DNA of 64,000 nucleotides from Phocoenobacter atlanticus subsp. cyclopteri. Lineage in GTDB: Bacteria; Pseudomonadota; Gammaproteobacteria; Enterobacterales; Pasteurellaceae. Both the position numbers and the translations under genes were made by a program. Position 1 is the first letter of the stretch. Every line of letters begins with the position of its first letter. Of this stretch, positions 1 through 64,000 are shown piece after piece. Under the pieces are notes generated by a model. That model worked only from the letters and a program-made list of their open reading frames with translations, was not told the origin of the DNA and made no database searches. The stretch covers positions 744,001 through 808,000 of the forward strand of contig NZ_CP074346.1 of the NCBI RefSeq assembly GCF_018343795.1, in the 5' to 3' direction.

Positions 1-1
1 C

Positions 2-112
2 ATTCGTACAGGGATGGTGGTGGAAGCCGAGTTAGAAGCAGGAAGTATGAGAATTATTGATTATATTTTACGTCCACTATTAAAAACCCGTGATGCGTTA
101 GCGACGATTTAA
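2..112 (+). CDS. C-terminal end of a HlyD-like secretion adaptor (partial)
   Basis: The window opens inside a gene. Reading from base 2 gives 37 codons to a TAA at 110-112. The fragment has a GMVVEAELEAG stretch followed by a segment like IDYILRPLL. This resembles the last beta strand and final helix of HlyD/EmrA-type membrane fusion proteins, where a GM.V.AEI.TG motif precedes a YLL.P tail. Such proteins bridge an inner-membrane transporter and an outer-membrane channel. Only the end is visible, so the exporter it serves cannot be named. The family call rests on a short stretch and is moderate. Confidence 0.5.
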   Translation: MRTGMVVEAELEAGSMRIIDYILRPLLKTRDALATI

Positions 113-162
113 GTTGTGTAAAATGTGTAAATTTTAAGTGGAATGTGACCGATTCATTTAAC

Positions 163-191
163 GCCCTATGGTCATTTTTTTATCATAGGGC
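163..191. terminator. 8-bp inverted repeat between convergent genes
   Basis: GCCCTATG at 163-170 pairs with CATAGGGC at 184-191 across a 13-base loop. It lies between the end of the adaptor gene and the end of carbonic anhydrase, which converge here. No T-run follows on either side, so it may be a weak or bidirectional terminator. Confidence 0.4.
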
Positions 192-220
192 TATATTATG
201 GTTCAATGGTTGTTTGGGAG

Positions 221-889
221 CTATTCATCAACACTTGCTTGCAATGTTGAGATTGCATTGCGATAAGTGATTTCTAAGGTTTCTGGGCTGGTTGCGATCA
301 CCCCTTGATCATTTAAGTAACCATCGTGAACATCATACATCCAACCGTGTAATGATAATTTTTTACCTCGTTTCCAAGCTGCACGAACCACAGAAGTACG
401 CCCTAAATTGTACACTTGTTCTGCGACATTTAATTGTACTAACATATCTGCGCGTTTTTCAGCAGGAAGTTTGCCTAACAGCGTGCCATATTTAAAGCGT
501 ATATCTTTGATATGTAATAACCAATTATTAACTAAGCCATAATCTTCATTATTTAAAGAGGCTTGAATACCGCCACAATTAGTATGTCCACAAATAATGA
601 TATGCTCAATATTTAACACATCAACGGCATATTGCACAACAGACAAACAGTTTAAATCGGTATGAATAACGAGATTGGCAATATTTCGATGTACAAATAA
701 TTTCCCAGACTCTAGTCCAGTTAGCTTTTCAGCGGGTACGCGACTATCAGCACAACCAATCCACAATAAACGAGGTTTTTGCTGTTCTGAAATTGCTTCA
801 AAATAATCAGGCTGTTTTTGTTTCATCTCAACTGCCCAACGATGGTTTTGTTCAAAAATTTCTTCTACTGATTTCATAAGATTATCCAT
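221..889 (-). CDS. can: beta-class carbonic anhydrase
   Basis: This cytoplasmic zinc enzyme interconverts CO2 and bicarbonate. The zinc and active-site motifs are CADSR (Cys46, Asp48 from the first ATG) and ICGHTNCGG (His and second Cys). The C-terminal part keeps the NLGRTS and LHGWMYDV segments. The whole protein follows the Haemophilus influenzae enzyme closely. A second ATG at 877 gives the residue numbering Cys42/Asp44 used for that enzyme, so translation may begin there; neither ATG has a strong ribosome binding site. At 222 residues it is of normal length. The gene converges with the fragment at the left edge and is divergent from the SbmA-like gene. Confidence 0.96.
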
Positions 890-992
890 AATGTTGAAAA
901 CGAATTTTATAATAACATAAAATTTGCCGAGTTTATCTTATAAATTAATTCAGATATACTGGGCAATTCGTATTTTATGGTGAGATCTTATA

Positions 993-1964
993 ATGTTTAA
1001 ATCTTTTTTCTTAAATAAACAATGGCTGTTATGGTCAGTATTGGGAAGTCTTTCTTTAATCCTTATAACAGGGTATAAGGTTTCTCTTGATGTTGAAATT
1101 AACGAATGGTTTGGTGGCTTTTATGATATGATCCAACAAGCCCTTTCTAAGCCTAATTCTGTTACTTTATCAGATTTTTTTGCGAAAATATTTACCTTTG
1201 CAAAAATAGCTGGGGTTTATATTGCTTTAGCTGTTTTTGTTGATTTTTTAGCTCGTCATTATATTTTTCGGTGGCGTACTGCAATGAATGATTATTATAT
1301 GAGCCATTGGGACAAGTTACGTCATATTGAAGGTGCCGCACAGCGTGTACAAGAAGATACAATGCGGTTTGCAAGGATAATGGAATCGCTGGGTATTAGT
1401 TTTATACGTGCTTTAATGACATTATTTGCTTTTTTACCACTACTTTGGGAGTTAAGTAAACACGTCACATCTTATCCATTAGTGGGAGAAGTGAGTCACG
1501 GATTAGTCTATTTAGCTATTTTATTCTCATTAGGTGGTACGATATTACTTGCTGTTGTTGGGGTTAAATTACCAGGTTTAGAGTTTAATAATCAACGAGT
1601 AGAGGCTGCTTATCGTAAAGAGTTAGTGTATGGTGAAGATGATAACCAGCGTGCAGATGATTTTACAGTAAAAGCTTTATATGAAGATGTCCGAAAAAAT
1701 TATTTCCGTCTTTATTGGAATTATTTCTATTTTGATATGGTAAAATGGTCTTATCTACAATTTAATGTTGTTTTACCTTATATTGCATTAGCGCCAACCA
1801 TTATTGCAGGCGTGGTAACCTTAGGTTTATTACAACAAATTATTCGTGCATTTAAACAGGTAGAAACCTCTTTTCAATTTTTTGTTTACTCGTGGAGCAC
1901 CGTGGTTGAATTGATGTCAATTAGAAAACGTTTGAAAGCATTTGAAAAACATATTCAATCATAA
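993..1964 (+). CDS. SbmA/BacA-like peptide transporter
   Basis: The product is an integral inner-membrane protein of the SbmA/BacA family, proton-driven dimers that import peptides such as microcins and proline-rich antimicrobial peptides. Visible family features are the N-terminal hydrophobic segment, the E-x-N-x-WFGGFYD-like stretch after it, the FRWRTAMNDYY motif, and a C-terminal pair of helices around SFQFFVYSW. At 323 residues it is shorter than Escherichia coli SbmA (about 400) but has both ends of the conserved domain. No ABC ATPase domain follows, so it is not the YddA type. It appears to be a single-gene unit, divergent from carbonic anhydrase. Confidence 0.85.
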   Translation: MFKSFFLNKQWLLWSVLGSLSLILITGYKVSLDVEINEWFGGFYDMIQQALSKPNSVTLSDFFAKIFTFAKIAGVYIALAVFVDFLARHYIFRWRTAMNDYYMSHWDKLRHIEGAAQRVQEDTMRFARIMESLGISFIRALMTLFAFLPLLWELSKHVTSYPLVGEVSHGLVYLAILFSLGGTILLAVVGVKLPGLEFNNQRVEAAYRKELVYGEDDNQRADDFTVKALYEDVRKNYFRLYWNYFYFDMVKWSYLQFNVVLPYIALAPTIIAGVVTLGLLQQIIRAFKQVETSFQFFVYSWSTVVELMSIRKRLKAFEKHIQS

Positions 1965-2185
1965 AATCTTAGTAAGTAAGCAGGATAATCGTACACTTTA
2001 AACTTTTGTAAGAAAACTACAAATAAAAATTCCTTTATGATAAGACGGAGATTATTTTAAATTGAACTAAATATTATTGTTACGATTAGAGCAATAAATA
2101 ATAACGTTATTATTCACAATTATTAGAGTGTCAAAAATAGCTTTGGACTTTAGATATGATGTTTCATTAAGATAACTCGCTAATT

Positions 2186-2290
2186 AAACGAGGAAATGCT
2201 GCCCAAATGATGAATGCATTTAGCAAACTTGCATTGAATATTGTTAAAACTGATACAAGCCGTATTGCTCTAGCATGCAATGCAAATTAA
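2186..2290 (+). pseudogene. remnant of an ISAs1-family transposase (C-terminal part)
   Basis: One frame reads KRGNAAQMMNAFSKLALNIV and continues KTDTSR before a TAA at 2288-2290. This matches the conserved C-terminal signature of ISAs1/H-repeat-type transposases (R-x-GNAP-x-N...LRK-ALNLL-x-D-S). Only about 34 codons survive, and neither the DDE core nor terminal repeats are visible. It looks like an old, mostly deleted insertion. Confidence 0.55.
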
Positions 2291-2720
2291 AAAGGGCAGT
2301 ATTGGGTGATAATTTTAGAGCATTGTTACTTTTGTAGTAAAATGCTCTTTCTCTGAGGTATGTTCTGCCTACATCATATTAAACTTGTTCAGCCATCTTT
2401 TAGAGATTCAAGGAGGGGTTTTGAAAGAACAATGTAGTCACAAGATTAGCCAATTTTTTAGGAAAAGGCGTAGTGAGAAAAAATAAAATATGGTATGAAA
2501 TATATTTGTCAAATGAATGGGTACAATTTAAGTAAAGACCAAGAAAATTTTACGAATGAAGAATTGAGAAGATTATCTGATATTGTTTTTTAAAAAACAC
2601 ATATAAATTTGGACATTCATTACCCAAAGATAATTTAAAAACGGAAATTAATCAAAAATAAGCGGTAACATTTAAACAAAAATTTACAAGTAAACAAGAA
2701 CGGTTGGATATATGCAAAAT

Positions 2721-2748
2721 ATAAGGACAGGGTAGATCCTGTCCTTAT
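2721..2748. repeat. palindromic element, 11-bp perfect stem
   Basis: ATAAGGACAGG at 2721-2731 pairs perfectly with CCTGTCCTTAT at 2738-2748 over a 6-base loop. It sits just past the 3' end of nadE. It may act as a terminator and resembles the palindrome at 5395-5427, sharing GGACAG. Confidence 0.6.
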
Positions 2749-2778
2749 GGAATAAAATAAAGAACTCAGTGTTTGTAT

Positions 2779-3534
2779 TTATCTTGGTAAAACCTCCGGC
2801 ACTGCCGCAAGCTCTCTTTTATGATGAGATCGATTGTGCCAAAAGTTGATACGTTCTAAGGCTTTTTCACTGACCGTTTCGCCTTGTAAATAAGCATCAA
2901 TTTCTGCATAAGTCACACCCATTTCATCTTCATCGGTTTGACCCACCCATAAACCTGCACTCGGGGCTTTGTTGATAATGCTTTGAGGAATATTTAAATA
3001 GCGAGCTAAATCATAAACTTGGGCTTTGGTAAGATGAACTAAAGGGAGAATATCGGCACCGCCGTCACCAAATTTAGTAAAATAGCCCATATGCCACTCA
3101 GCCGCATTATCTGTGCCGACTACAATATGATTATGGCTTTGTGCGTGAGCGTAGAGGGCGATCATTCGTAATCTTGCTTGAACATTACCTGAAATCACAT
3201 TTTGGCGTTCTGCTTGGTCGTTAAATAGTGGCTGCATACTTTTTATAAAAGTATCATAAATGTCTGTAATAGGGCTAATTAATAGCGGGCAATTAATACT
3301 CTCCGCTAATTCTTGAGATTGCTCTATATCAATAGCGGGAGTATTTGCACTTGGTAGAGCAATACCTTGCACTCTCGCCCCTGTTTTTGCTAATAAACAA
3401 GCCACCACAGCAGAATCAATTCCACCACTAATACCAATGGTATAGCCGTTCGCGTTATAGTTTTCTATGCGTTGTTTTTCTAACCAATTTACTAAATAAT
3501 CAGCATAGTTTGCTACATTCCAATTTGCTTTCAT
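2779..3534 (-). CDS. nadE: NAD+ synthase, ammonia-dependent type
   Basis: The enzyme amidates deamido-NAD to NAD using ATP, the last step of NAD synthesis, in the cytoplasm. The PP-loop motif SGGIDSA lies at residues 36-42. Further family segments are GNVQARLRM, GTDNAAEW and KFGDGGAD. At 251 residues it lacks the N-terminal nitrilase (glutaminase) domain, so it uses ammonia directly. It starts only two bases after the stop of the upstream nicotinate phosphoribosyltransferase gene, so the two are very probably translationally coupled. Confidence 0.95.
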   Translation of the reverse strand: MKANWNVANYADYLVNWLEKQRIENYNANGYTIGISGGIDSAVVACLLAKTGARVQGIALPSANTPAIDIEQSQELAESINCPLLISPITDIYDTFIKSMQPLFNDQAERQNVISGNVQARLRMIALYAHAQSHNHIVVGTDNAAEWHMGYFTKFGDGGADILPLVHLTKAQVYDLARYLNIPQSIINKAPSAGLWVGQTDEDEMGVTYAEIDAYLQGETVSEKALERINFWHNRSHHKRELAAVPEVLPR

Positions 3535-3536
3535 TT

Positions 3537-4655
3537 TTATTTACTCTGTTTGTTTACTGGAAAGTCAACTAACTCTAAACGAGGATTTTTGACATAATTT
3601 CGTCCCACTTTTGCTTGTGGTTTACCATTGAGTAGTACGCAGTCACCTGTAAAACCGATATTAACTTTTAATAATGATGACCCCACACCATAAGAATCAA
3701 CAGGGACATTCTCCTCTTCAAACTCTTTAATTTTTTTCACACTAAAACCACCGCTAACAATAATTTTTACATAAGGAAAACCATTGTCATCTAGGGCTTT
3801 ACGTAATACTTGGATTAAGCGTTTATTGACACCTCGAGGATCGAATTTACCCAATTCTTGTGGATTATCAAGGAAGTATTTATCAATCATCTGCTGTGAG
3901 GTGTCCACTCGAACACCGTATAACTCTTTACCAAAGGCTTTTGCCACTAACAAAGAATCATTGATGACATCATTATGATAATCGACTAAAGCCACTAAAT
4001 GATCATCAGGAAATTGCTCTTTATAAGCACGGCAAGCTGCCACTAAATCGCCCCCAAAGAGCTGAATTAAGGCGTGAGGCATAGTACCCATTCCTTGCTC
4101 GCCCCACCATTCATTCATTGCATAAGTGGCTTGAGCAGAAGAACCACCAATAAAAGCGGCATAACCATCGCCAGCTTGTTGAGAGAAGTGATCATCACGA
4201 TCGCCCATAAAGATAATATGTTTATTATTTGCTGTTTGTACAATTTGATAAACGTTAGTCGCAACAGAAGTTCTACGAGCCAAAATACCATCAATAATCC
4301 CTTCCAAATAACCAAATTTATCGTATTCCCCCTCAATGGTGAGCACACTTTCATAAGGTGAAATTTTATCGCCATCATTTAATGCGTGAATAGTTAAGGT
4401 TTCAGGCTCTTTTGCAAAACAATGTAATAAAGCCACCGCTTCATCAATGCCACATAAAATAGCATTTTTCTTTTGGAAAAATTGCATAGTAACTCGATCT
4501 TTCGGAAAATTAGCCTGTGCAATCTGAGCTGTTTTTAAAAAATAGACCGCAGAGAACCAACCCTCACCTACACGTTCATCAAATTTAAAGGTTTTATTGG
4601 TAAGACGTTTGATTTTACCTTGTTGTTTGAGCTTTTGTTCTTTTATATTTGTCAT
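3537..4655 (-). CDS. nicotinate phosphoribosyltransferase
   Basis: The enzyme converts nicotinate and PRPP to nicotinate mononucleotide, the entry step of the Preiss-Handler route. Family features are the F-x-RVGEGWFSAVYFLKT region near the N terminus, LARRTSVATN, a VDYHNDV segment and an IVSGGFSVKKI phosphate-binding region. At 372 residues it is of the shorter kind seen in many bacteria rather than the longer E. coli PncB. It is the first gene of a two-gene operon with nadE. Together they allow NAD to be made from nicotinate if an adenylyltransferase (NadD) is encoded elsewhere. Confidence 0.88.
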   Translation of the reverse strand: MTNIKEQKLKQQGKIKRLTNKTFKFDERVGEGWFSAVYFLKTAQIAQANFPKDRVTMQFFQKKNAILCGIDEAVALLHCFAKEPETLTIHALNDGDKISPYESVLTIEGEYDKFGYLEGIIDGILARRTSVATNVYQIVQTANNKHIIFMGDRDDHFSQQAGDGYAAFIGGSSAQATYAMNEWWGEQGMGTMPHALIQLFGGDLVAACRAYKEQFPDDHLVALVDYHNDVINDSLLVAKAFGKELYGVRVDTSQQMIDKYFLDNPQELGKFDPRGVNKRLIQVLRKALDDNGFPYVKIIVSGGFSVKKIKEFEEENVPVDSYGVGSSLLKVNIGFTGDCVLLNGKPQAKVGRNYVKNPRLELVDFPVNKQSK

Positions 4656-4827
4656 ATTTACTCGTTATTTAAACAGGAATGGATAATATTCTATGCAAAA
4701 AATGAGGGGTTTGCAATTTGTTTATTATAAATGTAAAGTATAGTTTTTATAAAAATAGAGATAAATATTTCGTTAGCCTATATACTCTATCCTTACATTA
4801 TTATTAAAAAAAACAAGAGATACAAAT

Positions 4828-5184
4828 ATGAAAAAAATACATTTAATTTTACCAATTACAATAGCGTTATCAGGTTGTAATATTGCTCAAGATAATACAG
4901 CTGTACAAGGTTTATTAACCTTTGGTCACGAGGTGTCGTCTTTCGAACCTTGTGGATCAGAAAAAGCCTATTGGATTATTGATCCAACAGATAAATTGAA
5001 TAATTTGTATAATGAGAAACTCGCTAAGCCTTCGGAACCTTATACTCCAGTCCTTGCAGAACTGGTATTGAAAGACTTAGGAAAAGCCACAGAGGGCTTT
5101 GCAGAAGATTATGATAGTGTGGTAGAAGCTATTGAAATTAAATCCGTGCAATCTATTACTGGAGAAATTTCTTGTAGAAAATAG
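4828..5184 (+). CDS. small predicted lipoprotein
   Basis: The 118-residue product begins with a typical lipoprotein signal: basic start, hydrophobic stretch and lipobox ending at Cys16 (ALSGC). The mature part contains FEPCGSEKAYWI, a motif seen in small periplasmic or outer-membrane lipoproteins of unknown role, and ends with another Cys near the C terminus that could form a disulfide. It has its own upstream region and an AAAACAAGAGA ribosome binding site. No function can be assigned. Confidence 0.75.
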   Translation: MKKIHLILPITIALSGCNIAQDNTAVQGLLTFGHEVSSFEPCGSEKAYWIIDPTDKLNNLYNEKLAKPSEPYTPVLAELVLKDLGKATEGFAEDYDSVVEAIEIKSVQSITGEISCRK

Positions 5185-5394
5185 ATATCATCAACCACCT
5201 TGTCCGTGATTCATATAGTTATAAAAATAATTATTAACAAAGAGACAGAGCAGAATAAAATCGATAGTCAATATAAAACAACAATTTATATTGTTTTTTT
5301 CATCACGATGATTTGAGTGGTTGAAATTTCAAGTAATGATAACGATGAATAGCTATTATTTGCAAAAAAATAACTTATTGATATAAAATACATT

Positions 5395-5427
5395 GTAGGG
5401 ACAGAACATACCCTGTTTTGTCCCTAC
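5395..5427. repeat. palindromic element near pepP end
   Basis: GTAGGGACAGAACA pairs with TGTTTTGTCCCTAC with a single mismatch (14-bp arms, 5-base loop). It lies 15 bases beyond the pepP stop codon. It belongs to the same loose class as the palindromes at 2721, 17548 and 45382. Confidence 0.65.
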
Positions 5428-5442
5428 ACCAACGATTGAATT

Positions 5443-6741
5443 TTAAATTTGTTCAGCCATCATCATTTCAATATCTTCAATTTCTTTCGGACAGCTACTA
5501 GTGAGGTTTTTACAGCCGTATTCAGTAATCACAATATTATCTTCAATACGAATACCAATACCTTTATATTGCTCTGGCACATCCGCCGATTTTGGAATAT
5601 AGACACCTGGCTCGATGGTAAACACCATTCCTATTTCTAGTGGACGATCACGGTATCTTTTATCTCTACCAATTTTACCTACATCGTGTACATCTAACCC
5701 TAAACTGTGTCCTAAACCGTGCATATAAAATTCTTGCCACGCTTCTTGTTCAATCAGCGTTTTGACATTACCTTTTAAAATGCCTAATTCAACCAAACCT
5801 GTGGTTAATTTTTCGATATAAATTTCATTCAAGGTTTGCATTGAAATACCTGCACGAGCTTGTTCAATCAGTGATTTTTGAGCTTCTAATACTAATTGAT
5901 AAAGTTCTCGTTGTGGTTGGCTAAATTTACCATTAATTGGGAAAGTACGTGTGATATCTCCTGCATACATTGCAAATTCAGCCCCTGCATCAATCAGTAA
6001 TAAATCGCCATCTTGTAATACTTGATCGTTTTCATTGTAGTGCAAAATACAAGCATTATCGCCTCCTGCCACGATCGAATTATAAGAGGGACCACGAGAA
6101 CCAAAGCGACTAAATTCATAATGAATTTCTCCCTCAATTTCCATTTCATAACGATTAGGGCGAGTGGTTTTCATTGCTCGAATATGTGCCATTGAAGAGA
6201 TATGGCAAGCCTGTTGCATTAAATCAATTTCTAACTTAGATTTGATCAAACGCATTTCAGACAGCATTGTTTCCCAGCTAATAACTTCATCGAAAACAGT
6301 TGAAACAATCTCATCTCCCCAAGTTTGTAAGCCTTCTGCATAATAACAAGCGGTCACATTGTTACATTTTTTTGCAAAAATTTCGTTGATGGTTTCAATG
6401 TTATAAGCTTCATCTATTTCTAAGCTTTGTGGTGCATTTTCAGTACCTAAACGGCGACCATTCCACGTTTCCATTAATGGATCTTTTTCACGTAGAAAAA
6501 GAATACTTTGCATTTTACCCTGTTGTTTAATTAAAAGTAGAGCCGATTGAGGTTCTGCAAAGCCTGTTAAATACCAAAAATAACTATCTGGACGGAATAA
6601 GTATTCGCAATCGTTATTACGACGTTTTTCTGTTTCTGTAAAAACGATTAATGCGGAATTATCCTGCATTTGTTCAAATACACGCTGACGGCGAGCAGTA
6701 AATTCAGATTGTGGCATTTTTGCCATATAACTAAGATCCAT
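5443..6741 (-). CDS. pepP: Xaa-Pro aminopeptidase
   Basis: This cytoplasmic dinuclear metallopeptidase releases the N-terminal residue in front of proline. The N-terminal domain (about residues 1-175) is the creatinase-like fold. The C-terminal pita-bread domain shows the metal ligands in DAGAEFAMYAGDITRTFP, HGLGHSLGLDVHD, FTIEPGVYI and GIRIEDNI. At 432 residues it has the normal length. It is a single gene; a CRISPR array lies upstream of it and both are transcribed on the minus strand. Confidence 0.96.
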   Translation of the reverse strand: MDLSYMAKMPQSEFTARRQRVFEQMQDNSALIVFTETEKRRNNDCEYLFRPDSYFWYLTGFAEPQSALLLIKQQGKMQSILFLREKDPLMETWNGRRLGTENAPQSLEIDEAYNIETINEIFAKKCNNVTACYYAEGLQTWGDEIVSTVFDEVISWETMLSEMRLIKSKLEIDLMQQACHISSMAHIRAMKTTRPNRYEMEIEGEIHYEFSRFGSRGPSYNSIVAGGDNACILHYNENDQVLQDGDLLLIDAGAEFAMYAGDITRTFPINGKFSQPQRELYQLVLEAQKSLIEQARAGISMQTLNEIYIEKLTTGLVELGILKGNVKTLIEQEAWQEFYMHGLGHSLGLDVHDVGKIGRDKRYRDRPLEIGMVFTIEPGVYIPKSADVPEQYKGIGIRIEDNIVITEYGCKNLTSSCPKEIEDIEMMMAEQI

Positions 6742-6893
6742 TATTTTTTCCTTTTCTATTTATTACTATGTGATTAAGCGTAACTTTAAGCAGTTTTAAA
6801 GTGAAATTCAATAGTATTTTTAAGATTATTATTAAGAATGTTTTTTATCTGTTTGAGTTTTGAATTATGTAAGTGATTTTTCATATCCTACTC

Positions 6894-7102
6894 TTTCTAA
6901 GCCATCTACTCGATGGTTAACAGGCAATCTCCAACACCAATGATAATTTTCTTTTTCTAAGCCATCTACTCGATGGTTAACTGTGGGTTTGCCAGTTCTA
7001 ATTGATAACGCTCATTTCTAAGCCATCTACTCGATGGTTAACTACACCCCTTCAATTCTTCTTTAGAACCATCGTTTCTAAGCCATCTACTCGATGGTTA
7101 AC
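6894..7102 (-). CRISPR. type I-F-like CRISPR array 1 (4 repeats, 3 spacers)
   Basis: Four identical 28-bp repeats lie at 6894-6921, 6954-6981, 7015-7042 and 7075-7102. On the minus strand each begins GTTAACCATC, has the loop GAGTA and ends GATGGCTTAGAAA. Spacers are 32, 33 and 32 bp. Repeat length, spacer length, the short stem (CCATC/GATGG) and the CTTAGAAA end match type I-F repeats. The conserved leader sits on the high-coordinate side, so transcription runs leftward. No cas gene is present in the window. Confidence 0.95.
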
Positions 7103-7240
7103 CTAGAGATTTTATTCGCAAAATCCTGATTCTGCAATATCTGAAGTGAAAAAATAGCAAAAATACTCTTTTTCTAACAGGGTTTGTAACTTATTGATAA
7201 TAAAGAAATTTTAAAATAGTCAACAATAAAGGGTATTTTA
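7103..7240 (-). promoter_or_regulatory. CRISPR array 1 leader with IHF site
   Basis: This stretch between the first repeat and the end of uvrB closely matches the region in front of array 2 (59949-60087) on the other strand, including identical blocks of about 23 and 34 bp. It contains a perfect IHF consensus (WATCAANNNNTTR; TATCAATAAGTTA on the minus strand, 7187-7199), 84 bp from the first repeat. IHF binding in the leader is known to be needed for spacer acquisition in type I-E and I-F systems. Confidence 0.8.
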
Positions 7241-7245
7241 TGCAA

Positions 7246-9264
7246 TCAATCCACCATCAACAAAAACTCTTTTAACTGCTTAATCTTATCCCTTGTGGCA
7301 GCGGCTTTTTCAAATTCAAGATTTTGAGCGAACTCTCGCATTTCGGTATCCAATTTTTTGAGATCTTTTTCTAGTGCTTTGCGAGTTTTTGGAATATAAG
7401 CGGTAGGATTTTCTTCTACTTTTGCAGATTTTTTATTTCGTTTTGTTTTATTACTTTGCCCAATATCTAGCAATTCACTGACTTTTTTATTTAAACCTTG
7501 TGGGGTAATACCCAGTTTTTCATTGTGAGCTTGCTGTTTGGCTCTACGTCTTTGGGTTTCGCTGATGGCTTTTTCCATTGAGTTGGTAATTCTATCTCCA
7601 TATAAAATGGCTTTGCCGTTTAAGTTTCGAGCTGCACGTCCGATAGTCTGGATCAGTGAGCGTTCAGAACGTAAAAAGCCTTCTTTATCAGCGTCTAAAA
7701 TGGCGACAAGCGATACTTCTGGAATATCTAAGCCTTCACGTAATAAGTTAATTCCAACCAGTACATCAAACATTCCCATTCGTAAATCGTGGATAATTTC
7801 CACACGTTCAACGGTGTCAATATCACTGTGTAAGTAACGCACTCGTACGCCGTGCTCATCAAGATAATCTGTTAAATCTTCTGCCATTTTCTTGGTTAAA
7901 ACTGTCACTAAAACACGTTCTTCTACTTCAGTACGTTTATGAATTTCTGAAAGTAAATCATCGACTTGGGTTGCCACAGGGCGAACTTCAATAATAGGGT
8001 CGAGCAGTCCTGTTGGACGAACCACTTGTTCAACCACATCGCCATTTGATTTTTCCAATTCATAGTTACTTGGGGTGGCGGATACGTAAATGGTTTGTGG
8101 TGCAAGGGCTTCAAATTCTTCAAACCGTAGTGGGCGATTGTCTAATGCAGAAGGCAAGCGGAAGCCATATTGCACGAGTGTTTCTTTACGAGAACGGTCG
8201 CCTTTATACATTCCTCCAATTTGCGGCACGGTCACGTGAGATTCGTCGATAATTAGCAAACCGTCAGCAGGCATATAATCAAATAACGTTGGCGGAGCTT
8301 CGCCCTCTTTTCTACCTGAAAGATAGCGAGAGTAGTTTTCAACACCAGAGCAGTAGCCGAGTTCGTTCATCATTTCAATATCAAATTGCGTGCGTTGTGT
8401 CAGGCGTTGTTCTTCAACGAGCTTATTTTCTTTGATCAGATATTCACGACGTTCAACAAGCTCAGCTTTGATTTTTTCAATTGCTTCTAAAATACGCTCA
8501 CGAGGTGTGGCGTAGTGGGTTTTAGGGTAAACGGTATAGCGTGGCATTCGCCCTAAACTTTGTCCTGTTAAAGGATCAAAGAGGGATAAATTTTCAATTT
8601 CATCGTCAAAAAGTTCGACACGTAATGCTTGATCGTCCGATTCCGCAGGGAAAATATCAATCACTTCACCACGTACTCTAAAAGTACCACGTTGAAAGGC
8701 TTGATCGTTGCGAGAGTATTGTAATTCCGTTAAGCGAGATAAAATTTCACGCTGATTGATAATTTCGCCTACTTGTAGATGCAACATCATTTTTAGATAA
8801 GCATCGGCGTCCCCTAATCCATAAATTGCAGAAACGGAGGCAACCACAATGGTATCTCTTCGTTCAAGAAAAGATTTGGTAGCAGAAAGCCGCATTTGTT
8901 CGATTTGTTCATTTACAGAGGCATCCTTCTCAATAAAAGTATCGCTGGCTGGAACATAAGCCTCTGGTTGATAATAATCATAGTAAGATACAAAATATTC
9001 TACAGCATTCTCAGGAAAAAAAGCTTTCATTTCTGCATAGAGCTGTGCTGCAAGAGTTTTGTTAGGGGCGAGTAGCATCGCTGGACGGTTTAAGTCTGCG
9101 ATAACATTGGCAATAGTAAAGGTTTTACCTGAACCTGTCACACCCAGTAACGTTTGATGGACTAAACCATCTTCTAAGCCTTCTTTTAGTTTTGCTATGG
9201 CTTCAGGTTGATCTCCTGCTGGTTTAAAAGGACTATGTAAAATAAAAGGTTTTTGTTTTTGCAT
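7246..9264 (-). CDS. uvrB: excinuclease ABC subunit B
   Basis: UvrB is the damage-verifying helicase-like subunit of nucleotide excision repair and works with UvrA and UvrC. Walker A GVTGSGKT is at residues 41-48. The Tyr-rich beta-hairpin [12 protein letters not shown], the helicase motif DESH, and the RGT-x-RVRGEVID and [10 protein letters not shown] motifs follow. The C-terminal UVR domain (about residues 630-665) binds UvrC. At 672 residues it is full length. Confidence 0.98.
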
Positions 9265-9395
9265 ATTGTTTTTGAGTCATAAAAAATAGAATAAAATATT
9301 GCGTTAGTTTAACATAGCATAGGTGTTTGATTAACTAAATTTAGACATAGAACACTACCATAAGAAATTTGCAAATTTTTAACAAGAAGTCACCG

Positions 9396-10035
9396 CTATC
9401 GATATTTATTTAAGAGTCCAAAATCAAAAGGTGTCCATAAGCTGGCTTTTAAACCACTTTGTTTAAATCCATTATTTGCCCAACTATTGCAGGTGTTAAA
9501 CATTGAATAGCTACCTTTCGCTTTGTAAAAATAATCCCTAAAAGTATAACTTTTATCTTTTAGTAATACTTTTTTTCCTATCTTATCAGTGATAAATGAA
9601 TTTGCAATATAATGATTTAATTTTTGTAATTCTGCTGTTGTGACTTTCACTTCCACCCAATTCGGGGATGTTTCTTGGTATCGAGTTACGTGCAATAATG
9701 CAGTACTTTTAAGGAAAATGGCTTTAAATACCGTTTTGAATGTGAGATCTTTCCACGTCGGCGTATTGAGATAAAAATTTTCATCGCCCCAACCAAAAGC
9801 TAAATAGCGATCTGTAGGATAATATTCTATATCAGACAATAGCGATGGACTCCCCCCCCTCTTTAGGCAACACAATATCTAGATGAATGCCATTACTCGT
9901 TAAGTAAATAGCTTGATTTGGAGTAGAGGATTTATCAGTTCGTTCAACGGTCATTGAGCCTAAAATAAGGGAAACAACGATATAGGTAGTAAGAACAAAT
10001 AAGAAAGTAACAATCAAATTTCTTAGTAGTTTCAT
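9396..10035 (-). pseudogene. DUF2459 (TIGR02117-like) protein, frameshifted in a G8 tract
   Basis: Two overlapping frames make one protein. The first part (10035 leftward) has a membrane anchor and a YLTSNGIHLDIVLP motif. The second part has YLAFGWGDENFYLNTPTW and ends NTCNSWANNGFKQSGL. These are the N and C parts of the DUF2459 family, whose function is unknown. The break is at a run of eight G on the minus strand (C8 on plus, 9852-9859). Seven G would join the frames into about 212 residues. As read, translation stops soon after the tract. It may be a mutation, a phase-variable switch or a sequencing error. Confidence 0.8.
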
Positions 10036-10262
10036 AAGGATACCTTTCTATTCAATGATAAGTTTGTTTGTAAAATAGAATTAATACTTTATCTAAAACT
10101 CACACTATGTCAATGAAGAAGTGCTTGTGTAATGTTATTTTTGCGACCTTTATCGAGAAAATAAGGTTAAATAATCTAATTATTTATTTTTTACGGCACA
10201 ATATAAAACGGTTGCTTGGCGTAGTGTTATGGGCTACAATATTATGAATAAAGGTGTGTATA

Positions 10263-10541
10263 ATGATTATTTCATTTAAACATAAAGGGCTAGAAAAGTT
10301 TTATAAAACGGGAAGTACAGCAGGGATTGTAGTTTCCCATAAAAAGAAATTACAAATTCTGTTAACTCACTTGGAAAATACTAAGGTTATCAATGATATG
10401 AATATTATCGGATTTGATTTACATAAATTGAGTGGGAATTTAAAGGATCATTGGAGTGTGAAAGTAAATGGAAATTGGCGAGTCACTTTTAAACTAGAAA
10501 ATGGGCATATTCAAGTGGTCGATTATCAAGATTATCATTAG
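10263..10541 (+). CDS. HigB-type toxin (RelE superfamily)
   Basis: The 92-residue product is a HigB/RelE-fold mRNA interferase by family. Key segments are the basic HKGLEKFY start, LHKLSGNLKDHWSVKVNGNW and the final VVDYQDYH. A GTG nine bases upstream is in frame, but AAAGG at 10251-10254 is well placed for the ATG at 10263. It comes before its antitoxin (10560), the order typical of higBA. The HigB call rests on gene order and this motif pattern. Confidence 0.85.
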   Translation: MIISFKHKGLEKFYKTGSTAGIVVSHKKKLQILLTHLENTKVINDMNIIGFDLHKLSGNLKDHWSVKVNGNWRVTFKLENGHIQVVDYQDYH

Positions 10542-10559
10542 AAGGAAAGGAGAGAGCAA

Positions 10560-10862
10560 ATGAGAATGTATAATCCATCTTATCCAGCGGAAACAATTAA
10601 AGAAGTGATCTTACCTGACCTTGGTTTGAGTGTTACACAGGCAGCGAAACAACTAGGTGTTAATAGAGTTACGTTGTCACGATTGTTAAGTGGAAAATCC
10701 GCAATTAGTGCTGATATGGCCATTCGTTTACATAAATGGTTAGGGGAGGATAGTCCTAGCCCTGAAAGTTGGTTACATCAACAAGCCACTTATGATTTAT
10801 GGGTTGCTGAGCAGAAACAAAAAGATTATCAGGTTACGCCTATAAATATAAGTTGTGTTTAG
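10560..10862 (+). CDS. HigA-type antitoxin (XRE family)
   Basis: The 100-residue product has an XRE helix-turn-helix: LSVTQAAKQLGVNRVTLSRL then LSGKSAISADMAIRL. This is the HigA/VapI-type signature. It should neutralise the toxin encoded 18 bases upstream and repress the pair's promoter. A strong GGAAAGGAGAG ribosome binding site precedes the ATG. Confidence 0.9.
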   Translation: MRMYNPSYPAETIKEVILPDLGLSVTQAAKQLGVNRVTLSRLLSGKSAISADMAIRLHKWLGEDSPSPESWLHQQATYDLWVAEQKQKDYQVTPINISCV

Positions 10863-10880
10863 GTATAGAATATAAAAATT

Positions 10881-10938
10881 AAAAAGACATCTTGGATAAG
10901 ATTAATTCATAAATTATATTATCAAAGATATCTTTTTT
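10881..10938. terminator. hairpin after the higBA-type pair
   Basis: A 19-bp arm starting AAAAAGACATCTTGG (10881-10899) pairs with TTATCAAAGATATCTTTTT (10919-10937) with two mismatches. The right arm ends in a T-run and the left begins in an A-run, so it could stop transcription from both sides between convergent units. Confidence 0.75.
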
Positions 10939-11016
10939 AATATTTTCATAAAGAAGCCTAATTGAGAGATAGTAAAGATACTTTAAAAGAATAGCAAAGA
11001 ATAAATGTAGAGATCA

Positions 11017-11727
11017 TTACCTTTGCCAACCTTCAATAATATAATTTCGCTCTGTAATTTTGTATTCAGGATTACCGTTTGATGGAACAAACCATAACTC
11101 AAATCTTGCTCCATAATAATCTCCCCAAGATCCTTCATAAATAGTAAATGATTTTCCAAGTGAATAAAGTTCATTACGAGTAAGATCATTCACTAAGATT
11201 TTAGATTGATGTGGTAACCTTTTATCTGAAAGGGAATCATTTGACGTGACTTCGAAGGCTTTAAGATAGAAATATCCCGTTTCTGTAGGTTGATAATCTG
11301 TAAAATAAGTATATAGTCCACCTTGAAATGAATCAGCTATAATTAGATCAGATTTTTTTAATTCTTCAAGGGTAGGGCATGATTTATATAATATTGGGTG
11401 ACCTATTTCTATATTTTCAGGAATTTCTTTGTTGACACCATAATAATCAGGTCTGGCACCAAATAAATCTATAACTAAAATAATATGGAGAAAGAAAAGA
11501 GAAAATATAATTTGCAATAAAGAAAAGCATGGTTTTTTCCATATTATACTAATTGCAGCAATAAAACTTCCTAAAAAATTAATTAAAAAAGTAATATCAG
11601 ACCACTCTAATAGTAAATTACTTCTAAAAGTATTTCCTAAATTAAATAAAAAAAATGGCACTAAATAAAAAAGGATAGGAATCCACCAAACTTTAAAATA
11701 GACTAAAAGTATCTTTAAAAGAGCCAT
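11017..11727 (-). CDS. membrane protein of unknown function
   Basis: The 236-residue product is not recognised. The first about 95 residues are strongly hydrophobic and form three or four membrane segments. The remainder is a soluble domain rich in aromatic residues, with segments such as FQGGLYTYFTDYQPTETGYF and YEGSWGDYYGARFELWFVPS. The layout suggests a membrane-anchored domain facing one side of the inner membrane. It is a single gene between the higBA-type pair and gmhB, with AT-rich codon use. Confidence 0.6.
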   Translation of the reverse strand: MALLKILLVYFKVWWIPILFYLVPFFLFNLGNTFRSNLLLEWSDITFLINFLGSFIAAISIIWKKPCFSLLQIIFSLFFLHIILVIDLFGARPDYYGVNKEIPENIEIGHPILYKSCPTLEELKKSDLIIADSFQGGLYTYFTDYQPTETGYFYLKAFEVTSNDSLSDKRLPHQSKILVNDLTRNELYSLGKSFTIYEGSWGDYYGARFELWFVPSNGNPEYKITERNYIIEGWQR

Positions 11728-11767
11728 TTTTTATCCTAAAACATAATTAAATTTTTATAAGGACATA

Positions 11768-12313
11768 TTATACTATTTCTAACAAATCCACCAAACTATC
11801 CAACACATAATCCGCTTTTGCAATGGCTTCTTCTGTTAATTTATGCCCTGTTCTAACAAGTACTTTGGTTTTAACGCCTGCATTCTCACCTGCAAGAATA
11901 TCACTGAGCTTATCACCCACAATAAATGACTGAGCAGGATCGATATTTAACTCATTAATTGCTTGAAGGAACATACCTGGTTTTGGTTTGCGACAATCAC
12001 ATTCCTGTTTGTATTCACCTAAGGCTTTTTCAGGGTGATGAGGGCAGTAATAAATACCATCAAAATCAATGCCTTGTTCTGCTAAAGACCAATCAAACCA
12101 TTGAGTTAATTCTAAAAATTGCTCTTCTGTAAAAATACCACGACCAATACCAGATTGGTTGGTAACTAAAACCAATAAATAGCCTTTTTCTTTGAATTTT
12201 CTTAAAGTTGGAATGACCCCTTCAATAAAATCAAAATCATCAATTTTATGAACATAATCATAATCTATGTTTAATGTACCGTCACGGTCGAGGAAAATCG
12301 CTTTTTGTTTCAT
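11768..12313 (-). CDS. gmhB: D-glycero-beta-D-manno-heptose 1,7-bisphosphate 7-phosphatase
   Basis: GmhB removes the C7 phosphate in ADP-heptose synthesis for the lipopolysaccharide inner core. It is a HAD phosphatase with the nucleophile motif FLDRDGTLN (Asp9, Asp11). A zinc-binding loop follows ([14 protein letters not shown] then [11 protein letters not shown]), and [10 protein letters not shown] carries the last acidic motif. At 181 residues it is of normal size. Its start overlaps the bcp stop by four bases. Confidence 0.93.
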
Positions 12314-12786
12314 AGCATTTTTCCTTTTAAATAATCCATTACTACTTGATGATGTTCTTTGGTTTTAAATTTGCAAAAAACTTGCTCAATGATACCGCTT
12401 TCATCAATCAAAAAGCTAATACGATGTACGCCATCAAAAGTTCTTCCCATAAATTTTTTCTCCCCCCAAACACCAAATGCGTCAGAAACTTTATGATCAG
12501 GATCGGAAAGTAGCGTAAAATTCAATTCTTTTTTCTGCTCAAAATTAGCCAATTTTTGAGGTAAATCAGGACTAATACCTAACACTGTCACGTTTAACTC
12601 GTCTAATTCTGCTTTGCTGTCTCGTAAATTACAGGCTTGGGTTGTGCAACCCGGTGTCATTGCTTTTGGATAGAAATAAACTAAGACTTTTTTACCTTTA
12701 AAATCAGCCAATGATACTGCTTTTTCATTTTGATCTAAAAGTGTAAAAAGTGGGGCAGGGGAGTTGGGTTGTAGTATATTTATCAT
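12310..12786 (-). CDS. bcp: thioredoxin-dependent peroxiredoxin, BCP type
   Basis: Bcp reduces hydrogen peroxide and organic peroxides with thioredoxin in the cytoplasm. The peroxidatic Cys47 is in [13 protein letters not shown], and Cys52 is the likely resolving cysteine. The rest of the thioredoxin-like fold includes [12 protein letters not shown] and a [20 protein letters not shown] segment. At 158 residues it is normal. It lies upstream of gmhB with a 4-bp overlap and downstream of the AAA+ gene by 60 bp. Confidence 0.93.
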
Positions 12787-12846
12787 AATATTCCTTATTT
12801 TAGTATTTTATAGCGGTTAGATTTTAATTAAAATTTACCAAATTTT

Positions 12847-13866
12847 TTACAAAAAGCCCATTAATCTTTTCTTTTTAGGCTTATTTGGTTTATTAAATTG
12901 TACAAATTCTGCCACTTCATCATATTCGCCCGTTTCATTTGCATAATCTAGCATATTTTCGACCAGTTCAAACCAGTGTAATACCGTTGAATTTGTGGTT
13001 GCAATCACACCAAGTAAATATTCCGTCACAATGTCACGCTCTTTTCCTGTTTCAAGAATTTCTTCTAAAACCACTTCTGTGGTTTTATCGACAATGCCTT
13101 TTATATCTGCACCAGAATAGAAATTTGTTTCTTGAGCTAATTTAGCATAATCAATATCTTTATGCGGAATATCCTTTAACAGAAGCTCAAACAGTTTAAA
13201 TCGTGATGATTCATCAGGAGGGGTCACAAAGAACATTGTATCAAAGCGTCCTGTTCGTTTGAAAGCATTATCTACTTCCCAAGGTGCGTTGGTTGCACCA
13301 ATGACTAAAATCCCTTCATTATCGGTATCAAAACCGTCAAGTTCAGCTAGAAAAGTGTTGATCACACTAGCACGACTTGCGTGATTTGATTCACGTTTAC
13401 CGCCTAGTGCATCTAATTCATCAATAAAAATAATGGCAGGCTTGTGTTCTCTGGCTTGCTTAAAAAGGGCAGCAATATTCTTTTCACTATTACCCAACCA
13501 CATATCCAGAATTTCATTAATACTAACGTGGAAGAAAGTGGCATTACATTCACCGGCAATCGCTTTGGCAAAAAAGGTTTTACCACAGCCCGGTGCACCA
13601 TACATTAAAATCCCACCACCGACTTTTTTATTATATTTTTGAAAAAGTTCAGGGTTTTTAAAGGGCATAATAATTTTCATATTTGCCTTTTTCTTTAACA
13701 CATCAAGTCCTGCCACATCATCAAAATTTAATTTTAAATCTTTTTGAAAGAGAAAACTTTTTTCACCTTGAGCTGATATTTCGTCCATTTCTTGCTCTTC
13801 TTTAAAGTCATCCTTATTTGTTAAAACTTCATTACTTCTTTGATATTTTTGTTCACTTTTTTTCAT
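12847..13866 (-). CDS. AAA+ ATPase of the FtsH/CDC48-like group
   Basis: The 339-residue protein has a single AAA+ module: Walker A GAPGCGKT at residues 90-97, Walker B IIFIDEL at about 145-151, and the second region of homology GATNAPWEVDNAFKRTGRFD ending near 209. The N-terminal about 45 residues are charged and probably flexible. The C-terminal about 80 residues follow the AAA lid and end in a basic tail (KPKKKRLMGFL). There is no protease domain and no membrane segment, so it is not FtsH. It lies 26 bp after a TPR/membrane protein gene, which suggests one functional unit. The substrate is unknown. Confidence 0.8.
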   Translation of the reverse strand: MKKSEQKYQRSNEVLTNKDDFKEEQEMDEISAQGEKSFLFQKDLKLNFDDVAGLDVLKKKANMKIIMPFKNPELFQKYNKKVGGGILMYGAPGCGKTFFAKAIAGECNATFFHVSINEILDMWLGNSEKNIAALFKQAREHKPAIIFIDELDALGGKRESNHASRASVINTFLAELDGFDTDNEGILVIGATNAPWEVDNAFKRTGRFDTMFFVTPPDESSRFKLFELLLKDIPHKDIDYAKLAQETNFYSGADIKGIVDKTTEVVLEEILETGKERDIVTEYLLGVIATTNSTVLHWFELVENMLDYANETGEYDEVAEFVQFNKPNKPKKKRLMGFL

Positions 13867-13892
13867 AAAAATTCCTTAATTAAATTTTAGTA

Positions 13893-15245
13893 TTATTTAT
13901 TTTCTTCATTTTTTGACGATATATCATCATCTCTAAAATCAATCAGATAGACGATAAGTATTGTTAATAATATAGAGAGAGTATAAGCAACCCATTCAAA
14001 GGAAATTTCAGCTAATGGCTGATAAAACCCATTGATAATTAAGTTAAAAAAAGCTAAAAATCCGTAAGTAATAATGATATTTATAGTTTCTTTTCTAAGT
14101 TGTTTAAAATCAAATCCCATTTGGATAAAAAATAATAAAAAGGGTAGAGCAGTATATAGTGTCCATTTTAAGCTTTGTTGTGGTATATGTAAAAAATAAA
14201 ATCCGACGATTAGCACTGAAACAATAAAAGGGATTTTTGCTAAAATAAATTCTTTTGGATTAACTTTAGGCTTGTATTCACGGCTGTTTTTTAATTGTGT
14301 GAGATATTCAGAAATAAGAAGAAAAGCTCCTTTAATAATCATTAAAATCAATTTAGATACATAGGTATGTACACTTAATGTAATGATGCTTAATACTGGT
14401 TGATGAGTATCATAAAAAACATAAAACCACGCAATAAAAATAAACAAATAAACTATTTTATATAGCACCAAGGGCATTAAGCTAATAATTAAAATTAACA
14501 CAAGTGATATATTTGCAATCACTGGAACATTAAAATATAAATTAGTTAATAAAATTGCTAATGAGATAAATAAAGAGGGAAAAAAGACAATAAATTCAAG
14601 TTTATTTTTTTTAAGTAATGAATGTAAAGTGTCATCAAAAGGATTGAGTTTTAAGGTTTTTAAATAGGCTTGTTTCTGTTTCCACCACGTTTTTTCTAGT
14701 GCTGCTTTAAGTCTTAAAGCATCGATATTATGAGGATCAATACTTAAAATTTTATCTAAAATAGTGTTATATTTATCATCATCAAGGTTTAATAAAATTA
14801 TTGCATAAAGATTTAAAAAATCAGTATTATTACTGTTCTCTTTTAAGGCTTTTAAAATACACTCCTTCGCTTCTAAATACTCTAGCTGGCTATCTAAAAT
14901 ATCAGCTTTCCAATACCAATAATTAGCAAAATTAGGTTCCAGAGCAAGGGCTTTATCAATATATTCAATCGCATAATCATAAAGCTTTTTTTGATTGAAA
15001 ATTTTAGCATAGTAAAAATAAAAGTCTGAATTATTTGGATATTTTGATAAAGCTTGTTTGGTAAATTTTTCTGCATTTTTTAAATCATCCAAATGCAGAT
15101 AACATTCTATCAATCGACAATGTAGAACATCATTATCTTCATTTTGATAACCAATATGTTTTAAACATAGCTGAATGGCTTGTCGATAGCGTTTTAGCTC
15201 TTGAAGTGCGTTAATTTTTTCAAAAATATCTTTATCATTCATCAA
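13893..15245 (-). CDS. TPR-repeat membrane protein, partner of the AAA+ ATPase
   Basis: The 450-residue product has two halves. Residues about 1-200 are tetratricopeptide repeats (for example ANYWYWKADILDSQLEYLEA). Residues about 220-440 form about seven or eight hydrophobic segments separated by short charged loops. The last residues are acidic and polar. The TPR half would face the cytoplasm, where the co-transcribed AAA+ protein could dock. I do not recognise a named family. Together the pair looks like a membrane-tethered chaperone or remodelling machine; that role is inferred from architecture only. Confidence 0.75.
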   Translation of the reverse strand: MMNDKDIFEKINALQELKRYRQAIQLCLKHIGYQNEDNDVLHCRLIECYLHLDDLKNAEKFTKQALSKYPNNSDFYFYYAKIFNQKKLYDYAIEYIDKALALEPNFANYWYWKADILDSQLEYLEAKECILKALKENSNNTDFLNLYAIILLNLDDDKYNTILDKILSIDPHNIDALRLKAALEKTWWKQKQAYLKTLKLNPFDDTLHSLLKKNKLEFIVFFPSLFISLAILLTNLYFNVPVIANISLVLILIISLMPLVLYKIVYLFIFIAWFYVFYDTHQPVLSIITLSVHTYVSKLILMIIKGAFLLISEYLTQLKNSREYKPKVNPKEFILAKIPFIVSVLIVGFYFLHIPQQSLKWTLYTALPFLLFFIQMGFDFKQLRKETINIIITYGFLAFFNLIINGFYQPLAEISFEWVAYTLSILLTILIVYLIDFRDDDISSKNEENK

Positions 15246-15385
15246 AATATTCCTAATTATCCAGTTTTTTATTTAACCAGTCCTACTATATCCTTTTTTA
15301 TTATAGTTTCAAGCCCCTTTCATAACAGGATTTAATTTGGTATATACTATATGACATACTCAATATTATATAATTAAGGATATTT

Positions 15386-16105
15386 ATGTTTATTTTAGAT
15401 ATTGATGGCTGTATTACTGATGGAAAAGGGGAAAATATTGATCTCGTTTCTTTAAATCAATTAAAACAACAGATACACAAAGCAGAGCAGGGAACAATGT
15501 TATGTACTGGACGTTCTGCACTTTATGTTGAAGCGATTGCACAAATGTTAGATTTAAAAACTTGGTGTATTTGTGAAAATGGGGCTTATATTTACCATAC
15601 AGAAACGGAAGAGATTATTTATAATCCTGATATAACACCTGAAACAAAACAGCATTTAAAAGAAATTCAAGAAATTTTAACGACATCATCTGAGTTTACC
15701 AATATTTCTAAACTTGAATTAGGTAAAGAAATTTGTATCAGCTTAAATCCAATCGGTGTGAGTATTGAATATTTATATCATTTAATTTTAGATAAAATTG
15801 ATCTGAAAGGTGTTCATATCGCACATTCAACAACCGCAGTTGATATTACACCACTCAATATTAATAAAGAGAATGCGTTGTTATGGTTGGCTGAAAAATT
15901 TAATATAGACCTCAAAAATGCCGTTGGTGTAGGGGATTCAATGGGTGATTTTGGATTTATATCGCTTTGTGGATATAAAGCTTGTCCGAATAATGCTAGT
16001 CAGCAAATAAAAGATATTGTTGATTTTGTTGCAGAGTCTTCAAGTACTAAAGGGTTGGTTGAGATTTATAAATACAATACATTGAATATATGGTTTTTAA
16101 GCTAA
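15386..16105 (+). CDS. HAD-superfamily phosphatase (Cof/phosphoglycolate-phosphatase type)
   Basis: The 239-residue product carries HAD motif I in the third to tenth residues (ILDIDGCITDG; nucleophile Asp). A CTGRS motif II region, a type IIB cap and VGVGDSMGDFGF motif IV follow, and the layout matches small-molecule phosphatases of the Cof or TA0175 type. The substrate is unknown. The gene stands alone, divergent from the TPR gene. An IS256-family element is inserted 35 bp past its stop, so the coding region is intact, although the normal terminator may have been displaced. Confidence 0.8.
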   Translation: MFILDIDGCITDGKGENIDLVSLNQLKQQIHKAEQGTMLCTGRSALYVEAIAQMLDLKTWCICENGAYIYHTETEEIIYNPDITPETKQHLKEIQEILTTSSEFTNISKLELGKEICISLNPIGVSIEYLYHLILDKIDLKGVHIAHSTTAVDITPLNINKENALLWLAEKFNIDLKNAVGVGDSMGDFGFISLCGYKACPNNASQQIKDIVDFVAESSSTKGLVEIYKYNTLNIWFLS

Positions 16106-16140
16106 TAAAAAATTAAATTTGTAAATTTTGAATTTGAATT

Positions 16141-16164
16141 GGCTCTATACCCCAAAGTGTGTAA
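16141..16164 (+). repeat. left inverted repeat of the IS256-type element
   Basis: Begins GGCTCTATACCCCAAAGTG and ends TGTAA. It pairs imperfectly with the right end at 17457-17480. TTTGAATT directly before it is the left target duplication. Confidence 0.85.
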
Positions 16165-16237
16165 ATTAAAAATAAGGGTTGAATAATTTCAGCCCTAAAT
16201 TAATATTAAACTTAATAATATTTTGAGACTTACACCA

Positions 16238-17434
16238 ATGAAAACGACAGAGCTAATTACAGATGAATTTCTAAAACAATTCAAAACAGGGGATGAATTA
16301 ACCTCCTTTCTCAATGAGCTACAGAAACGTGGCATTGAGCAACTGTTAGAAGCAGAGCTTGATGCCCATTTAGATTATGATAAACATCAAAAATCTAAAG
16401 GCTCAAATTACCGTAATGGACACTCAACCAAAACAATCAAATCCTCATTAGGTGAAGCTGAAATCAATGTGCCTAGAGACCGTGATAGTAGCTTTAACCC
16501 AATGATTGTCAAGAAAAGAAAAAATACCATAGACGGTATTGAAAATGTCATTATTTCCCTTTATGCCAAAGGAATGACGGTCTCGGATATCGAAGAACAA
16601 ATCCGAGAAATCTATCATTTTGATATTTCATCATCCACTATTTCACGTATTACCGATAAAATTAACGCTGATATTATTGCGTGGAAAAACCGACCATTAG
16701 AGCCTGTTTATTTGATTGTCTGGATGGATGGCATTGTGTTTAAAGTCAGAGAGAATGCCAAAATAATCAATAAAACCATGTATATAGCGGTAGGATTACG
16801 TACTGATGGCAAAAAAGAAGTTTTAGGCTTATGGCTTGGACGTAATGAATCATCAGCCTTTTGGATGAGTGTGTTAAGTGATATCAAAGCCCGTGTCACA
16901 CAAGATATTCTTATCACAGCCACCGATAATCTTCACGGTTTTACGGAAACAATTAGAAGTGTATTCCCTGAATCAGCGACTCAAATTTGTGTCGTCCATC
17001 AAATCAGAAATGCGTGTAAATATGTTGTATGGAAGGATAAAAAAGCGTTTACAAGGGATATGAAGGATATTTATACCGCCCCAAATAGAGAAATGGCAAG
17101 GGCTGCATTTGAAGTTTTTAAAGAGAAATGGAATGATAAATATTCTTATGCGGTTTTAAGTTGGGAGCGGAATTGGGAAGAGTTAACGGTATTTTTAGAC
17201 TATCCTGTTGAAATTACGACGATTATTTACACGACAAATCTGATTGAGAACTTAAATGGTAAGATTAGGAAATATACCAAAAATAAACTTTCTTATCCAA
17301 CAGATGAAGCAGTGACAAAGTCAGTTTATTTATCTTTAAGAGAGGTGTCAAAAAAATGGACACAACCAATCAGAAATTGGGGCTTGATTTTAAATCAATT
17401 TTTGACTATTTTTGGAGATAGGATTCAAGGATAA
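16238..17434 (+). CDS. IS256-family (mutator-type) transposase
   Basis: The 398-residue DDE transposase moves the surrounding element. Family signatures are [16 protein letters not shown]-like N-terminal text with NYRNGHS, then the catalytic regions VWMDGI (first Asp), ATDNLHG (second Asp), CVVHQIRN and TTNLIENLN (likely Glu). The start is set at the ATG of MKTTEL; an in-frame TTG lies five codons upstream. The gene looks intact. Confidence 0.95.
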
Positions 17435-17456
17435 CCTTGAACCCTATTTTCAGAAC

Positions 17457-17480
17457 TTACACAGTTTGTGGGACAGTCTC
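17457..17480 (-). repeat. right inverted repeat of the IS256-type element
   Basis: Read on the minus strand it begins GAGACTGTCCCACAAACTG. It is followed on the plus strand by TTTGAATT (17481-17488), the right target duplication. Confidence 0.85.
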
Positions 17481-17547
17481 TTTGAATTTAATATCACCGC
17501 TATATTTTATAGTAAAACAATATAACTCATTGATTAATAAATATATT

Positions 17548-17589
17548 GTAGGGGAGTATTAGCAAACGTAGTTTGCGTATATGCTCCCG
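17548..17589. repeat. imperfect palindromic element
   Basis: GGGAGTATTAGCAAAC pairs with GTTTGCGTATATGCTCCC around a GTA centre, with a few mismatches, and GTAG precedes it. It lies between the IS element and a minus-strand gene end. Confidence 0.55.
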
Positions 17590-17645
17590 TTCTTTAATTT
17601 ATTACATTTTTATGGTCGGTTATTCCATTACAAGATGTACTTAGT

Positions 17646-18140
17646 TTACTGCTTTAATTTTTTCAATAAATCTTTTTGATATGTTTCCATATATTTATCT
17701 AAATTCATAAAAATATATGATAAAGCCTTTATAAATGGATTTTTGTATTCAATGTTTTCAGTCGCAGAAAAAAGAGTTTTTTGATTTTCAATTTTTTTAA
17801 ATTCTGCACTCCACGAACCTTTAAATAATTTGCTATTCATTTCAAATGAATAAAAAGTATAAGGTATTTTTTTAGTAGTTTTAAAACTAATAGTATATCC
17901 ATTAGATATTTCTTCCCAAGTTTGAAAATCTCCGTTTGTATCTATGATTTTCAAATCATCTAGGTCAGTTCTATATTTCCAATCAGCATTATTTGTGACA
18001 GTGTTGTAAACTTTTTCGATAGGAACATCAAAAATAATTTTTTTTGTTAAAACTCTTTTTTTAGGTAATAACAATCCAACGAAATAAATTACTATTAAAA
18101 GTAAAATAATAGTTGAAAAAATTATAATCACAGGAAACAT
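17646..18140 (-). CDS. membrane-anchored SRPBCC (START-like) domain protein
   Basis: The 164-residue product has one N-terminal transmembrane helix (about residues 3-27). A polyketide-cyclase-like SRPBCC fold follows: VPIEKVYNTVTNNADW near its start, ISNGYTISFKTTKK in the middle, and a long C-terminal helix with MNLDKYMETYQKDLLKKL. Such folds bind hydrophobic ligands, but none can be named here. It is a single gene downstream of the YghU-like gene on the same strand. Confidence 0.7.
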   Translation of the reverse strand: MFPVIIIFSTIILLLIVIYFVGLLLPKKRVLTKKIIFDVPIEKVYNTVTNNADWKYRTDLDDLKIIDTNGDFQTWEEISNGYTISFKTTKKIPYTFYSFEMNSKLFKGSWSAEFKKIENQKTLFSATENIEYKNPFIKALSYIFMNLDKYMETYQKDLLKKLKQ

Positions 18141-18198
18141 ATTATTCTCTCCTTTAAATATACCTGATTTTCTGCCTACAGTGATACATTTTAACTAC

Positions 18199-18978
18199 TT
18201 AGATTGGTTGTAATTCCATAATCATCGCGTTTTGAACGGCATCACGCTCGGAAATTTGCTTAGCCCAACGCATTAAGTGTTGATAGGATTTAATATCTAA
18301 AAATGTATCTGAACTTGTGTATAACTTACCCAATGCTAATTGTCCATACCACGCCCAAATCGCTATATCGGCAATGCTATAACCACACTTGCAGATATAC
18401 TCACTATCCGCTAAATGCTTATTTAATAAATCTAATTGGCGTTTTGTTTCCATCGTAAAGCGGTCAATAGCATATTCTATCGGCTCTGGTGCGTAATGAT
18501 AAAAATGCCCAAAACCACCACCTAAATACGGAGCAGAACCCATTTGCCACATCAACCACGACAAACATTCAGCTCGATCTTTGCCAGCTTTTGGTAAAAA
18601 GTATCCATATTTTTCTGCTAGATAGATTAAAATTGCTCCTGACTCAAATAACTTTATCGGTTCATCAAGTGACTGATCGAGCAAGGCAGGAATTTTAGAA
18701 TTAGGGTTTATTGCTACAAAATCTGAACCAAATTGTTGTTGTTCTTCCATAATATTGATCTGATAGGCATCAAATTCAGCACCAGCTACATTCAAAAGTG
18801 CTAACTCTTTAAGCATTATATTGATTTTTATACCATTAGGCGTATTTAATGAATAGAGTTGTAATGGTTTATCGCCACGAGGTAATATTTGCTCAAATCT
18901 TGCCCCAGCAGTGGGGCGGTTAAAATGATGAGAATTTTCTTTATTTTTCCAAACTTTTGGCGGTGTGTAAGTCGTCAT
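18199..18978 (-). CDS. YghU-like glutathione-dependent disulfide-bond oxidoreductase
   Basis: The 259-residue protein is a Nu-class glutathione transferase. The N-terminal YTPPKVWKNKE segment, the RPTAGARFE loop and LQLYSLNTPNGIKINIMLKE are typical of YghU, with NPNSKIPALLD as the cis-Pro glutathione-binding loop and ESGAILIYLAEKYG after it. The C-terminal helical domain is complete. YghU proteins have disulfide reductase activity and bind two glutathiones. It is separated by about 110 bp from the nitroreductase gene, so it may have its own promoter. Confidence 0.9.
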   Translation of the reverse strand: MTTYTPPKVWKNKENSHHFNRPTAGARFEQILPRGDKPLQLYSLNTPNGIKINIMLKELALLNVAGAEFDAYQINIMEEQQQFGSDFVAINPNSKIPALLDQSLDEPIKLFESGAILIYLAEKYGYFLPKAGKDRAECLSWLMWQMGSAPYLGGGFGHFYHYAPEPIEYAIDRFTMETKRQLDLLNKHLADSEYICKCGYSIADIAIWAWYGQLALGKLYTSSDTFLDIKSYQHLMRWAKQISERDAVQNAMIMELQPI

Positions 18979-19088
18979 TACATTTACTCCTTTTTGTTGC
19001 TTTCTTTGTTTTAGAATAAGTCACAAGTAAAAATACCAAACCCGTTAACGGAATAAATCAACTGATGAGTATTTATTTTGTCCTAAAC

Positions 19089-19715
19089 TTATTTAAAGGT
19101 GGTAATTTCTTCTGCATCAAGGCGAATACTACCGTGTGATTGATAATTTGCTTTACCAATTGCAATGATCATTACAGGTACATATCTTTCAGGATCAACG
19201 CCTAACGCCTCGGCAATTTTATCTTCTTCAAAACCACCAATAGCGTTGGTATCGTATCCATAAGCACGAGCAACCAACATTAATTGCATTGCCATTAAAC
19301 TTGTATCAATTTTAACAATATCATTCATTTTTTGCTTAGAAGCATTTTCATAAAATGGCACAAACATTCCCATCAGCTCTTGCTTGATATTTTCAGGCAT
19401 TAACCCTTTTTCAACCGCTCTTGAATAAATATCCTCCGCTTTTTGGTAACATTGCATATCGCCAAAAAGGACAATCATTGCTGCGGATGTATCATTTTGT
19501 CTTGTATTAAAGCGAATAAGTGGTCTTAAAATATCTTTTCCTTCTGGCGTATCCACGACAACAAATCGCCAAGGCTGTAAATTCACAGATGATGGTGCTT
19601 TTACTGCTTTATTAAGCATTTCTAGCATTTCTTCACGATCTATTTTGATATTTTCATCAAAAACTTTTATAGACGTTCGATTATAAACAATATCTTCAAA
19701 ATTATTATTTTTCAT
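19089..19715 (-). CDS. nitroreductase-family flavoprotein
   Basis: The 208-residue product has the FMN-binding RTSIKVFDE start, an APSSVNLQPWRFVVV segment and a C-terminal GGFEEDKIAEALGV. These mark NfsB/NfnB-like NAD(P)H nitro- or quinone reductases. The start is placed at the ATG 16 codons inside the longest frame because AAAGGAAA lies just upstream and this leaves an 11-bp gap to hchA. It is the last gene of a four-gene minus-strand operon likely controlled by the divergent OhrR-type regulator. Confidence 0.87.
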   Translation of the reverse strand: MKNNNFEDIVYNRTSIKVFDENIKIDREEMLEMLNKAVKAPSSVNLQPWRFVVVDTPEGKDILRPLIRFNTRQNDTSAAMIVLFGDMQCYQKAEDIYSRAVEKGLMPENIKQELMGMFVPFYENASKQKMNDIVKIDTSLMAMQLMLVARAYGYDTNAIGGFEEDKIAEALGVDPERYVPVMIIAIGKANYQSHGSIRLDAEEITTFK

Positions 19716-19726
19716 ATTTTTTCCTT

Positions 19727-20587
19727 TTATTTGTTGATTGATTTTAATAGTTCTTCTGCACACAATTTCCCAAAATCATTAGCGGCTTGTGGGCTTGCAC
19801 CAGTAATCAATTTTCGGTCGATATAACAAGTTTTATCGGCTTTTTTATTGACAAAAGTAACACCTAAATTTTCCAATGTTTCACCAAATTTCCAAGTTAA
19901 ATCTCCCGGCATATAGCCAATCATCGGTGTTTGTTTATCTACGCTATCAGGGAAGGCTGCCATTTTATAGCCTTTATAAATAAAATCTTTATCGGTGTCT
20001 AAATTCGCCGATAGTAAAGCCGCAGGAGCGTGGCAAATTGCCATCATATATAAATCTTTTTTGTGTGACCAATGAATGAGTTGGCTTAAATTTTTATCTT
20101 CGGGTAATCCAAGCATTGCACCGTGTCCACCAGGGATAAAAACAGCTACATAATCATCGTTATCATTTATTTTATGTTGTACAAAATCAGCTAAACTTTT
20201 AGGATTTTCAAATTGTGATTGATATTCTGAATAGATTTTTTGAACATTTTCATCTTTTTGTGGCATTGCCCACATTTCGATTTTTACTGATTTGCCTGTT
20301 GGTGTGTAAATATCAACATCAAAACCTGCGTTTTTAAGGTGTAACATAGGCAATAGCATTTCGACAGGATGGTTTCCTGTTGAAAATTTTGTGCCGTTTG
20401 CCATTGTCATATTTTGCTGTTCGGTACAGATCATTAAGATTTTTTTCGAGCCTTGATAGGTATTTTGATAAATTGAACCGTCAAAATCAGTTTTGTCTGA
20501 TGTTGCTAGCTTTAAAGCAAGTTTTGACGGAATAAATGCACCGTCTTTGGTTGGTTGTGGTGCAAGTCCGAGTAGTTTTTTTAGCAT
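19727..20587 (-). CDS. hchA: HchA (Hsp31) DJ-1 family protein
   Basis: The 286-residue product matches the Hsp31 glyoxalase III/deglycase group by length and motifs: FIPSKLALKLATSDKTDFDG, FSTGNHPVEMLLPMLHL, IPGGHGAMLGLPE and the catalytic Cys in AICHAPAAL. It detoxifies glyoxals in the cytoplasm and has chaperone activity in E. coli. The second ATG (20587) fits the family start. It lies between ohr and the nitroreductase gene in one operon. Confidence 0.9.
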   Translation of the reverse strand: MLKKLLGLAPQPTKDGAFIPSKLALKLATSDKTDFDGSIYQNTYQGSKKILMICTEQQNMTMANGTKFSTGNHPVEMLLPMLHLKNAGFDVDIYTPTGKSVKIEMWAMPQKDENVQKIYSEYQSQFENPKSLADFVQHKINDNDDYVAVFIPGGHGAMLGLPEDKNLSQLIHWSHKKDLYMMAICHAPAALLSANLDTDKDFIYKGYKMAAFPDSVDKQTPMIGYMPGDLTWKFGETLENLGVTFVNKKADKTCYIDRKLITGASPQAANDFGKLCAEELLKSINK

Positions 20588-20617
20588 AATGTTTTTTCTT
20601 TTATCAGACAAATGTAT

Positions 20618-21031
20618 TTATTTTAAAGAGATCGTTACTTCAATATTGCCACGTGTGGCATTTGAATATGGACAAACTTGATGAGCTTTTTCAAGCAATT
20701 GTTGAGCAGTTTCTTTATCTACACCCTGAATGTCAGCGACTAAATTAACCGCTAATTCAAAACCACCTGTTGTATTTGGTAAAATACTTACCGTAGCTGT
20801 AATGGTGCTATCAATTTTCACTTTGGATTTTTGAGCCACTAAATTTAACGCACTATCAAAACACGCCGCATAGCCACCAGCAAATAATTGTTCAGGGTTA
20901 GTAAAGTCATCATTTTGACCACCTAATGCTTTTGGCATTCTGACTTCTAAATCTAATACACCATTATCTGATTTAATATTGCCATTTCTTCCACCAGTTA
21001 CAGTAACCGTTGTTGAATATAATGTTTTCAT
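20618..21031 (-). CDS. ohr: organic hydroperoxide resistance protein
   Basis: Ohr reduces organic and lipid hydroperoxides to alcohols with its two conserved cysteines, Cys57 (GGYAACFDSAL) and Cys120 (HQVCPYSNATRGN). At 137 residues it is the normal OsmC/Ohr-fold size. It is the second gene of the operon, with gaps of about 12 bp on the upstream side and 30 bp downstream. The divergent MarR-type gene has the features of its usual regulator OhrR. Confidence 0.95.
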   Translation of the reverse strand: MKTLYSTTVTVTGGRNGNIKSDNGVLDLEVRMPKALGGQNDDFTNPEQLFAGGYAACFDSALNLVAQKSKVKIDSTITATVSILPNTTGGFELAVNLVADIQGVDKETAQQLLEKAHQVCPYSNATRGNIEVTISLK

Positions 21032-21043
21032 TTTATTTTCCTT

Positions 21044-22213
21044 TTATTTTGTATAAGTGTTTTTTACAATTTGTTGTACATCATTAGGTGTAATAGCTTG
21101 ATGTTCTCCAAGCCCTAACCAACCACGTTGAGTAAATCTTTCAGCGATAATTTCGGCACTATCATTGTAATCTTCCGTATAAGCTGATAGCGTCGTTTCG
21201 ATACCTAATGAATTAAAAAATTGTTCTGTTTTTAAGATACCTTGCTGTGCTTTTTGTTCAAGATTACCTTCTGTAACTTGCCAAACTCGTTCAGCATATT
21301 GAGCTAATTTTTCTTTTTTAGTTTCAAAACAATGCTCATAATAGCGTGGAGCAACAATGGCTAAGGTACGTGCGTGATCAATACCAAACAATGCTGTTAA
21401 TTCGTGTCCAATGGCGTGAACGCCCCAATCACTTGGTACGCCTTGACTGATCAATCCATTTAATGCCATCGTACACGACCACATAAAGTTAGAGGCTGCT
21501 TGATAATCGTTAGGATCATTCACAACAGTTTCACCCACTTCGATCAAGGTTTGTAAAATACTTTCAGCAAAACGATCTTGGAGTAAACCACCAGCTGGAT
21601 ACGTCATATATTGTTCTAAAACGTGAGTAAAAGCATCTATTACCCCATTTACCAATTGTTTTTTAGGCAAGGATTGAATAACCGTAGGATCAAGTACAGA
21701 ACATTGAGGGAACAATAGTGGCGAACCAAAAGATAATTTTTCTTTTGTTGCTCGGCGAGAAACCACAGCACCTGAGTTCATTTCAGAACCCGTGGCGGGC
21801 AGTGTTAAAACAGCAGAAAAAGGTACGGCTAATTTTATTTCTGCTTTTTTGGCTAAAATATCCCAAGCATCGCCTTCATAGTGTGTGGCAGCCGAAATAA
21901 ATTTTGCTCCATCAATCACTGAACCACCGCCTACTGCAAGAATATAATCAAGCTGATTTTCTTTAATCGTTTTAACCGCTTCCATTAAAACTTCATATTC
22001 AGGATTAGCAGGTACGCCACTAAATTCAATAAGGGTATAGTCTTTTAATGTATTGATAATTTGATCATAAACACCATTACGTTTAATACTTCCCCCACCA
22101 TAGAGCATCAAAATTTTAGACTCTTTTGGAATTTCATTAGCTAAATTTGCTATTTGACCTTCTCCAAAAAGAATTTTTGTCGGGTTTTTGTATTGAAAGT
22201 TTTTCATCGTCAT
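21044..22213 (-). CDS. iron-containing alcohol dehydrogenase, YqhD/BDH-like
   Basis: The 389-residue protein is a group III alcohol dehydrogenase. It has NPTKILFGEGQI at the start and a GGGS nucleotide-binding site (AVGGGSVIDGAKFI). The metal-binding region includes IDAFTHVLEQY, WGVHAIGHELTALFGIDHARTL. Such enzymes reduce aldehydes with NADPH. First in an operon with ohr, hchA and a nitroreductase, its likely role is to clear toxic aldehydes made during oxidative stress; that is inferred from context. Confidence 0.9.
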   Translation of the reverse strand: MTMKNFQYKNPTKILFGEGQIANLANEIPKESKILMLYGGGSIKRNGVYDQIINTLKDYTLIEFSGVPANPEYEVLMEAVKTIKENQLDYILAVGGGSVIDGAKFISAATHYEGDAWDILAKKAEIKLAVPFSAVLTLPATGSEMNSGAVVSRRATKEKLSFGSPLLFPQCSVLDPTVIQSLPKKQLVNGVIDAFTHVLEQYMTYPAGGLLQDRFAESILQTLIEVGETVVNDPNDYQAASNFMWSCTMALNGLISQGVPSDWGVHAIGHELTALFGIDHARTLAIVAPRYYEHCFETKKEKLAQYAERVWQVTEGNLEQKAQQGILKTEQFFNSLGIETTLSAYTEDYNDSAEIIAERFTQRGWLGLGEHQAITPNDVQQIVKNTYTK

Positions 22214-22237
22214 TCCTATTTTATAAGTTGTAATTGT

Positions 22238-22295
22238 TTTGTGTGCAAACTATTATATAGAAGAAAATTTTATTTGCAAGTACTTTGTGTACAAA
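22238..22295. promoter_or_regulatory. paired operator-like sites between adh and the ohrR-like gene
   Basis: Two similar imperfect palindromes lie in the 135-bp divergent gap: TTTGTGTGCAAA at 22238-22249 and TTTGTGTACAAA at 22284-22295, centres 46 bp apart. Spacing and position between divergent units suit an OhrR/MarR-type autoregulator. That they bind this regulator is inferred. Confidence 0.55.
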
Positions 22296-22348
22296 ATATT
22301 TTCTGTTATACTTATCCATACAAAATTTAATAATAGAAGGTAATAATA

Positions 22349-22783
22349 ATGACAACAAATAACCAACAATTATCTAATCAGCTTTGTCATCGTTTCTATG
22401 TGATTTCAAATGCAATCACACGACGTTATAGAGCATCACTTGAAAAGATTGATCTAACTTATCCGCAATATGTGGCGATGATGGCTTTGTGGGAAGAGGA
22501 TAATATTAGCGTTGGAGAATTACACAAAAAAACCTTAATTGATAATGGGTGCTTAACAGTAATGTTAAAAAAAATGTGTGATAAAAATTTAATTACATTA
22601 ATATCGAGTGATACAGATAAGCGAATAAAAAAGGTAAAATTAACTGATAAAGGTCTTAAATTAAAAGTTATTGCTCAAAAGGAACGAGAAAAAATCCAAC
22701 AAGAGCAAAAACAGATATTAAGTGAAACAGAATATCAACAGCTGATTTACTTATTAGATAAATTAAAATCAGATTTGATTTAG
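22349..22783 (+). CDS. MarR-family regulator of the OhrR type
   Basis: The 144-residue protein has the winged helix of MarR regulators, including the LTYPQYVAMMALWEE helix. Cys13 in the N-terminal segment QLCHRFYVISNAI sits where OhrR proteins carry their peroxide-sensing cysteine (LCFALY in Bacillus subtilis). Oxidation of that Cys releases OhrR from DNA. It is divergent from the adh-ohr-hchA-nitroreductase operon and probably represses it and itself. An AGAAGG site precedes the ATG. Confidence 0.88.
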   Translation: MTTNNQQLSNQLCHRFYVISNAITRRYRASLEKIDLTYPQYVAMMALWEEDNISVGELHKKTLIDNGCLTVMLKKMCDKNLITLISSDTDKRIKKVKLTDKGLKLKVIAQKEREKIQQEQKQILSETEYQQLIYLLDKLKSDLI

Positions 22784-22951
22784 GTATAAAAAAGAGGAAA
22801 AGGATTGTTACAAGTAGTTTTTACTTTTATCGTAAATGTGTATTTTTAGATTTTATAGCGGTAAGATTTTTACCACTTTTTGCAAATTTATTTTCTCTCT
22901 CTATAAAAACAATTTATTAAAATCATCAATTAACATATCAAGGAGTTTAAA

Positions 22952-23617
22952 ATGATTACATTACATCACCTAGAAAATTCACAATCTTTTCGCATTATTT
23001 GGTTGCTTGAAGAACTTAATGTACCTTATGAATTAAAGGTATATGCACGTGACAAAAAAACAATGCTCGCGCCCGCAGAATATAAAGCATTACATCCCGC
23101 AGGAACTGCACCGATTATTACTGACGGTGATATTGCTTTAGCTGAAACTAATGCGATTGTGGATTATATTTTAGATAAATATAGTGAAGAAGGGCAGAGA
23201 CTGCGTCCTGCAAAAGATGATAAACAACGAGTACCTTATTTATATTGGTTTCATAGTGGGCAGGGGAGTTTAATGCCGATGTTGTTGTTAATATTTATTT
23301 TTAATGCAATGACGGAAAAAACACCTTTCTTAATACGTCCATTAATCAAACGTGTCACTCAAACGGCAGCAACATTTTTTCCAATGCCACGTATTAAAGC
23401 ATTATTGGGTTATATGAATGATCATTTGGAAGAAAATCAATTTTTAGCAGGTGAGCAGTTAACCGCTGCGGATATTGTGACGAGCTTTGAATTACTCACT
23501 ATTAATCGTCTTAAGTTATTTAATTTTCAGCGAGATTTTCCAAATATTGCTGATTATGTTGAGCGAGTTGAAGCGATTGAATCTTACAAAAACGCATTAG
23601 CAAAAAGTGAAAAGTAA
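22952..23617 (+). CDS. glutathione S-transferase family protein
   Basis: The 221-residue protein has the thioredoxin-like N-terminal domain (HHLENSQSFRIIWLLEELNV then YELKVY). The cis-Pro loop is AGTAPIITDGDIALAETNAI. The C-terminal helical domain includes FLAGEQLTAADIVTSFELL. It belongs to the cytosolic GSTs; the substrate is unknown. Its place next to the Ohr/OhrR block suggests a role in electrophile detoxification. An AAGGAG site precedes the ATG. Confidence 0.88.
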   Translation: MITLHHLENSQSFRIIWLLEELNVPYELKVYARDKKTMLAPAEYKALHPAGTAPIITDGDIALAETNAIVDYILDKYSEEGQRLRPAKDDKQRVPYLYWFHSGQGSLMPMLLLIFIFNAMTEKTPFLIRPLIKRVTQTAATFFPMPRIKALLGYMNDHLEENQFLAGEQLTAADIVTSFELLTINRLKLFNFQRDFPNIADYVERVEAIESYKNALAKSEK

Positions 23618-23922
23618 AAAGTGAAAAGTAAGTTTGGTTAGTTTTGCAAATTTTATTTAAAAACTAACCGCTTAACTCATCCACTAAGTAGTCTAATTTA
23701 GCGATTATCTATATCAATTATTCTTTTTGTTTGTTGAGTGAATGGATTTATAAAAAAAACAGTGTTTCTTAAAATAATTTAAAGTGACTTTAAATTATGC
23801 TTTAGGCGTAGAACTACTTTCTAATGGTGTTGTATTTATGACATTAACATCATTGATCAAAACGAAAAATTGATTGTATGTTATAATTTATCCACTTATG
23901 TGATCACAAAAGAAATAGCACA
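23618..23922. other. 305-bp gap before the two-component genes
   Basis: There is no coding potential. It holds an uptake-signal-like pair (TTTGCAAATTTT followed by AACCGCTTA near 23642-23676) and AT-rich sequence that should include the response regulator promoter. Confidence 0.5.
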
Positions 23923-24600
23923 ATGAAAATCCTTTTAGCAGAAGATGATAACACTAACGGCGAATATATTCACAAAGGTTTGACGGAACAAGGTTATACC
24001 ATTGATTGGGTAAAAGATGGACGTGAGGCATTGACCGCCTGTTTATACAACGAAATTGATCTTGCGATTATCGACCGTATGATGCCAGAATTAGACGGCT
24101 TATCCGTTGTTAAGGCGTTACGTTCTGCTAAATGTGATATTCCTGTGATTTTTTTGACCGCTTTGGGCGACGTTGATGATCGAGTGGAAGGGCTATTGGC
24201 AGGAGGCGATGACTACATTGTTAAGCCTTTTCATTTATCAGAGTTATTAGCCCGTATTGTCGTGTTAGGAAGACGTCCTAAAGCCACCACAGATAATACA
24301 TTATTACAAGTACACGATTTAACCCTGAACTTACTTACACGTGAAGCACATCGACAGGGACAATTCATTGAATTAGCAGGTAAAGAATTTGCATTATTGG
24401 AAATTTTAATGCAAAACGCTGGACATATTATTACCAAAACAACCTTATTAGAAAAAGTGTGGGATTTTAACTTCAATCCAGGGACGACAATTATCGAAAC
24501 GCATATCAGTAATTTACGCCAGAAAATTGATAAGCCCTTTAATATCTCATTATTACATACCGTTCGCAATATGGGGTATTGTTTACGTGCACCAAAATAA
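23923..24600 (+). CDS. OmpR/PhoB-family response regulator
   Basis: The 225-residue protein has a receiver domain with acidic residues EDD at 7-9, phospho-acceptor Asp near 51 in LAIIDRMMPELDG, TAL and a KPF motif. A winged-helix DNA-binding domain follows, ending HTVRNMGYCLRAP. It is partnered by the histidine kinase gene that overlaps its end. The sequence looks like the QseB/CusR-type group, but the signal is unknown. Confidence 0.92.
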   Translation: MKILLAEDDNTNGEYIHKGLTEQGYTIDWVKDGREALTACLYNEIDLAIIDRMMPELDGLSVVKALRSAKCDIPVIFLTALGDVDDRVEGLLAGGDDYIVKPFHLSELLARIVVLGRRPKATTDNTLLQVHDLTLNLLTREAHRQGQFIELAGKEFALLEILMQNAGHIITKTTLLEKVWDFNFNPGTTIIETHISNLRQKIDKPFNISLLHTVRNMGYCLRAPK

Positions 24601-25942
24601 CTTTTTTATTTTATCAGGAAATCCCCTAAAAACAGCCGTACAAATTGTACTGAGTTTTGTGCTATTACTTTTGGCGTCTGGTTATGTATTGGTGGCGAGC
24701 GTAAGTAATACGCTCAATGCTGAATTACAAACCCAAATTATTGAAGAAACTAAATTTTTAAAAGATATTTATCAACAAAATGGCATAACTGGGCTAACTC
24801 AAGCCTTACAACAAGTCTCATCATCGGAACGCCTTGTTGATGCTTTTGATGATAATGGATTAAGTTTAACAGGACGTATTAAAAATCTTCCCTCTATTCA
24901 CGTTAACCAGCAATTCTTTACCTTTTCAGATAAGCAGTTTTCTCATCAAAATTATTTAACTTATCGCCTTAAACTGAATAAAACCACGCTTATCGTTGGA
25001 CGTGGTAATAACATTATTCACATTGCAAAACAACGGCTTATTCTTGGTTTTATTATTGCTGGGCTAATTTTTATTATTACGGCGTTATTTATTGGTTATT
25101 GGTTTAGTCGCCGTTCAGCAAATAAACTCAAACAATTTGAACACACCCTTACCGAAATCGCTAACGGCAATTTATCTGCACGTTTACCCGTTGCAGAACC
25201 GATGCAACAAATTGATATGGTCGCTTGTAAAATCAACACAGAATTACACCGCTTACAGCAGTTAGTTCACAGTGTGCAAAACACCAGTAAAGCGATTGCT
25301 CACGATCTAAAAACACCTCTTTCTCGATCACAGATTGCATTATTATCCGCTCTTGATTGTTGTGATAATAATCAAGATCCCGCTGGATATGTGCAACAAG
25401 CACTCGATGAAAATATTCACTTAAATGAACTTTTTGAAACCTTATTACGCATTTCTCGATTGCAAACACAGCCTACTAATACTGCAACATTTAGCACTTT
25501 TGCAATTGCTCCGATACTAACAGAAATTATCGATTTTTTAACCCCAAATGCTGAGCTAAACGGACAAACTTTACATTTTGAATGCGATACAAATTTACAC
25601 GCCACCGCCGATAAAACAATGATCCAACAAGCGGTCATGAATTTGATCAATAATGCAATTATTCATTCAGGAAAGCATACCACAATCAAGGTTACCGCAA
25701 AAAAATCTGCTGATAATTTGATCATTAGCGTATGTGATACAGGCAAAGGCATTGATAAATCTGATTATGATAAAGTACTCGAACCTTTCTACCGCCTAGA
25801 TAGTTCTCGCTCTACTTCTGGCAACGGTTTGGGATTAGCTTTAGTTCAAGCGATTGCAGAATATCATCAGGGAAAATTAGAATTGGGGGAGAATGAACCA
25901 CAGGGATTGTGTGTGAGTTTGGTACTAGCATATAGCGATTAA
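24587..25942 (+). CDS. sensor histidine kinase
   Basis: The start is set at a GTG overlapping the response regulator stop by 14 bp, giving 451 residues. It has an N-terminal membrane helix, a periplasmic domain of about 120 residues, a second helix (LILGFIIAGLIFIITALFIG), a HAMP domain, the HisKA box AIAHDLKTPLSRS with the phospho-accepting His, and the ATPase motifs NLINNAI, CDTGKGI and GNGLGLAL. The last residues read LCVSLVLAYSD; a second copy of the DNA encoding LCVSLV lies 1140 bp downstream, so the present C-terminal end appears to have been replaced. Confidence 0.88.
   Translation: MHQNNFFILSGNPLKTAVQIVLSFVLLLLASGYVLVASVSNTLNAELQTQIIEETKFLKDIYQQNGITGLTQALQQVSSSERLVDAFDDNGLSLTGRIKNLPSIHVNQQFFTFSDKQFSHQNYLTYRLKLNKTTLIVGRGNNIIHIAKQRLILGFIIAGLIFIITALFIGYWFSRRSANKLKQFEHTLTEIANGNLSARLPVAEPMQQIDMVACKINTELHRLQQLVHSVQNTSKAIAHDLKTPLSRSQIALLSALDCCDNNQDPAGYVQQALDENIHLNELFETLLRISRLQTQPTNTATFSTFAIAPILTEIIDFLTPNAELNGQTLHFECDTNLHATADKTMIQQAVMNLINNAIIHSGKHTTIKVTAKKSADNLIISVCDTGKGIDKSDYDKVLEPFYRLDSSRSTSGNGLGLALVQAIAEYHQGKLELGENEPQGLCVSLVLAYSD
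25905..25923 (+). repeat. direct repeat, left copy (end of kinase gene)
   Basis: The 19 bases GATTGTGTGTGAGTTTGGT occur here inside the kinase gene and again at 27045-27063, exactly 1140 bp apart, on both sides of the DUF1016 gene. Confidence 0.9.
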
Positions 25943-25954
25943 AGGAAGATTAAA

Positions 25955-27025
25955 ATGACAGAGATAAAAACATATAACACTGAATATACAAATTGGCTCC
26001 AAGAAATCAAAGATAGTGTTCGTAAAGCACAAGTTAGAACAGCTTTAGTAGCAAATGCATCTTTGATTGAGTTTTATTGGAATTTAGGGCGTGAAATTTT
26101 TGAAAAACAGCAACAAGCCCAATGGGGAACAAAAATTTTAGACCAACTTTCTGCTGATTTACAATCTGAGTTTCCAAATATTAAAGGTTTATCAAAAACG
26201 AACTTAAAATATTGTAGTCGTTTTTATCAATTCTATGCAATTAGTCAACAGCCTGTTGACCAAATTCAACTTGTTGAAAATAAACAGATTGATCATTTTA
26301 TGCCTTTGGTTTTACAAATTCCGTGGGGACATAATATTCACATATTTACCAAAGTAAACCATATCGAACAAGCAAAATTCTATATCCAACAAACCATAGA
26401 AAATAGTTGGAGTAGAGATATGTTAGCCTTGCAAATAAAATCAGATTTATACCACAGACAAGGTAAAGCGATTAATAATTTTCAAGATACGTTGCCAAAA
26501 CCACAATCTGATTTGGCAGAGCAAACCATTAAAGACCCTTATACCTTTGATTTTCTTTCGATGACTGAACCATATAATGAACGAGATATTGAATTACAAT
26601 TAATCGAACATATTTCTAAATTTTTATTGGAATTAGGTAAAGGTTTTGCTTTTGTCGGTCGACAATACCATATTGAAGTTGATGAAAGTGATTATTATAT
26701 GGACTTGTTATTCTATCACACACGCCTAAAATGTTATGTTGTTATTGAATTAAAAAATACAAAATTTAAACCTGAATATGCAGGAAAATTAAACTTTTAT
26801 CTATCCGCAGTAGATAGTTTAATAAAAGCTGACGATGATAATCCAACGATTGGCATTTTATTATGTCGAGATAAAAAGAAATTAGAAACAGAATTTGCAT
26901 TACGCGGAATGACAAAACCAATCGGTGTGAGCGAGTTTAACTTAACAGAAATTTTGCCTGATAATTTAAAATCTAATTTGCCAACTATTGAAGAATTAGA
27001 GAATATGACAAATGATATTAACTAG
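25955..27025 (+). CDS. DUF1016 (YhcG-like) PD-(D/E)XK nuclease-domain protein
   Basis: The 356-residue protein has the YhcG two-part layout: an N-terminal DUF1016 domain (YTNWLQEIKDSVRKAQVRT, then WGTKILDQLSADLQ and FPNIKGLSKTNLKY), and a C-terminal nuclease-like domain with FAFVGRQYHIEVDESDYYMD, LLFYHTRLKCYVVIELK and FKPEYAGKLNFYLSAVD. These hold the D...E-x-K pattern. Family members are linked to mobile DNA and defence islands. The gene begins 12 bp after the kinase stop with an AAAGGAAG site and is flanked by the 19-bp direct repeat, so it appears to have been inserted. Confidence 0.9.
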   Translation: MTEIKTYNTEYTNWLQEIKDSVRKAQVRTALVANASLIEFYWNLGREIFEKQQQAQWGTKILDQLSADLQSEFPNIKGLSKTNLKYCSRFYQFYAISQQPVDQIQLVENKQIDHFMPLVLQIPWGHNIHIFTKVNHIEQAKFYIQQTIENSWSRDMLALQIKSDLYHRQGKAINNFQDTLPKPQSDLAEQTIKDPYTFDFLSMTEPYNERDIELQLIEHISKFLLELGKGFAFVGRQYHIEVDESDYYMDLLFYHTRLKCYVVIELKNTKFKPEYAGKLNFYLSAVDSLIKADDDNPTIGILLCRDKKKLETEFALRGMTKPIGVSEFNLTEILPDNLKSNLPTIEELENMTNDIN

Positions 27026-27044
27026 AGATATCTTTAGTTAAAGA

Positions 27045-27063
27045 GATTGTGTGTGAGTTTGGT
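27045..27063 (+). repeat. direct repeat, right copy (leftover kinase end)
   Basis: The same 19 bases as 25905-25923. Here they are followed by GTTAAAATAA, so this copy would end the kinase reading frame as LCVSLVLK plus stop. That is a more natural end than the present LAYSD tail. Confidence 0.85.
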
Positions 27064-27167
27064 GTTAAAATAATTCGAATAAAATTTATATTAGTACTTT
27101 TTTATTATCACGAATACAGTAACTATTTTTGAAAATTAAATTTTAAAAGTTCTAAAGGAGAAAATAT

Positions 27168-27965
27168 ATGAAAAAAGAAAAAGCGATAGAATTACTACAA
27201 AAACAGATCAATTTAATCGATGGAATAAAACAAAAACAAAGATTCTCACAAGAATATAAGAAGTGGTATCGAGATACTGAAATTATAATTGAAAAGATAT
27301 TTGGAGATAATACTCGCCACCTAAAAGATTTTGATAAAATATCATATTCTTTATGTGCTTTTACTACTTCAACACCAGATTATAAATTCGATCAAGCTTT
27401 TATAAATGGAATGGAAAGTGCTCGCTCAATATTGACATCAATGCAAGATGAATTAATAGAATTTGGAGATTTAGAAAAAGATAATTTGATAGATGAAAAT
27501 CCTCTTATTAAAATTAAAAAAATTTGTAATAGATTTCATTTAATAACAAATCAATTAAGGGCTAGATATGATAACCGTGATACATTGGATGTTGAAGATG
27601 AAGATGAATATGATGTTCAAGATTTACTTCACGCAATTTTAAAATTAGAGTTTGATGATATAAGACCTGAAGAGTGGTGTCCTAGCTATGCTGGGAAAGC
27701 ATCTAGAGTTGATTTTCTTTTAAAAAAAGAGGAAATAATAATAGAAGTTAAAAAAACAAGAAAAGGTCTTACACATAAAGAAGTTGGAGATCAATTATTA
27801 ATTGATATTCAACGATACCAGCAACACCCAAATTGTAAATATTTAATTTGCTTTGTATATGATCCAGAAGGGCGTATTAGAAATCCGAAAGGAATAGAAA
27901 ATGATTTAACAAAATTAGATAATGGTATGCAAATTATTACTATAATTACTCCGAAAGGGACATAA
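27168..27965 (+). CDS. restriction-like nuclease with DpnII/MboI-type domain
   Basis: The 265-residue protein has a helical N-terminal part and a C-terminal PD-(D/E)XK domain with Asp182 (SRVDFLLK), Glu193 and Lys195 (IIIEVKKTRKG), followed by VGDQLLIDIQRYQQHPNC and FVYDPEGRIRNP. This is the pattern of the REase_DpnII-MboI family, often found in defence loci. No methylase is encoded nearby, so it is not an ordinary restriction-modification pair. It follows the DUF1016 gene by 142 bp and has low G+C. The target is unknown. Confidence 0.8.
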   Translation: MKKEKAIELLQKQINLIDGIKQKQRFSQEYKKWYRDTEIIIEKIFGDNTRHLKDFDKISYSLCAFTTSTPDYKFDQAFINGMESARSILTSMQDELIEFGDLEKDNLIDENPLIKIKKICNRFHLITNQLRARYDNRDTLDVEDEDEYDVQDLLHAILKLEFDDIRPEEWCPSYAGKASRVDFLLKKEEIIIEVKKTRKGLTHKEVGDQLLIDIQRYQQHPNCKYLICFVYDPEGRIRNPKGIENDLTKLDNGMQIITIITPKGT

Positions 27966-28073
27966 TTATAGCTCCCCAAACCTTAATTTTTCTTAAACTT
28001 CACTTTAATTTCTCTTAAACTCCATTTGTTATTATACTAGTATCAAAATATAGAATAACGAATGGAGTTTACA

Positions 28074-29042
28074 ATGACAAATACACAAAAAAATCCCCTG
28101 ATTCACGATTTAAGAGATTATATGAATAAACGTATTATCGGACAAGCCAACTTTGTCGATCGTTTATTATTGGCCTTATTTGCCGATGGGCATATTTTAT
28201 TAGAAGGGGCACCGGGATTGGCGAAAACCAAAGCCGTCAATACCTTAGCAAGTAAAATAAAATGTGATGCAAGAAGTATTCAGTTTACGCCAGATTTATT
28301 GCCGAGCGATTTAACTGGTACGGATATTTTCCGTCCTGAACAAGGAACGTTTACTTTTCAATCTGGTCCGCTATTTCACAATTTAGTGCTTGCTGATGAA
28401 ATTAACCGTGCACCAGCCAAAGTGCAATCAGCATTATTAGAAGCAATGGCAGAGCGTCAGGTTACGGTTGGCGGTAAAACTTATCCATTGCCTCCTTTAT
28501 TTATGGTGTTAGCAACCCAAAATCCGATTGAGCAAGAGGGGACTTATCCTTTACCAGAAGCACAGTTAGACCGTTTTCTGTTGCAAGTGAATATTGATTA
28601 TCCAAGTGCAGAGGCAGAACGAGAAATCTTAAAGCTAGTGCATAATGAAGCAATAGGTAAAGCAGAGGAAAATACATCAATGATTGCCATTGAAGATATA
28701 TTTACCGCTCGCCAAGAAGCCTTACAAACGCACGTTTCTGAGTCTCTTATTGAGTATATTATTCAATTGATTCAAGCAACACGCTATCCTGAAAAATATG
28801 GCGATGATTTAGCTGGAATGATTGATTTTGGTGCAAGTCCTCGTGCCACTATTGCTCTTGAACGTTGTGCTAGAGTGTATGCGTGGATGCGTGGTTCAGA
28901 ATTTGCCACACCACAAGATGTACAAGCAATCGCTCACGATGTATTACGCCACAGAATTTTATTAAGTTTTGAGGCAGAGGCTGATGGGGTGACGACGGAT
29001 CAACTGATTGATAAACTTATTGCTCGTGTTCCTGTGATTTAA
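28074..29042 (+). CDS. MoxR-type AAA+ ATPase of the Bat operon
   Basis: The 322-residue MoxR ATPase probably acts as a chaperone for the VWA proteins encoded downstream. It has Walker A GAPGLAKT, LLPSDLTGTDIF, Walker B VLADEINRAP, the sensor ATQNPIEQEGTYPLPEAQLD and the MoxR C-terminal lid DFGASPRATIAL. The ATG at 28074 is chosen because GGAG lies 8 bp upstream; an in-frame ATG four codons earlier lacks a ribosome binding site. It heads a six-gene operon. Confidence 0.93.
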   Translation: MTNTQKNPLIHDLRDYMNKRIIGQANFVDRLLLALFADGHILLEGAPGLAKTKAVNTLASKIKCDARSIQFTPDLLPSDLTGTDIFRPEQGTFTFQSGPLFHNLVLADEINRAPAKVQSALLEAMAERQVTVGGKTYPLPPLFMVLATQNPIEQEGTYPLPEAQLDRFLLQVNIDYPSAEAEREILKLVHNEAIGKAEENTSMIAIEDIFTARQEALQTHVSESLIEYIIQLIQATRYPEKYGDDLAGMIDFGASPRATIALERCARVYAWMRGSEFATPQDVQAIAHDVLRHRILLSFEAEADGVTTDQLIDKLIARVPVI

Positions 29043-29055
29043 GCGGAGGCATACG

Positions 29056-29988
29056 ATGACACATTTTACAGGTATTGTTGCTGAATTAAATGAACTGATT
29101 CAAGCTCGCCCTAGTAAAGCAGTAACAGGATTCGCTCCTTCGGGAAAGGTATCAACACATCAATGGGGAAGTAATCGGTCAATTTTTAAAGGACGAGGAA
29201 TGGAGTTTGCGGAATCACGTGGCTATCAAGAAGGCGATGATGTTCGCAATATTGACTGGCGTGTTACCGCTCGTACAGGCAAAACGCATACTAAGTTATT
29301 TCAAGAAGAGCGTGAACGTCCTGTGCATTTACTTGTTGATATGCGTGCGATGATGAAATTTGGTACTCGTGTTCGTTTTAAATCAAATTTAGCTGCATTG
29401 ATTTCCGCAGAATTGGCGTGGGTAGGACACGATGGGGGCGATCGTGTGGGTGGACAAATTTTGACATCTGACGGTATTGTTGATTTTCGTGCAGCTCGTA
29501 CTCGTCGTGCGGTATTGCGATTTCTAGAAGCGGTCTCTTTTAATACAAAATTAACAAATAATCCTGAAAAATTGCAAAATTCATCAGAAAAACAACCGCT
29601 TACATTGGCACAAGGTATTCATCGTTTGCGTAAAAGTTGTCGTCCTGGGACACTGGCATTTATTATCAGTGATTTCAGTGATTTTGATGAGCAGACTGCC
29701 AAAGAGTTGGTGCGATTAGCTACGCATACACAAGTTACCACAATTCAAATCAGCGATCCCCTTGATCAAGCATTGCCTCCACAAGGTCGATTAAGTGATG
29801 GTCAATCGGTAGTTGCATTAGGTGGTTTGAGCAAACAGCAACTTGCATCTTATGAACAGGCGTATCGTAACCGTCAGCAACAGTTAGAAAAAATTTGTCG
29901 CCAAAATCGAATTGTGATTCATCAATTACAAACGAGTGATGATCCAAGTGTCATATTGAAACCACAGCAAAAATCACGGAGGACTTGA
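29056..29988 (+). CDS. DUF58 protein of the MoxR/Bat operon
   Basis: The 310-residue protein has the DUF58 core RGMEFAESRGYQEGDDVRNI then DWRVTARTG and KLFQEERERPVHLLVD. This is followed by a VWA-like fold ending near IISDFSDFD. DUF58 proteins are constant partners of MoxR ATPases. The start has an AGCGGAGG-like ribosome binding site 13 bp after moxR. Confidence 0.92.
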   Translation: MTHFTGIVAELNELIQARPSKAVTGFAPSGKVSTHQWGSNRSIFKGRGMEFAESRGYQEGDDVRNIDWRVTARTGKTHTKLFQEERERPVHLLVDMRAMMKFGTRVRFKSNLAALISAELAWVGHDGGDRVGGQILTSDGIVDFRAARTRRAVLRFLEAVSFNTKLTNNPEKLQNSSEKQPLTLAQGIHRLRKSCRPGTLAFIISDFSDFDEQTAKELVRLATHTQVTTIQISDPLDQALPPQGRLSDGQSVVALGGLSKQQLASYEQAYRNRQQQLEKICRQNRIVIHQLQTSDDPSVILKPQQKSRRT

Positions 29989-30479
29989 TGTCTCAAACAA
30001 CGTTAACCCCTGATATTCAGGCTCAACTTGAACAGCTTAAAGATATTCATTTACCCGCCCCGATTTCGTGGTGGCCTTTGGCGATCGGTTGGTGGATTTT
30101 AATTGCAATTGCCTTGATTTCTTTTATCGCAGGTATTTGGTGGTGGTTCAAGAAAAGCTCACGTTTGAAAAAAAGCGTATTAGCTGAATTGCACGGTTTA
30201 CCAAGTGATAATCCGATTTTGTTTATCAGCGAATTATCGGCACTGCTACGACGTGTGGCAATTTACCGCTACGGTCAAGCTTATTCCGTGCATAATTTAA
30301 GCGGTCAAAAATGGGCAAATTTTCTCAATCAAGGGGATAAAGGCATAGCAATGCCATTGGCAAATATGATTGCTAATGCACCTTATAGTAATAATGTATC
30401 AAGCGGGTTTGATGCGAATGCGTTACGCCAAGAGGCTGAGCGTTGGATTGTTCATCAACTCAAAAGGGGAAAAAAATGA
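29988..30479 (+). CDS. DUF4381 membrane protein
   Basis: The 163-residue product has a LPAPISWWPLAIGWWI motif leading into one membrane helix, a basic stretch (WWFKKSSRLKKSVLAEL), and a cytoplasmic domain with LSALLRRVAIYRYG and VHNLSGQKWANFLN. These mark the DUF4381 family of MoxR operons. The ATG overlaps the upstream stop as TGATG with GGAGG seven bases before it, so translation is coupled. Confidence 0.9.
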   Translation: MSQTTLTPDIQAQLEQLKDIHLPAPISWWPLAIGWWILIAIALISFIAGIWWWFKKSSRLKKSVLAELHGLPSDNPILFISELSALLRRVAIYRYGQAYSVHNLSGQKWANFLNQGDKGIAMPLANMIANAPYSNNVSSGFDANALRQEAERWIVHQLKRGKK

Positions 30480-31513
30480 CTTTTTTATGGATTTGGATGT
30501 TTGCGTTATTACCACTTCCGTTAGTGTTACGCTATTTTTCAAAAAAAGAAACTAACGATAAGAATGCCTTAAATGGTGCGTTAAATGTCCCTTTTTTTGC
30601 CAAGCTACAACGTCAGTTTGGCGGATCGGTAAATCATAAAAAAATATCATTGGGAAAAGTATTATTGCTCTCTTTGGCGTGGATTTTTTTGGTAACCGCG
30701 TTGGCACGTCCTGCTTTTGTGGGTAAAGAAGTACCCTTGCCTGCCAAAGGGCGAGATTTAATGCTGGCGATTGATTTATCTGGTTCGATGGCTGAACGTG
30801 ATTTAGGGACAGGTACAAATCGTTTATCGGTGGTTAAACAAGCAGCGGATAATTTCATTTCTCAACGAAAAGGAGACCGCTTAGGCTTAATTTTATTTTC
30901 TGATCGTGCTTATTTGCAAGCACCTTTAACCTTTGATCTTCAAGTGGTGCAATCCTTATTAAAAGAGGCACAAGTTGGTTTAACAGGACAAAAAACAGCG
31001 ATTGGTGATGCGATTGCCGTCGCATTGAAACGCTTAAAAGATATTCCACAAAATAATAAAAATACAGGAAAAGATAGCCGTGTTTTAGTTTTGCTAACCG
31101 ATGGGGCAAATAATGCGGGCGTAATGCAACCACTGAAAGCGGCACAATTAGCCAAAAAATTAGGGATTAAAATTTATACCATTGGGGTGGGTGGAAACGG
31201 TCAAGTGATTGATACGCCTTTTGGCAGACAGCGTATTGCTACCAGCGATTTAGATGAAACAACATTAACTCAAATTGCTCAGCTTACAGGTGGAAAATAC
31301 TTTCGTGCAACTGATGCTCAGGGCTTAAAGAATATTTATAAAGATATAAATAAATTAGAACCTGTTTCAGGTGAGCCTATTTTTGTTCGTCCTGAAATTG
31401 CATTGTATTACTATCCTGCAACACTCTCACTAGGATTGTTAATATTATTGATGTTGTGGCAAGTTGTACCACATACTATCTTAAATTCTCGACAAGTAAA
31501 TAAAGGAGAATAA
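30476..31513 (+). CDS. BatA-like VWA-domain membrane protein
   Basis: The 345-residue protein has an N-terminal helix, a second helix near residue 60-75 and a periplasmic VWA domain whose metal-ion-dependent adhesion site is intact: AIDLSGSMAERD, a Thr in GLTGQKTAIGDAI and LLTDGANNAG. A final helix near 310-330 anchors the C terminus. The ATG at 30476 follows GGGG and overlaps the DUF4381 stop. BatA proteins form a periplasmic complex linked to aerotolerance or stress in other bacteria. Confidence 0.92.
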   Translation: MTFLWIWMFALLPLPLVLRYFSKKETNDKNALNGALNVPFFAKLQRQFGGSVNHKKISLGKVLLLSLAWIFLVTALARPAFVGKEVPLPAKGRDLMLAIDLSGSMAERDLGTGTNRLSVVKQAADNFISQRKGDRLGLILFSDRAYLQAPLTFDLQVVQSLLKEAQVGLTGQKTAIGDAIAVALKRLKDIPQNNKNTGKDSRVLVLLTDGANNAGVMQPLKAAQLAKKLGIKIYTIGVGGNGQVIDTPFGRQRIATSDLDETTLTQIAQLTGGKYFRATDAQGLKNIYKDINKLEPVSGEPIFVRPEIALYYYPATLSLGLLILLMLWQVVPHTILNSRQVNKGE

Positions 31514-31515
31514 TA

Positions 31516-33429
31516 ATGACTGAATTTATACAACAATTTCACTTTTTACGTCCGATGTGGTTACTATTATTAGTCCCACTCTTAGCGTTAGTGTGGTTGT
31601 TCTTCCGTCATCGCAATCAACAAAATAGTAGCGACTGGCATTCATACGTTGATGCACATTTATTAAAACATTTAGCGATCAACCTAAATATCAAAAAAAG
31701 TCGTCCTTATGTTTCGTGGTTATCAATACTCGTAAGTAGTATTTTTGTGCTGGGAATTGCGGGCCCTACGTGGCAAAAAACTGACGTGCCGTCTTTTACA
31801 AGTAATGAACCGACCGTATTAGTGTTGAGTTTGGCACAATCAATGAATGCTGATGATATTAAACCGAGTCGCTTACAGCGTTCGGTACATAAAATTTATG
31901 ACATTTTAGCTAAAACACAAGGGGACGAGCGTGGCTTAGTGATTTATTCGGATACTTCTTTTATTGCGACACCATTAACGAATGATGCCAAAATTATTGA
32001 GCAAATGTTACCTGAATTATCGACAACTTTAATGCCTGTGCTTGGTAATCGTCCTGATTTAGGGATTGAAACGGCAACGGATATGTTACAACGCTCAAAT
32101 GCGAAACGTGGACGTATTGTGCTACTTGCCGATAATTTAGGTGATAATCAGAATGCGACAATAACAGCGGTGAAAAAAGCAAAATCCAACGGCTATCAAG
32201 TCTCTATTCTTGGCGTTGGAACGGAAAAAGGGGCATTATTACAAACCGCCGATGGACGTAAAATTACACAATCGGGACAAAATATAACAATGAAATTACC
32301 TGTTCAAGCAATGGAAGAATTAGCAAATATGGGCAATGGCATATTTAGCCAAATCACTCCAAATGATAACGATGTGAATCAACTATTAGCAAATAGTGAA
32401 AGTAAGTTTAAAGATGGAGTGAAAAAACAAAGCCAAAAATCAGATGATTGGCACGATATGGGTTATTGGTTTTTATTACTTCCAGCCGTTTTCATCGCAT
32501 TTGCTTTTCGTCGTAACAGTAGTTTATTGATGCTCGCAATGGCATTTGTGATTGCTCCAAGTATTATGCCACAATCGGCTTATGCTCAGGATAAAATCCA
32601 AAATAGTAAACAGATTGGCTCAGTTTGGAAAGATTTATGGCAAACCTCCGATCAACAGGGACAACAAGCCTTTGATAGCAAAGATTATCAAACTGCTGCG
32701 AATATTTTTGCAAATAATGATTGGAAAGCTACCGCTAATTATCGAGCGAAGGATTATGAAAATGCAGCAAAAATGTATAAAAAACAAAAACAAGCTTATA
32801 ATTTAGGCAATGCCTTAGCAAAATCAGGCGATTTACAAGGTGCTTTAAATGCTTATGAAAGTTATTTAAAAGAGAAACCAAAAGATAGTGATGCCGTTTT
32901 TAATCGTGATTTAGTGAAAAAATTACTAGAAAAACAGAAAAAACAGCAACAACAAAACAAGCAAGATAAAAAGGATAAGCAAAACCAAAAAGATCAACAG
33001 GGTCAAAAAGGTAAACAAGACCCAAAAGATCAACAAGGTCAAAAAGGTAAACAAGACCCAAAAGATCAACAAGGTCAAAAAGGCAAACAAGCCCAAGAAG
33101 ACCAACAAGGTCAAAAAAGCAAACAAGCCCAAAAAGACCAACAAGGTCAAAACGATAAACAGAACCAAAAAGACCAACAAGCTCAAAACGGTAAGCAAAA
33201 CCCAAAAGATCAACAAGGTCAAAGAGGTAAGCAAAACCAAGAAGATAAACGATCTCAAAGTAATGCGGCAAAACCAACAGAAGAAATGGATAAACCAAGT
33301 GAAGAGATGAGTTCCATAAAGGGTATTCCACCACTTGATCAAGCGACAGAGCAACAACTTCGCCAAGTGCCTGATGATCCATCGGGTTTATTGAAAGCAA
33401 GAATTCGCCAACATTACTATGGGCAGTAA
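31516..33429 (+). CDS. BatB/BatC-like fusion: VWA domain, TPR and Gln/Lys repeat tail
   Basis: The 637-residue protein joins what are often two proteins. Residues about 1-345 are a BatB-like membrane VWA domain with helices near 10-28, 60-80 and 320-345. Its metal site reads VLVLSLAQSM where D-x-S-x-S is expected, so the first Asp and Ser are lost. A TPR segment (about 380-465) follows. Then come eight 12-residue repeats of the type DQQGQKGKQDPK. The C terminus (EQQLRQVPDDPSGLLKARIR) is the conserved BatC/BatB end. It sits 2 bp after batA. Confidence 0.9.
   Translation: MTEFIQQFHFLRPMWLLLLVPLLALVWLFFRHRNQQNSSDWHSYVDAHLLKHLAINLNIKKSRPYVSWLSILVSSIFVLGIAGPTWQKTDVPSFTSNEPTVLVLSLAQSMNADDIKPSRLQRSVHKIYDILAKTQGDERGLVIYSDTSFIATPLTNDAKIIEQMLPELSTTLMPVLGNRPDLGIETATDMLQRSNAKRGRIVLLADNLGDNQNATITAVKKAKSNGYQVSILGVGTEKGALLQTADGRKITQSGQNITMKLPVQAMEELANMGNGIFSQITPNDNDVNQLLANSESKFKDGVKKQSQKSDDWHDMGYWFLLLPAVFIAFAFRRNSSLLMLAMAFVIAPSIMPQSAYAQDKIQNSKQIGSVWKDLWQTSDQQGQQAFDSKDYQTAANIFANNDWKATANYRAKDYENAAKMYKKQKQAYNLGNALAKSGDLQGALNAYESYLKEKPKDSDAVFNRDLVKKLLEKQKKQQQQNKQDKKDKQNQKDQQGQKGKQDPKDQQGQKGKQDPKDQQGQKGKQAQEDQQGQKSKQAQKDQQGQNDKQNQKDQQAQNGKQNPKDQQGQRGKQNQEDKRSQSNAAKPTEEMDKPSEEMSSIKGIPPLDQATEQQLRQVPDDPSGLLKARIRQHYYGQ
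32992..33258 (+). repeat. 36-bp tandem repeat inside the BatB/C-like gene
   Basis: Seven full 36-bp units and a partial eighth begin GATCAACA(A/G)GGTCAAAAA. The first two are nearly identical and later ones diverge. They encode a highly polar Gln/Lys/Asp-rich linker. Unit number could change by slippage without breaking the frame. Confidence 0.9.
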
Positions 33430-33507
33430 TCAATTGAGCAAGGGATTCCTAACGCTTTTCATTTATCAAAGGCATAAGGAATAAGCTCAGTAAATAATAA
33501 AAAAGAG

Positions 33508-35277
33508 ATGATAAAAATGAGTAAACAAAAAAGACCAAATTTAGCAAAAAAACTTATTTGTACATTGATTGCAACTACATTTGCAACACAAATATGGGCA
33601 ACAGAATTAACGGCAAGTGTAAATACTAAAAAAGTAGGCTTGAATGAACAATTTCAACTTGTTTTATCAAGTGATGAGATGTTTGGGGATTCTCCAGATT
33701 TATCGCCGTTACAAAAGGATTTTGTTGTACTAGGCACATCGCAATCTTCACAAATACAAGTGATTAACGGATCGACGACTCAATCGAAAAAATGGATAAT
33801 TACCTTATCGCCTAAAAAAATAGGAAAAATAAATATTCCTGCAATCCATTCGGGTACCACAGCGAGCCAACCTATTGCGATGGAGGTTGTCAAAGGCGAA
33901 ACTATTAGTGCAACGCATCAAGGTAAAATGTTGATTACAGCGAGCATTGACAAGACTACATATTACCAGTTCCAAGAAATTCCTTTGACAGTGCATATTG
34001 AAACGAGTCTTCCCTTGCAACAAGCGGAACTGATAGCACCGACTTCTGCGGATTTTGAACTTAGTCAAACTGGCGATGATCGTGTTACACAAATGGTCAA
34101 AGATGGGCAGCCCATTTCTGTGATCGAACGTCATTATTTTTTACGTCCACAAAAAACGGGAGACTTAACGCTACCTCCATTTGTATTACGTGGTTATTTA
34201 CAAGGTAAACGCCAAGATCCTTTTGCGGATTTTCAGCGTCAGTTTGGTGGTTTTGATAACTTCTTTAATTCGCCATTTGACGATATGATAAGTCAAGGAG
34301 AGCCTTTTGCAATTAAATCTGAACCACTTAGTGTATCAGTTCAAACCTCTGCTAAATCTCAAGCTGGCGAATGGTTTTTACCCGCTAAATCAGTACAATT
34401 ACAAGCCAAGTGGCAAATACCAAATCCAACCTTCAACGTGGGAGAAGCGGTAACCCGTAAAATTGACCTAATTGCATTAGGTGCAACACCTGAGCAATTG
34501 CCGAAACTTACTTTTTCAAATGCTGATGGAGTGAAAATTTATGTTGATAGTGATAAAACCGCTAGCCAAGAAACACCACAAGGCACACAAGCCTTGCGTG
34601 AAATCAGTGTTTCTATTGTTCCAACACAAGCTGGTAAAATAACATTACCTGAGATACAGGTTAAGTGGCTTAATACCCAAACAAATAAACAAGAGATTGC
34701 CGTTTTACCAGCACAAACAATAACAGTAGAAGGCTTACCTAACACTGCACCAACGAGTGCTTTGCAAAATGTTAATTCACAAACAACAACACAAACGAAA
34801 GCAATAAAGAGTGAGCCTCCTAAAATAGAAAAAATTGAGAATGCTCAAAATAATGATAATTCTTTATCATTTATTGCGTGGGGAGGAATTATTGGTGCTT
34901 TGTTAGGGGCTGGTGTATTATCCATCTTCTTGATAAGAAGAAAGCGTCAACCATCAACTGCTTATAGCAATAAAGCTGATGATAAAAAAATGGTTACTAA
35001 AAATAATAATACTCACTATGTAGAAAATGTTGAAAAGGCGTTACACTCTCAAAATGAAAAGCAACTTTATCAAGCATTATTACAATGGCAAAGAAGTGGC
35101 GTGAACTTTACGGATGAATTAAAACAACTTTTCCAACAACTAGAACAATTATGCTATCAGCTAAACAGCAAAACGAATATGGATTGGCAGAGTATGAATA
35201 AGGCGATACAGCAACAGAAATCATTAAAGGAAAGAGATATTCAAAAAGGAAATAAAGAATTACCGCCATTGTATTAA
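33508..35277 (+). CDS. BatD-like protein
   Basis: The 589-residue protein has an N-terminal signal sequence (about residues 10-34), a long periplasmic region of immunoglobulin-like repeats (ASVNTKKVGLNEQFQLVLS at the start, LRPQKTGDLTLPPFVLRG in the middle), one membrane helix near 450-475 (WGGIIGALLGAGVLSIFLI) and a short cytoplasmic domain. This is the BatD layout. It closes the operon that starts with moxR at 28074. Confidence 0.9.
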   Translation: MIKMSKQKRPNLAKKLICTLIATTFATQIWATELTASVNTKKVGLNEQFQLVLSSDEMFGDSPDLSPLQKDFVVLGTSQSSQIQVINGSTTQSKKWIITLSPKKIGKINIPAIHSGTTASQPIAMEVVKGETISATHQGKMLITASIDKTTYYQFQEIPLTVHIETSLPLQQAELIAPTSADFELSQTGDDRVTQMVKDGQPISVIERHYFLRPQKTGDLTLPPFVLRGYLQGKRQDPFADFQRQFGGFDNFFNSPFDDMISQGEPFAIKSEPLSVSVQTSAKSQAGEWFLPAKSVQLQAKWQIPNPTFNVGEAVTRKIDLIALGATPEQLPKLTFSNADGVKIYVDSDKTASQETPQGTQALREISVSIVPTQAGKITLPEIQVKWLNTQTNKQEIAVLPAQTITVEGLPNTAPTSALQNVNSQTTTQTKAIKSEPPKIEKIENAQNNDNSLSFIAWGGIIGALLGAGVLSIFLIRRKRQPSTAYSNKADDKKMVTKNNNTHYVENVEKALHSQNEKQLYQALLQWQRSGVNFTDELKQLFQQLEQLCYQLNSKTNMDWQSMNKAIQQQKSLKERDIQKGNKELPPLY

Positions 35278-35501
35278 TGTTGTGTTTTGCCGTCGTACTA
35301 TTTATGATGATAAGTTGTAATTTTTGTTCTAGATTTAAAATCTATTAAATTATATTTTGCAAATTTTTATTAAAATGTAACCGCTTGTTTTATAAAAATA
35401 AGTGGTTATTTTTTTACTTAAATTTAATCTAATCTAAAAGAGTAGAGCATACCAAAAAAATGGGTCACTGTTAGAGTAAGTTTGAGTTAGTACAATTTAA
35501 C

Positions 35502-36236
35502 TCATTTATCAGTAGCTAATTTTATTTTTAATGTTTTAATTTGAGTGACAATGTCACTTTCTTGATTGTGCTGTTGAATACTTCTATATAAGCGATCAAA
35601 ATCACGATTAATATCTTGTCTATATTGCGAATCTACTTTTTCTTCTAAATTAGATTGTTGCCAATAAGTATAGTAACTATCTTGAATTAATTTTATTGCA
35701 GTGGCAACCTGATGTTGTTGATATGCCTGTTGAATTTTTGTGAGAGCTTGATTTAAGGCTAGAATATCAGCACCATAATTTTTATTTTCGATTTGTTGTG
35801 CTTTCTCTTTGGCTAATTGATTCTTTCTTTGTTCCTTTAATTTAGGTGTTAATGGTAATCCTATCAGTGTTTTCTTAATATCATTTTGTATATTATTTGC
35901 GATCTCTTGAATATTTTTGAAGTGATCCCCTTCTGCATTTAATTCAGTAGATAAATTTGAAAATTTCTGATTTATTTCTTCTGCAAAACGCATACTGTAA
36001 TTAGTACGAATGGAGGATTCTAACTCAGAATTTTTGTAGTAAGTGAATTGAGCGGTTGTTTTTGTCTGAATTGCTGCTTTTTTATTGCCCATTTTATATA
36101 GTTTTTGCATCTCATCTAATTGTACACTAATAGATTCCATTTGCTGTTGCCAATAGGGTAAAACTCCCTGATCTGCGAAAGCGAGAGAACTTAGAATAAA
36201 TAAGTAAAATGGCGGTTTATAAAATGGGGTTTTCAT
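35502..36236 (-). CDS. stand-alone periplasmic repeat-domain protein related to FTR1 N-terminal region
   Basis: The 244-residue product has a signal peptide (about residues 1-21) and two helical repeats (about 35-120 and 155-240). These resemble the repeats in the periplasmic part of the divergent FTR1 gene: compare LYKMGNKKAA...SIRTNYS here with LYEKGEVAQA...PIRINYS there, and AIKLIQDSYY here with AIGDIQDSYF there. It has no membrane domain and no RExxE iron-permease motif. It probably works in the periplasm with the iron permease; the shared 171-bp divergent promoter region supports this. No described family name is known to me. Confidence 0.7.
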   Translation of the reverse strand: MKTPFYKPPFYLFILSSLAFADQGVLPYWQQQMESISVQLDEMQKLYKMGNKKAAIQTKTTAQFTYYKNSELESSIRTNYSMRFAEEINQKFSNLSTELNAEGDHFKNIQEIANNIQNDIKKTLIGLPLTPKLKEQRKNQLAKEKAQQIENKNYGADILALNQALTKIQQAYQQHQVATAIKLIQDSYYTYWQQSNLEEKVDSQYRQDINRDFDRLYRSIQQHNQESDIVTQIKTLKIKLATDK

Positions 36237-36303
36237 AGTTTATTCTCTTTGATATAGCTGTGTATTATTTGGTCATATTATACTCGAAAATACTTTTTGT
36301 TAT

Positions 36304-36318
36304 TGAAAGTTATTCTCA
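36304..36318. promoter_or_regulatory. candidate Fur box
   Basis: TGAAAGTTATTCTCA matches the 7-1-7 Fur consensus TGATAAT-N-ATTATCA at 11 of 14 positions. It lies between the divergent orphan domain gene and the FTR1 gene, where iron repression would be expected. Confidence 0.5.
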
Positions 36319-36407
36319 TTAATAGTATATTATGTAACTCATATTGAGTCTAGTTAAGAATGATTCCTTATTGTATAAGTGATTTAGCCAAATGATCAAG
36401 GTAAATT

Positions 36408-38342
36408 ATGAAATTTTTTTATAAAATATATTATTCTTTCGTTGTTATTTTACTGTACTTTTTTAGTTCAGTTATTTTAGCTCAACAAATAGATTATAAA
36501 GCAGCAGTAGATGATCTTCATCATCGGTTAGATGTTGTGGTCGCTTTGTATGAGAAGGGCGAGGTAGCCCAAGCCAAACGAGATATACAGATGGCGTATT
36601 TTGGGGTATATGAAGATTTAGAAGGACCTATTAGAATTAATTATTCTGCTCAATATAGTATTGAATTAGAAAGTAAATTTGGTGAAATTCGACGTTTAAT
36701 TACTCAAAAAGTCCCTGTTTCACAAATTCAAGAGCAGGTGAATTGGTTAAAAAATGAAATTAGTTCTGTTCCTGAAAAATTAAGCAAAGGACATCAACTT
36801 ATTGCTGAAGGTGATGGGCTTGATAATGAAAATATTGCCTCTAAATGGCAAGAGGTTGCAAATACGATCAGTGAACAAATTAATAATAGTGTTTGGGCAT
36901 ATAAAAATAATGAACAGCAAGAGGCGCTTATTGCTATTAATAAATCGTTGGCAGAATATTATTCTTCAGGTTTATCTGTTGCGTTTAAAGAGAATAATAA
37001 AACAGAAATTGATACTAAAATTTCCACTCTTTTTGCAGAAATAAAAAAACAAATAAAATTAAATCCACAAGATCAAATCCTTCGTAAGAAACAGGTAAAG
37101 GATATCGCCTATCAAGGATATTTACTTACTCAACGTTTAAGTGACGAATTACCTAATTTACCTACTCAATCAATAGTCTCTGCTCAGAATAAAAAAATTG
37201 TAAAAAATGATGTGCAACCTACCGCTATCGAACAAGACTGGAATGACATTAATATCAAAATTTCTACTGTAATTGAACTTGCAATTAAAAAATACCAAAA
37301 AGGAAATATAGATGAAGCTATTGGTGACATTCAGGATAGTTATTTTGATATTTTTGAAGCGAGTGGTTATGAAAATACGATTGGAGCAAAAAATAGTAAG
37401 CTTAAAGTTGAATTAGAGGGATATTTCACTCGTATTGTAAGTTTGATGTCATCAAAACGATCCGTTTCAGAAATAATTAAAGTTCATAATACCCAGAAAG
37501 AAGCCTTTACTCAGGCGGCTGTGATATTAACGGACACTCCTCAAGATTTTTGGAGTGTAGTTATTCAATCTTTTTTGATTTTATTACGAGAAGGATTAGA
37601 GGCAATGTTAGTTGTTGCTGCAATAACAGCTTATCTTGTTAAAAATAATCACCAAGACAAAATGGGAATTGTAAAAAATTCAGTGATTGTAGGTTTAGTG
37701 TGTAGTGTTATTACTGCGTATATATTTGGTGTTGTATTCACAAATTCTGGTGTAAATCAAGAGATCTTAGAAGGGATAACAATGCTTGTTGCCGTTGTCG
37801 TTTTATTCTTTATGAGTTACTGGTTATTATCAAAAGTGGAAGCACATCAATGGCAACTTTATTTAAAAAATAAATTAAGTAGTTCATTAACAAAAGGTTC
37901 TGTTATTGGTTTATGGTTAGCTAGTTTCTTAGCTATATACCGAGAAGGTGCAGAAACGGTGTTATTTTACTTTGCATTATCAGCAGGTGTTAAAGGTGGT
38001 GGATTAGCGAGTATTTCGATTGGCATTATCTTAGCTATAGTGGTATTAATGCTAGTATTCTTTATTATGAAATACACTGTTGTACAACTACCATTGAAAC
38101 TATTTTTTATGTTCACAGGCTCATTTATGTATTTGATGGCCTTTATTTTTGCTGGTAAAGGAATAATGGAGTTGGTTGAGGGCAAAATTATTCAGCCGAC
38201 ATTCCTTTCTTCTGTACCAGAAATACAGTGGTTAGGTATTTATCCTTATATGGAAAGCCTAATTCCCCAACTATTACTGATACTTGCAGCAATTGTTGCT
38301 TGGATAGTAATTAAATTGCGAACAAATAAAGTTACGCAATAA
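36408..38342 (+). CDS. FTR1-family iron permease with long periplasmic N-terminal domain
   Basis: The 644-residue protein has a signal anchor, three periplasmic helical repeats (about residues 33-116, 146-225 and 277-365) and a C-terminal permease domain of about seven helices. The iron-binding motifs REGLE (394-398) and REGAE (512-516) are both present. It resembles the permease of the Campylobacter P19 system and the E. coli FetM type. It first imports iron across the inner membrane, and is first in a run of nine genes ending at 45284. Confidence 0.92.
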   Translation: MKFFYKIYYSFVVILLYFFSSVILAQQIDYKAAVDDLHHRLDVVVALYEKGEVAQAKRDIQMAYFGVYEDLEGPIRINYSAQYSIELESKFGEIRRLITQKVPVSQIQEQVNWLKNEISSVPEKLSKGHQLIAEGDGLDNENIASKWQEVANTISEQINNSVWAYKNNEQQEALIAINKSLAEYYSSGLSVAFKENNKTEIDTKISTLFAEIKKQIKLNPQDQILRKKQVKDIAYQGYLLTQRLSDELPNLPTQSIVSAQNKKIVKNDVQPTAIEQDWNDINIKISTVIELAIKKYQKGNIDEAIGDIQDSYFDIFEASGYENTIGAKNSKLKVELEGYFTRIVSLMSSKRSVSEIIKVHNTQKEAFTQAAVILTDTPQDFWSVVIQSFLILLREGLEAMLVVAAITAYLVKNNHQDKMGIVKNSVIVGLVCSVITAYIFGVVFTNSGVNQEILEGITMLVAVVVLFFMSYWLLSKVEAHQWQLYLKNKLSSSLTKGSVIGLWLASFLAIYREGAETVLFYFALSAGVKGGGLASISIGIILAIVVLMLVFFIMKYTVVQLPLKLFFMFTGSFMYLMAFIFAGKGIMELVEGKIIQPTFLSSVPEIQWLGIYPYMESLIPQLLLILAAIVAWIVIKLRTNKVTQ

Positions 38343-38368
38343 ACTTTTTAATTAAATGGAGAAATCTT

Positions 38369-38890
38369 ATGAAAAAAATTATGTTAGCGAGTATTGTCGC
38401 TGGAGCAATGTTAACTTCAACAACTGCATTTGCTGGAGAAACACCAATTGGTGATACAGTAACTATGAACAATATGGAAATTGCCGCTGTTTATTTACAA
38501 CCAATTACAATGGAACCTCAAGGTTTAATGCGTCCAGCATCACAATCTGATGTTCACTTGGAAGCAGATATTCATGCGACTAAAGGTAACATCAATGGAT
38601 TTGGTGCTGGTGAGTGGATTCCATTCTTAACTATTGATTATAAATTAACAAATACTGACACTGGGAAAACTAAAACTGGTACATTTATGCCTATGATTGC
38701 CAGTGATGGACCTCACTATGGTCAAAATATCAAAATGTTAGGTGTAGGTAACTACAAATTAACTTTCACAATTAAACCACCAGTAACAGAATTATTACGT
38801 CACACAGATAAAGAAACTGGTGTGGGTAAATGGTTTAAACCTTTTGAAGCTAACTATACCTTTAAATATTTAGGTAAACCAAAACCTTAA
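38369..38890 (+). CDS. P19-type periplasmic iron-binding protein
   Basis: The 173-residue protein has a cleavable signal peptide ending AFAGE. The mature part is the Tp34/P19 (EfeO-unrelated) immunoglobulin-like fold, with NNMEIAAVYLQPITMEP, SDVHLEADIHA, TFMPMIASDGPHYGQN and LLRHTDKETGVGKWF. Its His and Met residues fit the copper/iron sites of P19. It hands iron to the FTR1 permease encoded 26 bp upstream. A hairpin terminator follows, so it may be made in larger amounts than the genes after it. Confidence 0.93.
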   Translation: MKKIMLASIVAGAMLTSTTAFAGETPIGDTVTMNNMEIAAVYLQPITMEPQGLMRPASQSDVHLEADIHATKGNINGFGAGEWIPFLTIDYKLTNTDTGKTKTGTFMPMIASDGPHYGQNIKMLGVGNYKLTFTIKPPVTELLRHTDKETGVGKWFKPFEANYTFKYLGKPKP

Positions 38891-38904
38891 TTTTAAGTAT
38901 TATT

Positions 38905-38949
38905 AAAACAATATACTCATATTTTATTTTGAGTATATTGTTTTTGTCT
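38905..38949 (+). terminator. hairpin between the P19 gene and the rest of the locus
   Basis: AAAACAATATACTC (38905-38918) pairs with GAGTATATTGTTTT (38931-38944) perfectly over 14 bp, followed by T-rich sequence. It lies within the gene run, so it probably works as a partial terminator. Confidence 0.75.
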
Positions 38950-38977
38950 TTTATTTTCTTACTTTGCAGAGTGTACT

Positions 38978-40396
38978 ATGAGCTTTTATCTTTCACAGTT
39001 TATTACTTATCTTTTGTTCCCTGCATTTTTAAGTGGGCTGGTTTTGTCGAATGTTAAAACGTATCTTTATAAACGACAACTCCTAGTTTCTTTATTAGGT
39101 ATTATTACAGGTGCAACATTATTTCTATTATTACCTTGGCAACAAAAGTGGATTTTTATTGTTGCAAGTATTGCTTTAGTTACTTATGCAGTAATTATTT
39201 TATATGGTATTCGGGAATTATTTAAAAAACAAAACCTAGTTAAAGTAACCAATACAACATATATTCATCTTTTTATAATAATAATTTTATTTTCTATTTT
39301 TTTTACATCTAGTTATTTTTGGGCAAGGATTGGTCAATTAGGAATGTTATCTACAACCAGTGTCATTAATACAGATATGGTACTCAATTCCTTTATGCCG
39401 ATTTTAGGCTTTATACTTATTTCTTTTATTAGTTTTGCGTTATCATCAGAATTAAAGCTACCTAGAGTTACTCATAATATATTAATTATCGTGATTAGCT
39501 TACTTGCTATTTTACCATTATCTGGAGAATGGATGTTGGTAATGATTAAGTTAAATACTGATTTATTAGATATATTTAATTTAAGTTATATTGCAAAAGT
39601 TAATTATTATATTTGGTTATATCCTTATCTTCTTCTGTGCTGTTTTATTGGGATATTAATTTATTATTGGAAAATTCAAGTTTTTCCTGCAATTCAAAAT
39701 ACACAATCAAAAAATGATCATATTGAACATCGATTAGCATTGGCACAACAAAAAATGAAACAAAGCTACTTAAAACGTTTCATTCTACTTGTTGTCACCT
39801 TATTTTCTATTTTATTGTGGTGGGATTTGGTTGCATCAAATCCAATAGAAAGAAGCCCAGCGATTGAAGTCAAGTTAGGTGTAGATAATGCAATACATTT
39901 AAATATTGAAAAAAATAAATTAGATGATAGTGACTTACATCGTTTTTCTTGGGTGGCAAGTGATGGTAAAGAAGTCCGATTTTTTGTTATTCGTCATTAT
40001 GCAGATCAATCGAAATATGGTGTTGTTTTTGATTCTTGTATGTTGTGTGGTGATGCAGGTTATGCAAAAGAAGGAAATAATGTGATTTGTCTTGCTTGTG
40101 GGGTACGTATTTTTATCCCATCAATTGGTCGTAAAGGTGGCTGTAATCCAATCCCTATTGATAAATGGACACAAAAAGATAATGAAATCATTATCCCTCA
40201 AACATCATTAGAGATGGGGTTACGTTTTTTTGGCACGGTGTTATCAATCGATGTTGTTGATCCTGTTAACGGTAAACATTTAATTAATACAGAGGCACCA
40301 TATCAATATCAATATGGTAACAAGGCTTACTTTTTTACAGAAAAAGAGTCTTATGATCTATTTCGTAATGACCCATTGAAATATATTAAGGAGTAA
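38978..40396 (+). CDS. DUF2318 membrane protein with two CxxC pairs
   Basis: The 472-residue protein has about eight membrane helices in residues 1-290 and a C-terminal domain facing the periplasm. That domain carries CMLCGDAGYAKEGNNVICLA then CGVRIFIPSIGRKGGC, i.e. two CxxC pairs and another Cys, the DUF2318 signature thought to bind metal or iron-sulfur. It corresponds in position to Cj1660 of the Campylobacter jejuni P19 locus. A role in electron transfer or metal handling is inferred. Confidence 0.85.
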   Translation: MSFYLSQFITYLLFPAFLSGLVLSNVKTYLYKRQLLVSLLGIITGATLFLLLPWQQKWIFIVASIALVTYAVIILYGIRELFKKQNLVKVTNTTYIHLFIIIILFSIFFTSSYFWARIGQLGMLSTTSVINTDMVLNSFMPILGFILISFISFALSSELKLPRVTHNILIIVISLLAILPLSGEWMLVMIKLNTDLLDIFNLSYIAKVNYYIWLYPYLLLCCFIGILIYYWKIQVFPAIQNTQSKNDHIEHRLALAQQKMKQSYLKRFILLVVTLFSILLWWDLVASNPIERSPAIEVKLGVDNAIHLNIEKNKLDDSDLHRFSWVASDGKEVRFFVIRHYADQSKYGVVFDSCMLCGDAGYAKEGNNVICLACGVRIFIPSIGRKGGCNPIPIDKWTQKDNEIIIPQTSLEMGLRFFGTVLSIDVVDPVNGKHLINTEAPYQYQYGNKAYFFTEKESYDLFRNDPLKYIKE

Positions 40397-40398
40397 AT

Positions 40399-41685
40399 AT
40401 GTTCTGGAATATGTTACGTCAATCTTGGAAAAATGATGTAAATCGAAAGTTAATGGCTGTATTAACAGTATTCCTTGCAACGAGTTTAATCAGTGCCTTA
40501 TTGATTATTTCTATTGGAATTGGAGATAAAATTTCATATGAGATGAAAAATTATGGTGCGAATATTAAAATTACACCAGCAGGACAGGTTGTATTGCCAA
40601 AATGGTTAGATTTAAAACAACGCCAAACAACACAGGATTTTTTAGCCGAACGAGATTTACCACAAATCAAAGATATTTTTTGGAGAAATAATATCGTTGG
40701 CTTCGCACCTTGGTTACAAGGAGAGGTTGAAGCCAGAGTAGATAATGAAAAAACACAATCTATTCTTATTAAAGGAACTTTCTTTGATAAATCTCTCCCC
40801 ATTCGTGATGAGGAAGATTACCATACAGGCAATAAGATCATTTCAAGCTATTGGAAAATAACAGGAAAATGGGCTGAAGATGATAAAAATCAAGCATTGA
40901 TTGGTAAACAATTGGCAAAAAAAACAGGTTGGAAACAAAATACGGTTGTACATCTCAATGGAAAACAAAATATAAGAGTAACTATTGCAGGAATTTTAGA
41001 TTCAGGTGATGATAATGATGATAGTCTTATTCTTTCACTTAGTGATGCACAAAAACTTTTAGGTTTACAAGGTAAAATTCAAAGTATTAATGTTTCTGCA
41101 TTAACTGTGCCAGAGAACGAACTTTCTCATCGAGCACATAATGATTTAGATACTTTAGATGCTGATGAATACGATCGTTGGTTTTGTACTGCTTATGCCT
41201 CATCAATTTCATTTCAGCTGGAAAAAGCATTGAGTAATGTCGTCGTCAATCCGGTATGGCAAGTTGCGGCCTCTGAAGGTGTCATTATTAGTAAAATTCA
41301 AAGTTTATTATTTATGGTCACACTTGCTGCACTACTTGCTGCTGCGATGGGGATCTCCTCCTTAATGACTAATGCGATTTTACAACGCTCAAAAGAAATT
41401 GGATTAATGAAAGCATTGGGAGCAACAGTTTCAGAAATTTATTTACTCTTTTACTCAGAATCTATTTTATGTTCATTGATAGGTGGACTATTAGGATGTC
41501 TTGTAGGCTGGTTACTTTCTTTAGCAATGGGATATGCACTTTTTGGATCTTTTATTTCATTTCATTGGGTGGTGATGTTTGTGGTTATTATTGTATCAAT
41601 ATTGATTGCACTTATCGGAACTTGGTTTCCAGCCCGTCGAATTACTCACCTTTATCCTGTAGAGGTACTTTATGGCAATCAATAA
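40399..41685 (+). CDS. MacB/FtsX-type ABC permease 1
   Basis: The 428-residue protein has the MacB-like layout: one N-terminal helix (about residues 20-45), a large periplasmic domain, and three C-terminal helices. The FtsX motif ILQRSKEIGLMKALGATVSE is in the cytoplasmic loop. It begins 2 bp after the DUF2318 gene and overlaps the next permease by 14 bp. The two permeases and the ATPase at 42819 should form one transporter, equivalent to Cj1661-Cj1663. What it moves is not known. Confidence 0.9.
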   Translation: MFWNMLRQSWKNDVNRKLMAVLTVFLATSLISALLIISIGIGDKISYEMKNYGANIKITPAGQVVLPKWLDLKQRQTTQDFLAERDLPQIKDIFWRNNIVGFAPWLQGEVEARVDNEKTQSILIKGTFFDKSLPIRDEEDYHTGNKIISSYWKITGKWAEDDKNQALIGKQLAKKTGWKQNTVVHLNGKQNIRVTIAGILDSGDDNDDSLILSLSDAQKLLGLQGKIQSINVSALTVPENELSHRAHNDLDTLDADEYDRWFCTAYASSISFQLEKALSNVVVNPVWQVAASEGVIISKIQSLLFMVTLAALLAAAMGISSLMTNAILQRSKEIGLMKALGATVSEIYLLFYSESILCSLIGGLLGCLVGWLLSLAMGYALFGSFISFHWVVMFVVIIVSILIALIGTWFPARRITHLYPVEVLYGNQ

Positions 41686-42817
41686 TATAAAAATAACTCA
41701 ATCACTCTATAAATTATTGATATTACGCTCAATTCGTTTACGTATACGACGTATTTCAGTCGTTTTCTTAGCTTTAATGACAGGTGCTGCAATTATCACT
41801 GCAATGGCATCGGTTTATTTTGATATTAATATTAAAATGAGTAAAGAATTAAGAACATTTGGTCCCAATTTATTTGTAAGCTCTAATGGAAAGACCCCAT
41901 TTACAATGCAGGACTATCAAAAAACATTGACCCTTGCAAAAAATGGTGAAGTTGTCGCATCAAGTCCTTATTTGTACGGTTTGGCACGTATTGATTTGGA
42001 TAAAGTTGTTTTGATGGGGGTAGATTTTTTTCAATTAAAAAAATTAGTCCCATTTTGGCAAATAAAAGGACAATGGGTAGCGGTGAGTTTCGATGAAAAT
42101 AATGCAATGATAGGAAGTAAACTAGCTAAAAAATTAGGTTTAAAAATTGGTCAAAAAATTAATCTTATTGATGAGCGAAGAAAACATTCGTTAATAATTA
42201 AAGGAATTATTGAAACAGGAGCAGCGGAAGACAACTACCTTATTGTAAATATTCCGTTGGTGCAGAAATGGTTACACCAAGAAAATAAAATTAATTATGC
42301 GATGTATAGTGTGTTAAATAATCAAAACCAAGTAAAACAGTTCGAACAAGAATTGCATAAGGCAATGCCTGAATATACAGTTAGACCAATACTAAAGGTT
42401 TCTGATTCAGAGGGTAAAATACTGGATAAAGTTAAAATATTAATGGGTGTAGTTTCTGTGATTATATTAATTTTATCTACACTTTGTGTTAATACAACAT
42501 TAACAGCAATGGTATCAGAACGTCGCAAAGAATTTGCATTACAAAAAGCATTAGGAGCATCTAAAAAAGCAATTATGCAACAAATTTTAAGTGAAACCGC
42601 TATTATTACTACTACAGCGATTATTATTGGATTAATTATTGGATTTGGATTAGCTCAAATTTTAGGTAAAACTGTTTTTTATTCGACTATTGATCTACGT
42701 TGGCAAATTTTTCCAATTACAGTATTATCATCGGTATTAGCAGGGCTTATAGCAGTAATTATGCCAACAATGAAAGCAATAAATTATCAACCAGCTAGAG
42801 TTTTGAAAGGAGAATAA
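41672..42817 (+). CDS. MacB/FtsX-type ABC permease 2
   Basis: The 381-residue protein has the same layout as the permease before it, with an N-terminal helix, periplasmic domain, and a cytoplasmic loop motif AMVSERRKEFALQKALGASK ahead of the last two helices. It likely pairs with the first permease. It overlaps that gene by 14 bp and stops 1 bp before the ATPase gene. Confidence 0.9.
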   Translation: MAINNIKITQSLYKLLILRSIRLRIRRISVVFLALMTGAAIITAMASVYFDINIKMSKELRTFGPNLFVSSNGKTPFTMQDYQKTLTLAKNGEVVASSPYLYGLARIDLDKVVLMGVDFFQLKKLVPFWQIKGQWVAVSFDENNAMIGSKLAKKLGLKIGQKINLIDERRKHSLIIKGIIETGAAEDNYLIVNIPLVQKWLHQENKINYAMYSVLNNQNQVKQFEQELHKAMPEYTVRPILKVSDSEGKILDKVKILMGVVSVIILILSTLCVNTTLTAMVSERRKEFALQKALGASKKAIMQQILSETAIITTTAIIIGLIIGFGLAQILGKTVFYSTIDLRWQIFPITVLSSVLAGLIAVIMPTMKAINYQPARVLKGE

Positions 42818-42818
42818 A

Positions 42819-43517
42819 ATGTCTAAAATTGTAATAGAAACTCAAAATTTATGTAAGCATTTTAAAAATGTGGTGGCATTAGATAATATCAATATTCAAA
42901 TTCGTGCTGGAGAATTTGTGTCCATTATGGGAGCATCGGGTTCTGGAAAAACAACATTAATGAATATTTTAACCTGTTTAGATACAGCAACCAGTGGTAA
43001 TGTAATTTTAGATGGCGTAGATACAGTTGAATTAGATGAAGAGGCTCGTCGAGTATTTCGTTCTCGTAAAATAGGATTAGTTTTCCAACAATTTCATTTA
43101 ATTCCTTATTTAACCGCTTTAGAGAACGTGATGTTAGCACAATATTATCATAGTGTAACAGATATTGATGCGGCTAAAAAAGTAATGGAACAAGTAGGAT
43201 TAGGTTCTCGTTTTGAACATTTACCTAACCAGCTTTCAGGCGGAGAGCAGCAAAGAGTGTGTATTGCAAGAGCGTTAGTAAACCAGCCACCAATTATTTT
43301 TGCTGATGAACCGACTGGTAATCTTGATGAAGAAAATGAAAAAATTGTTCTTCAATTACTGGAAGAGTTACATCAACAAGGGAGAACTATTGTGATGGTA
43401 ACGCATAATCCAGATCTAGGACAAAGAACAGATCGTATTATTCGTTTACAACATGGAAAATATATGGGTGAAGATAGAATAAAAAAAACTACTCACGCTA
43501 GTAAATCAATGGAGTAA
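42819..43517 (+). CDS. ABC transporter ATPase of the MacB/LolD type
   Basis: The 232-residue ATPase has Walker [10 protein letters not shown], a Q-loop in [10 protein letters not shown], the signature LSGGEQQR, Walker [13 protein letters not shown] and the H-loop MVTHNPD. It energises the two permeases encoded directly upstream. MacB-type ATPases drive mechanical work across the membrane rather than substrate passage through it. Confidence 0.95.
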
Positions 43518-43519
43518 TA

Positions 43520-44017
43520 ATGAAAAATAGCATTAAATTATTTCTTATCATCAATGTTATTTTTATAGTATCTAGTTGTAAGGAACAAACACTAGCATTA
43601 GGTGAACTTGCCCCTGATTTGGCGATAAAAAATGCCCAAGGTCAGCGAGTAAAATTAAGTGATTATAAAGATCAACCTATTCTTCTTGAATTTTGGTCAC
43701 AAACTTGTGGAGCTTGTATTGCAGCGGTGCCTATTTTAAATAAACTTCACCAACAAAATAAAGAACGATTAGTGATTATTTCTATTGCCACTGATATGAC
43801 AGAAACACAGTTAAATATTTACAAAGAAGAGAAAAAAATTGAATATTTGTTAACAGCGGATCAATTAAATATTTCTCAAGAAAGATATAAAGTGATGGGT
43901 TATCCAACAATTTTTTATCTTAATAAAAATCATATTTTAGAAAGAGTACAACAAGGTTTAAGTAGTGATCCTAATTGGCAAGTCAATATAACAAAGTGGA
44001 TTACTAAACAAAATTAA
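43520..44017 (+). CDS. thioredoxin-like (TlpA/ResA) lipoprotein
   Basis: The 165-residue protein has a lipobox with Cys20 (IVSSC) and a TlpA-like thioredoxin domain. The active site is CGAC at residues 63-66 (FWSQTCGACIAAVP), with the cis-Pro motif GYPTIFYL. It is anchored in the membrane facing the periplasm and should handle thiol-disulfide exchange. It corresponds to Cj1664/Cj1665 of the C. jejuni P19 locus. Confidence 0.92.
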   Translation: MKNSIKLFLIINVIFIVSSCKEQTLALGELAPDLAIKNAQGQRVKLSDYKDQPILLEFWSQTCGACIAAVPILNKLHQQNKERLVIISIATDMTETQLNIYKEEKKIEYLLTADQLNISQERYKVMGYPTIFYLNKNHILERVQQGLSSDPNWQVNITKWITKQN

Positions 44018-44048
44018 TTATTTTTTATAACAACAGAGGAGATTTATT

Positions 44049-44528
44049 ATGAAGTTAAATAAATTAGTATTCGCTATTGGACTTAGTGCATTAATGGTTG
44101 CACCAAGTTACGCTCATAATGAAAATATCGTAAACAATACACAGATAATAAAAAACATTCCTTCAATTGAGTTTGAAAAGCCTCAAATTTTCCAAGTTAG
44201 AGAAGGAGCGAAAGCAACAGGTAGTAAAATGACAATTCACAATGGTAGTGATAAAGATCTGATCATTACTAATTTCAAATGTGAAGGTTTTGGAGAAACA
44301 ATGTTGCACGATTCAAAGTTTGTTAATGGTGAACGTAAAATGTTTATGATCAAAAAAATTGTTATTTCTGCACACACTAAAAAAGTAATTTCACCAAATA
44401 CAATGCATTTTATGATGTTTCAACCAGAACGTAAATTTAAGATTGGTGAATACTTAAAAATGACTCTAGAAACTAATTTGGGAACAATACCTGTAATTGC
44501 TGAAATTGTTCCTCGTCGTTTAAAATAA
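44049..44528 (+). CDS. PCu(A)C-like copper-chaperone-fold protein
   Basis: The 159-residue protein has a signal peptide ending SYAHN and a DUF461-type domain. It includes MTIHNGSDKDLIITNFKCEG, an MLH metal-ligand pair, a Met-rich stretch (KMFMIKK) and the C-terminal NTMHFMMF, close to the H(M)x(n)M...HxM pattern of periplasmic copper chaperones. The sixth His/Met motif is not exact. Its place in an iron locus suggests binding copper or iron in the periplasm. A GAGGAG site precedes the ATG. Confidence 0.75.
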   Translation: MKLNKLVFAIGLSALMVAPSYAHNENIVNNTQIIKNIPSIEFEKPQIFQVREGAKATGSKMTIHNGSDKDLIITNFKCEGFGETMLHDSKFVNGERKMFMIKKIVISAHTKKVISPNTMHFMMFQPERKFKIGEYLKMTLETNLGTIPVIAEIVPRRLK

Positions 44529-44544
44529 TTTTAGTGTAATAATT

Positions 44545-45284
44545 ATGAAAAAATATACCGCTATTTTAATGATAATGTTTTTTTAGGCGTAGGATTAACT
44601 GCTTGTGATGGAGATAATAAATCTTCTAAAAAATTAATAGTCCATACAGAAAAAAAACCTGTTCCAGTGATTAATGATTGGCGAATTGCATTATTAGAAT
44701 CGGTAAATTTATCTCCTCAGAAAGAGGAAATTAAATTAAGTTTACAAAGTAATCTAACACGCTTTTCGTTAAATCGTAAAACAGGCAAGGTAACACCAAT
44801 AAATGATGTTGTTGCTCGTTTTAATTGGCCATTAGATTTAACAAAAAAGTCAAGTGATGTACCAATTGAAGCACAAAAATTACATATCAAACATTTACCT
44901 GAAGCACTTCCATTTTGGAAGCTAAAGGAACAATCAAAAATTATTATTCCAGTGACGGTATGGGGAAAATTTGGATTTTCAGTAGGATTTTTAGCCATTA
45001 ATTTACCAGATAAAACAATTGCAGGTGTACGCTTTTATCACTCTGAAGATACCCCAGGATTGGGACAAGAGGTTTTAAATGCCGATTTTGGACAACGTTT
45101 TGTAGGTAAGCATCTATTTGGAAAAGAACAACAGTTTCAACTCAAACTGACTAATTCAAAAATAGCTGACTCCAATCAATTTGAAGTGGATGGTATTACT
45201 GGAGCAACTATCACGAGCAGTGGAATACAAAAAGCTGTTGAGTTTTGGACAGGTCATAATGCTTATGCACCAATACTTAAGTAA
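44545..45284 (+). pseudogene. FMN-binding (flavinylated) lipoprotein, frameshifted in a T7 tract
   Basis: The 3' part carries the FMN-binding motif DGITGATIT near the C terminus, the flavinylation site of NqrC/RnfG-like domains (D-x-x-[ST]-G-A-[ST]-x-T). The 5' end encodes MKKYTAILMIMFF, then stops after a run of seven T (44578-44584). One more T would continue as LGVGLTAC, a lipobox. As read, the signal is split from the domain. A start at 44667 would give a 205-residue protein with no signal. It may be real, phase variable or a sequencing error. Confidence 0.8.
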
Positions 45285-45381
45285 TAAATATTTCACTAAA
45301 GTATGATCATATACATATTCAGTTAAAATAAACCTTATTATAGCGGTGACTTATTGAACAAAATTTGCAAAAAGTGTATTT

Positions 45382-45409
45382 GTAGAGGCGTAGCATGCTA
45401 CGCCTCTAC
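45382..45409. repeat. perfect 28-bp palindrome
   Basis: The arm GTAGAGGCGTAGCA is followed directly by its exact complement. It lies just after the FMN-binding gene. It is the same class as the elements at 2721, 5395 and 17548, which also start GTAG or GG-rich arms near gene ends. Confidence 0.75.
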
Positions 45410-45534
45410 GCTAGATAAAAGTAAAAAGTTTGCGATTACTCTGAAAGTAAAATAACATCACCATAAAATATACTTGAATATAATATACGAATATATTATT
45501 ATGCTCTTTTAAGATGAGTATGATAGGAGTTGGT

Positions 45535-45960
45535 ATGTGGTCTAAAGAAGTAACAATTAAAACAAATGCAACACGTGAGCAAGTTTGGACATTGTGGTCT
45601 GATGTTGAAAATTGGCATAAATGGGATAATGACATTGAATTTGCTAAATTGAATGGAAAATTTGAAGAGGGCGTTTGTGGTATTTTAAAGCCTTGCCAAG
45701 CTCCTAAATCGAAGTTTGAGTTGATTACAGTAGATAAATTTAATGAATTTACGACACGTGCATTTTTACCCCTTACAAAAATAGATTTTATCCATAAAAT
45801 AACTGAAAAAGAAGGGGGGATTTATATAACACACGCTGTTCAAATAACGGGATTATTGACTTTTTTATTTTCAAAAATTATTGGTGAAAAAATTATAAAA
45901 GGACTTCCTAATACAATGAATAATTTATCAGAGATGGCAGAAAAGGTGAGTAATGAATAA
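45535..45960 (+). CDS. SRPBCC-family (polyketide cyclase-like) protein
   Basis: The 141-residue protein has the SRPBCC fold: VTIKTNATREQVWTLWSDVE then NWHKWDNDIEFAKL, a beta-sheet core and a long C-terminal helix. The start at 45535 is preferred because GGAG lies five bases upstream, seven codons inside the longest frame. It overlaps a MarR-type regulator gene by 8 bp, so the pair is probably one operon. The ligand is unknown. Confidence 0.82.
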   Translation: MWSKEVTIKTNATREQVWTLWSDVENWHKWDNDIEFAKLNGKFEEGVCGILKPCQAPKSKFELITVDKFNEFTTRAFLPLTKIDFIHKITEKEGGIYITHAVQITGLLTFLFSKIIGEKIIKGLPNTMNNLSEMAEKVSNE

Positions 45961-46393
45961 AGTTTTTAGCGTTGATACGCCAAGTGAAAGCACAGGATTT
46001 TTATTGTGGAAAACAACAAATCTATGGCAGAGAGAAATTAAAAGAGCGTTAGTTAAATATGATTTAACTCATACACAATTTGTGATTTTAGCAAGTGCCT
46101 ATTGGCTATCAACTACACATAAAAATGTTACACAAGTTGAAATCGCTAATTTTATTGATATTGATAAGATGATGACTTCAAATGTCATTCGTAAACTAAT
46201 AGATAAAAAATTAATCATTAGAAAAGAACATCAAATTGATACAAGGGCAAAAGTCGTTAAGCTAACAGACAAGGGCGTTGAAATACTTAAAAAATCAGTA
46301 GTAGAAGTTGAACGTTTTGATCATTTATTTTTTGGAAAAGTCTCTGATCAAAATAAATTTAATAGTGAATTGATAAGATTACTTAACAAATAG
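45953..46393 (+). CDS. MarR-family transcriptional regulator
   Basis: The 146-residue protein has a MarR winged helix with LTHTQFVILASAYWLS, VEIANFIDIDKMMTSNVIRK and DTRAKVVKLTDKG. It probably controls the SRPBCC gene it overlaps, and may respond to a small hydrophobic ligand; both points are inferred from context. Confidence 0.88.
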   Translation: MNKVFSVDTPSESTGFLLWKTTNLWQREIKRALVKYDLTHTQFVILASAYWLSTTHKNVTQVEIANFIDIDKMMTSNVIRKLIDKKLIIRKEHQIDTRAKVVKLTDKGVEILKKSVVEVERFDHLFFGKVSDQNKFNSELIRLLNK

Positions 46394-46422
46394 TAGCGAC
46401 TTCTTTAGAGTAAAACTTTAAT

Positions 46423-46474
46423 AGCGGTGACTTATTGAACAAAATTTGCAAAAAGTATGTAATAAGTGACCGCT
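46423..46474. terminator. inverted uptake-signal-like pair between convergent genes
   Basis: AGCGGTGACTTATT (46423-46436) pairs with AATAAGTGACCGCT (46461-46474), one mismatch, and TTTGCAAAA lies in the loop. Paired uptake signals often double as terminators in Pasteurellaceae. The word CCGCTTGT at the right end is the reverse complement of the Apl-type signal. Confidence 0.6.
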
Positions 46475-46479
46475 TGTAT

Positions 46480-46809
46480 TTAAGTGAAAGTGGTCATTAA
46501 AGATGTGAAAATATCAACAACGGCAATTAAAATAAGAGGAATAGCAAACCATTGCATAGGAATCCAAAAAAGAGTATGTTTTTTCTTCAAAATAACCTTT
46601 TCATTCGTTTCAGGAGCAATAAGTTCTTTCCCTTTTCCACCATTTAGTTTTGAACCCACTAGCCATACGGCTATAGCAGATAGTGTAGCAGCGATATCAA
46701 AAATATATGCACCAAATGATGTTGCTACTAAAGTGGATTGTACCGTAGCGAATATGATAAGTGGAATAAGGGCGGCTAAAAATCCAAATCCTTGCCAAAT
46801 AATAAACAT
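46480..46809 (-). CDS. small membrane protein of unknown function
   Basis: The 109-residue protein has three hydrophobic segments (about residues 8-25, 30-52 and 80-105). A polar loop with GGKGKELIAPETNEKVILKK lies between the second and third. No family is recognised. It converges with the MarR-type gene across the inverted uptake-signal pair. Confidence 0.7.
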   Translation of the reverse strand: MFIIWQGFGFLAALIPLIIFATVQSTLVATSFGAYIFDIAATLSAIAVWLVGSKLNGGKGKELIAPETNEKVILKKKHTLFWIPMQWFAIPLILIAVVDIFTSLMTTFT

Positions 46810-46912
46810 TTTTTTACCTCGTTATTTAAGTTTTGTGAATGAAGTGTTATATTGTACTTCTTTTTTTCTATGTCAAATTCGATATAAATGAGCCGTGAGT
46901 AAAAAATAACAA

Positions 46913-48055
46913 ATGAAAATTTTCCTAAAAATGCTCAAAAAATTATTACTATTGATTGTTAGTTTGGTAGTGATTGTCGTTTTATATGTTAATTTACACC
47001 CTACTTTTGGGGATAGTCCAAATACAGAGAGTATGGTTAAAATTCAACAATCTACACATTTTGATGGAGAGCATTTTCAAAACTTAGTTCCGACTAATGC
47101 CACTTCAATTGGTAAAGCTCAAAGTGAGCGAAAAATCGATCGTGTGGCATTAATAATGAATTTTATTTTTCCTCCAAAGGGTAAAAATCCAGAGCAACCT
47201 CTTATCACTCAAAAGTTAAACCTAAACTCATTAAAGAATGGTGAATTTGTGTGGCTAGGGCATTCCAGTGTATTGTTTAAAACCAATAATACGACAATTA
47301 TGACCGATCCTGTTTTTCATAATGCAGCACCTATTCCTTTTGTTGTAGAACCTTTTAAGATGACAAATAAGCCAACTATTAATGATTTACCTTTTATTGA
47401 TATTGTTTTAATTTCTCACGATCATTATGATCATTTAGATTATCAAGCCATTAAACAAATGAAGGCAAAAGTAGGGCATTTTTATGTGCCTTTGGGGGTG
47501 AAAGCTCATCTATTACGTTGGGGAATAAAAAATGAAAAAGTGACTGAATATGATTGGTATGAAGGGATAAACTTTAATCATATCCAATTTGTCTTTGCAC
47601 CAAGTCGCCATTTTAGTGGTAGAGGCATTTTTAACCATCGTCAAACATTATGGGGATCGTGGGCAGTTATTGCACCTGAAATTAAAGTTTATTTTAGTGG
47701 TGATGGGGGCTATTCACCTGAGTTTACTAAAATTGGTCAGCGTTTTGGTGGCTTTGATATCGCCTTTATGGAAGATGGTGCTTATAACGAAAGTTGGAAA
47801 GATATTCATATGCTCCCAGAACAAACGGCTCAGGCGAGTATTGATATTCAAACCAAAGTGGTTTTACCGATACATTGGGGCAAGTTTGACTTAGCCACTC
47901 ATCAATGGAATGAACCTGTACAACGTATCGCCAAAGCTTTACAAAAGTATAATAATCAGGTTTTAGAACAAGATAAAATTAAATTGGTCACCCCTAGAAT
48001 TGGTGAAGTTTTTGATTTGAATAAGTTGCCTAAACTAGAATGGTGGGAAGAGTAG
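46913..48055 (+). CDS. MBL-fold metal-dependent hydrolase (RomA/NAPE-PLD-like)
   Basis: The 380-residue protein has one N-terminal membrane helix (about residues 8-28) and a metallo-beta-lactamase fold. The metal ligands are in SHDHYDHLD, PSRHFSGRG and YFSGDGGYS, with PIHWGKFDLATH near the end. The layout matches the UlaG/NAPE-PLD branch, which includes RomA. The substrate is unknown; membrane attachment is likely. It is a single gene. Confidence 0.87.
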   Translation: MKIFLKMLKKLLLLIVSLVVIVVLYVNLHPTFGDSPNTESMVKIQQSTHFDGEHFQNLVPTNATSIGKAQSERKIDRVALIMNFIFPPKGKNPEQPLITQKLNLNSLKNGEFVWLGHSSVLFKTNNTTIMTDPVFHNAAPIPFVVEPFKMTNKPTINDLPFIDIVLISHDHYDHLDYQAIKQMKAKVGHFYVPLGVKAHLLRWGIKNEKVTEYDWYEGINFNHIQFVFAPSRHFSGRGIFNHRQTLWGSWAVIAPEIKVYFSGDGGYSPEFTKIGQRFGGFDIAFMEDGAYNESWKDIHMLPEQTAQASIDIQTKVVLPIHWGKFDLATHQWNEPVQRIAKALQKYNNQVLEQDKIKLVTPRIGEVFDLNKLPKLEWWEE

Positions 48056-48537
48056 ATTATAGCGGTCACTTGTTGAATAAAATTTGCAAAAAATACAAGA
48101 TTAAGGAATCAATATGGATTGGAAAAGATAAAAAGAATACTTTTTATACAAAAGAAAACATAATAGCAGCAGATTTATATCATTATTATTATTATGAGTG
48201 GATTGATTTTTTAGATTTTATATATGAGCCATCAGAAGTTATTGACAATAATTCATTTATTGAAAGTGATTTAAAAGAAAAATTTATATCAGTTGGCTGG
48301 GATCAAGAGAATAATATTGGTTTAATATGGATTCCTCCTTTTGCTGTTGGTAGTATTGTTTTAGGTGGTGAACAAGCATTTTTAGAAAAATATAGTCCAA
48401 CGTTATTTGAAAAAGGGAACTTACAGACTTATGCGTGGACAAGAGGATTGTTATTGTTTCACGTTAAGAATAAATCAGATGGAACATCTATAATTTTATC
48501 TCCAATAGAGTTCGAGATACCCAATTATGGTGTGTAA
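48040..48537 (+). CDS. unknown protein, start unclear
   Basis: The frame overlaps the end of the MBL gene by 16 bp and covers an uptake-signal-like word (48060-48092), so its first 20 or so codons are unlikely to be coding. A strong AAGGAATCAATATG site lies at 48104-48116, but that ATG runs into TAA after five codons. Deleting one A from the run at 48123-48126 would join it in frame as MDWKDKKNTFY. The rest is a soluble, aromatic-rich protein of about 140 residues with no recognised motif. Confidence 0.55.
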   Translation: MVGRVDYSGHLLNKICKKYKIKESIWIGKDKKNTFYTKENIIAADLYHYYYYEWIDFLDFIYEPSEVIDNNSFIESDLKEKFISVGWDQENNIGLIWIPPFAVGSIVLGGEQAFLEKYSPTLFEKGNLQTYAWTRGLLLFHVKNKSDGTSIILSPIEFEIPNYGV

Positions 48538-48615
48538 TAAAAGTTTATTATATAAATCATCTCGTTTTGTTCTCGATAATATACTAGGGTTAAATTAAAC
48601 AACAGGATGAAAATA

Positions 48616-49764
48616 ATGAAAACACAATTTAAACAAATACTTCTTGCAGGTTTATGTACTGCATTAGTTGGTGGTGTGGCTATTGCCGAGCCAAACACTC
48701 AAAACAAACAAATTCCAGTTTCACAACAAATGCAACATCAGAAAAACCTTGTTGAAGTATTTTTTGTACTGGATACAACAGGTTCTATGAGATCGTTGAT
48801 TGATGGAGCAAAAAAGAAAATTTGGTCTATTGCGAATACCATTGTTGATATTAATCCAAATGCAGAAATTCGTATGGCATTGGTAGCCTATCGTGATCGT
48901 GGTGATGATTATGTCGTCAAAACTGTACATAATTTAGATACTGATGTGCAATCACTTTATTCTGCATTAACAAGGCTTGACGCTAATGGTGGTGGAGATA
49001 TGCCAGAGTCAGTGAATGAAGCACTTGATAAGGGTGTTAATAAGTTGCAATGGAGCACCGATAAGAATGCCAAGCGTATTTTATTCTTAGTGGGTGATGC
49101 ACCTCCACATATGGATTATTTAGATGAAAAACAATATCCTGCGATTATTAATGAAGCAACGGAGAAAAGTATTCTTGTAAATACCGTTCAGGCAGGGGAT
49201 AGCAGAGCGACCAAAAAAGTATGGAAAAAAATGGCACGTTTAGGTAAAGGTACGTATTTGGCTATTCCGCAAGATGGTGGTCAAGTTGTACAAATTGATA
49301 CGCCTTATGATGATGAAATTTTAAGAAAGCAAGAAGCGCTGGATACAACGATTATTGTCTATGGTGATCATAGCGTACAAGCTGAAGTCGTTTCTAAAAT
49401 GCGAGTGCGTAGTGCGGCACCTAAAGCAACACAGGTCGATAATGCAAGCTACTATGCCAAGAAGAAAGGCGTTAAAAAAGTTATTTCTGGAGCGGGTGAC
49501 TTAGTGGCTGATATTAAAAATAAAGAAGTGGCACTAGAGGAACTAGAAGAGAGCAAATTACCTGAAGTGTTAAAAAATAAAAGCACAAAGGAAAAGCAAG
49601 CCATTATTCAAGAGAAGTTAGAAAAACGTCAATCATTAGAAGCGGAAATCGCTACTTTAGTTAAGCAGCGAGATGACTACTTGAAACAGCATAAAACAGA
49701 AAAGCCTGATTCATTTGATGGTGTAGTAAAAGAAACGTTAAATAAACAGTTAAAGGATAAATAG
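48616..49764 (+). CDS. VWA-domain exported protein
   Basis: The 382-residue protein (start at the second ATG, with AACAGGATG upstream) has a signal peptide ending GVAIAEP. A VWA domain follows with an intact metal site FVLDTTGSM, a conserved Thr/Asp region (ANGGGDMPESVNEALDKG) and LVGDAPPHMDY. The C-terminal third is a long charged helix (KEKQAIIQEKLEKRQSLEAE). It is probably periplasmic. The function is unknown. Confidence 0.83.
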   Translation: MKTQFKQILLAGLCTALVGGVAIAEPNTQNKQIPVSQQMQHQKNLVEVFFVLDTTGSMRSLIDGAKKKIWSIANTIVDINPNAEIRMALVAYRDRGDDYVVKTVHNLDTDVQSLYSALTRLDANGGGDMPESVNEALDKGVNKLQWSTDKNAKRILFLVGDAPPHMDYLDEKQYPAIINEATEKSILVNTVQAGDSRATKKVWKKMARLGKGTYLAIPQDGGQVVQIDTPYDDEILRKQEALDTTIIVYGDHSVQAEVVSKMRVRSAAPKATQVDNASYYAKKKGVKKVISGAGDLVADIKNKEVALEELEESKLPEVLKNKSTKEKQAIIQEKLEKRQSLEAEIATLVKQRDDYLKQHKTEKPDSFDGVVKETLNKQLKDK

Positions 49765-49766
49765 AT

Positions 49767-49801
49767 AAAAAAGCCTTACTTATTAGAGTAAGGCTTTTTT
49801 T
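49767..49801 (+). terminator. rho-independent terminator after the VWA gene
   Basis: AAGCCTTACT pairs with AGTAAGGCTT over a 6-base loop, followed by TTTTTTT. It stands just after the stop codon. Confidence 0.9.
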
Positions 49802-49870
49802 CCTAATGCTATAACGGGATGAGCAGTTATGTTACAATAAAATAGAGCTAATTTTAATCAGGAAATAATA

Positions 49871-50605
49871 ATGAAAAAAATCATAATATTAACCACAATC
49901 ACACTGATTGCAGGTTGTAAAAATTTAGAAAATCTTCAACTACCTCAACAGGTAATGCAACAACTTCCTTCTGTTATGCAAAATACCTCATTATCACAAA
50001 TGGACATTGCAACAGCATTACGTCAAGCACTGAATAATGGTGTTAGTCATCAGGTAAGTAAATTAACCGCCGTTGATGGTTTCTATAAAAATAAACTGGT
50101 TAAAATAGCATTACCAAAAGAGTTACAAATGGTGAATGATACGCTACATAAAGTTGGATTAGGACATATTGCAGAAAAAGGCGTTAAAGCACTAAACAGA
50201 AGTGCTGAAGATGCAGTTAAAACCGCAACCCCTATTTTTGTTAATGCGATTAAAAATATTAGTTTTAGTGATGCTAAAAATATTTTAATGGGCAGTGATA
50301 ATGCGGCGACACAGTATTTACAAACACAAACCTTTAATCAGTTATATCGTCAATTTAATCCTGTTATTAAGAAATCATTTACCAAAGTGGGTGCGGATAC
50401 CATTTGGCAAAACGTGATTTCACAATATAACAATATTCCTTTTGTGAATAAGGTGAATCCAAATTTAAATGATTATGTGACTAACGAAGCCTTAAAAGGC
50501 GTATTTACAATGATTGCTAAAGAAGAGCAGGGAATTCGTCATAATGTTGGATTGCGTAATACTCGCTTATTAAAACAAGTGTTTAGTTCGCAAGATTATA
50601 AATAA
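49871..50605 (+). CDS. DUF4197 lipoprotein
   Basis: The 244-residue protein has a lipoprotein signal with Cys16 (LIAGC). The mature part is a DUF4197 domain: MDIATALRQALNNGVSHQVS, FYKNKLVKIALPKELQ, LGHIAEKGVKALNRSAEDAV, then TPIFVNAIKNISFSDAKNIL and FNQLYRQFNPVIKKSF. These are close to the family's usual blocks. The biological role is unknown. It has its own terminator. Confidence 0.9.
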   Translation: MKKIIILTTITLIAGCKNLENLQLPQQVMQQLPSVMQNTSLSQMDIATALRQALNNGVSHQVSKLTAVDGFYKNKLVKIALPKELQMVNDTLHKVGLGHIAEKGVKALNRSAEDAVKTATPIFVNAIKNISFSDAKNILMGSDNAATQYLQTQTFNQLYRQFNPVIKKSFTKVGADTIWQNVISQYNNIPFVNKVNPNLNDYVTNEALKGVFTMIAKEEQGIRHNVGLRNTRLLKQVFSSQDYK

Positions 50606-50621
50606 TTAAAAGATATCTTTT

Positions 50622-50656
50622 AAAAAGCCCTTTTCGATTGAGAAGGGCTTTTTTTA
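50622..50656 (+). terminator. rho-independent terminator after the DUF4197 gene
   Basis: AAAAAGCCCTT pairs with AAGGGCTTTTT around TTCGATTGAG-like loop sequence, followed by a T-run. Confidence 0.9.
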
Positions 50657-50785
50657 TAGTAAAAATAGCGGGTAGATAGATTGAAAAATTTGCAAATTTA
50701 TAGAGACTATTGAAGTTTGCAAAATTGTATTGCTAATGTTATTGTTATGTAAAAAATAGATATAAAAATAAACAGGAGCAATGGA

Positions 50786-51490
50786 GTGACAGAGAAACAA
50801 ACACAGTCTTTTTTATCAAAAATAATTTATGCCACCTTTGCAGTCTTACCCCTTGCAATATCTGCTATTCCTTGGGGAATTTTATGTGGCACCTTGTCAA
50901 TTCAAGCAGGGTTGAGCAGTATGCAGGCTCAAATTATGTCATTATTGGTGTTTTCAGGCACCATTCAACTTTCAGGAATTGCTATTTTAGGTGCTGGTGG
51001 TAGCTGGTTGGGATTAGTGAATAATACCATAATGATTGGGGCTCGTTATTCTTTATATGCGGCGACCTATCAAAGAGAAATCGAAAAGTTGCCGTTGATT
51101 AAACGAATGTTTTTTGCTTTCTTTTTAATTGATGAAATTTTTGTTATTGCACAAACAGAACAGTTTAAAAAAGGTTATCTTGATTATACCCACGTTGTCA
51201 TTAGTGGCGTTATATTTTATGTGATATGGAATATGGCGACCTTTAGTGGTATTTATTTTGCTCAAGTTGTGCAAGATATTGATCAGTTTTGGCTTGATTT
51301 CACTATTGTTGCAACCTTTGTGGCGATGATGGTGCCAATGATCAAAAATAAAGCCATTCTTATTGCGGCGATGACGAGTGGCGTGTGTATTTTATTTTTC
51401 AGTTATTTAGCTGTTGAACAAGGATTAGTCATTTCTACCTTAATTGGTATGTTAGTGGGTTATTCATTAGATAGAAGGGGAGTACAATGA
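50786..51490 (+). CDS. AzlC-family branched-chain amino acid exporter, large subunit
   Basis: The 234-residue integral membrane protein matches AzlC/YgaZ: AISAIPWGILCGTLSIQAGL, SLLVFSGTIQLSGIAILGAG and MIGARYSLYAA. It pairs with the AzlD-like small subunit encoded 4 bp inside its end to export branched-chain amino acids. Translation starts at a GTG, with AGGAG eight bases upstream; the ATG five bases before it runs into TGA at once. Confidence 0.9.
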   Translation: MTEKQTQSFLSKIIYATFAVLPLAISAIPWGILCGTLSIQAGLSSMQAQIMSLLVFSGTIQLSGIAILGAGGSWLGLVNNTIMIGARYSLYAATYQREIEKLPLIKRMFFAFFLIDEIFVIAQTEQFKKGYLDYTHVVISGVIFYVIWNMATFSGIYFAQVVQDIDQFWLDFTIVATFVAMMVPMIKNKAILIAAMTSGVCILFFSYLAVEQGLVISTLIGMLVGYSLDRRGVQ

Positions 51491-51822
51491 TTTCATCATC
51501 TTATTTTACGATTGCGATTTTAGTAATGGCAGTTATCACATTTTTAATTCGTTATCTCTTTTTTACCCGTAGTTTTAAAATTAATTTAAGTAACAAAGTT
51601 CGATCGATCCTACTTTTTACCGCACCTTGTGTGTTAACGGCAATGTTTACCCCCGTACTCTTTCAAGATTTTATTGCCACTAAGCAAGTAACTGCATTGA
51701 TTGATAGTAGCTACTTTTGGGCAGGTATTTGTGCCATTTTATTTAGTATTTTTATTAAGCATACCTTTACGGTAATTATTTTAAGTATGGTAGCTTTTTA
51801 TGGATTAAGAACATTTTTATAG
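51487..51822 (+). CDS. AzlD-family small subunit
   Basis: The 111-residue protein has four hydrophobic helices and the AzlD-type segments FLIRYLFFTRSFKINLSNKV then LLFTAPCVLTAMFTPVLF. It overlaps the AzlC-like gene by 4 bp (ATGA), so translation is coupled. It should form the exporter with the large subunit. Confidence 0.88.
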   Translation: MISSSYFTIAILVMAVITFLIRYLFFTRSFKINLSNKVRSILLFTAPCVLTAMFTPVLFQDFIATKQVTALIDSSYFWAGICAILFSIFIKHTFTVIILSMVAFYGLRTFL

Positions 51823-51903
51823 CCCTTTTTATGACAATAATAAGCGGTAACATTACCACGAAAATTTGCAAATAATAATTGAATAGAGTAGAGAATAAAC
51901 AGA

Positions 51904-52608
51904 ATGATAAAAAAAGAACAGCAATTTTCAAGAAATATATCAGCAATTTTAGCTGTATTACCCTTAGCTCTCTCCTGCGTACCTTGGGGAATTTTATGTG
52001 GTACATTGTCGATACAAGCAGGGCTTAGCAATATACAAGCTCAAATGATGTCTTTATGTATTTTTGCAGGGGCGGCACAGTTATCTGGCATTGCTATTTT
52101 AGGGGCAGGGGGCAGTTGGTTAGCATTAATTAATAGCACTGTAATGATTGGTTCTCGCCACCTTTTATATTCTGCCACTTATCATAATGAGATAGTGAAA
52201 TTACCTTTAATTAAACGTGTTTTTTTCGCTTTTTTATTAACCGATGAAATGTTTGTTATTTCTCAAGCAGAGCAATTTAAAAAAGGCTATTTTGATTATT
52301 GGTATGCCATTATTGCTGGTTTTACATTTTATCTTATATGGAATATTGCGACTTTCTCAGGCATCTATTTTGCTCACTTATTACAAGATGTCGATCAACT
52401 AGGTTTAGATTTTGCTATTGCAGCCACATTTATTGCAATGGTTATTCCTATGATTAAAAAAAGAGTAATATTGATGGCGGTTATAACTAGTGGAATAAGT
52501 ATTTTAACGTTAAATTATTTTACTTTTTTTGTTGAGCAAGGATTGGTTATTTCCGCGTTAATAGGTATGATTGTGGGATATTGGTTAGATCAAAAAGGGA
52601 ACAATTAG
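51904..52608 (+). CDS. second AzlC-family exporter subunit
   Basis: The 234-residue protein is a close paralogue of the one at 50786, sharing PWGILCGTLSIQAGLS, SGIAILGAGGSWL and QFKKGY. It lacks its own AzlD gene, so it may use the small subunit encoded just before it. The arrangement AzlC-AzlD-AzlC suggests a local duplication. An uptake-signal word lies in the 81-bp gap before it. Confidence 0.87.
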   Translation: MIKKEQQFSRNISAILAVLPLALSCVPWGILCGTLSIQAGLSNIQAQMMSLCIFAGAAQLSGIAILGAGGSWLALINSTVMIGSRHLLYSATYHNEIVKLPLIKRVFFAFLLTDEMFVISQAEQFKKGYFDYWYAIIAGFTFYLIWNIATFSGIYFAHLLQDVDQLGLDFAIAATFIAMVIPMIKKRVILMAVITSGISILTLNYFTFFVEQGLVISALIGMIVGYWLDQKGNN

Positions 52609-52840
52609 AATTATAAATTATACTCGAACTAAAAAAACACATTTTTTCTTCAAAACTTAACAATGTTTAACTTCGCATAATGTATATTATGTTAAATAGA
52701 ATTTATGTATTAAAATTATTTCTAATTATTTCTATTTTGTTGTATGTAACGTGGTTTAAATTTTATATAAATAAAACTGAAACTAGAACATCAAACCCTG
52801 TATCGTGTATAATTATCTTTTTATAAAATAAACTTTTTTA

Positions 52841-54001
52841 ATGAATATTACTCTCCCCCCTTTAAGCCTTTACATTCATATCCCTTGGTGTGTGCAAAAA
52901 TGCCCTTATTGTGATTTTAACTCACACGCTCAAAAAGGGATTATTCCCGAAGAGGATTATATTCAGCATTTGTTAAAAGATTTACATCAGGATCTAATCC
53001 GTCATAAAACTGCGATACAACAACGTAAATTGCACTCTATCTTTATCGGTGGTGGGACACCGAGTTTGTTTTCACCGCAATCCATTGCATATTTACTCAA
53101 TGAAATTAAGCAGTTAATTGATTTTGATGACAATATTGAAATTACCTTAGAAGCAAATCCTGGTACGGCAGAGGCAGAACGTTTTATTGGTTATGCTGAA
53201 GGGGGCGTTAATCGTCTTTCTATGGGAATTCAAAGTTTTGAGCCTGAAAAATTATTAAAATTAGGACGTATTCACGATGGTAATGAGGCAAAACAAGCGG
53301 TACGATTTGCACAAAATTCTGCAAATTTTGGCTTAAAAAGTTTTAATGTTGACTTAATGCATGGCTTACCTAATCAATCTGTAGAGCAAGCATTAAATGA
53401 TTTAAAACAAGCCGTTGAATTCTCCCCGCCTCATTTATCTTGGTATCAACTGACTATTGAACCAAATACCTTATATTATTACCGTCCACCATCGTTACCT
53501 TGTGACGATGAGTTGTGGGATATTTTTGAACAAGGGCATCAAATCTTAACTGATGCAGGTTATGAGCAATATGAAACCTCTGCTTATGCAAAAAAAGGCT
53601 TTCAATGTAAACATAATTTGAATTACTGGCGATTTGGTGATTATCTTGCAATAGGTTGTGGTTCTCACGGTAAAATCAGTTATTCTAATGGTGAGATTTA
53701 TCGTTTCAACAAAACCAAACACCCCAAAGGTTATATGCGTGGTAACTATTTATATCAAGAAAACCAAATAAAAATTGATGACCGATCATTTGAATATTTT
53801 ATGAACCGCTTTCGTTTGCTTGAAGCCACTCCTAAAGTCGAATTTGAAAAATACACAGGATTAAATCGAAACAGTGTCACGCAAGAAATTGAAAAAGCCA
53901 TTAAAAAAGGTTATATAATAGATAAGACTAACTACTGGCAAATTACTCATAAAGGAAAATTGTTTTTAAATGAGCTTTTAACGATTTTTTTGAAAGATTA
54001 A
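52841..54001 (+). CDS. hemW: heme chaperone HemW (radical SAM, formerly HemN-like)
   Basis: The 386-residue protein has the radical SAM cluster motif CVQKCPYC (Cys17, Cys21, Cys24), the FIGGGTPSLF glycine motif and the HemW-type segments LSMGIQSFEPEKLLKLGRIH and NYWRFGDYLAIGCGSHGKI. A C-terminal winged-helix-like domain follows. HemW inserts heme into respiratory enzymes. It is a single gene. Confidence 0.93.
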   Translation: MNITLPPLSLYIHIPWCVQKCPYCDFNSHAQKGIIPEEDYIQHLLKDLHQDLIRHKTAIQQRKLHSIFIGGGTPSLFSPQSIAYLLNEIKQLIDFDDNIEITLEANPGTAEAERFIGYAEGGVNRLSMGIQSFEPEKLLKLGRIHDGNEAKQAVRFAQNSANFGLKSFNVDLMHGLPNQSVEQALNDLKQAVEFSPPHLSWYQLTIEPNTLYYYRPPSLPCDDELWDIFEQGHQILTDAGYEQYETSAYAKKGFQCKHNLNYWRFGDYLAIGCGSHGKISYSNGEIYRFNKTKHPKGYMRGNYLYQENQIKIDDRSFEYFMNRFRLLEATPKVEFEKYTGLNRNSVTQEIEKAIKKGYIIDKTNYWQITHKGKLFLNELLTIFLKD

Positions 54002-54046
54002 GGGTTATTTATAAATATAGCGGTGATATTAAATTCAAAATCTACA

Positions 54047-54245
54047 CAAAAATAATAATTAATGATCAATTCCACGTAGAGATCATAGAGGCTAATCTAA
54101 GTCTTCATTATAATACTGAAGCATCATTTTGGCGTCTCTGCTTTTCAAAAATAATAATTAATGATCAATTCCACGTAGAGATCATAGAGGCTAATCTAAG
54201 TCTTCATTATAATACTGAAGCATCATTTTGGCGTCTCTGCTTTTC
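54047..54245. repeat. perfect 99-bp tandem duplication
   Basis: A 99-bp unit beginning CAAAAATAATAATTAATG and ending near CGTCTCTGCTTTTC is present twice, at 54047-54145 and 54146-54245, with no mismatch seen. The right copy holds the 3' end of the minus-strand gene at 54207; the left copy holds an extra copy of that end and the region past it. It looks recent. Confidence 0.93.
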
Positions 54246-54722
54246 CTTCTCTAATTTTGCTTTATTCACTGCATCTATAAAATTACTATGTAAGTAATCC
54301 AAATAGATTTGAAACCCCAAATGAGGTGCATCTAATATAATTTCAGATTTACCATCTTTAAATTTAGCAAACTTATCCCCAACAAAGGGAATTTCTTCTT
54401 TTACTAACTTATATTTTGAGTTTAGAATATTATATAAATATTTAAATTTTCCAGATTTTTTAGGCAATACAGAACTTACACCAACTAAAATATTTTTTTC
54501 ATTAAAAATAATTAATGTAGATTTTAAATCGCTTAGATTTAATTCTGATGGATTAATATAATATTGATTTCCATTACTATATTTATTAATCCCCTCTTTT
54601 TTTAGTGAATACATATTTTTTATTTCTTGCTCAGTTGATTTTCCTAATTCCATCTTAAAAACGGTAGGATCAGCAAAAACAGTTACACTAAACAGTGTTA
54701 ACAATAAAGCTAATTTATTCAT
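54207..54722 (-). CDS. exported protein of unknown function
   Basis: The 171-residue protein has a signal peptide (about residues 1-17) and a soluble domain with FKMELGKSTEQEIKNMYSLK near the start and an acidic/basic helical tail (AKLEKEKQRRQNDASVL). I do not recognise a family. Its last 13 codons lie in the 99-bp duplicated unit, so a second copy of the tail exists downstream. Confidence 0.7.
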   Translation of the reverse strand: MNKLALLLTLFSVTVFADPTVFKMELGKSTEQEIKNMYSLKKEGINKYSNGNQYYINPSELNLSDLKSTLIIFNEKNILVGVSSVLPKKSGKFKYLYNILNSKYKLVKEEIPFVGDKFAKFKDGKSEIILDAPHLGFQIYLDYLHSNFIDAVNKAKLEKEKQRRQNDASVL

Positions 54723-55342
54723 TTTTAACTCCTTAATTAAACTTAAAATGGAATAATTGATGTAATATTTTAGATAAGTTAAGCATTTTTATCAAGATAC
54801 TCTTTGAATTTACTTTCAGTAATAGCAAACATCATAAATAGCAAACATCATATTAAATATATATAAATCAAATATGTAAGTGCTTACTTTCTTTTTATTC
54901 CTTCAGAAAATTAAAATTGTGCATTTGCACTAGTTGGTTGTTTTTTGTTGTGGATAAGTGGATAACTTTATTTTCCTATTTATCTACTAGTCTTCTTCTA
55001 TTTTTTACTAAAAATAACTTAAGATCTTTTCTTTAAATTCTTATATCTAATTAGTATAAAAAAGATCCTTTTAAAACAATCAAGTGAGCAGATCTTTATT
55101 TTAACTTTATTCATAGATCTTTAAAAGCCTCCTTTAGTAAGTAATTGCTTACTTTATAATAAGAAAGGATCTCCAAAAGTAAGTAACCACTCTCTTCAAT
55201 CTTGATTTTCTAAGTTTATAATTTATTAGAAATATTAATCAACTTATTTTCTCAGAAATTAGATAGATAAATCCTTTGTTTTTTATTAAAAAGTTGTTAT
55301 TATTTCCTTTATTTATAATAAGTTATAGAAAGAGAGTTTAAG
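54723..55342. other. 620-bp gap: GATC-rich zone with DnaA box and inverted repeats
   Basis: No gene is seen. TGTGGATAA at 54949-54957 is a perfect DnaA box. GATC sites cluster from about 55022, and continue past the small gene to 55635: about eleven sites in 615 bp, several times more than expected for this base composition. There are repeats of GTAAGTGCTTAC and GTAAGTAATTGCTTAC. The look is that of a replication-control region, but this is inferred. Confidence 0.5.
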
Positions 55343-55528
55343 ATGCCTACTAAACATATTGATAATTTAACTTGGGATCGTGTTCAGAAAGAACACGTAA
55401 AAGCCGTGATTTTAACTAAAACCAGTTTTAAAGATACGGAGATTTTAAAAATGTTAATTAATAAAGGATTGGAACATATCTCTGATAGTGACTACCAAAA
55501 ATTTGCAGATCAAAAAGAAGGAAGATAG
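55343..55528 (+). CDS. small protein of unknown function
   Basis: The 61-residue protein starts MPTKHIDNLTWDRVQKEHVK and is amphipathic. It has an AGAGAG ribosome binding site. It resembles small proteins seen on plasmids and integrative elements in general shape, but I cannot name a family. It sits inside the GATC-rich zone. Confidence 0.5.
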   Translation: MPTKHIDNLTWDRVQKEHVKAVILTKTSFKDTEILKMLINKGLEHISDSDYQKFADQKEGR

Positions 55529-55566
55529 CGATTTGTGGATCTCTATTAATGATCTAGAAAGGGATC

Positions 55567-55619
55567 AAGCGGTAGGATCATTTTAGTTTTTTACAAATTG
55601 TTATTAGTATCTTACCGCT
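55567..55619. repeat. inverted uptake-signal-like pair after the small gene
   Basis: AAGCGGTA near 55567 pairs with TTACCGCT near 55612. It lies between the small gene and the end of xseA, which converge here, and may act as a terminator. Confidence 0.5.
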
Positions 55620-55636
55620 ATAAAAATAAAAGGATC

Positions 55637-56965
55637 TTAATTATTTATCTTAATAACTTCACTGATTAATTCGCCTTTTAATACTTTTGTTTTAATTTGA
55701 TCACCCATTTTTATTTGTTTTATTGATGTGATCACTTCATTATTCTCATTTTTGGTTACGCTATACCCCCTTGAAAGTACTTTTAAGGGGCTTAAACTTT
55801 CAAGCTGAGTACAATATTGTTGGAATAATTGTTGTTTTTGAGTGAATTTTTTTTCTATTGCATAGTTTAAACGTTGTGTTAAATAATCTTGCTTCTGCTG
55901 TTGTTTTATTAAATAAGAAGACAATGGATTTAATTTTACCCTCTGATTTAGTTGTACAATGCTCTGCTTTTTAGTTTTAACAACCTGTTGAAATGCCTTT
56001 AATAACAATGTTTTTTGTTGTTCAAGTTGTGTTTTTTGATAGTCAACTTGACGCATTGGATGTTGAAAACTTAAACGTTTTTGTAATTGCTTAAGCTGAG
56101 TGATCTTAGTTCCCCATAAACGATCGAAAGCAAAATTGGATCTATCATAATATTGTTGTAATTGACGTAATAGATCTTGTTGATCTCGACTCACTAATTC
56201 AGCTGCTGCTGAAGGTGTCGGAGCTCTAAGATCTGCCACAAAATCTGCAATGGTTACATCAACTTCGTGTCCTACGGCACTAATAATGGGAATATCTGAC
56301 TTAAAAATGGCATAGGCAACGTCTTCTTCATTAAAACACCACAAATCCTCTAATGAGCCACCTCCTCGTCCTATAATAAGCACATCACATTCTTTACGGC
56401 TATTTGCCACTTCAATACTTGTGACAATGTCACGCTTTGCTTCACTTCCCTGCACCAAAGTTGGATAAATAATGATATTTAAACTAGGATCGCGACGTTG
56501 TAACACATTTAATATATCTTGTAATGCAGCACCTGTTGAAGAGGTTACAATTCCCACTGCTTTTACAAATGATGGAATCGCTTTTTTATATTGTTGTGAA
56601 AATAACCCCGCTTCAGATAGCTTTATTTTCAGCTGTTCGAATTGCTGTTGTAATAAACCATCCCCTGCCATCTGCATACTTTCAATAATAAGTTGATAAT
56701 CCCCTCTTGGCTCATACAAACTTATTTTGGCACAAACTAACACTTGCATACCATTTTGAGGTTGAAAATTGACGGATCGATTTTTCATTCTGAACATCGC
56801 ACTACGAACCTGAGCCTTATCATCTTTTAAAGTAAGATACCAATGCCCTGAAACAGGCTGGCTAAAATTAGAAATTTCTCCTGTCAGCCAAATATGCCCC
56901 AGCTCCATTTCAAGTAGATTACGAACGGTATAGTTAAGTTGTGTAACAGTTAGAATATTACTCAT
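55637..56965 (-). CDS. xseA: exodeoxyribonuclease VII large subunit
   Basis: The 442-residue protein has an N-terminal OB-fold (about residues 1-105, with GEISNFSQPVSGHWYLTLKD then AQVRSAMFR), the catalytic region GIVTSSTGAALQDI, GRGGGSLEDLW and SAVGHEVDVTIAD FVADLRAPTPSAAAE, and a long coiled-coil followed by a C-terminal LKVLSRGYSV motif. Exonuclease VII degrades single-stranded DNA with the small subunit XseB. Confidence 0.97.
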   Translation of the reverse strand: MSNILTVTQLNYTVRNLLEMELGHIWLTGEISNFSQPVSGHWYLTLKDDKAQVRSAMFRMKNRSVNFQPQNGMQVLVCAKISLYEPRGDYQLIIESMQMAGDGLLQQQFEQLKIKLSEAGLFSQQYKKAIPSFVKAVGIVTSSTGAALQDILNVLQRRDPSLNIIIYPTLVQGSEAKRDIVTSIEVANSRKECDVLIIGRGGGSLEDLWCFNEEDVAYAIFKSDIPIISAVGHEVDVTIADFVADLRAPTPSAAAELVSRDQQDLLRQLQQYYDRSNFAFDRLWGTKITQLKQLQKRLSFQHPMRQVDYQKTQLEQQKTLLLKAFQQVVKTKKQSIVQLNQRVKLNPLSSYLIKQQQKQDYLTQRLNYAIEKKFTQKQQLFQQYCTQLESLSPLKVLSRGYSVTKNENNEVITSIKQIKMGDQIKTKVLKGELISEVIKINN

Positions 56966-57259
56966 TGCAAATATCGGTGATTAAAATAATAGAGTAAGTT
57001 TACTAAAATATGGAAATAAAGAAAGGGATATCTAAAAAATGACTCATTAATCGCAACAGCGTAACGCAAAAGTAAGGTTGTATGCTCCCCTGCTTTCATT
57101 TCATTAATTCGAAAATAAATTAAGCGGTATGATGTTCTCCATTTTTTGCAAATTTTGATCAGGATATATAAAAAATACTCGTCTAATTTTCGGTTGTTGA
57201 CTAAGTTTGTACACTATAACATTGCTTATATCAAAAGATCATATTTAGGAATATAAGCA

Positions 57260-58018
57260 ATGAGATTTAAAGAATTACATAATCAGACTAAACCACTACT
57301 AATCGCAAATGTTTGGGATGTACCTAGTGCAAAAATTGCGGAGAAACAAAACTTTCAAGCAATTGGCACATCAAGTGCAGCAATTACAACACTTTTAGGC
57401 TATGAAGATGGTGAAAAAATCAGCTTTTCAGAATTAGAATATTTTGTAAAACGTATTATTTCAAATACAAAATTGCCATTATCTGTTGATTTAGAAGCTG
57501 GATATAGCCGAAACCCAGCAACAATTGTTAATCATATTAAAAAATTAGCCCAATTAGGCGTTGTTGGTATTAATATCGAAGACAGTGTCGTGATCAATGA
57601 TATTCGGACACTAGTTAATGCGGATGACTTTACAAAAATCTTAAAAGAAGTAACAGAACATTTAAAAAAAGAGGATATCAATATTTTTATAAATGTACGA
57701 ATTGATACATTTTTACTAGATATTTAAAATAAAATGGAAGAAACCAAGAATAGAATCGAACTGTATGAGAAAACAAATATAAATGGGATATTTTTACCTT
57801 GCATTGAAAAGATAACGGATATAAAAGAGGTTGTTAATTATACAAAATTACCTATAAATGTAATGTGTATGCCCAATCTTCCTGATTTTGAAACATTACA
57901 TCAATTGGGGGTAAAGCGAATAAGTATGGGAAATTTTTTATTTGACAAAATGTATCGTCAACTTGAGAATACAATGCAAGAAATTTCAAATCACCAATCA
58001 TTTCAAGCGATTTTTTAA
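57260..58018 (+). pseudogene. isocitrate lyase/PEP mutase-family gene with internal stop
   Basis: Two frames, 57260-57727 and 57734-58018, are in the same register and are separated only by a TAA at 57725-57727. Together they give a full-length 252-residue protein. The first part has IANVWDVPSAKIAE, AIGTSSAAI and SVDLEAGYSRNP, the PEP-mutase/isocitrate-lyase signature; the second continues the barrel with GIFLPCIEKI. The stop is probably a nonsense mutation. The ada stop-start is directly adjoining. Confidence 0.82.
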
Positions 58019-59077
58019 ATGCGAATTACAGATAAAAAGACCATCAACACCTATTACACTGATCTACTAGAAAGAAATCAACAGTTTGTGGGGATCTTTT
58101 TTGTAGGCGTAAAAACAACCTCTGTTTTTTGCATTGCGACTTGTCGAGCCAGAAAACCTAAATTAGAAAATGTTGAGTTTTATACGACATTCAAAGAGGC
58201 TTTAGACAATGGTTACAGACCTTGTAAAATTTGTAAACCTACTGAAAATGCAAATAAAGCACCAAAGCAAGTAGAATTGGCTATTCAATTAGTGAAAGAA
58301 AATCCAAAGGAAAAAATAACGGATTATCAACTCCGCCAAAAAGGAATAAGCCCTGACGTTGTACGTAGATGGTTTAATAAGCATTATGGAATGACTTTTC
58401 AGGCATACCAAAGAATGTACAGAATAAACAATGCCTATCAAGAATTAAAAAAAGGAAAGAACACCACTCACACCGCCTTTGATTCAGGTTACGAATCATT
58501 AAGTGGCTTTGGTTATACTTTTAAAAAAATGATCGGAAAATCCCCTAAAAACAGTAACGAGAAAAGTATTATTTTAATTAGTCGCTTAACAACACCACTT
58601 GGAGCAATGTTTGCCTGTGCCACAGAAAATGGTATCTGTTTATTGGAATTTGTAGATAGACGAATGCTCGAAACGGAATTTAGAGATCTACAAAAAAGAT
58701 TAAACGCTAAAATATTAACAGGTGAAAATAAACATATCACACAAGTAAAAAAGGAGCTCACTGAATATTTTGAAGGTACACGAAAAACCTTTGATGTGAA
58801 ACTGGACACTCCTGGAACCGACTTTCAACAAAGCGTTTGGAATGCGCTACAAGAAATAGAATATGGAACAACAACGACTTATCAAACTCAAGCAGAAAAG
58901 ATCAATAATCCAAAAGCCATAAGGGCGGTCGCTGCTGCCAATGGTTATAACCGAATTTCTATCATTATTCCTTGCCACAGAGTTATCGGAAAAAACGGAA
59001 AATTAACGGGTTATGGCGGTGGAATCGAACGAAAAAAATGGTTGATTGAACACGAACGTAAAAATATCAATAGATAA
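58019..59077 (+). CDS. ada: Ada-type methyltransferase and AraC regulator
   Basis: The 352-residue protein has all three Ada parts. The N-terminal zinc domain has Cys38, Cys42, Cys69 and Cys72 (FCIATCRARKP and PCKICKP). An AraC-type helix-turn-helix follows (about residues 80-175). The C-terminal O6-alkylguanine methyltransferase domain has the acceptor PCHRVIGKNGKLTGYGGG. It repairs alkylated DNA and activates its own regulon. It starts right after the preceding stop codon (TAAATG), so the two are co-transcribed. Confidence 0.95.
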   Translation: MRITDKKTINTYYTDLLERNQQFVGIFFVGVKTTSVFCIATCRARKPKLENVEFYTTFKEALDNGYRPCKICKPTENANKAPKQVELAIQLVKENPKEKITDYQLRQKGISPDVVRRWFNKHYGMTFQAYQRMYRINNAYQELKKGKNTTHTAFDSGYESLSGFGYTFKKMIGKSPKNSNEKSIILISRLTTPLGAMFACATENGICLLEFVDRRMLETEFRDLQKRLNAKILTGENKHITQVKKELTEYFEGTRKTFDVKLDTPGTDFQQSVWNALQEIEYGTTTTYQTQAEKINNPKAIRAVAAANGYNRISIIIPCHRVIGKNGKLTGYGGGIERKKWLIEHERKNINR

Positions 59078-59110
59078 CCCTTCATCAAAAATTTATCTTT
59101 TAAAAAATTA

Positions 59111-59162
59111 AGCGGTAGGATGATCTTAAATTTTTGCAAATTTTAGTTAGGATCTGACCGCT
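59111..59162. repeat. inverted uptake-signal-like pair after ada
   Basis: AGCGGTAGGAT at 59111 is answered by GACCGCT near 59156, with TTTTTGCAAA in between. It lies just after ada and may act as a terminator. Confidence 0.5.
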
Positions 59163-59235
59163 ACTACTCTACCTATAAAGTCAATAATTGTGTATTATTT
59201 ATATTAACAAAATTTATAAAGTATCAAATATAAGT

Positions 59236-59803
59236 ATGAAATTTAAAAAAGATAAAAATTTAACAACTAAAATATACTCTTTGCACGATTCTCGTATTCA
59301 ACAGATTTATTTTAAAATATATTAGAAAGATACAGCACGCAAACTTATACTACTTATTTGAATTCAATAAAAACAAAAGAATTATTTAGAGACTTAGATA
59401 CACCACAAATGACGGTAGTATGATAGCATCATTTCTTCGCTCGCCAAATAATATTATGTTTTACGGTTCATCAGAAAAATTTCCTTTTTGTGATGATACT
59501 CATAGGGCATTTAGAGAAGTAAAACCTGAGGACGAAAATGCAAAACCCAAAAATTGTACGTTTTATAAAACAAAGCCACAATATCAATTAAAACTGATAG
59601 ATGATGTAACACTTAGTTATTATCTTACTGGCGAAAATCATTTTGTGATAGGTATAGGTACTAAGGATCTTTATTATTATGAATTAACCTTTAAAAATAA
59701 AACAATAAAGTTTAAGAGCGTAGTTCCCGTTGTCGCACTTCCCGACAGCCCGAATTATAAAAATCTCATAGAGTACAATGGCAATACTTACCATTTAGAG
59801 TAA
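59236..59803 (+). pseudogene. degraded gene of unknown function
   Basis: An ATG at 59236 starts a frame that stops after about 29 codons. A second frame reads on with ILERYSTQTYTTYLNS and a third, from 59420, gives 127 residues including NNIMFYGSSEKFPF. At least two frame changes are needed to join them. It looks like a decayed gene; the family is unknown. Confidence 0.5.
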
Positions 59804-59948
59804 AGCAACTAAAAAATACGCTATAAAATTAACGTTACAGCGTAATGATGAAATGGAAGAATATATCTAGTTTTTGGTAAGGTAATGAAGATTTAAAAGG
59901 ATATTTGCAAATTTTTGATAACATCATACCGCTTGTATCTCCTATTTA

Positions 59949-60087
59949 CTCAAAATACCCTTTATTTTTAGCTGTTTTAAAATCACTTTATTATCAATAA
60001 GTTACAAAACCTGCTAAAAAAAGGGTATTTTTGCTATTTTTTCACTTCAGATATTGCAAAATAAGGGATTTATCAATAAAATTTCTA
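59949..60087 (+). promoter_or_regulatory. CRISPR array 2 leader with IHF site
   Basis: This region matches the array 1 leader closely on the opposite strand. The same IHF consensus TATCAATAAGTTA lies at 59992-60004, 83 bp before the first repeat. Blocks CTTTATTATCAATAAGTTAC and CTATTTTTTCACTTCAGATA are shared. Confidence 0.8.
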
Positions 60088-60355
60088 GTTAACCATCGTG
60101 TAGATGGCTTAGAAACTTATTTTAGAAATTACAGAATAAAAAAAGAAGTTAACCATCGTGTAGATGGCTTAGAAAGCTATACTGAGAAAACGGCGATCTT
60201 TCGATCTGTTAACCATCGTGTAGATGGCTTAGAAATCTATTCTAAGTTTCCAAGAGTTGTTTGCGACGTTAACCATCGTGTAGATGGCTTAGAAACAATA
60301 TCCATCGTATAAATCACGCTTTGACAAGTTAACCATCGTGTAGATGGCTTAGAAA
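60088..60355 (+). CRISPR. type I-F-like CRISPR array 2 (5 repeats, 4 spacers)
   Basis: Five identical 28-bp repeats lie at 60088, 60148, 60208, 60268 and 60328, with 32-bp spacers. They differ from array 1 by one base in the loop (GTGTA instead of GAGTA). The direction, given by the leader, is rightward. No cas gene is seen near it. Confidence 0.95.
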
Positions 60356-60754
60356 ACTTTCACAATCTTTTACGGATGCGTTTAAAAAGCAACTTTCTAA
60401 CTATCCGCAACAAATTCTGAAACATTTAAAAGAAAATAAACTTAGATGTGTACTGTTACGCTTAACGCAACAATCACAGCCACTTCTCACGGTTTAAAAG
60501 CTGGAGATTGTATTAAAATCAAAGAATTAGGTTCAATAAGGGGACTGCTTAGATTCAATAGCGAAGTGCAACATTTCGGCAATAAAGAGATGATTATCGG
60601 ACAGCTCAAATATCACACTTGCTCGCTTTAATAGACCGAGACAGCAAAAGCGAACTATCAAAGCTACAAGATTTTGGAATAAATCAAGTTTTGAGAAAGA
60701 TGAGGACGAAAATGATGGTAGTGCAGAGTTTTTAGCCAATAGATAATCAGTAAA
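60356..60754. other. remnant coding fragments, possibly phage
   Basis: No intact gene is seen. One fragment near 60446 reads TVTLNATITATSHGLKAGDC, a pattern seen in phage tail-type proteins. A frame directly after the array gives SQSFTDAFKKQLSNYPQQIL and one near 60630 gives ARFNRPRQQKRTIKATRFW-like text. All are cut by stops. They may be prophage remains; this is uncertain. Confidence 0.35.
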
Positions 60755-60783
60755 TTGACTAAAAAAGCAATTAAGTATATACT
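60755..60783 (+). promoter_or_regulatory. promoter of the mazEF-type pair
   Basis: TTGACT (60755-60760) and TATACT (60778-60783) are separated by exactly 17 bp, a strong sigma-70 pattern. GTATATAC, a short palindrome over the -10 box, could be a binding site for the toxin-antitoxin complex. Confidence 0.7.
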
Positions 60784-60814
60784 TTGTATAAATTAGATAC
60801 TGAAGGGGAATTTT

Positions 60815-61060
60815 ATGCAAATTCAAATTAAAAAATGGGGTAATAGTGCAGCGATAAGGCTACCACAAGCATTTTTAGCACAACTTAATCTTTCTAATAA
60901 TGATAATTTAGATATCGAAATTAGTGATAATTCGTTGGTGTTGCGCCCTGTTAATAAAGTTAAGTACGATTTAAAAACCTTACTTAATGAAATGCCAGAT
61001 GGCTTACCAAGAGTAGAAGGATGGGATGAAATGCCAAGCGTAGGGTTAGAGGAGCTATAA
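60815..61060 (+). CDS. MazE-type antitoxin (AbrB/SpoVT fold)
   Basis: The 81-residue protein has the swapped-hairpin fold: IKKWGNSAAIRLPQAFL then an acidic C-terminal tail that would bind the toxin. Together with the MazF-type protein that overlaps its stop by one base, it forms a type II toxin-antitoxin pair and should repress the promoter at 60755. A GAAGGGG site precedes the ATG. Confidence 0.92.
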   Translation: MQIQIKKWGNSAAIRLPQAFLAQLNLSNNDNLDIEISDNSLVLRPVNKVKYDLKTLLNEMPDGLPRVEGWDEMPSVGLEEL

Positions 61061-61404
61061 TGTATATTCCCAAAAAAGGTGATATCATCCATTTACAGTT
61101 CGATCCTGCGAGCGGTTCAGAAATGAAAGGCGAGCATTATGCTTTAGTAGTAAGTAGCCAGTTGTTTAATAAACAAGGTTTAGCTTTTGTTTGCCCCATT
61201 TCTCAAGGAAAGGTTAATCAAGCTCGTTCTTTTGGTACCGTAGTAACACTTATGGGAAGTGGTACCCACACACAAGGTTCAGTACATTGTCATCAATTGA
61301 AGTCATTAGATTGGAAAAGCAGACAAGCTAAATTTAAAGAAAGCGTGCCTGATTTTATTATTGATGATGTTTTGTTAAGAATTGAGGCTATTTTATCTGA
61401 TTAG
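61060..61404 (+). CDS. MazF-type toxin (PemK/ChpB-like)
   Basis: The 114-residue protein has the MazF signature: YIPKKGDIIHLQFDPASGSE then MKGEHYALVVSS, FVCPISQG and VHCHQLKSLDW. It is expected to be a ribosome-independent RNase cutting mRNA at short motifs. It overlaps its antitoxin gene by one base (TAATG). Confidence 0.93.
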   Translation: MYIPKKGDIIHLQFDPASGSEMKGEHYALVVSSQLFNKQGLAFVCPISQGKVNQARSFGTVVTLMGSGTHTQGSVHCHQLKSLDWKSRQAKFKESVPDFIIDDVLLRIEAILSD

Positions 61405-61488
61405 GTATTTTTTGGCAGTTGCACCACAAAAAGAGCTGGGTAATCGTGTATAAAAACAAATCGTAGATAAGATAACCGGAGAAATATT

Positions 61489-61770
61489 ATGGGAGCATTA
61501 ATTGTTTGTGGAGTTGTACTCTATTTACTAATGGGTTTTTTGGCGTGGCTAAACATTAACCCTTTTATAATACTTATTCCTGTAGCTATTGTGGGAATGA
61601 TTGCGCTCACATCTTGGTTTAAAAGTACCTTTGGAGGCTATTATAGTCTTATTCCTTGGGGGGTATTGGCGTTGGCAAATATTGGTTGGATAATTCAAAT
61701 CAAGTTAGATCCAACGCTAACCAAAGAACAAAAAACAAAAAACAAAAAACAAATAAATTATTTAGAATAA
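61489..61770 (+). CDS. small membrane protein of unknown function
   Basis: The 93-residue protein has two or three hydrophobic segments (about residues 3-20, 24-42 and 50-70), with WFKSTFGGYYSLIPWG between, and a charged C-terminal tail. It has a GGAGAAA ribosome binding site. No family is recognised. Confidence 0.65.
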   Translation: MGALIVCGVVLYLLMGFLAWLNINPFIILIPVAIVGMIALTSWFKSTFGGYYSLIPWGVLALANIGWIIQIKLDPTLTKEQKTKNKKQINYLE

Positions 61771-61969
61771 ATGATTTTGAATAAAATCCATATTAGAGTG
61801 AATATTTTTATTTTTTAAAAAGCCACCGATATCCTACTGTAGGAGCAAATCTATATCTTTTACATTTTCAGAACAACTTTTTTGTAAATAAATACTGATT
61901 TCATTCTCTGTATTAAAATTAACATTTTATACTCCAATAATTTTTTATAAATTTCATTTTTCAACAAAT

Positions 61970-61985
61970 ACGAAAACGTTTGCAT
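61970..61985 (+). promoter_or_regulatory. PurR operator upstream of uraA
   Basis: ACGAAAACGTTTGCAT agrees closely with the PurR operator consensus ACGCAAACGTTTTCNT. It lies 57 bp before the uraA start, where PurR would repress uracil import. Confidence 0.8.
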
Positions 61986-62041
61986 TATTATTTTTATTCT
62001 GTATAATCAATCAGATTTTTTAACCAAATGGAGTGTAAATT

Positions 62042-63259
62042 ATGTCATCTTCTGAAAATATGAGTCCATCGAAACAGGCTTTTATGGGGCTCCAAATGCT
62101 CTTTGTCGCCTTTGGAGCATTGGTTTTAGTCCCCCTCCTGACAGGACTTAATCCCAATACTGCATTACTTACCGCTGGAATTGGTACTTTGTTATTTCAA
62201 GTTATTACGAAACGACAAGTACCAATTTTTTTGGCCTCTAGTTTTGCCTTTATTGCGCCTATTCAATATGGTGTACAAACTTGGGGAATTCCCGTTACCT
62301 TAGGTGCGCTTGCTTGTTCTGGATTGGTCTATGTAGTCTTAAGTTCTTTTGTTAAACTACGTGGTAATGATATATTGATGAAGCTTTTTCCTCCTGTCGT
62401 GGTCGGTCCTATCATCATCATCATTGGTTTAAGTTTAGCACCTGTCGCCGTAAATATGGCAACAGGAAAAGCAACAGGGACGGATTATAATACATCTATC
62501 ATTATTTCAATGACTACCCTTCTCGTTACTTTGATTGTATCGGTGTTTGCAAAAGGAATTTTACGTTTAGTCCCTATTCTATGTGCCATTACTGTGGGTT
62601 ATATTCTTTCCATCTTTATGGGAATTATTGATTTTACTAAAATCATTGAAGCACCTTGGTTTTCTCTACCTCAAATTACGACACCTGAATTTAAGTTAGA
62701 AGCCATTTTATATATGCTCCCTATTGCTATTGCACCTGCTATCGAACATATCGGAGATATGATGGCGATTAGTCAAGTAACAGGTAAAGATTTCTTAAAG
62801 AAACCGGGACTAAATCGTACATTGTTAGGTGATGGTGTTGCAACAATTACGGCCTCATTCTTAGGTGGACCACCTAATACCACTTATTCAGAAGTAACAG
62901 GTGCCGTAATGCTGACTAAAAACTTCAACCCTAAAATTATGACTTGGGCAGCTGTTTTTGCTATTTTAATGGCTTTTGTCGGAAAAATTGGTGCATTCTT
63001 ACAAACTATTCCTGCAGTTGTGATGGGGGGAATTATGATGCTTGTCTTTGGTGCAATTGCTGTTGTTGGTATTAATTCTCTGATTAAAAACAATGTTGAT
63101 TTAAATCAACCTCGTAATCTCTGTATTGTATCTGTTGTTCTTACATTTGGTATTGGAGGAATGCTTATTGATGTTGGCTTCTTCGCCATTAAAGGAATTG
63201 CTCTTTGTTCCGTGATTGCTATTTTAATGAATCTGTTACTGCCAAAAGAAGAGAATTAA
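62042..63259 (+). CDS. uraA: uracil permease, NCS2 family
   Basis: The 405-residue protein has about fourteen membrane helices and the NCS2 ligand-binding glutamates in IAPAIEHIGDM and GGPPNTTYSEVTGAV. Uracil is the best-supported substrate (UraA pattern), although xanthine-type relatives share the fold. It imports the base with protons. The PurR operator upstream links it to purine/pyrimidine control. Confidence 0.9.
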   Translation: MSSSENMSPSKQAFMGLQMLFVAFGALVLVPLLTGLNPNTALLTAGIGTLLFQVITKRQVPIFLASSFAFIAPIQYGVQTWGIPVTLGALACSGLVYVVLSSFVKLRGNDILMKLFPPVVVGPIIIIIGLSLAPVAVNMATGKATGTDYNTSIIISMTTLLVTLIVSVFAKGILRLVPILCAITVGYILSIFMGIIDFTKIIEAPWFSLPQITTPEFKLEAILYMLPIAIAPAIEHIGDMMAISQVTGKDFLKKPGLNRTLLGDGVATITASFLGGPPNTTYSEVTGAVMLTKNFNPKIMTWAAVFAILMAFVGKIGAFLQTIPAVVMGGIMMLVFGAIAVVGINSLIKNNVDLNQPRNLCIVSVVLTFGIGGMLIDVGFFAIKGIALCSVIAILMNLLLPKEEN

Positions 63260-63280
63260 TTTAATATTAACTTTTTAATC

Positions 63281-63311
63281 AACACCGCCTATTTTACAGG
63301 CGGTGTTTGTA
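63281..63311 (+). terminator. rho-independent terminator after uraA
   Basis: AACACCGCCT (63281-63290) pairs with AGGCGGTGTT (63298-63307) over a 7-base loop, followed by TTTGTATTTT. Confidence 0.88.
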
Positions 63312-63386
63312 TTTTAAATGTTTGATAAAATTTGCAAAAAAGTAAAATGATCTTACCGCTCCTAAACTATTTTGTAGTCGCACTAT

Positions 63387-64000
63387 TTAATTTGTTGTTG
63401 GTAATTTATAAAATAAATAACGATTTCTAAGTGTTGTAGCTGGTAATTTTTGAACCCCTTCATTCTCTATTTTTTCTTCTATTCCGATAATAATATCTTG
63501 TTTACGGACATTAAAATATCTCAAAATATTTTTTCCAAACCAACATCGAGTAGGAATAATATATTTAAAATTGGCTAAATTTTTACCTTTTTTATCATAA
63601 ATCATTATTTGATAATATCCTTGCTCCTTTGGCTCTTGATTAAAGTTAGTTGGTGGGTAATAAAAACTGAATTGATAAATATAATTACGTGAACAAAGTA
63701 ATTTTTCTGATCGACTTACTCTTTCAATCGGAATAAAGCCTGTATTTTTTGAAGAGATTTTTTTATACAAAACATTTGATGTTTCTAACAAATCATCTCT
63801 ATAATTAAACTCTGCATCATTACACCACGAATTACCGTACTCACCTTTAGTAATCGCAGATAAATGAAGAATATTAGGCTGTTTTATTAGTTTTGCCTTA
63901 AAAACCGTTTGTTTTTGCTTAAAAATAATCACATTGATTTGTTCTTTAATAAAATGTTCTATTAATTTGTATTGTGGTTTTACAACGCCTGTTAATTCTA
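63387..64000 (-). CDS. unknown protein, 5' end beyond the window
   Basis: The frame is open from the window edge (about GAA TTA ACA at the far right) to a stop at 63387, so the gene starts outside. At least 200 residues are visible. They include LTGVVKPQYKLIEHFIKEQI, CNDAEFNYRDDLLETS and TRCWFGKNILRYFNVRKQD. A GTG within the frame at 63932 is not needed as the start. I do not recognise the family. Confidence 0.6.
   Translation of the reverse strand, partial: ELTGVVKPQYKLIEHFIKEQINVIIFKQKQTVFKAKLIKQPNILHLSAITKGEYGNSWCNDAEFNYRDDLLETSNVLYKKISSKNTGFIPIERVSRSEKLLCSRNYIYQFSFYYPPTNFNQEPKEQGYYQIMIYDKKGKNLANFKYIIPTRCWFGKNILRYFNVRKQDIIIGIEEKIENEGVQKLPATTLRNRYLFYKLPTTN

Follow-up and report, generated by a model that had tools for sequence, protein, structure and literature searches.

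The 64,000-nucleotide stretch analyzed here (the window) carries a FetMP-FetABCD (P19-type) iron-uptake system accompanied by thioredoxin, PCu(A)C and FMN-binding genes. The FetMP-FetABCD system itself is already known; the new part is a divergent gene, here called the orphan, which encodes a free copy of the N-terminal repeats of the permease FetM. The reading we favor, with about even confidence, is that of a probably acquired Vibrio-type FetMP-FetABCD(E) locus in which the orphan complements FetM in trans, providing the repeat 2 that FetM has lost.

Pfam matches bear out the membership in the Campylobacter jejuni P19/Fet system proposed in the initial annotation, with the same core genes in the same order, and all ten genes called there (10/10) are confirmed at the following positions:

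35502..36236, minus strand: orphan, free copy of the FetM N-terminal repeats, 244 aa (profile HMM)
36237..36407, no strand: divergent intergenic region between the orphan and fetM (promoter and Fur-box scans)
36408..38342, plus strand: FetM-type FTR1 permease, 644 aa, three periplasmic repeats with repeat 2 degenerate (Pfam FTR1, 1.5e-26)
38369..38890, plus strand: P19/FetP periplasmic iron/copper-binding protein (Pfam Iron_transport, 4.5e-66)
38978..40396, plus strand: FetA membrane protein with DUF2318 (FtrD-like) and YHS domains (Pfam)
40399..41685, plus strand: FetB, MacB/FtsX-type permease (Pfam)
41672..42817, plus strand: FetC, MacB/FtsX-type permease (Pfam)
42819..43517, plus strand: FetD, ABC ATPase (Pfam)
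43520..44017, plus strand: FetE-like thioredoxin-fold lipoprotein, CGAC (Pfam AhpC-TSA; lipobox and CxxC read from the sequence)
44049..44528, plus strand: PCu(A)C-fold protein with a complete H-x10-M-x21-H-x-M motif (Pfam PCuAC, 2.9e-15)
44667..45284, plus strand: NqrC-like FMN-binding domain, motif TGATITS (Pfam FMN_bind, 1.5e-14)

The order typical of Fet systems is found in the window, with the FTR1 permease followed by P19, and with two MacB-like permeases, an ATPase and a thioredoxin. P19 matches the PDB entries 3nrp (6.1e-69) and 3lzl (4.6e-58). FetA contains CxxC-x13-CxxC-x14-C, as read from the sequence, and the DUF2318 motif is defined as CxxC-x13-CxxC-x14/15-C in the relevant part of PMC6083913.

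The orphan scores 97.8 bits against a profile of the FetM N-terminal domain, compared with a maximum of 5.0 bits over 499 scored residue shuffles and 2.1 bits for the best other open reading frame of the window (at least 100 aa, FetM and the orphan excluded), which rules out a chance or low-complexity match. The claimed kinship with the FetM/FTR1 N-terminal repeats is therefore upheld at the sequence level, where the orphan is a homologue of repeats 2-3 of the FetM periplasmic domain. A signal peptide, read by eye, suggests that the protein is probably secreted. No Pfam or NCBIfam family matches it above cut-off, and matches to RuvX, Microvir_H and malate racemase models were discarded, as their scores fall below the cut-offs of these databases. 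A scan of a genome-contig collection returned no relative of the orphan and one locus for FetM. Relatives in phages were not found; a scan of viral contigs gave one distant match.

The AF2 model of the orphan is all-helical (pLDDT 78, pTM 0.49, from a 3-row alignment), and the model of the FetM N-terminal domain is likewise all-helical, at middling confidence and also from a three-row alignment. Foldseek returned for the orphan weak matches only, to Algp7 and EfeM (E about 0.2). VIA-align gave generic helical bundles, and the absence of M75 from the 50 rows shown does not count against kinship with EfeO/M75. For such kinship, the fold matches are weak, and Pfam gives no M75 match.

FetM and the orphan have degenerated reciprocally. 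FetM keeps 23/27 conserved positions in repeat 1, 3/12 in repeat 2, 18/23 in repeat 3 and 119/137 in the membrane part; the orphan keeps 10/12 in repeat 2 and 8/23 in repeat 3. The result is the same under two MAFFT settings and two thresholds. At the 60-of-65 threshold, the comparison of repeat 2 with repeat 3 gives a Fisher P of 0.004 for FetM and 0.012 for the orphan, in a test that takes linked columns as independent and covers one genome only. When each protein is left out in turn, the window FetM retains a fraction of 0.29 of the repeat-2 positions, compared with at least 0.77 for the other 65 FetMs. It is also divergent in its other repeats, with 0.80 and 0.76 kept, where other FetMs keep at least 0.86 and 0.83. 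A degenerate repeat 2 is confined to the window among the 66 FetM loci (1/66), and a free repeat copy was likewise found only there (1/66); twelve near-duplicate FetM rows omitted from a reference list are kept in these counts, and as just 734 and 1200 bases upstream of fetM are covered in L065 and L082, a divergent gene there may have escaped. Loss of a repeat in the permease with its conservation in a separate protein offers a natural, direct genetic and biochemical test of repeat function.

Over the aligned region, the orphan shares 18 percent identity with its own FetM and 25 percent on average with other FetMs, which does not support a recent duplication of the window FetM. Its branch is long, at 2.5 substitutions per site, and its placement in any particular lineage has a support of only 0.30. 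Given the 18 percent identity and the long branch, relaxed constraint in both proteins could mimic a division of labor. The orphan might even be a functionless decaying duplicate, as the long branch, the largely vanished repeat 3 and the lack of a counterpart by FetM in the other loci examined would suggest. We regard this as unlikely, since the 244-aa frame is intact and has a plausible signal peptide, and decay is not expected to spare the conserved positions that survive in repeat 2. Under the favored trans arrangement, the orphan would be a free periplasmic FetM repeat domain providing the repeat-2 surface that FetM lost, presumably through physical contact between the two proteins. The initial annotation had proposed a periplasmic electron and metal relay. 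The general idea of a redox relay has been published for this system before (PMC6083913, PMC10783030 and PMC8238504). The orphan is better seen as a partner of FetM than as a further electron link.

On the fetM side of the intergenic region between the two divergent genes, a promoter-like TTGAAA-17-TATATT lies at 36303-36331, in a scan that overall gave fewer promoter-like sites (42) than shuffled sequences (55.6). No convincing Fur box was detected in 36237-36407, the best match of 13/19 being equaled in 382 of 2000 shuffles.

Free relatives of the repeat domain elsewhere precede an ABC importer in 24/24 loci examined, G1193 having been left out of the fetched loci. Such relatives are found in a family termed f2 and in Pseudoalteromonas, and two named records annotate the importer as iron-type. 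Since these relatives stand before an ABC importer and not beside FetM, the domain evidently does not require FetM to function. Among 23 full-length matches, three (G1316, G619 and G713) contain one stop within the matched stretch. The setting of the f2 and Pseudoalteromonas proteins fits an alternative in which the orphan is an independent, FetM-free periplasmic protein for iron binding or buffering, and the loss of FetM repeat 2 is unrelated drift. We find this doubtful though worth keeping in view, as the orphan is divergent to fetM and the repeats kept and lost in the two proteins are complementary. In L245 and L246, the short FTR1 retains repeat 3 alone, and a free repeat-1 protein overlaps it. 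Tentatively, and a little short of even confidence, we propose that the front repeats of FetM belong to an unnamed family of interchangeable modules that hand on iron, working either fused or in trans. They would occur as the FetM-fused triple repeat, as a free repeat 1 by a short FTR1, as a free protein at the head of ABC importer operons and, in the window, as a free copy that divides the labor with the FetM beside it, repeat 2 being lost in FetM and repeat 3 in the copy. In the literature searched, we found no description of what the long periplasmic N-terminal portion of FetM does.

An identical nine-gene order is present in the window and in 16/16 Vibrio-type loci (L138, L177-L191), and FastTree groups the two with a support of 1.0. 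The name Vibrio type refers to the 16S of G671, which is 97.2 and 96.1 percent identical to Vibrio records, with the next at 91.2. The 16S of the window genome, by contrast, comes closest to Pasteurella multocida records, at 92.7 percent. FetM was unmatched in one same-species and two same-genus genomes. The position in the tree beside the Vibrio type, together with these three genus-mates without the locus, indicates that this Vibrio-type locus was probably acquired horizontally, a transfer that we infer. A plasmid origin was discarded, as megablast gave no match among plasmids. The extended form was found in none of 40 other Pasteurellaceae loci, drawn from the 76 further genomes of the family in which FetM-type matches occur. 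The added genes are therefore co-conserved with the locus in the Vibrio type but not in these Pasteurellaceae, and what had been described as a Campylobacter locus extended here keeps its core, while the extension is better read as part of a probably acquired Vibrio-type locus. FetD is present in 39/40 Pasteurellaceae loci, not counting that of L076, a distant paralogue (31 percent) elsewhere in the region that was still included in the tree; the stretch of L091 analyzed ends within the thioredoxin gene. None of the 16 Vibrio-type loci has a standalone counterpart of the orphan, which accordingly lies outside the conserved cluster.

The genes for PCu(A)C and then the FMN-binding protein directly follow the thioredoxin in all 16 Vibrio-type loci and the window, and the copper motif, defined as H(M)-x10-M-x21-H-x-M (PMC8267372, in part), is found in 17/17 copies. 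A cytochrome-c-like gene replaces the added genes in 34/40 other Pasteurellaceae loci. Across 65 loci, 37 have the cytochrome, 18 the FMN gene and 10 neither, and the FMN and cytochrome-c-like genes occur together in none, with cytochromes called by CxxCH pattern and by eye, and with FMN and PCu(A)C genes called by BLAST with the window copies, which very divergent ones may escape.

The FMN protein matches NqrC-type models (to 5.6e-31, below the model cut-offs). Its TGATITS fits the flavinylation pattern [ST]GATxx[ST], and ApbE is encoded elsewhere in the genome (8.1e-87). The FMN domain shares its reading frame with the lipobox codons (LTAC, about 44595-44606), and in the assembly no ATG, GTG or TTG precedes these codons in that frame. 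The upstream ATG at 44545 runs into a stop within a seven-T run, so that the open frame begins at GTG 44667, without a signal. The designation as an FMN-binding lipoprotein consequently fails for the assembled sequence, where the N-terminal lipoprotein signal, read from ATG 44545, falls in another frame, and the gene may be inactive as assembled.

In the favored reading, P19 would hold the iron that FetM imports, and FetA, FetBCD, the thioredoxin and the flavoprotein would serve the redox chemistry needed for this import, with a direction of electron flow that we infer. The flavoprotein and PCu(A)C occupy the place of the cytochrome-c-like gene of most other Pasteurellaceae loci. This swap near the locus end marks the flavoprotein as a possible electron supplier. 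PCu(A)C would probably maintain the copper load of a site, most likely the one in P19; a copper-chaperone-type protein is fixed in Vibrio-type loci beside the copper/iron-binding P19, which makes it a possible copper supplier. Alternatively, both proteins could serve other enzymes, such as a terminal oxidase or Na+-NQR, and simply travel with the locus, as hinted at by the closeness of the FMN protein to NqrC models and by the PCu(A)C proteins described in part of PMC8267372, which serve cytochrome oxidases. We judge this improbable in view of the fixed order behind the thioredoxin in the Vibrio type, the FMN gene that precedes fetM in Phytobacter and on an E. coli plasmid, and the FMN protein listed as seventh gene of loci in Actinobacteria, Firmicutes, Spirochaetes and Synergistetes in a section of PMC6083913.

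Compared with known systems, the window shares FetM, P19, FetA (DUF2318 and YHS), FetBC, FetD and a thioredoxin, in the same order, with fetMP-fetABCDEF of C. jejuni (Cj1658-Cj1665). It differs by the lack of the second thioredoxin and by the addition of PCu(A)C, the FMN-binding gene and the divergent free FetM-repeat protein. Several pathogens have FetM/P19 systems, as do many E. coli plasmids, and the core is common to the window, E. coli FetMP, Salmonella FetMP-Fls and Yersinia Fet-Flp. The E. coli plasmid locus carries its NqrC-like FMN gene upstream of fetM; unlike the window, the loci examined from E. coli and Phytobacter yielded neither PCu(A)C nor a free repeat protein. EfeUOB and EfeO-EfeM (M75) resemble the orphan system in pairing a helical periplasmic iron protein with an FTR1 permease; for the orphan, Pfam gives no M75 match and the fold matches to Algp7 and EfeM are weak. 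The FtrABCD-like loci L245 and L246 share the FTR1 permease, P19 and a free repeat protein with the window, yet their free protein is repeat 1, their permease keeps only repeat 3, and a NapH/FtrD-like protein (by eye) stands instead of FetA-D. The Vibrio-type loci share all nine genes with the window, PCu(A)C and the FMN protein among them, in identical order; there, FetM has a conserved repeat 2 and no orphan was found, whereas in the window a degenerate repeat 2 is accompanied by the orphan.

All ten open frames claimed by the initial annotation are present at 35502-45284. Pfam confirmed the families of nine of them (FTR1 permease, P19, FtrD-like/DUF2318 with YHS, two FtsX/MacB permeases, ABC ATPase, thioredoxin-like, PCu(A)C and FMN_bind), leaving only the orphan, a 244-aa, probably secreted protein encoded divergently from fetM, without a family. 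P19 of the window matches the solved chain 3nrp (6.1e-69) and C. jejuni P19 (4.6e-58). Reading of the alignment by eye indicates that it retains the four acidic metal-site residues of the C. jejuni protein, given in PMC9174327 as Glu3, Glu44, Asp46 and Asp92. FetA retains CxxC-x13-CxxC-x14-C, the cysteine pattern described in PMC6083913, and the thioredoxin-like gene product displays CGAC and a lipobox (by eye). The set of FetM, P19, FetA-D and thioredoxin is the known Fet system; with the same core and families assigned by Pfam, the proposed membership in an established P19 locus type stands. According to PMC10783030, disruption of fetA, fetB, fetC or fetD impairs growth of C. jejuni, whose FetE is structurally related to thioredoxins.

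New here are the orphan and the reciprocity between it and FetM. Alignment with the N-terminal domains of FTR1, as suggested initially, revealed homology: the orphan scores 97.8 bits against a profile of 66 FetM N-domains, across repeats 2 and 3 of the three periplasmic repeats, while the best residue shuffle reached 5.0 bits (499 scored of 500). We then compared the columns that 60 or more of the 65 other FetMs conserve. The window FetM retains 23/27 of these in repeat 1, 3/12 in repeat 2, 18/23 in repeat 3 and 119/137 in the membrane part, whereas the orphan retains 10/12 in repeat 2 and 8/23 in repeat 3. This result is unchanged under two MAFFT realignments, and at a threshold of 52 the counts for FetM versus orphan are 5/19 versus 14/19 (repeat 2) and 23/30 versus 8/30 (repeat 3). 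With columns taken as independent and a single genome considered, Fisher P values for repeat 2 against repeat 3 are 0.004 (FetM) and 0.012 (orphan), falling to 0.0009 and 0.0027, respectively, at threshold 52. In a leave-one-out comparison, the fraction retained in repeat 2 is 0.29 for the window FetM and at least 0.77 for every other FetM; in repeats 1 and 3 the window FetM is also lowest, mildly (0.80 and 0.76 versus at least 0.86 and 0.83). A profile search across all 3074 open frames of the window and the 65 loci compared with it returned a single FetM for each locus and no free copy other than the orphan. Taken together, the retention counts and this search indicate that the sole FetM without repeat 2 adjoins the sole free copy found, in which repeat 2 is kept. 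The orphan might complement FetM in trans, which is the best but an unproven explanation for this reciprocity.

AlphaFold2 models built from three-row alignments are all-helical for both the orphan (pLDDT 78, pTM 0.49) and the FetM N-domain (pLDDT 74, pTM 0.47). For the orphan, Foldseek returned only weak matches, with alpha-catenin first, followed by periplasmic Algp7 and EfeM (E about 0.2), and a second fold comparison gave generic helical bundles. The search with the FetM N-domain pointed weakly at alpha-catenin-type bundles. Both models are compatible with tandem helical bundles and say no more than that.

Searches of 140 genomes of the window's family, 329 of the Vibrio-type family and 369 of the class, sets that partly overlap, yielded no further standalone close relative of the orphan. 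Across 394 genomes of the order, two short frames match it weakly (E 0.001 and 0.009); the proteins, of 285 and 270 aa, reach 36 and 38 bits against the FetM profile. Full-length members of their family were found in 23 of 196 genomes of another bacterial family and in five Pseudoalteromonas plasmid records. In all 24 loci examined (L141, L142 and L223-L244, covering 22 of the 23 genomes and two of the five records), the gene lies directly before a substrate-binding protein gene and a permease gene, and an ATPase gene is also present in 23 (one contig ends). The two of these free relatives that were scanned with Pfam belong to no family; in both records inspected, the annotation of the permease reads iron ABC transporter, with curated models non-committal on substrate. 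Two further loci, L245 and L246, each encode a free repeat-1 protein (57.6 and 30.0 bits) whose gene overlaps the beginning of a short FTR1 permease gene; this permease retains repeat 3 only:

L245, 10165-11822: FTR1 with a single fused repeat and an overlapping repeat-1 gene
L246, 10543-12185: FTR1 with a single fused repeat and an overlapping repeat-1 gene

The window is thus not the only place where a repeat and the permease are encoded separately and, since the direct class-wide search missed both loci, further, more divergent free copies may exist.

The gene described initially as an FMN-binding lipoprotein fits this description in part. The FMN domain is present and NqrC-like, but the lipoprotein assignment fails as assembled, since no in-frame ATG, GTG or TTG precedes the lipobox codons, and the frame opened by ATG 44545 hits a stop inside a run of seven T. 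The out-of-frame start may be a sequencing artefact or a genuine lesion, or the tract may be switchable. The protein carries TGATITS, which fits the flavinylation motif, and an ApbE flavin transferase gene is present elsewhere in the genome. Among 16 Vibrio-type FMN copies, 10 display a strict lipobox pattern and the remaining six a hydrophobic stretch followed by cysteine (by eye); the flavinylation pattern is found in 13.

We assigned the window's family to Pasteurellaceae, as its 16S is nearest Pasteurella multocida records (92.7 percent) and the FetM of one member locus, L066, is 78.6 percent identical to a P. multocida FetM. The Vibrio type is named after the 16S of one genome, G671, which shares 97.2 and 96.1 percent identity with two Vibrio records, no other record listed exceeding 91.2 percent. 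FetM is matched in 109 of 140 family genomes, many to the permease part only, and in none of the three genus-mates, G112 (same species), G113 and G114 (same genus). The orphan query matches 76 other family genomes, always via frames of 631 to 687 aa. In the 40 of these loci examined, BLAST detected P19, FetA, FetB and FetC throughout, FetD in 39 and thioredoxin in 35. Of the gene set sought in other Pasteurellaceae, the core largely recurs but PCu(A)C and FMN genes do not (0/40). The proposed co-conservation of the added genes with the locus was instead found in the Vibrio type, where the orphan query matches 16 of 329 genomes and the order FetM-P19-FetA-B-C-D-thioredoxin-PCu(A)C-FMN is displayed by 16/16 loci.

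A FastTree phylogeny of FetM, P19, FetB, FetC and FetD (1839 columns) grouped the window with the 16 Vibrio-type loci (support 1.0) and left the 40 Pasteurellaceae loci outside this group. For the gene left of the locus (33508-35277), the three genus-mates contain no matching DNA, only a short repeat behind it being matched; DNA on the right is partly present in them (88, 87 and 78 percent). Window genes 22349-23617 and the right-hand DNA (46413 on) lie ~4 kb apart in G112 and ~23 kb apart in the window, indicating that the variable stretch exceeds the Fet locus. The locus most likely arose by horizontal gain at a variable site, repeated loss within the genus being the less likely alternative. 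It belongs to a known system, has the form conserved in Vibrio-type loci and was probably acquired by this genome.

Several repeats surround the locus. ACAAGCGGT, an uptake signal of some Pasteurellaceae, has six copies in the window, none within the locus and two flanking it (35380, 46469). The left copy lies in a terminator-like hairpin at the border (35377-35409), of which the genus-mates carry many short relatives, and a palindromic repeat on the right (45378-45417, GTAGAGGCGTAGC...) has several dispersed matches in G112 and G113. The two genes at 31516-35277, the first with a long low-complexity QKGKQDPKDQQG-type repeat and the second without DNA match in the genus-mates, seem to encode BatA/BatD-type proteins.

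The accessory position in Fet loci is exchangeable between cytochrome-like and FMN genes. The comparison set comprises 40 loci from Pasteurellaceae, 16 of the Vibrio type and 9 others. Of these 65, 37 hold a small CxxCH gene resembling cytochrome c, called by pattern and by eye, 18 an FMN gene, 10 neither and none both. Because the loci are related, this exclusion represents few independent events. The cytochrome-like gene is absent from six of the 40 Pasteurellaceae loci, one of which (L091) ends early; four (L076, L077, L089, L092) also have no recognisable thioredoxin gene, which suggests that the two were possibly lost together. PMC6083913 records Fet relatives from 33 species, including two Pasteurellaceae; the seventh gene encodes a thioredoxin in most Proteobacteria and an FMN protein in Actinobacteria, Firmicutes, Spirochaetes and Synergistetes; the eighth, in Proteobacteria, encodes a thioredoxin, cytochrome or hypothetical protein. 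PMC8238504 counts 260 clusters in which P19 occurs with an FMN gene, most of them Gram-positive, so that a cytochrome or FMN gene at such a position is already in print.

All 17 PCu(A)C copies carry the full H-x10-M-x21-H-x-M motif, the mark of these proteins according to PMC8267372, and PCu(A)C might load the copper site of P19. Literature searches that paired PCuAC with P19, with iron transport or with Vibrio, or combined FTR1/FetM with Vibrio, cytochrome and FMN-binding, gave no listed match recognised as describing such a locus.

Escherichia plasmid records matching the orphan query number 795 (via FetM where annotated) and those matching the FMN query 794, counted separately. One record, L146, displays NqrC-like and disulfide oxidoreductase genes upstream of fetM, in a region near IS26 and a macrolide-resistance gene. 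In one E. coli plasmid and in Phytobacter the FMN gene lies upstream of fetM, unlike in the window, where it ends the locus. The L245 and L246 clusters, which also hold P19 and a NapH-like protein (by eye), are FtrABCD-like; no cupredoxin-like gene was seen in them by eye. With the C. jejuni Fet system the window shares the core of FetM, P19, FetA-D and thioredoxin, to which it adds PCu(A)C, the FMN gene and, divergently at 35502-36236 on the minus strand, the orphan.
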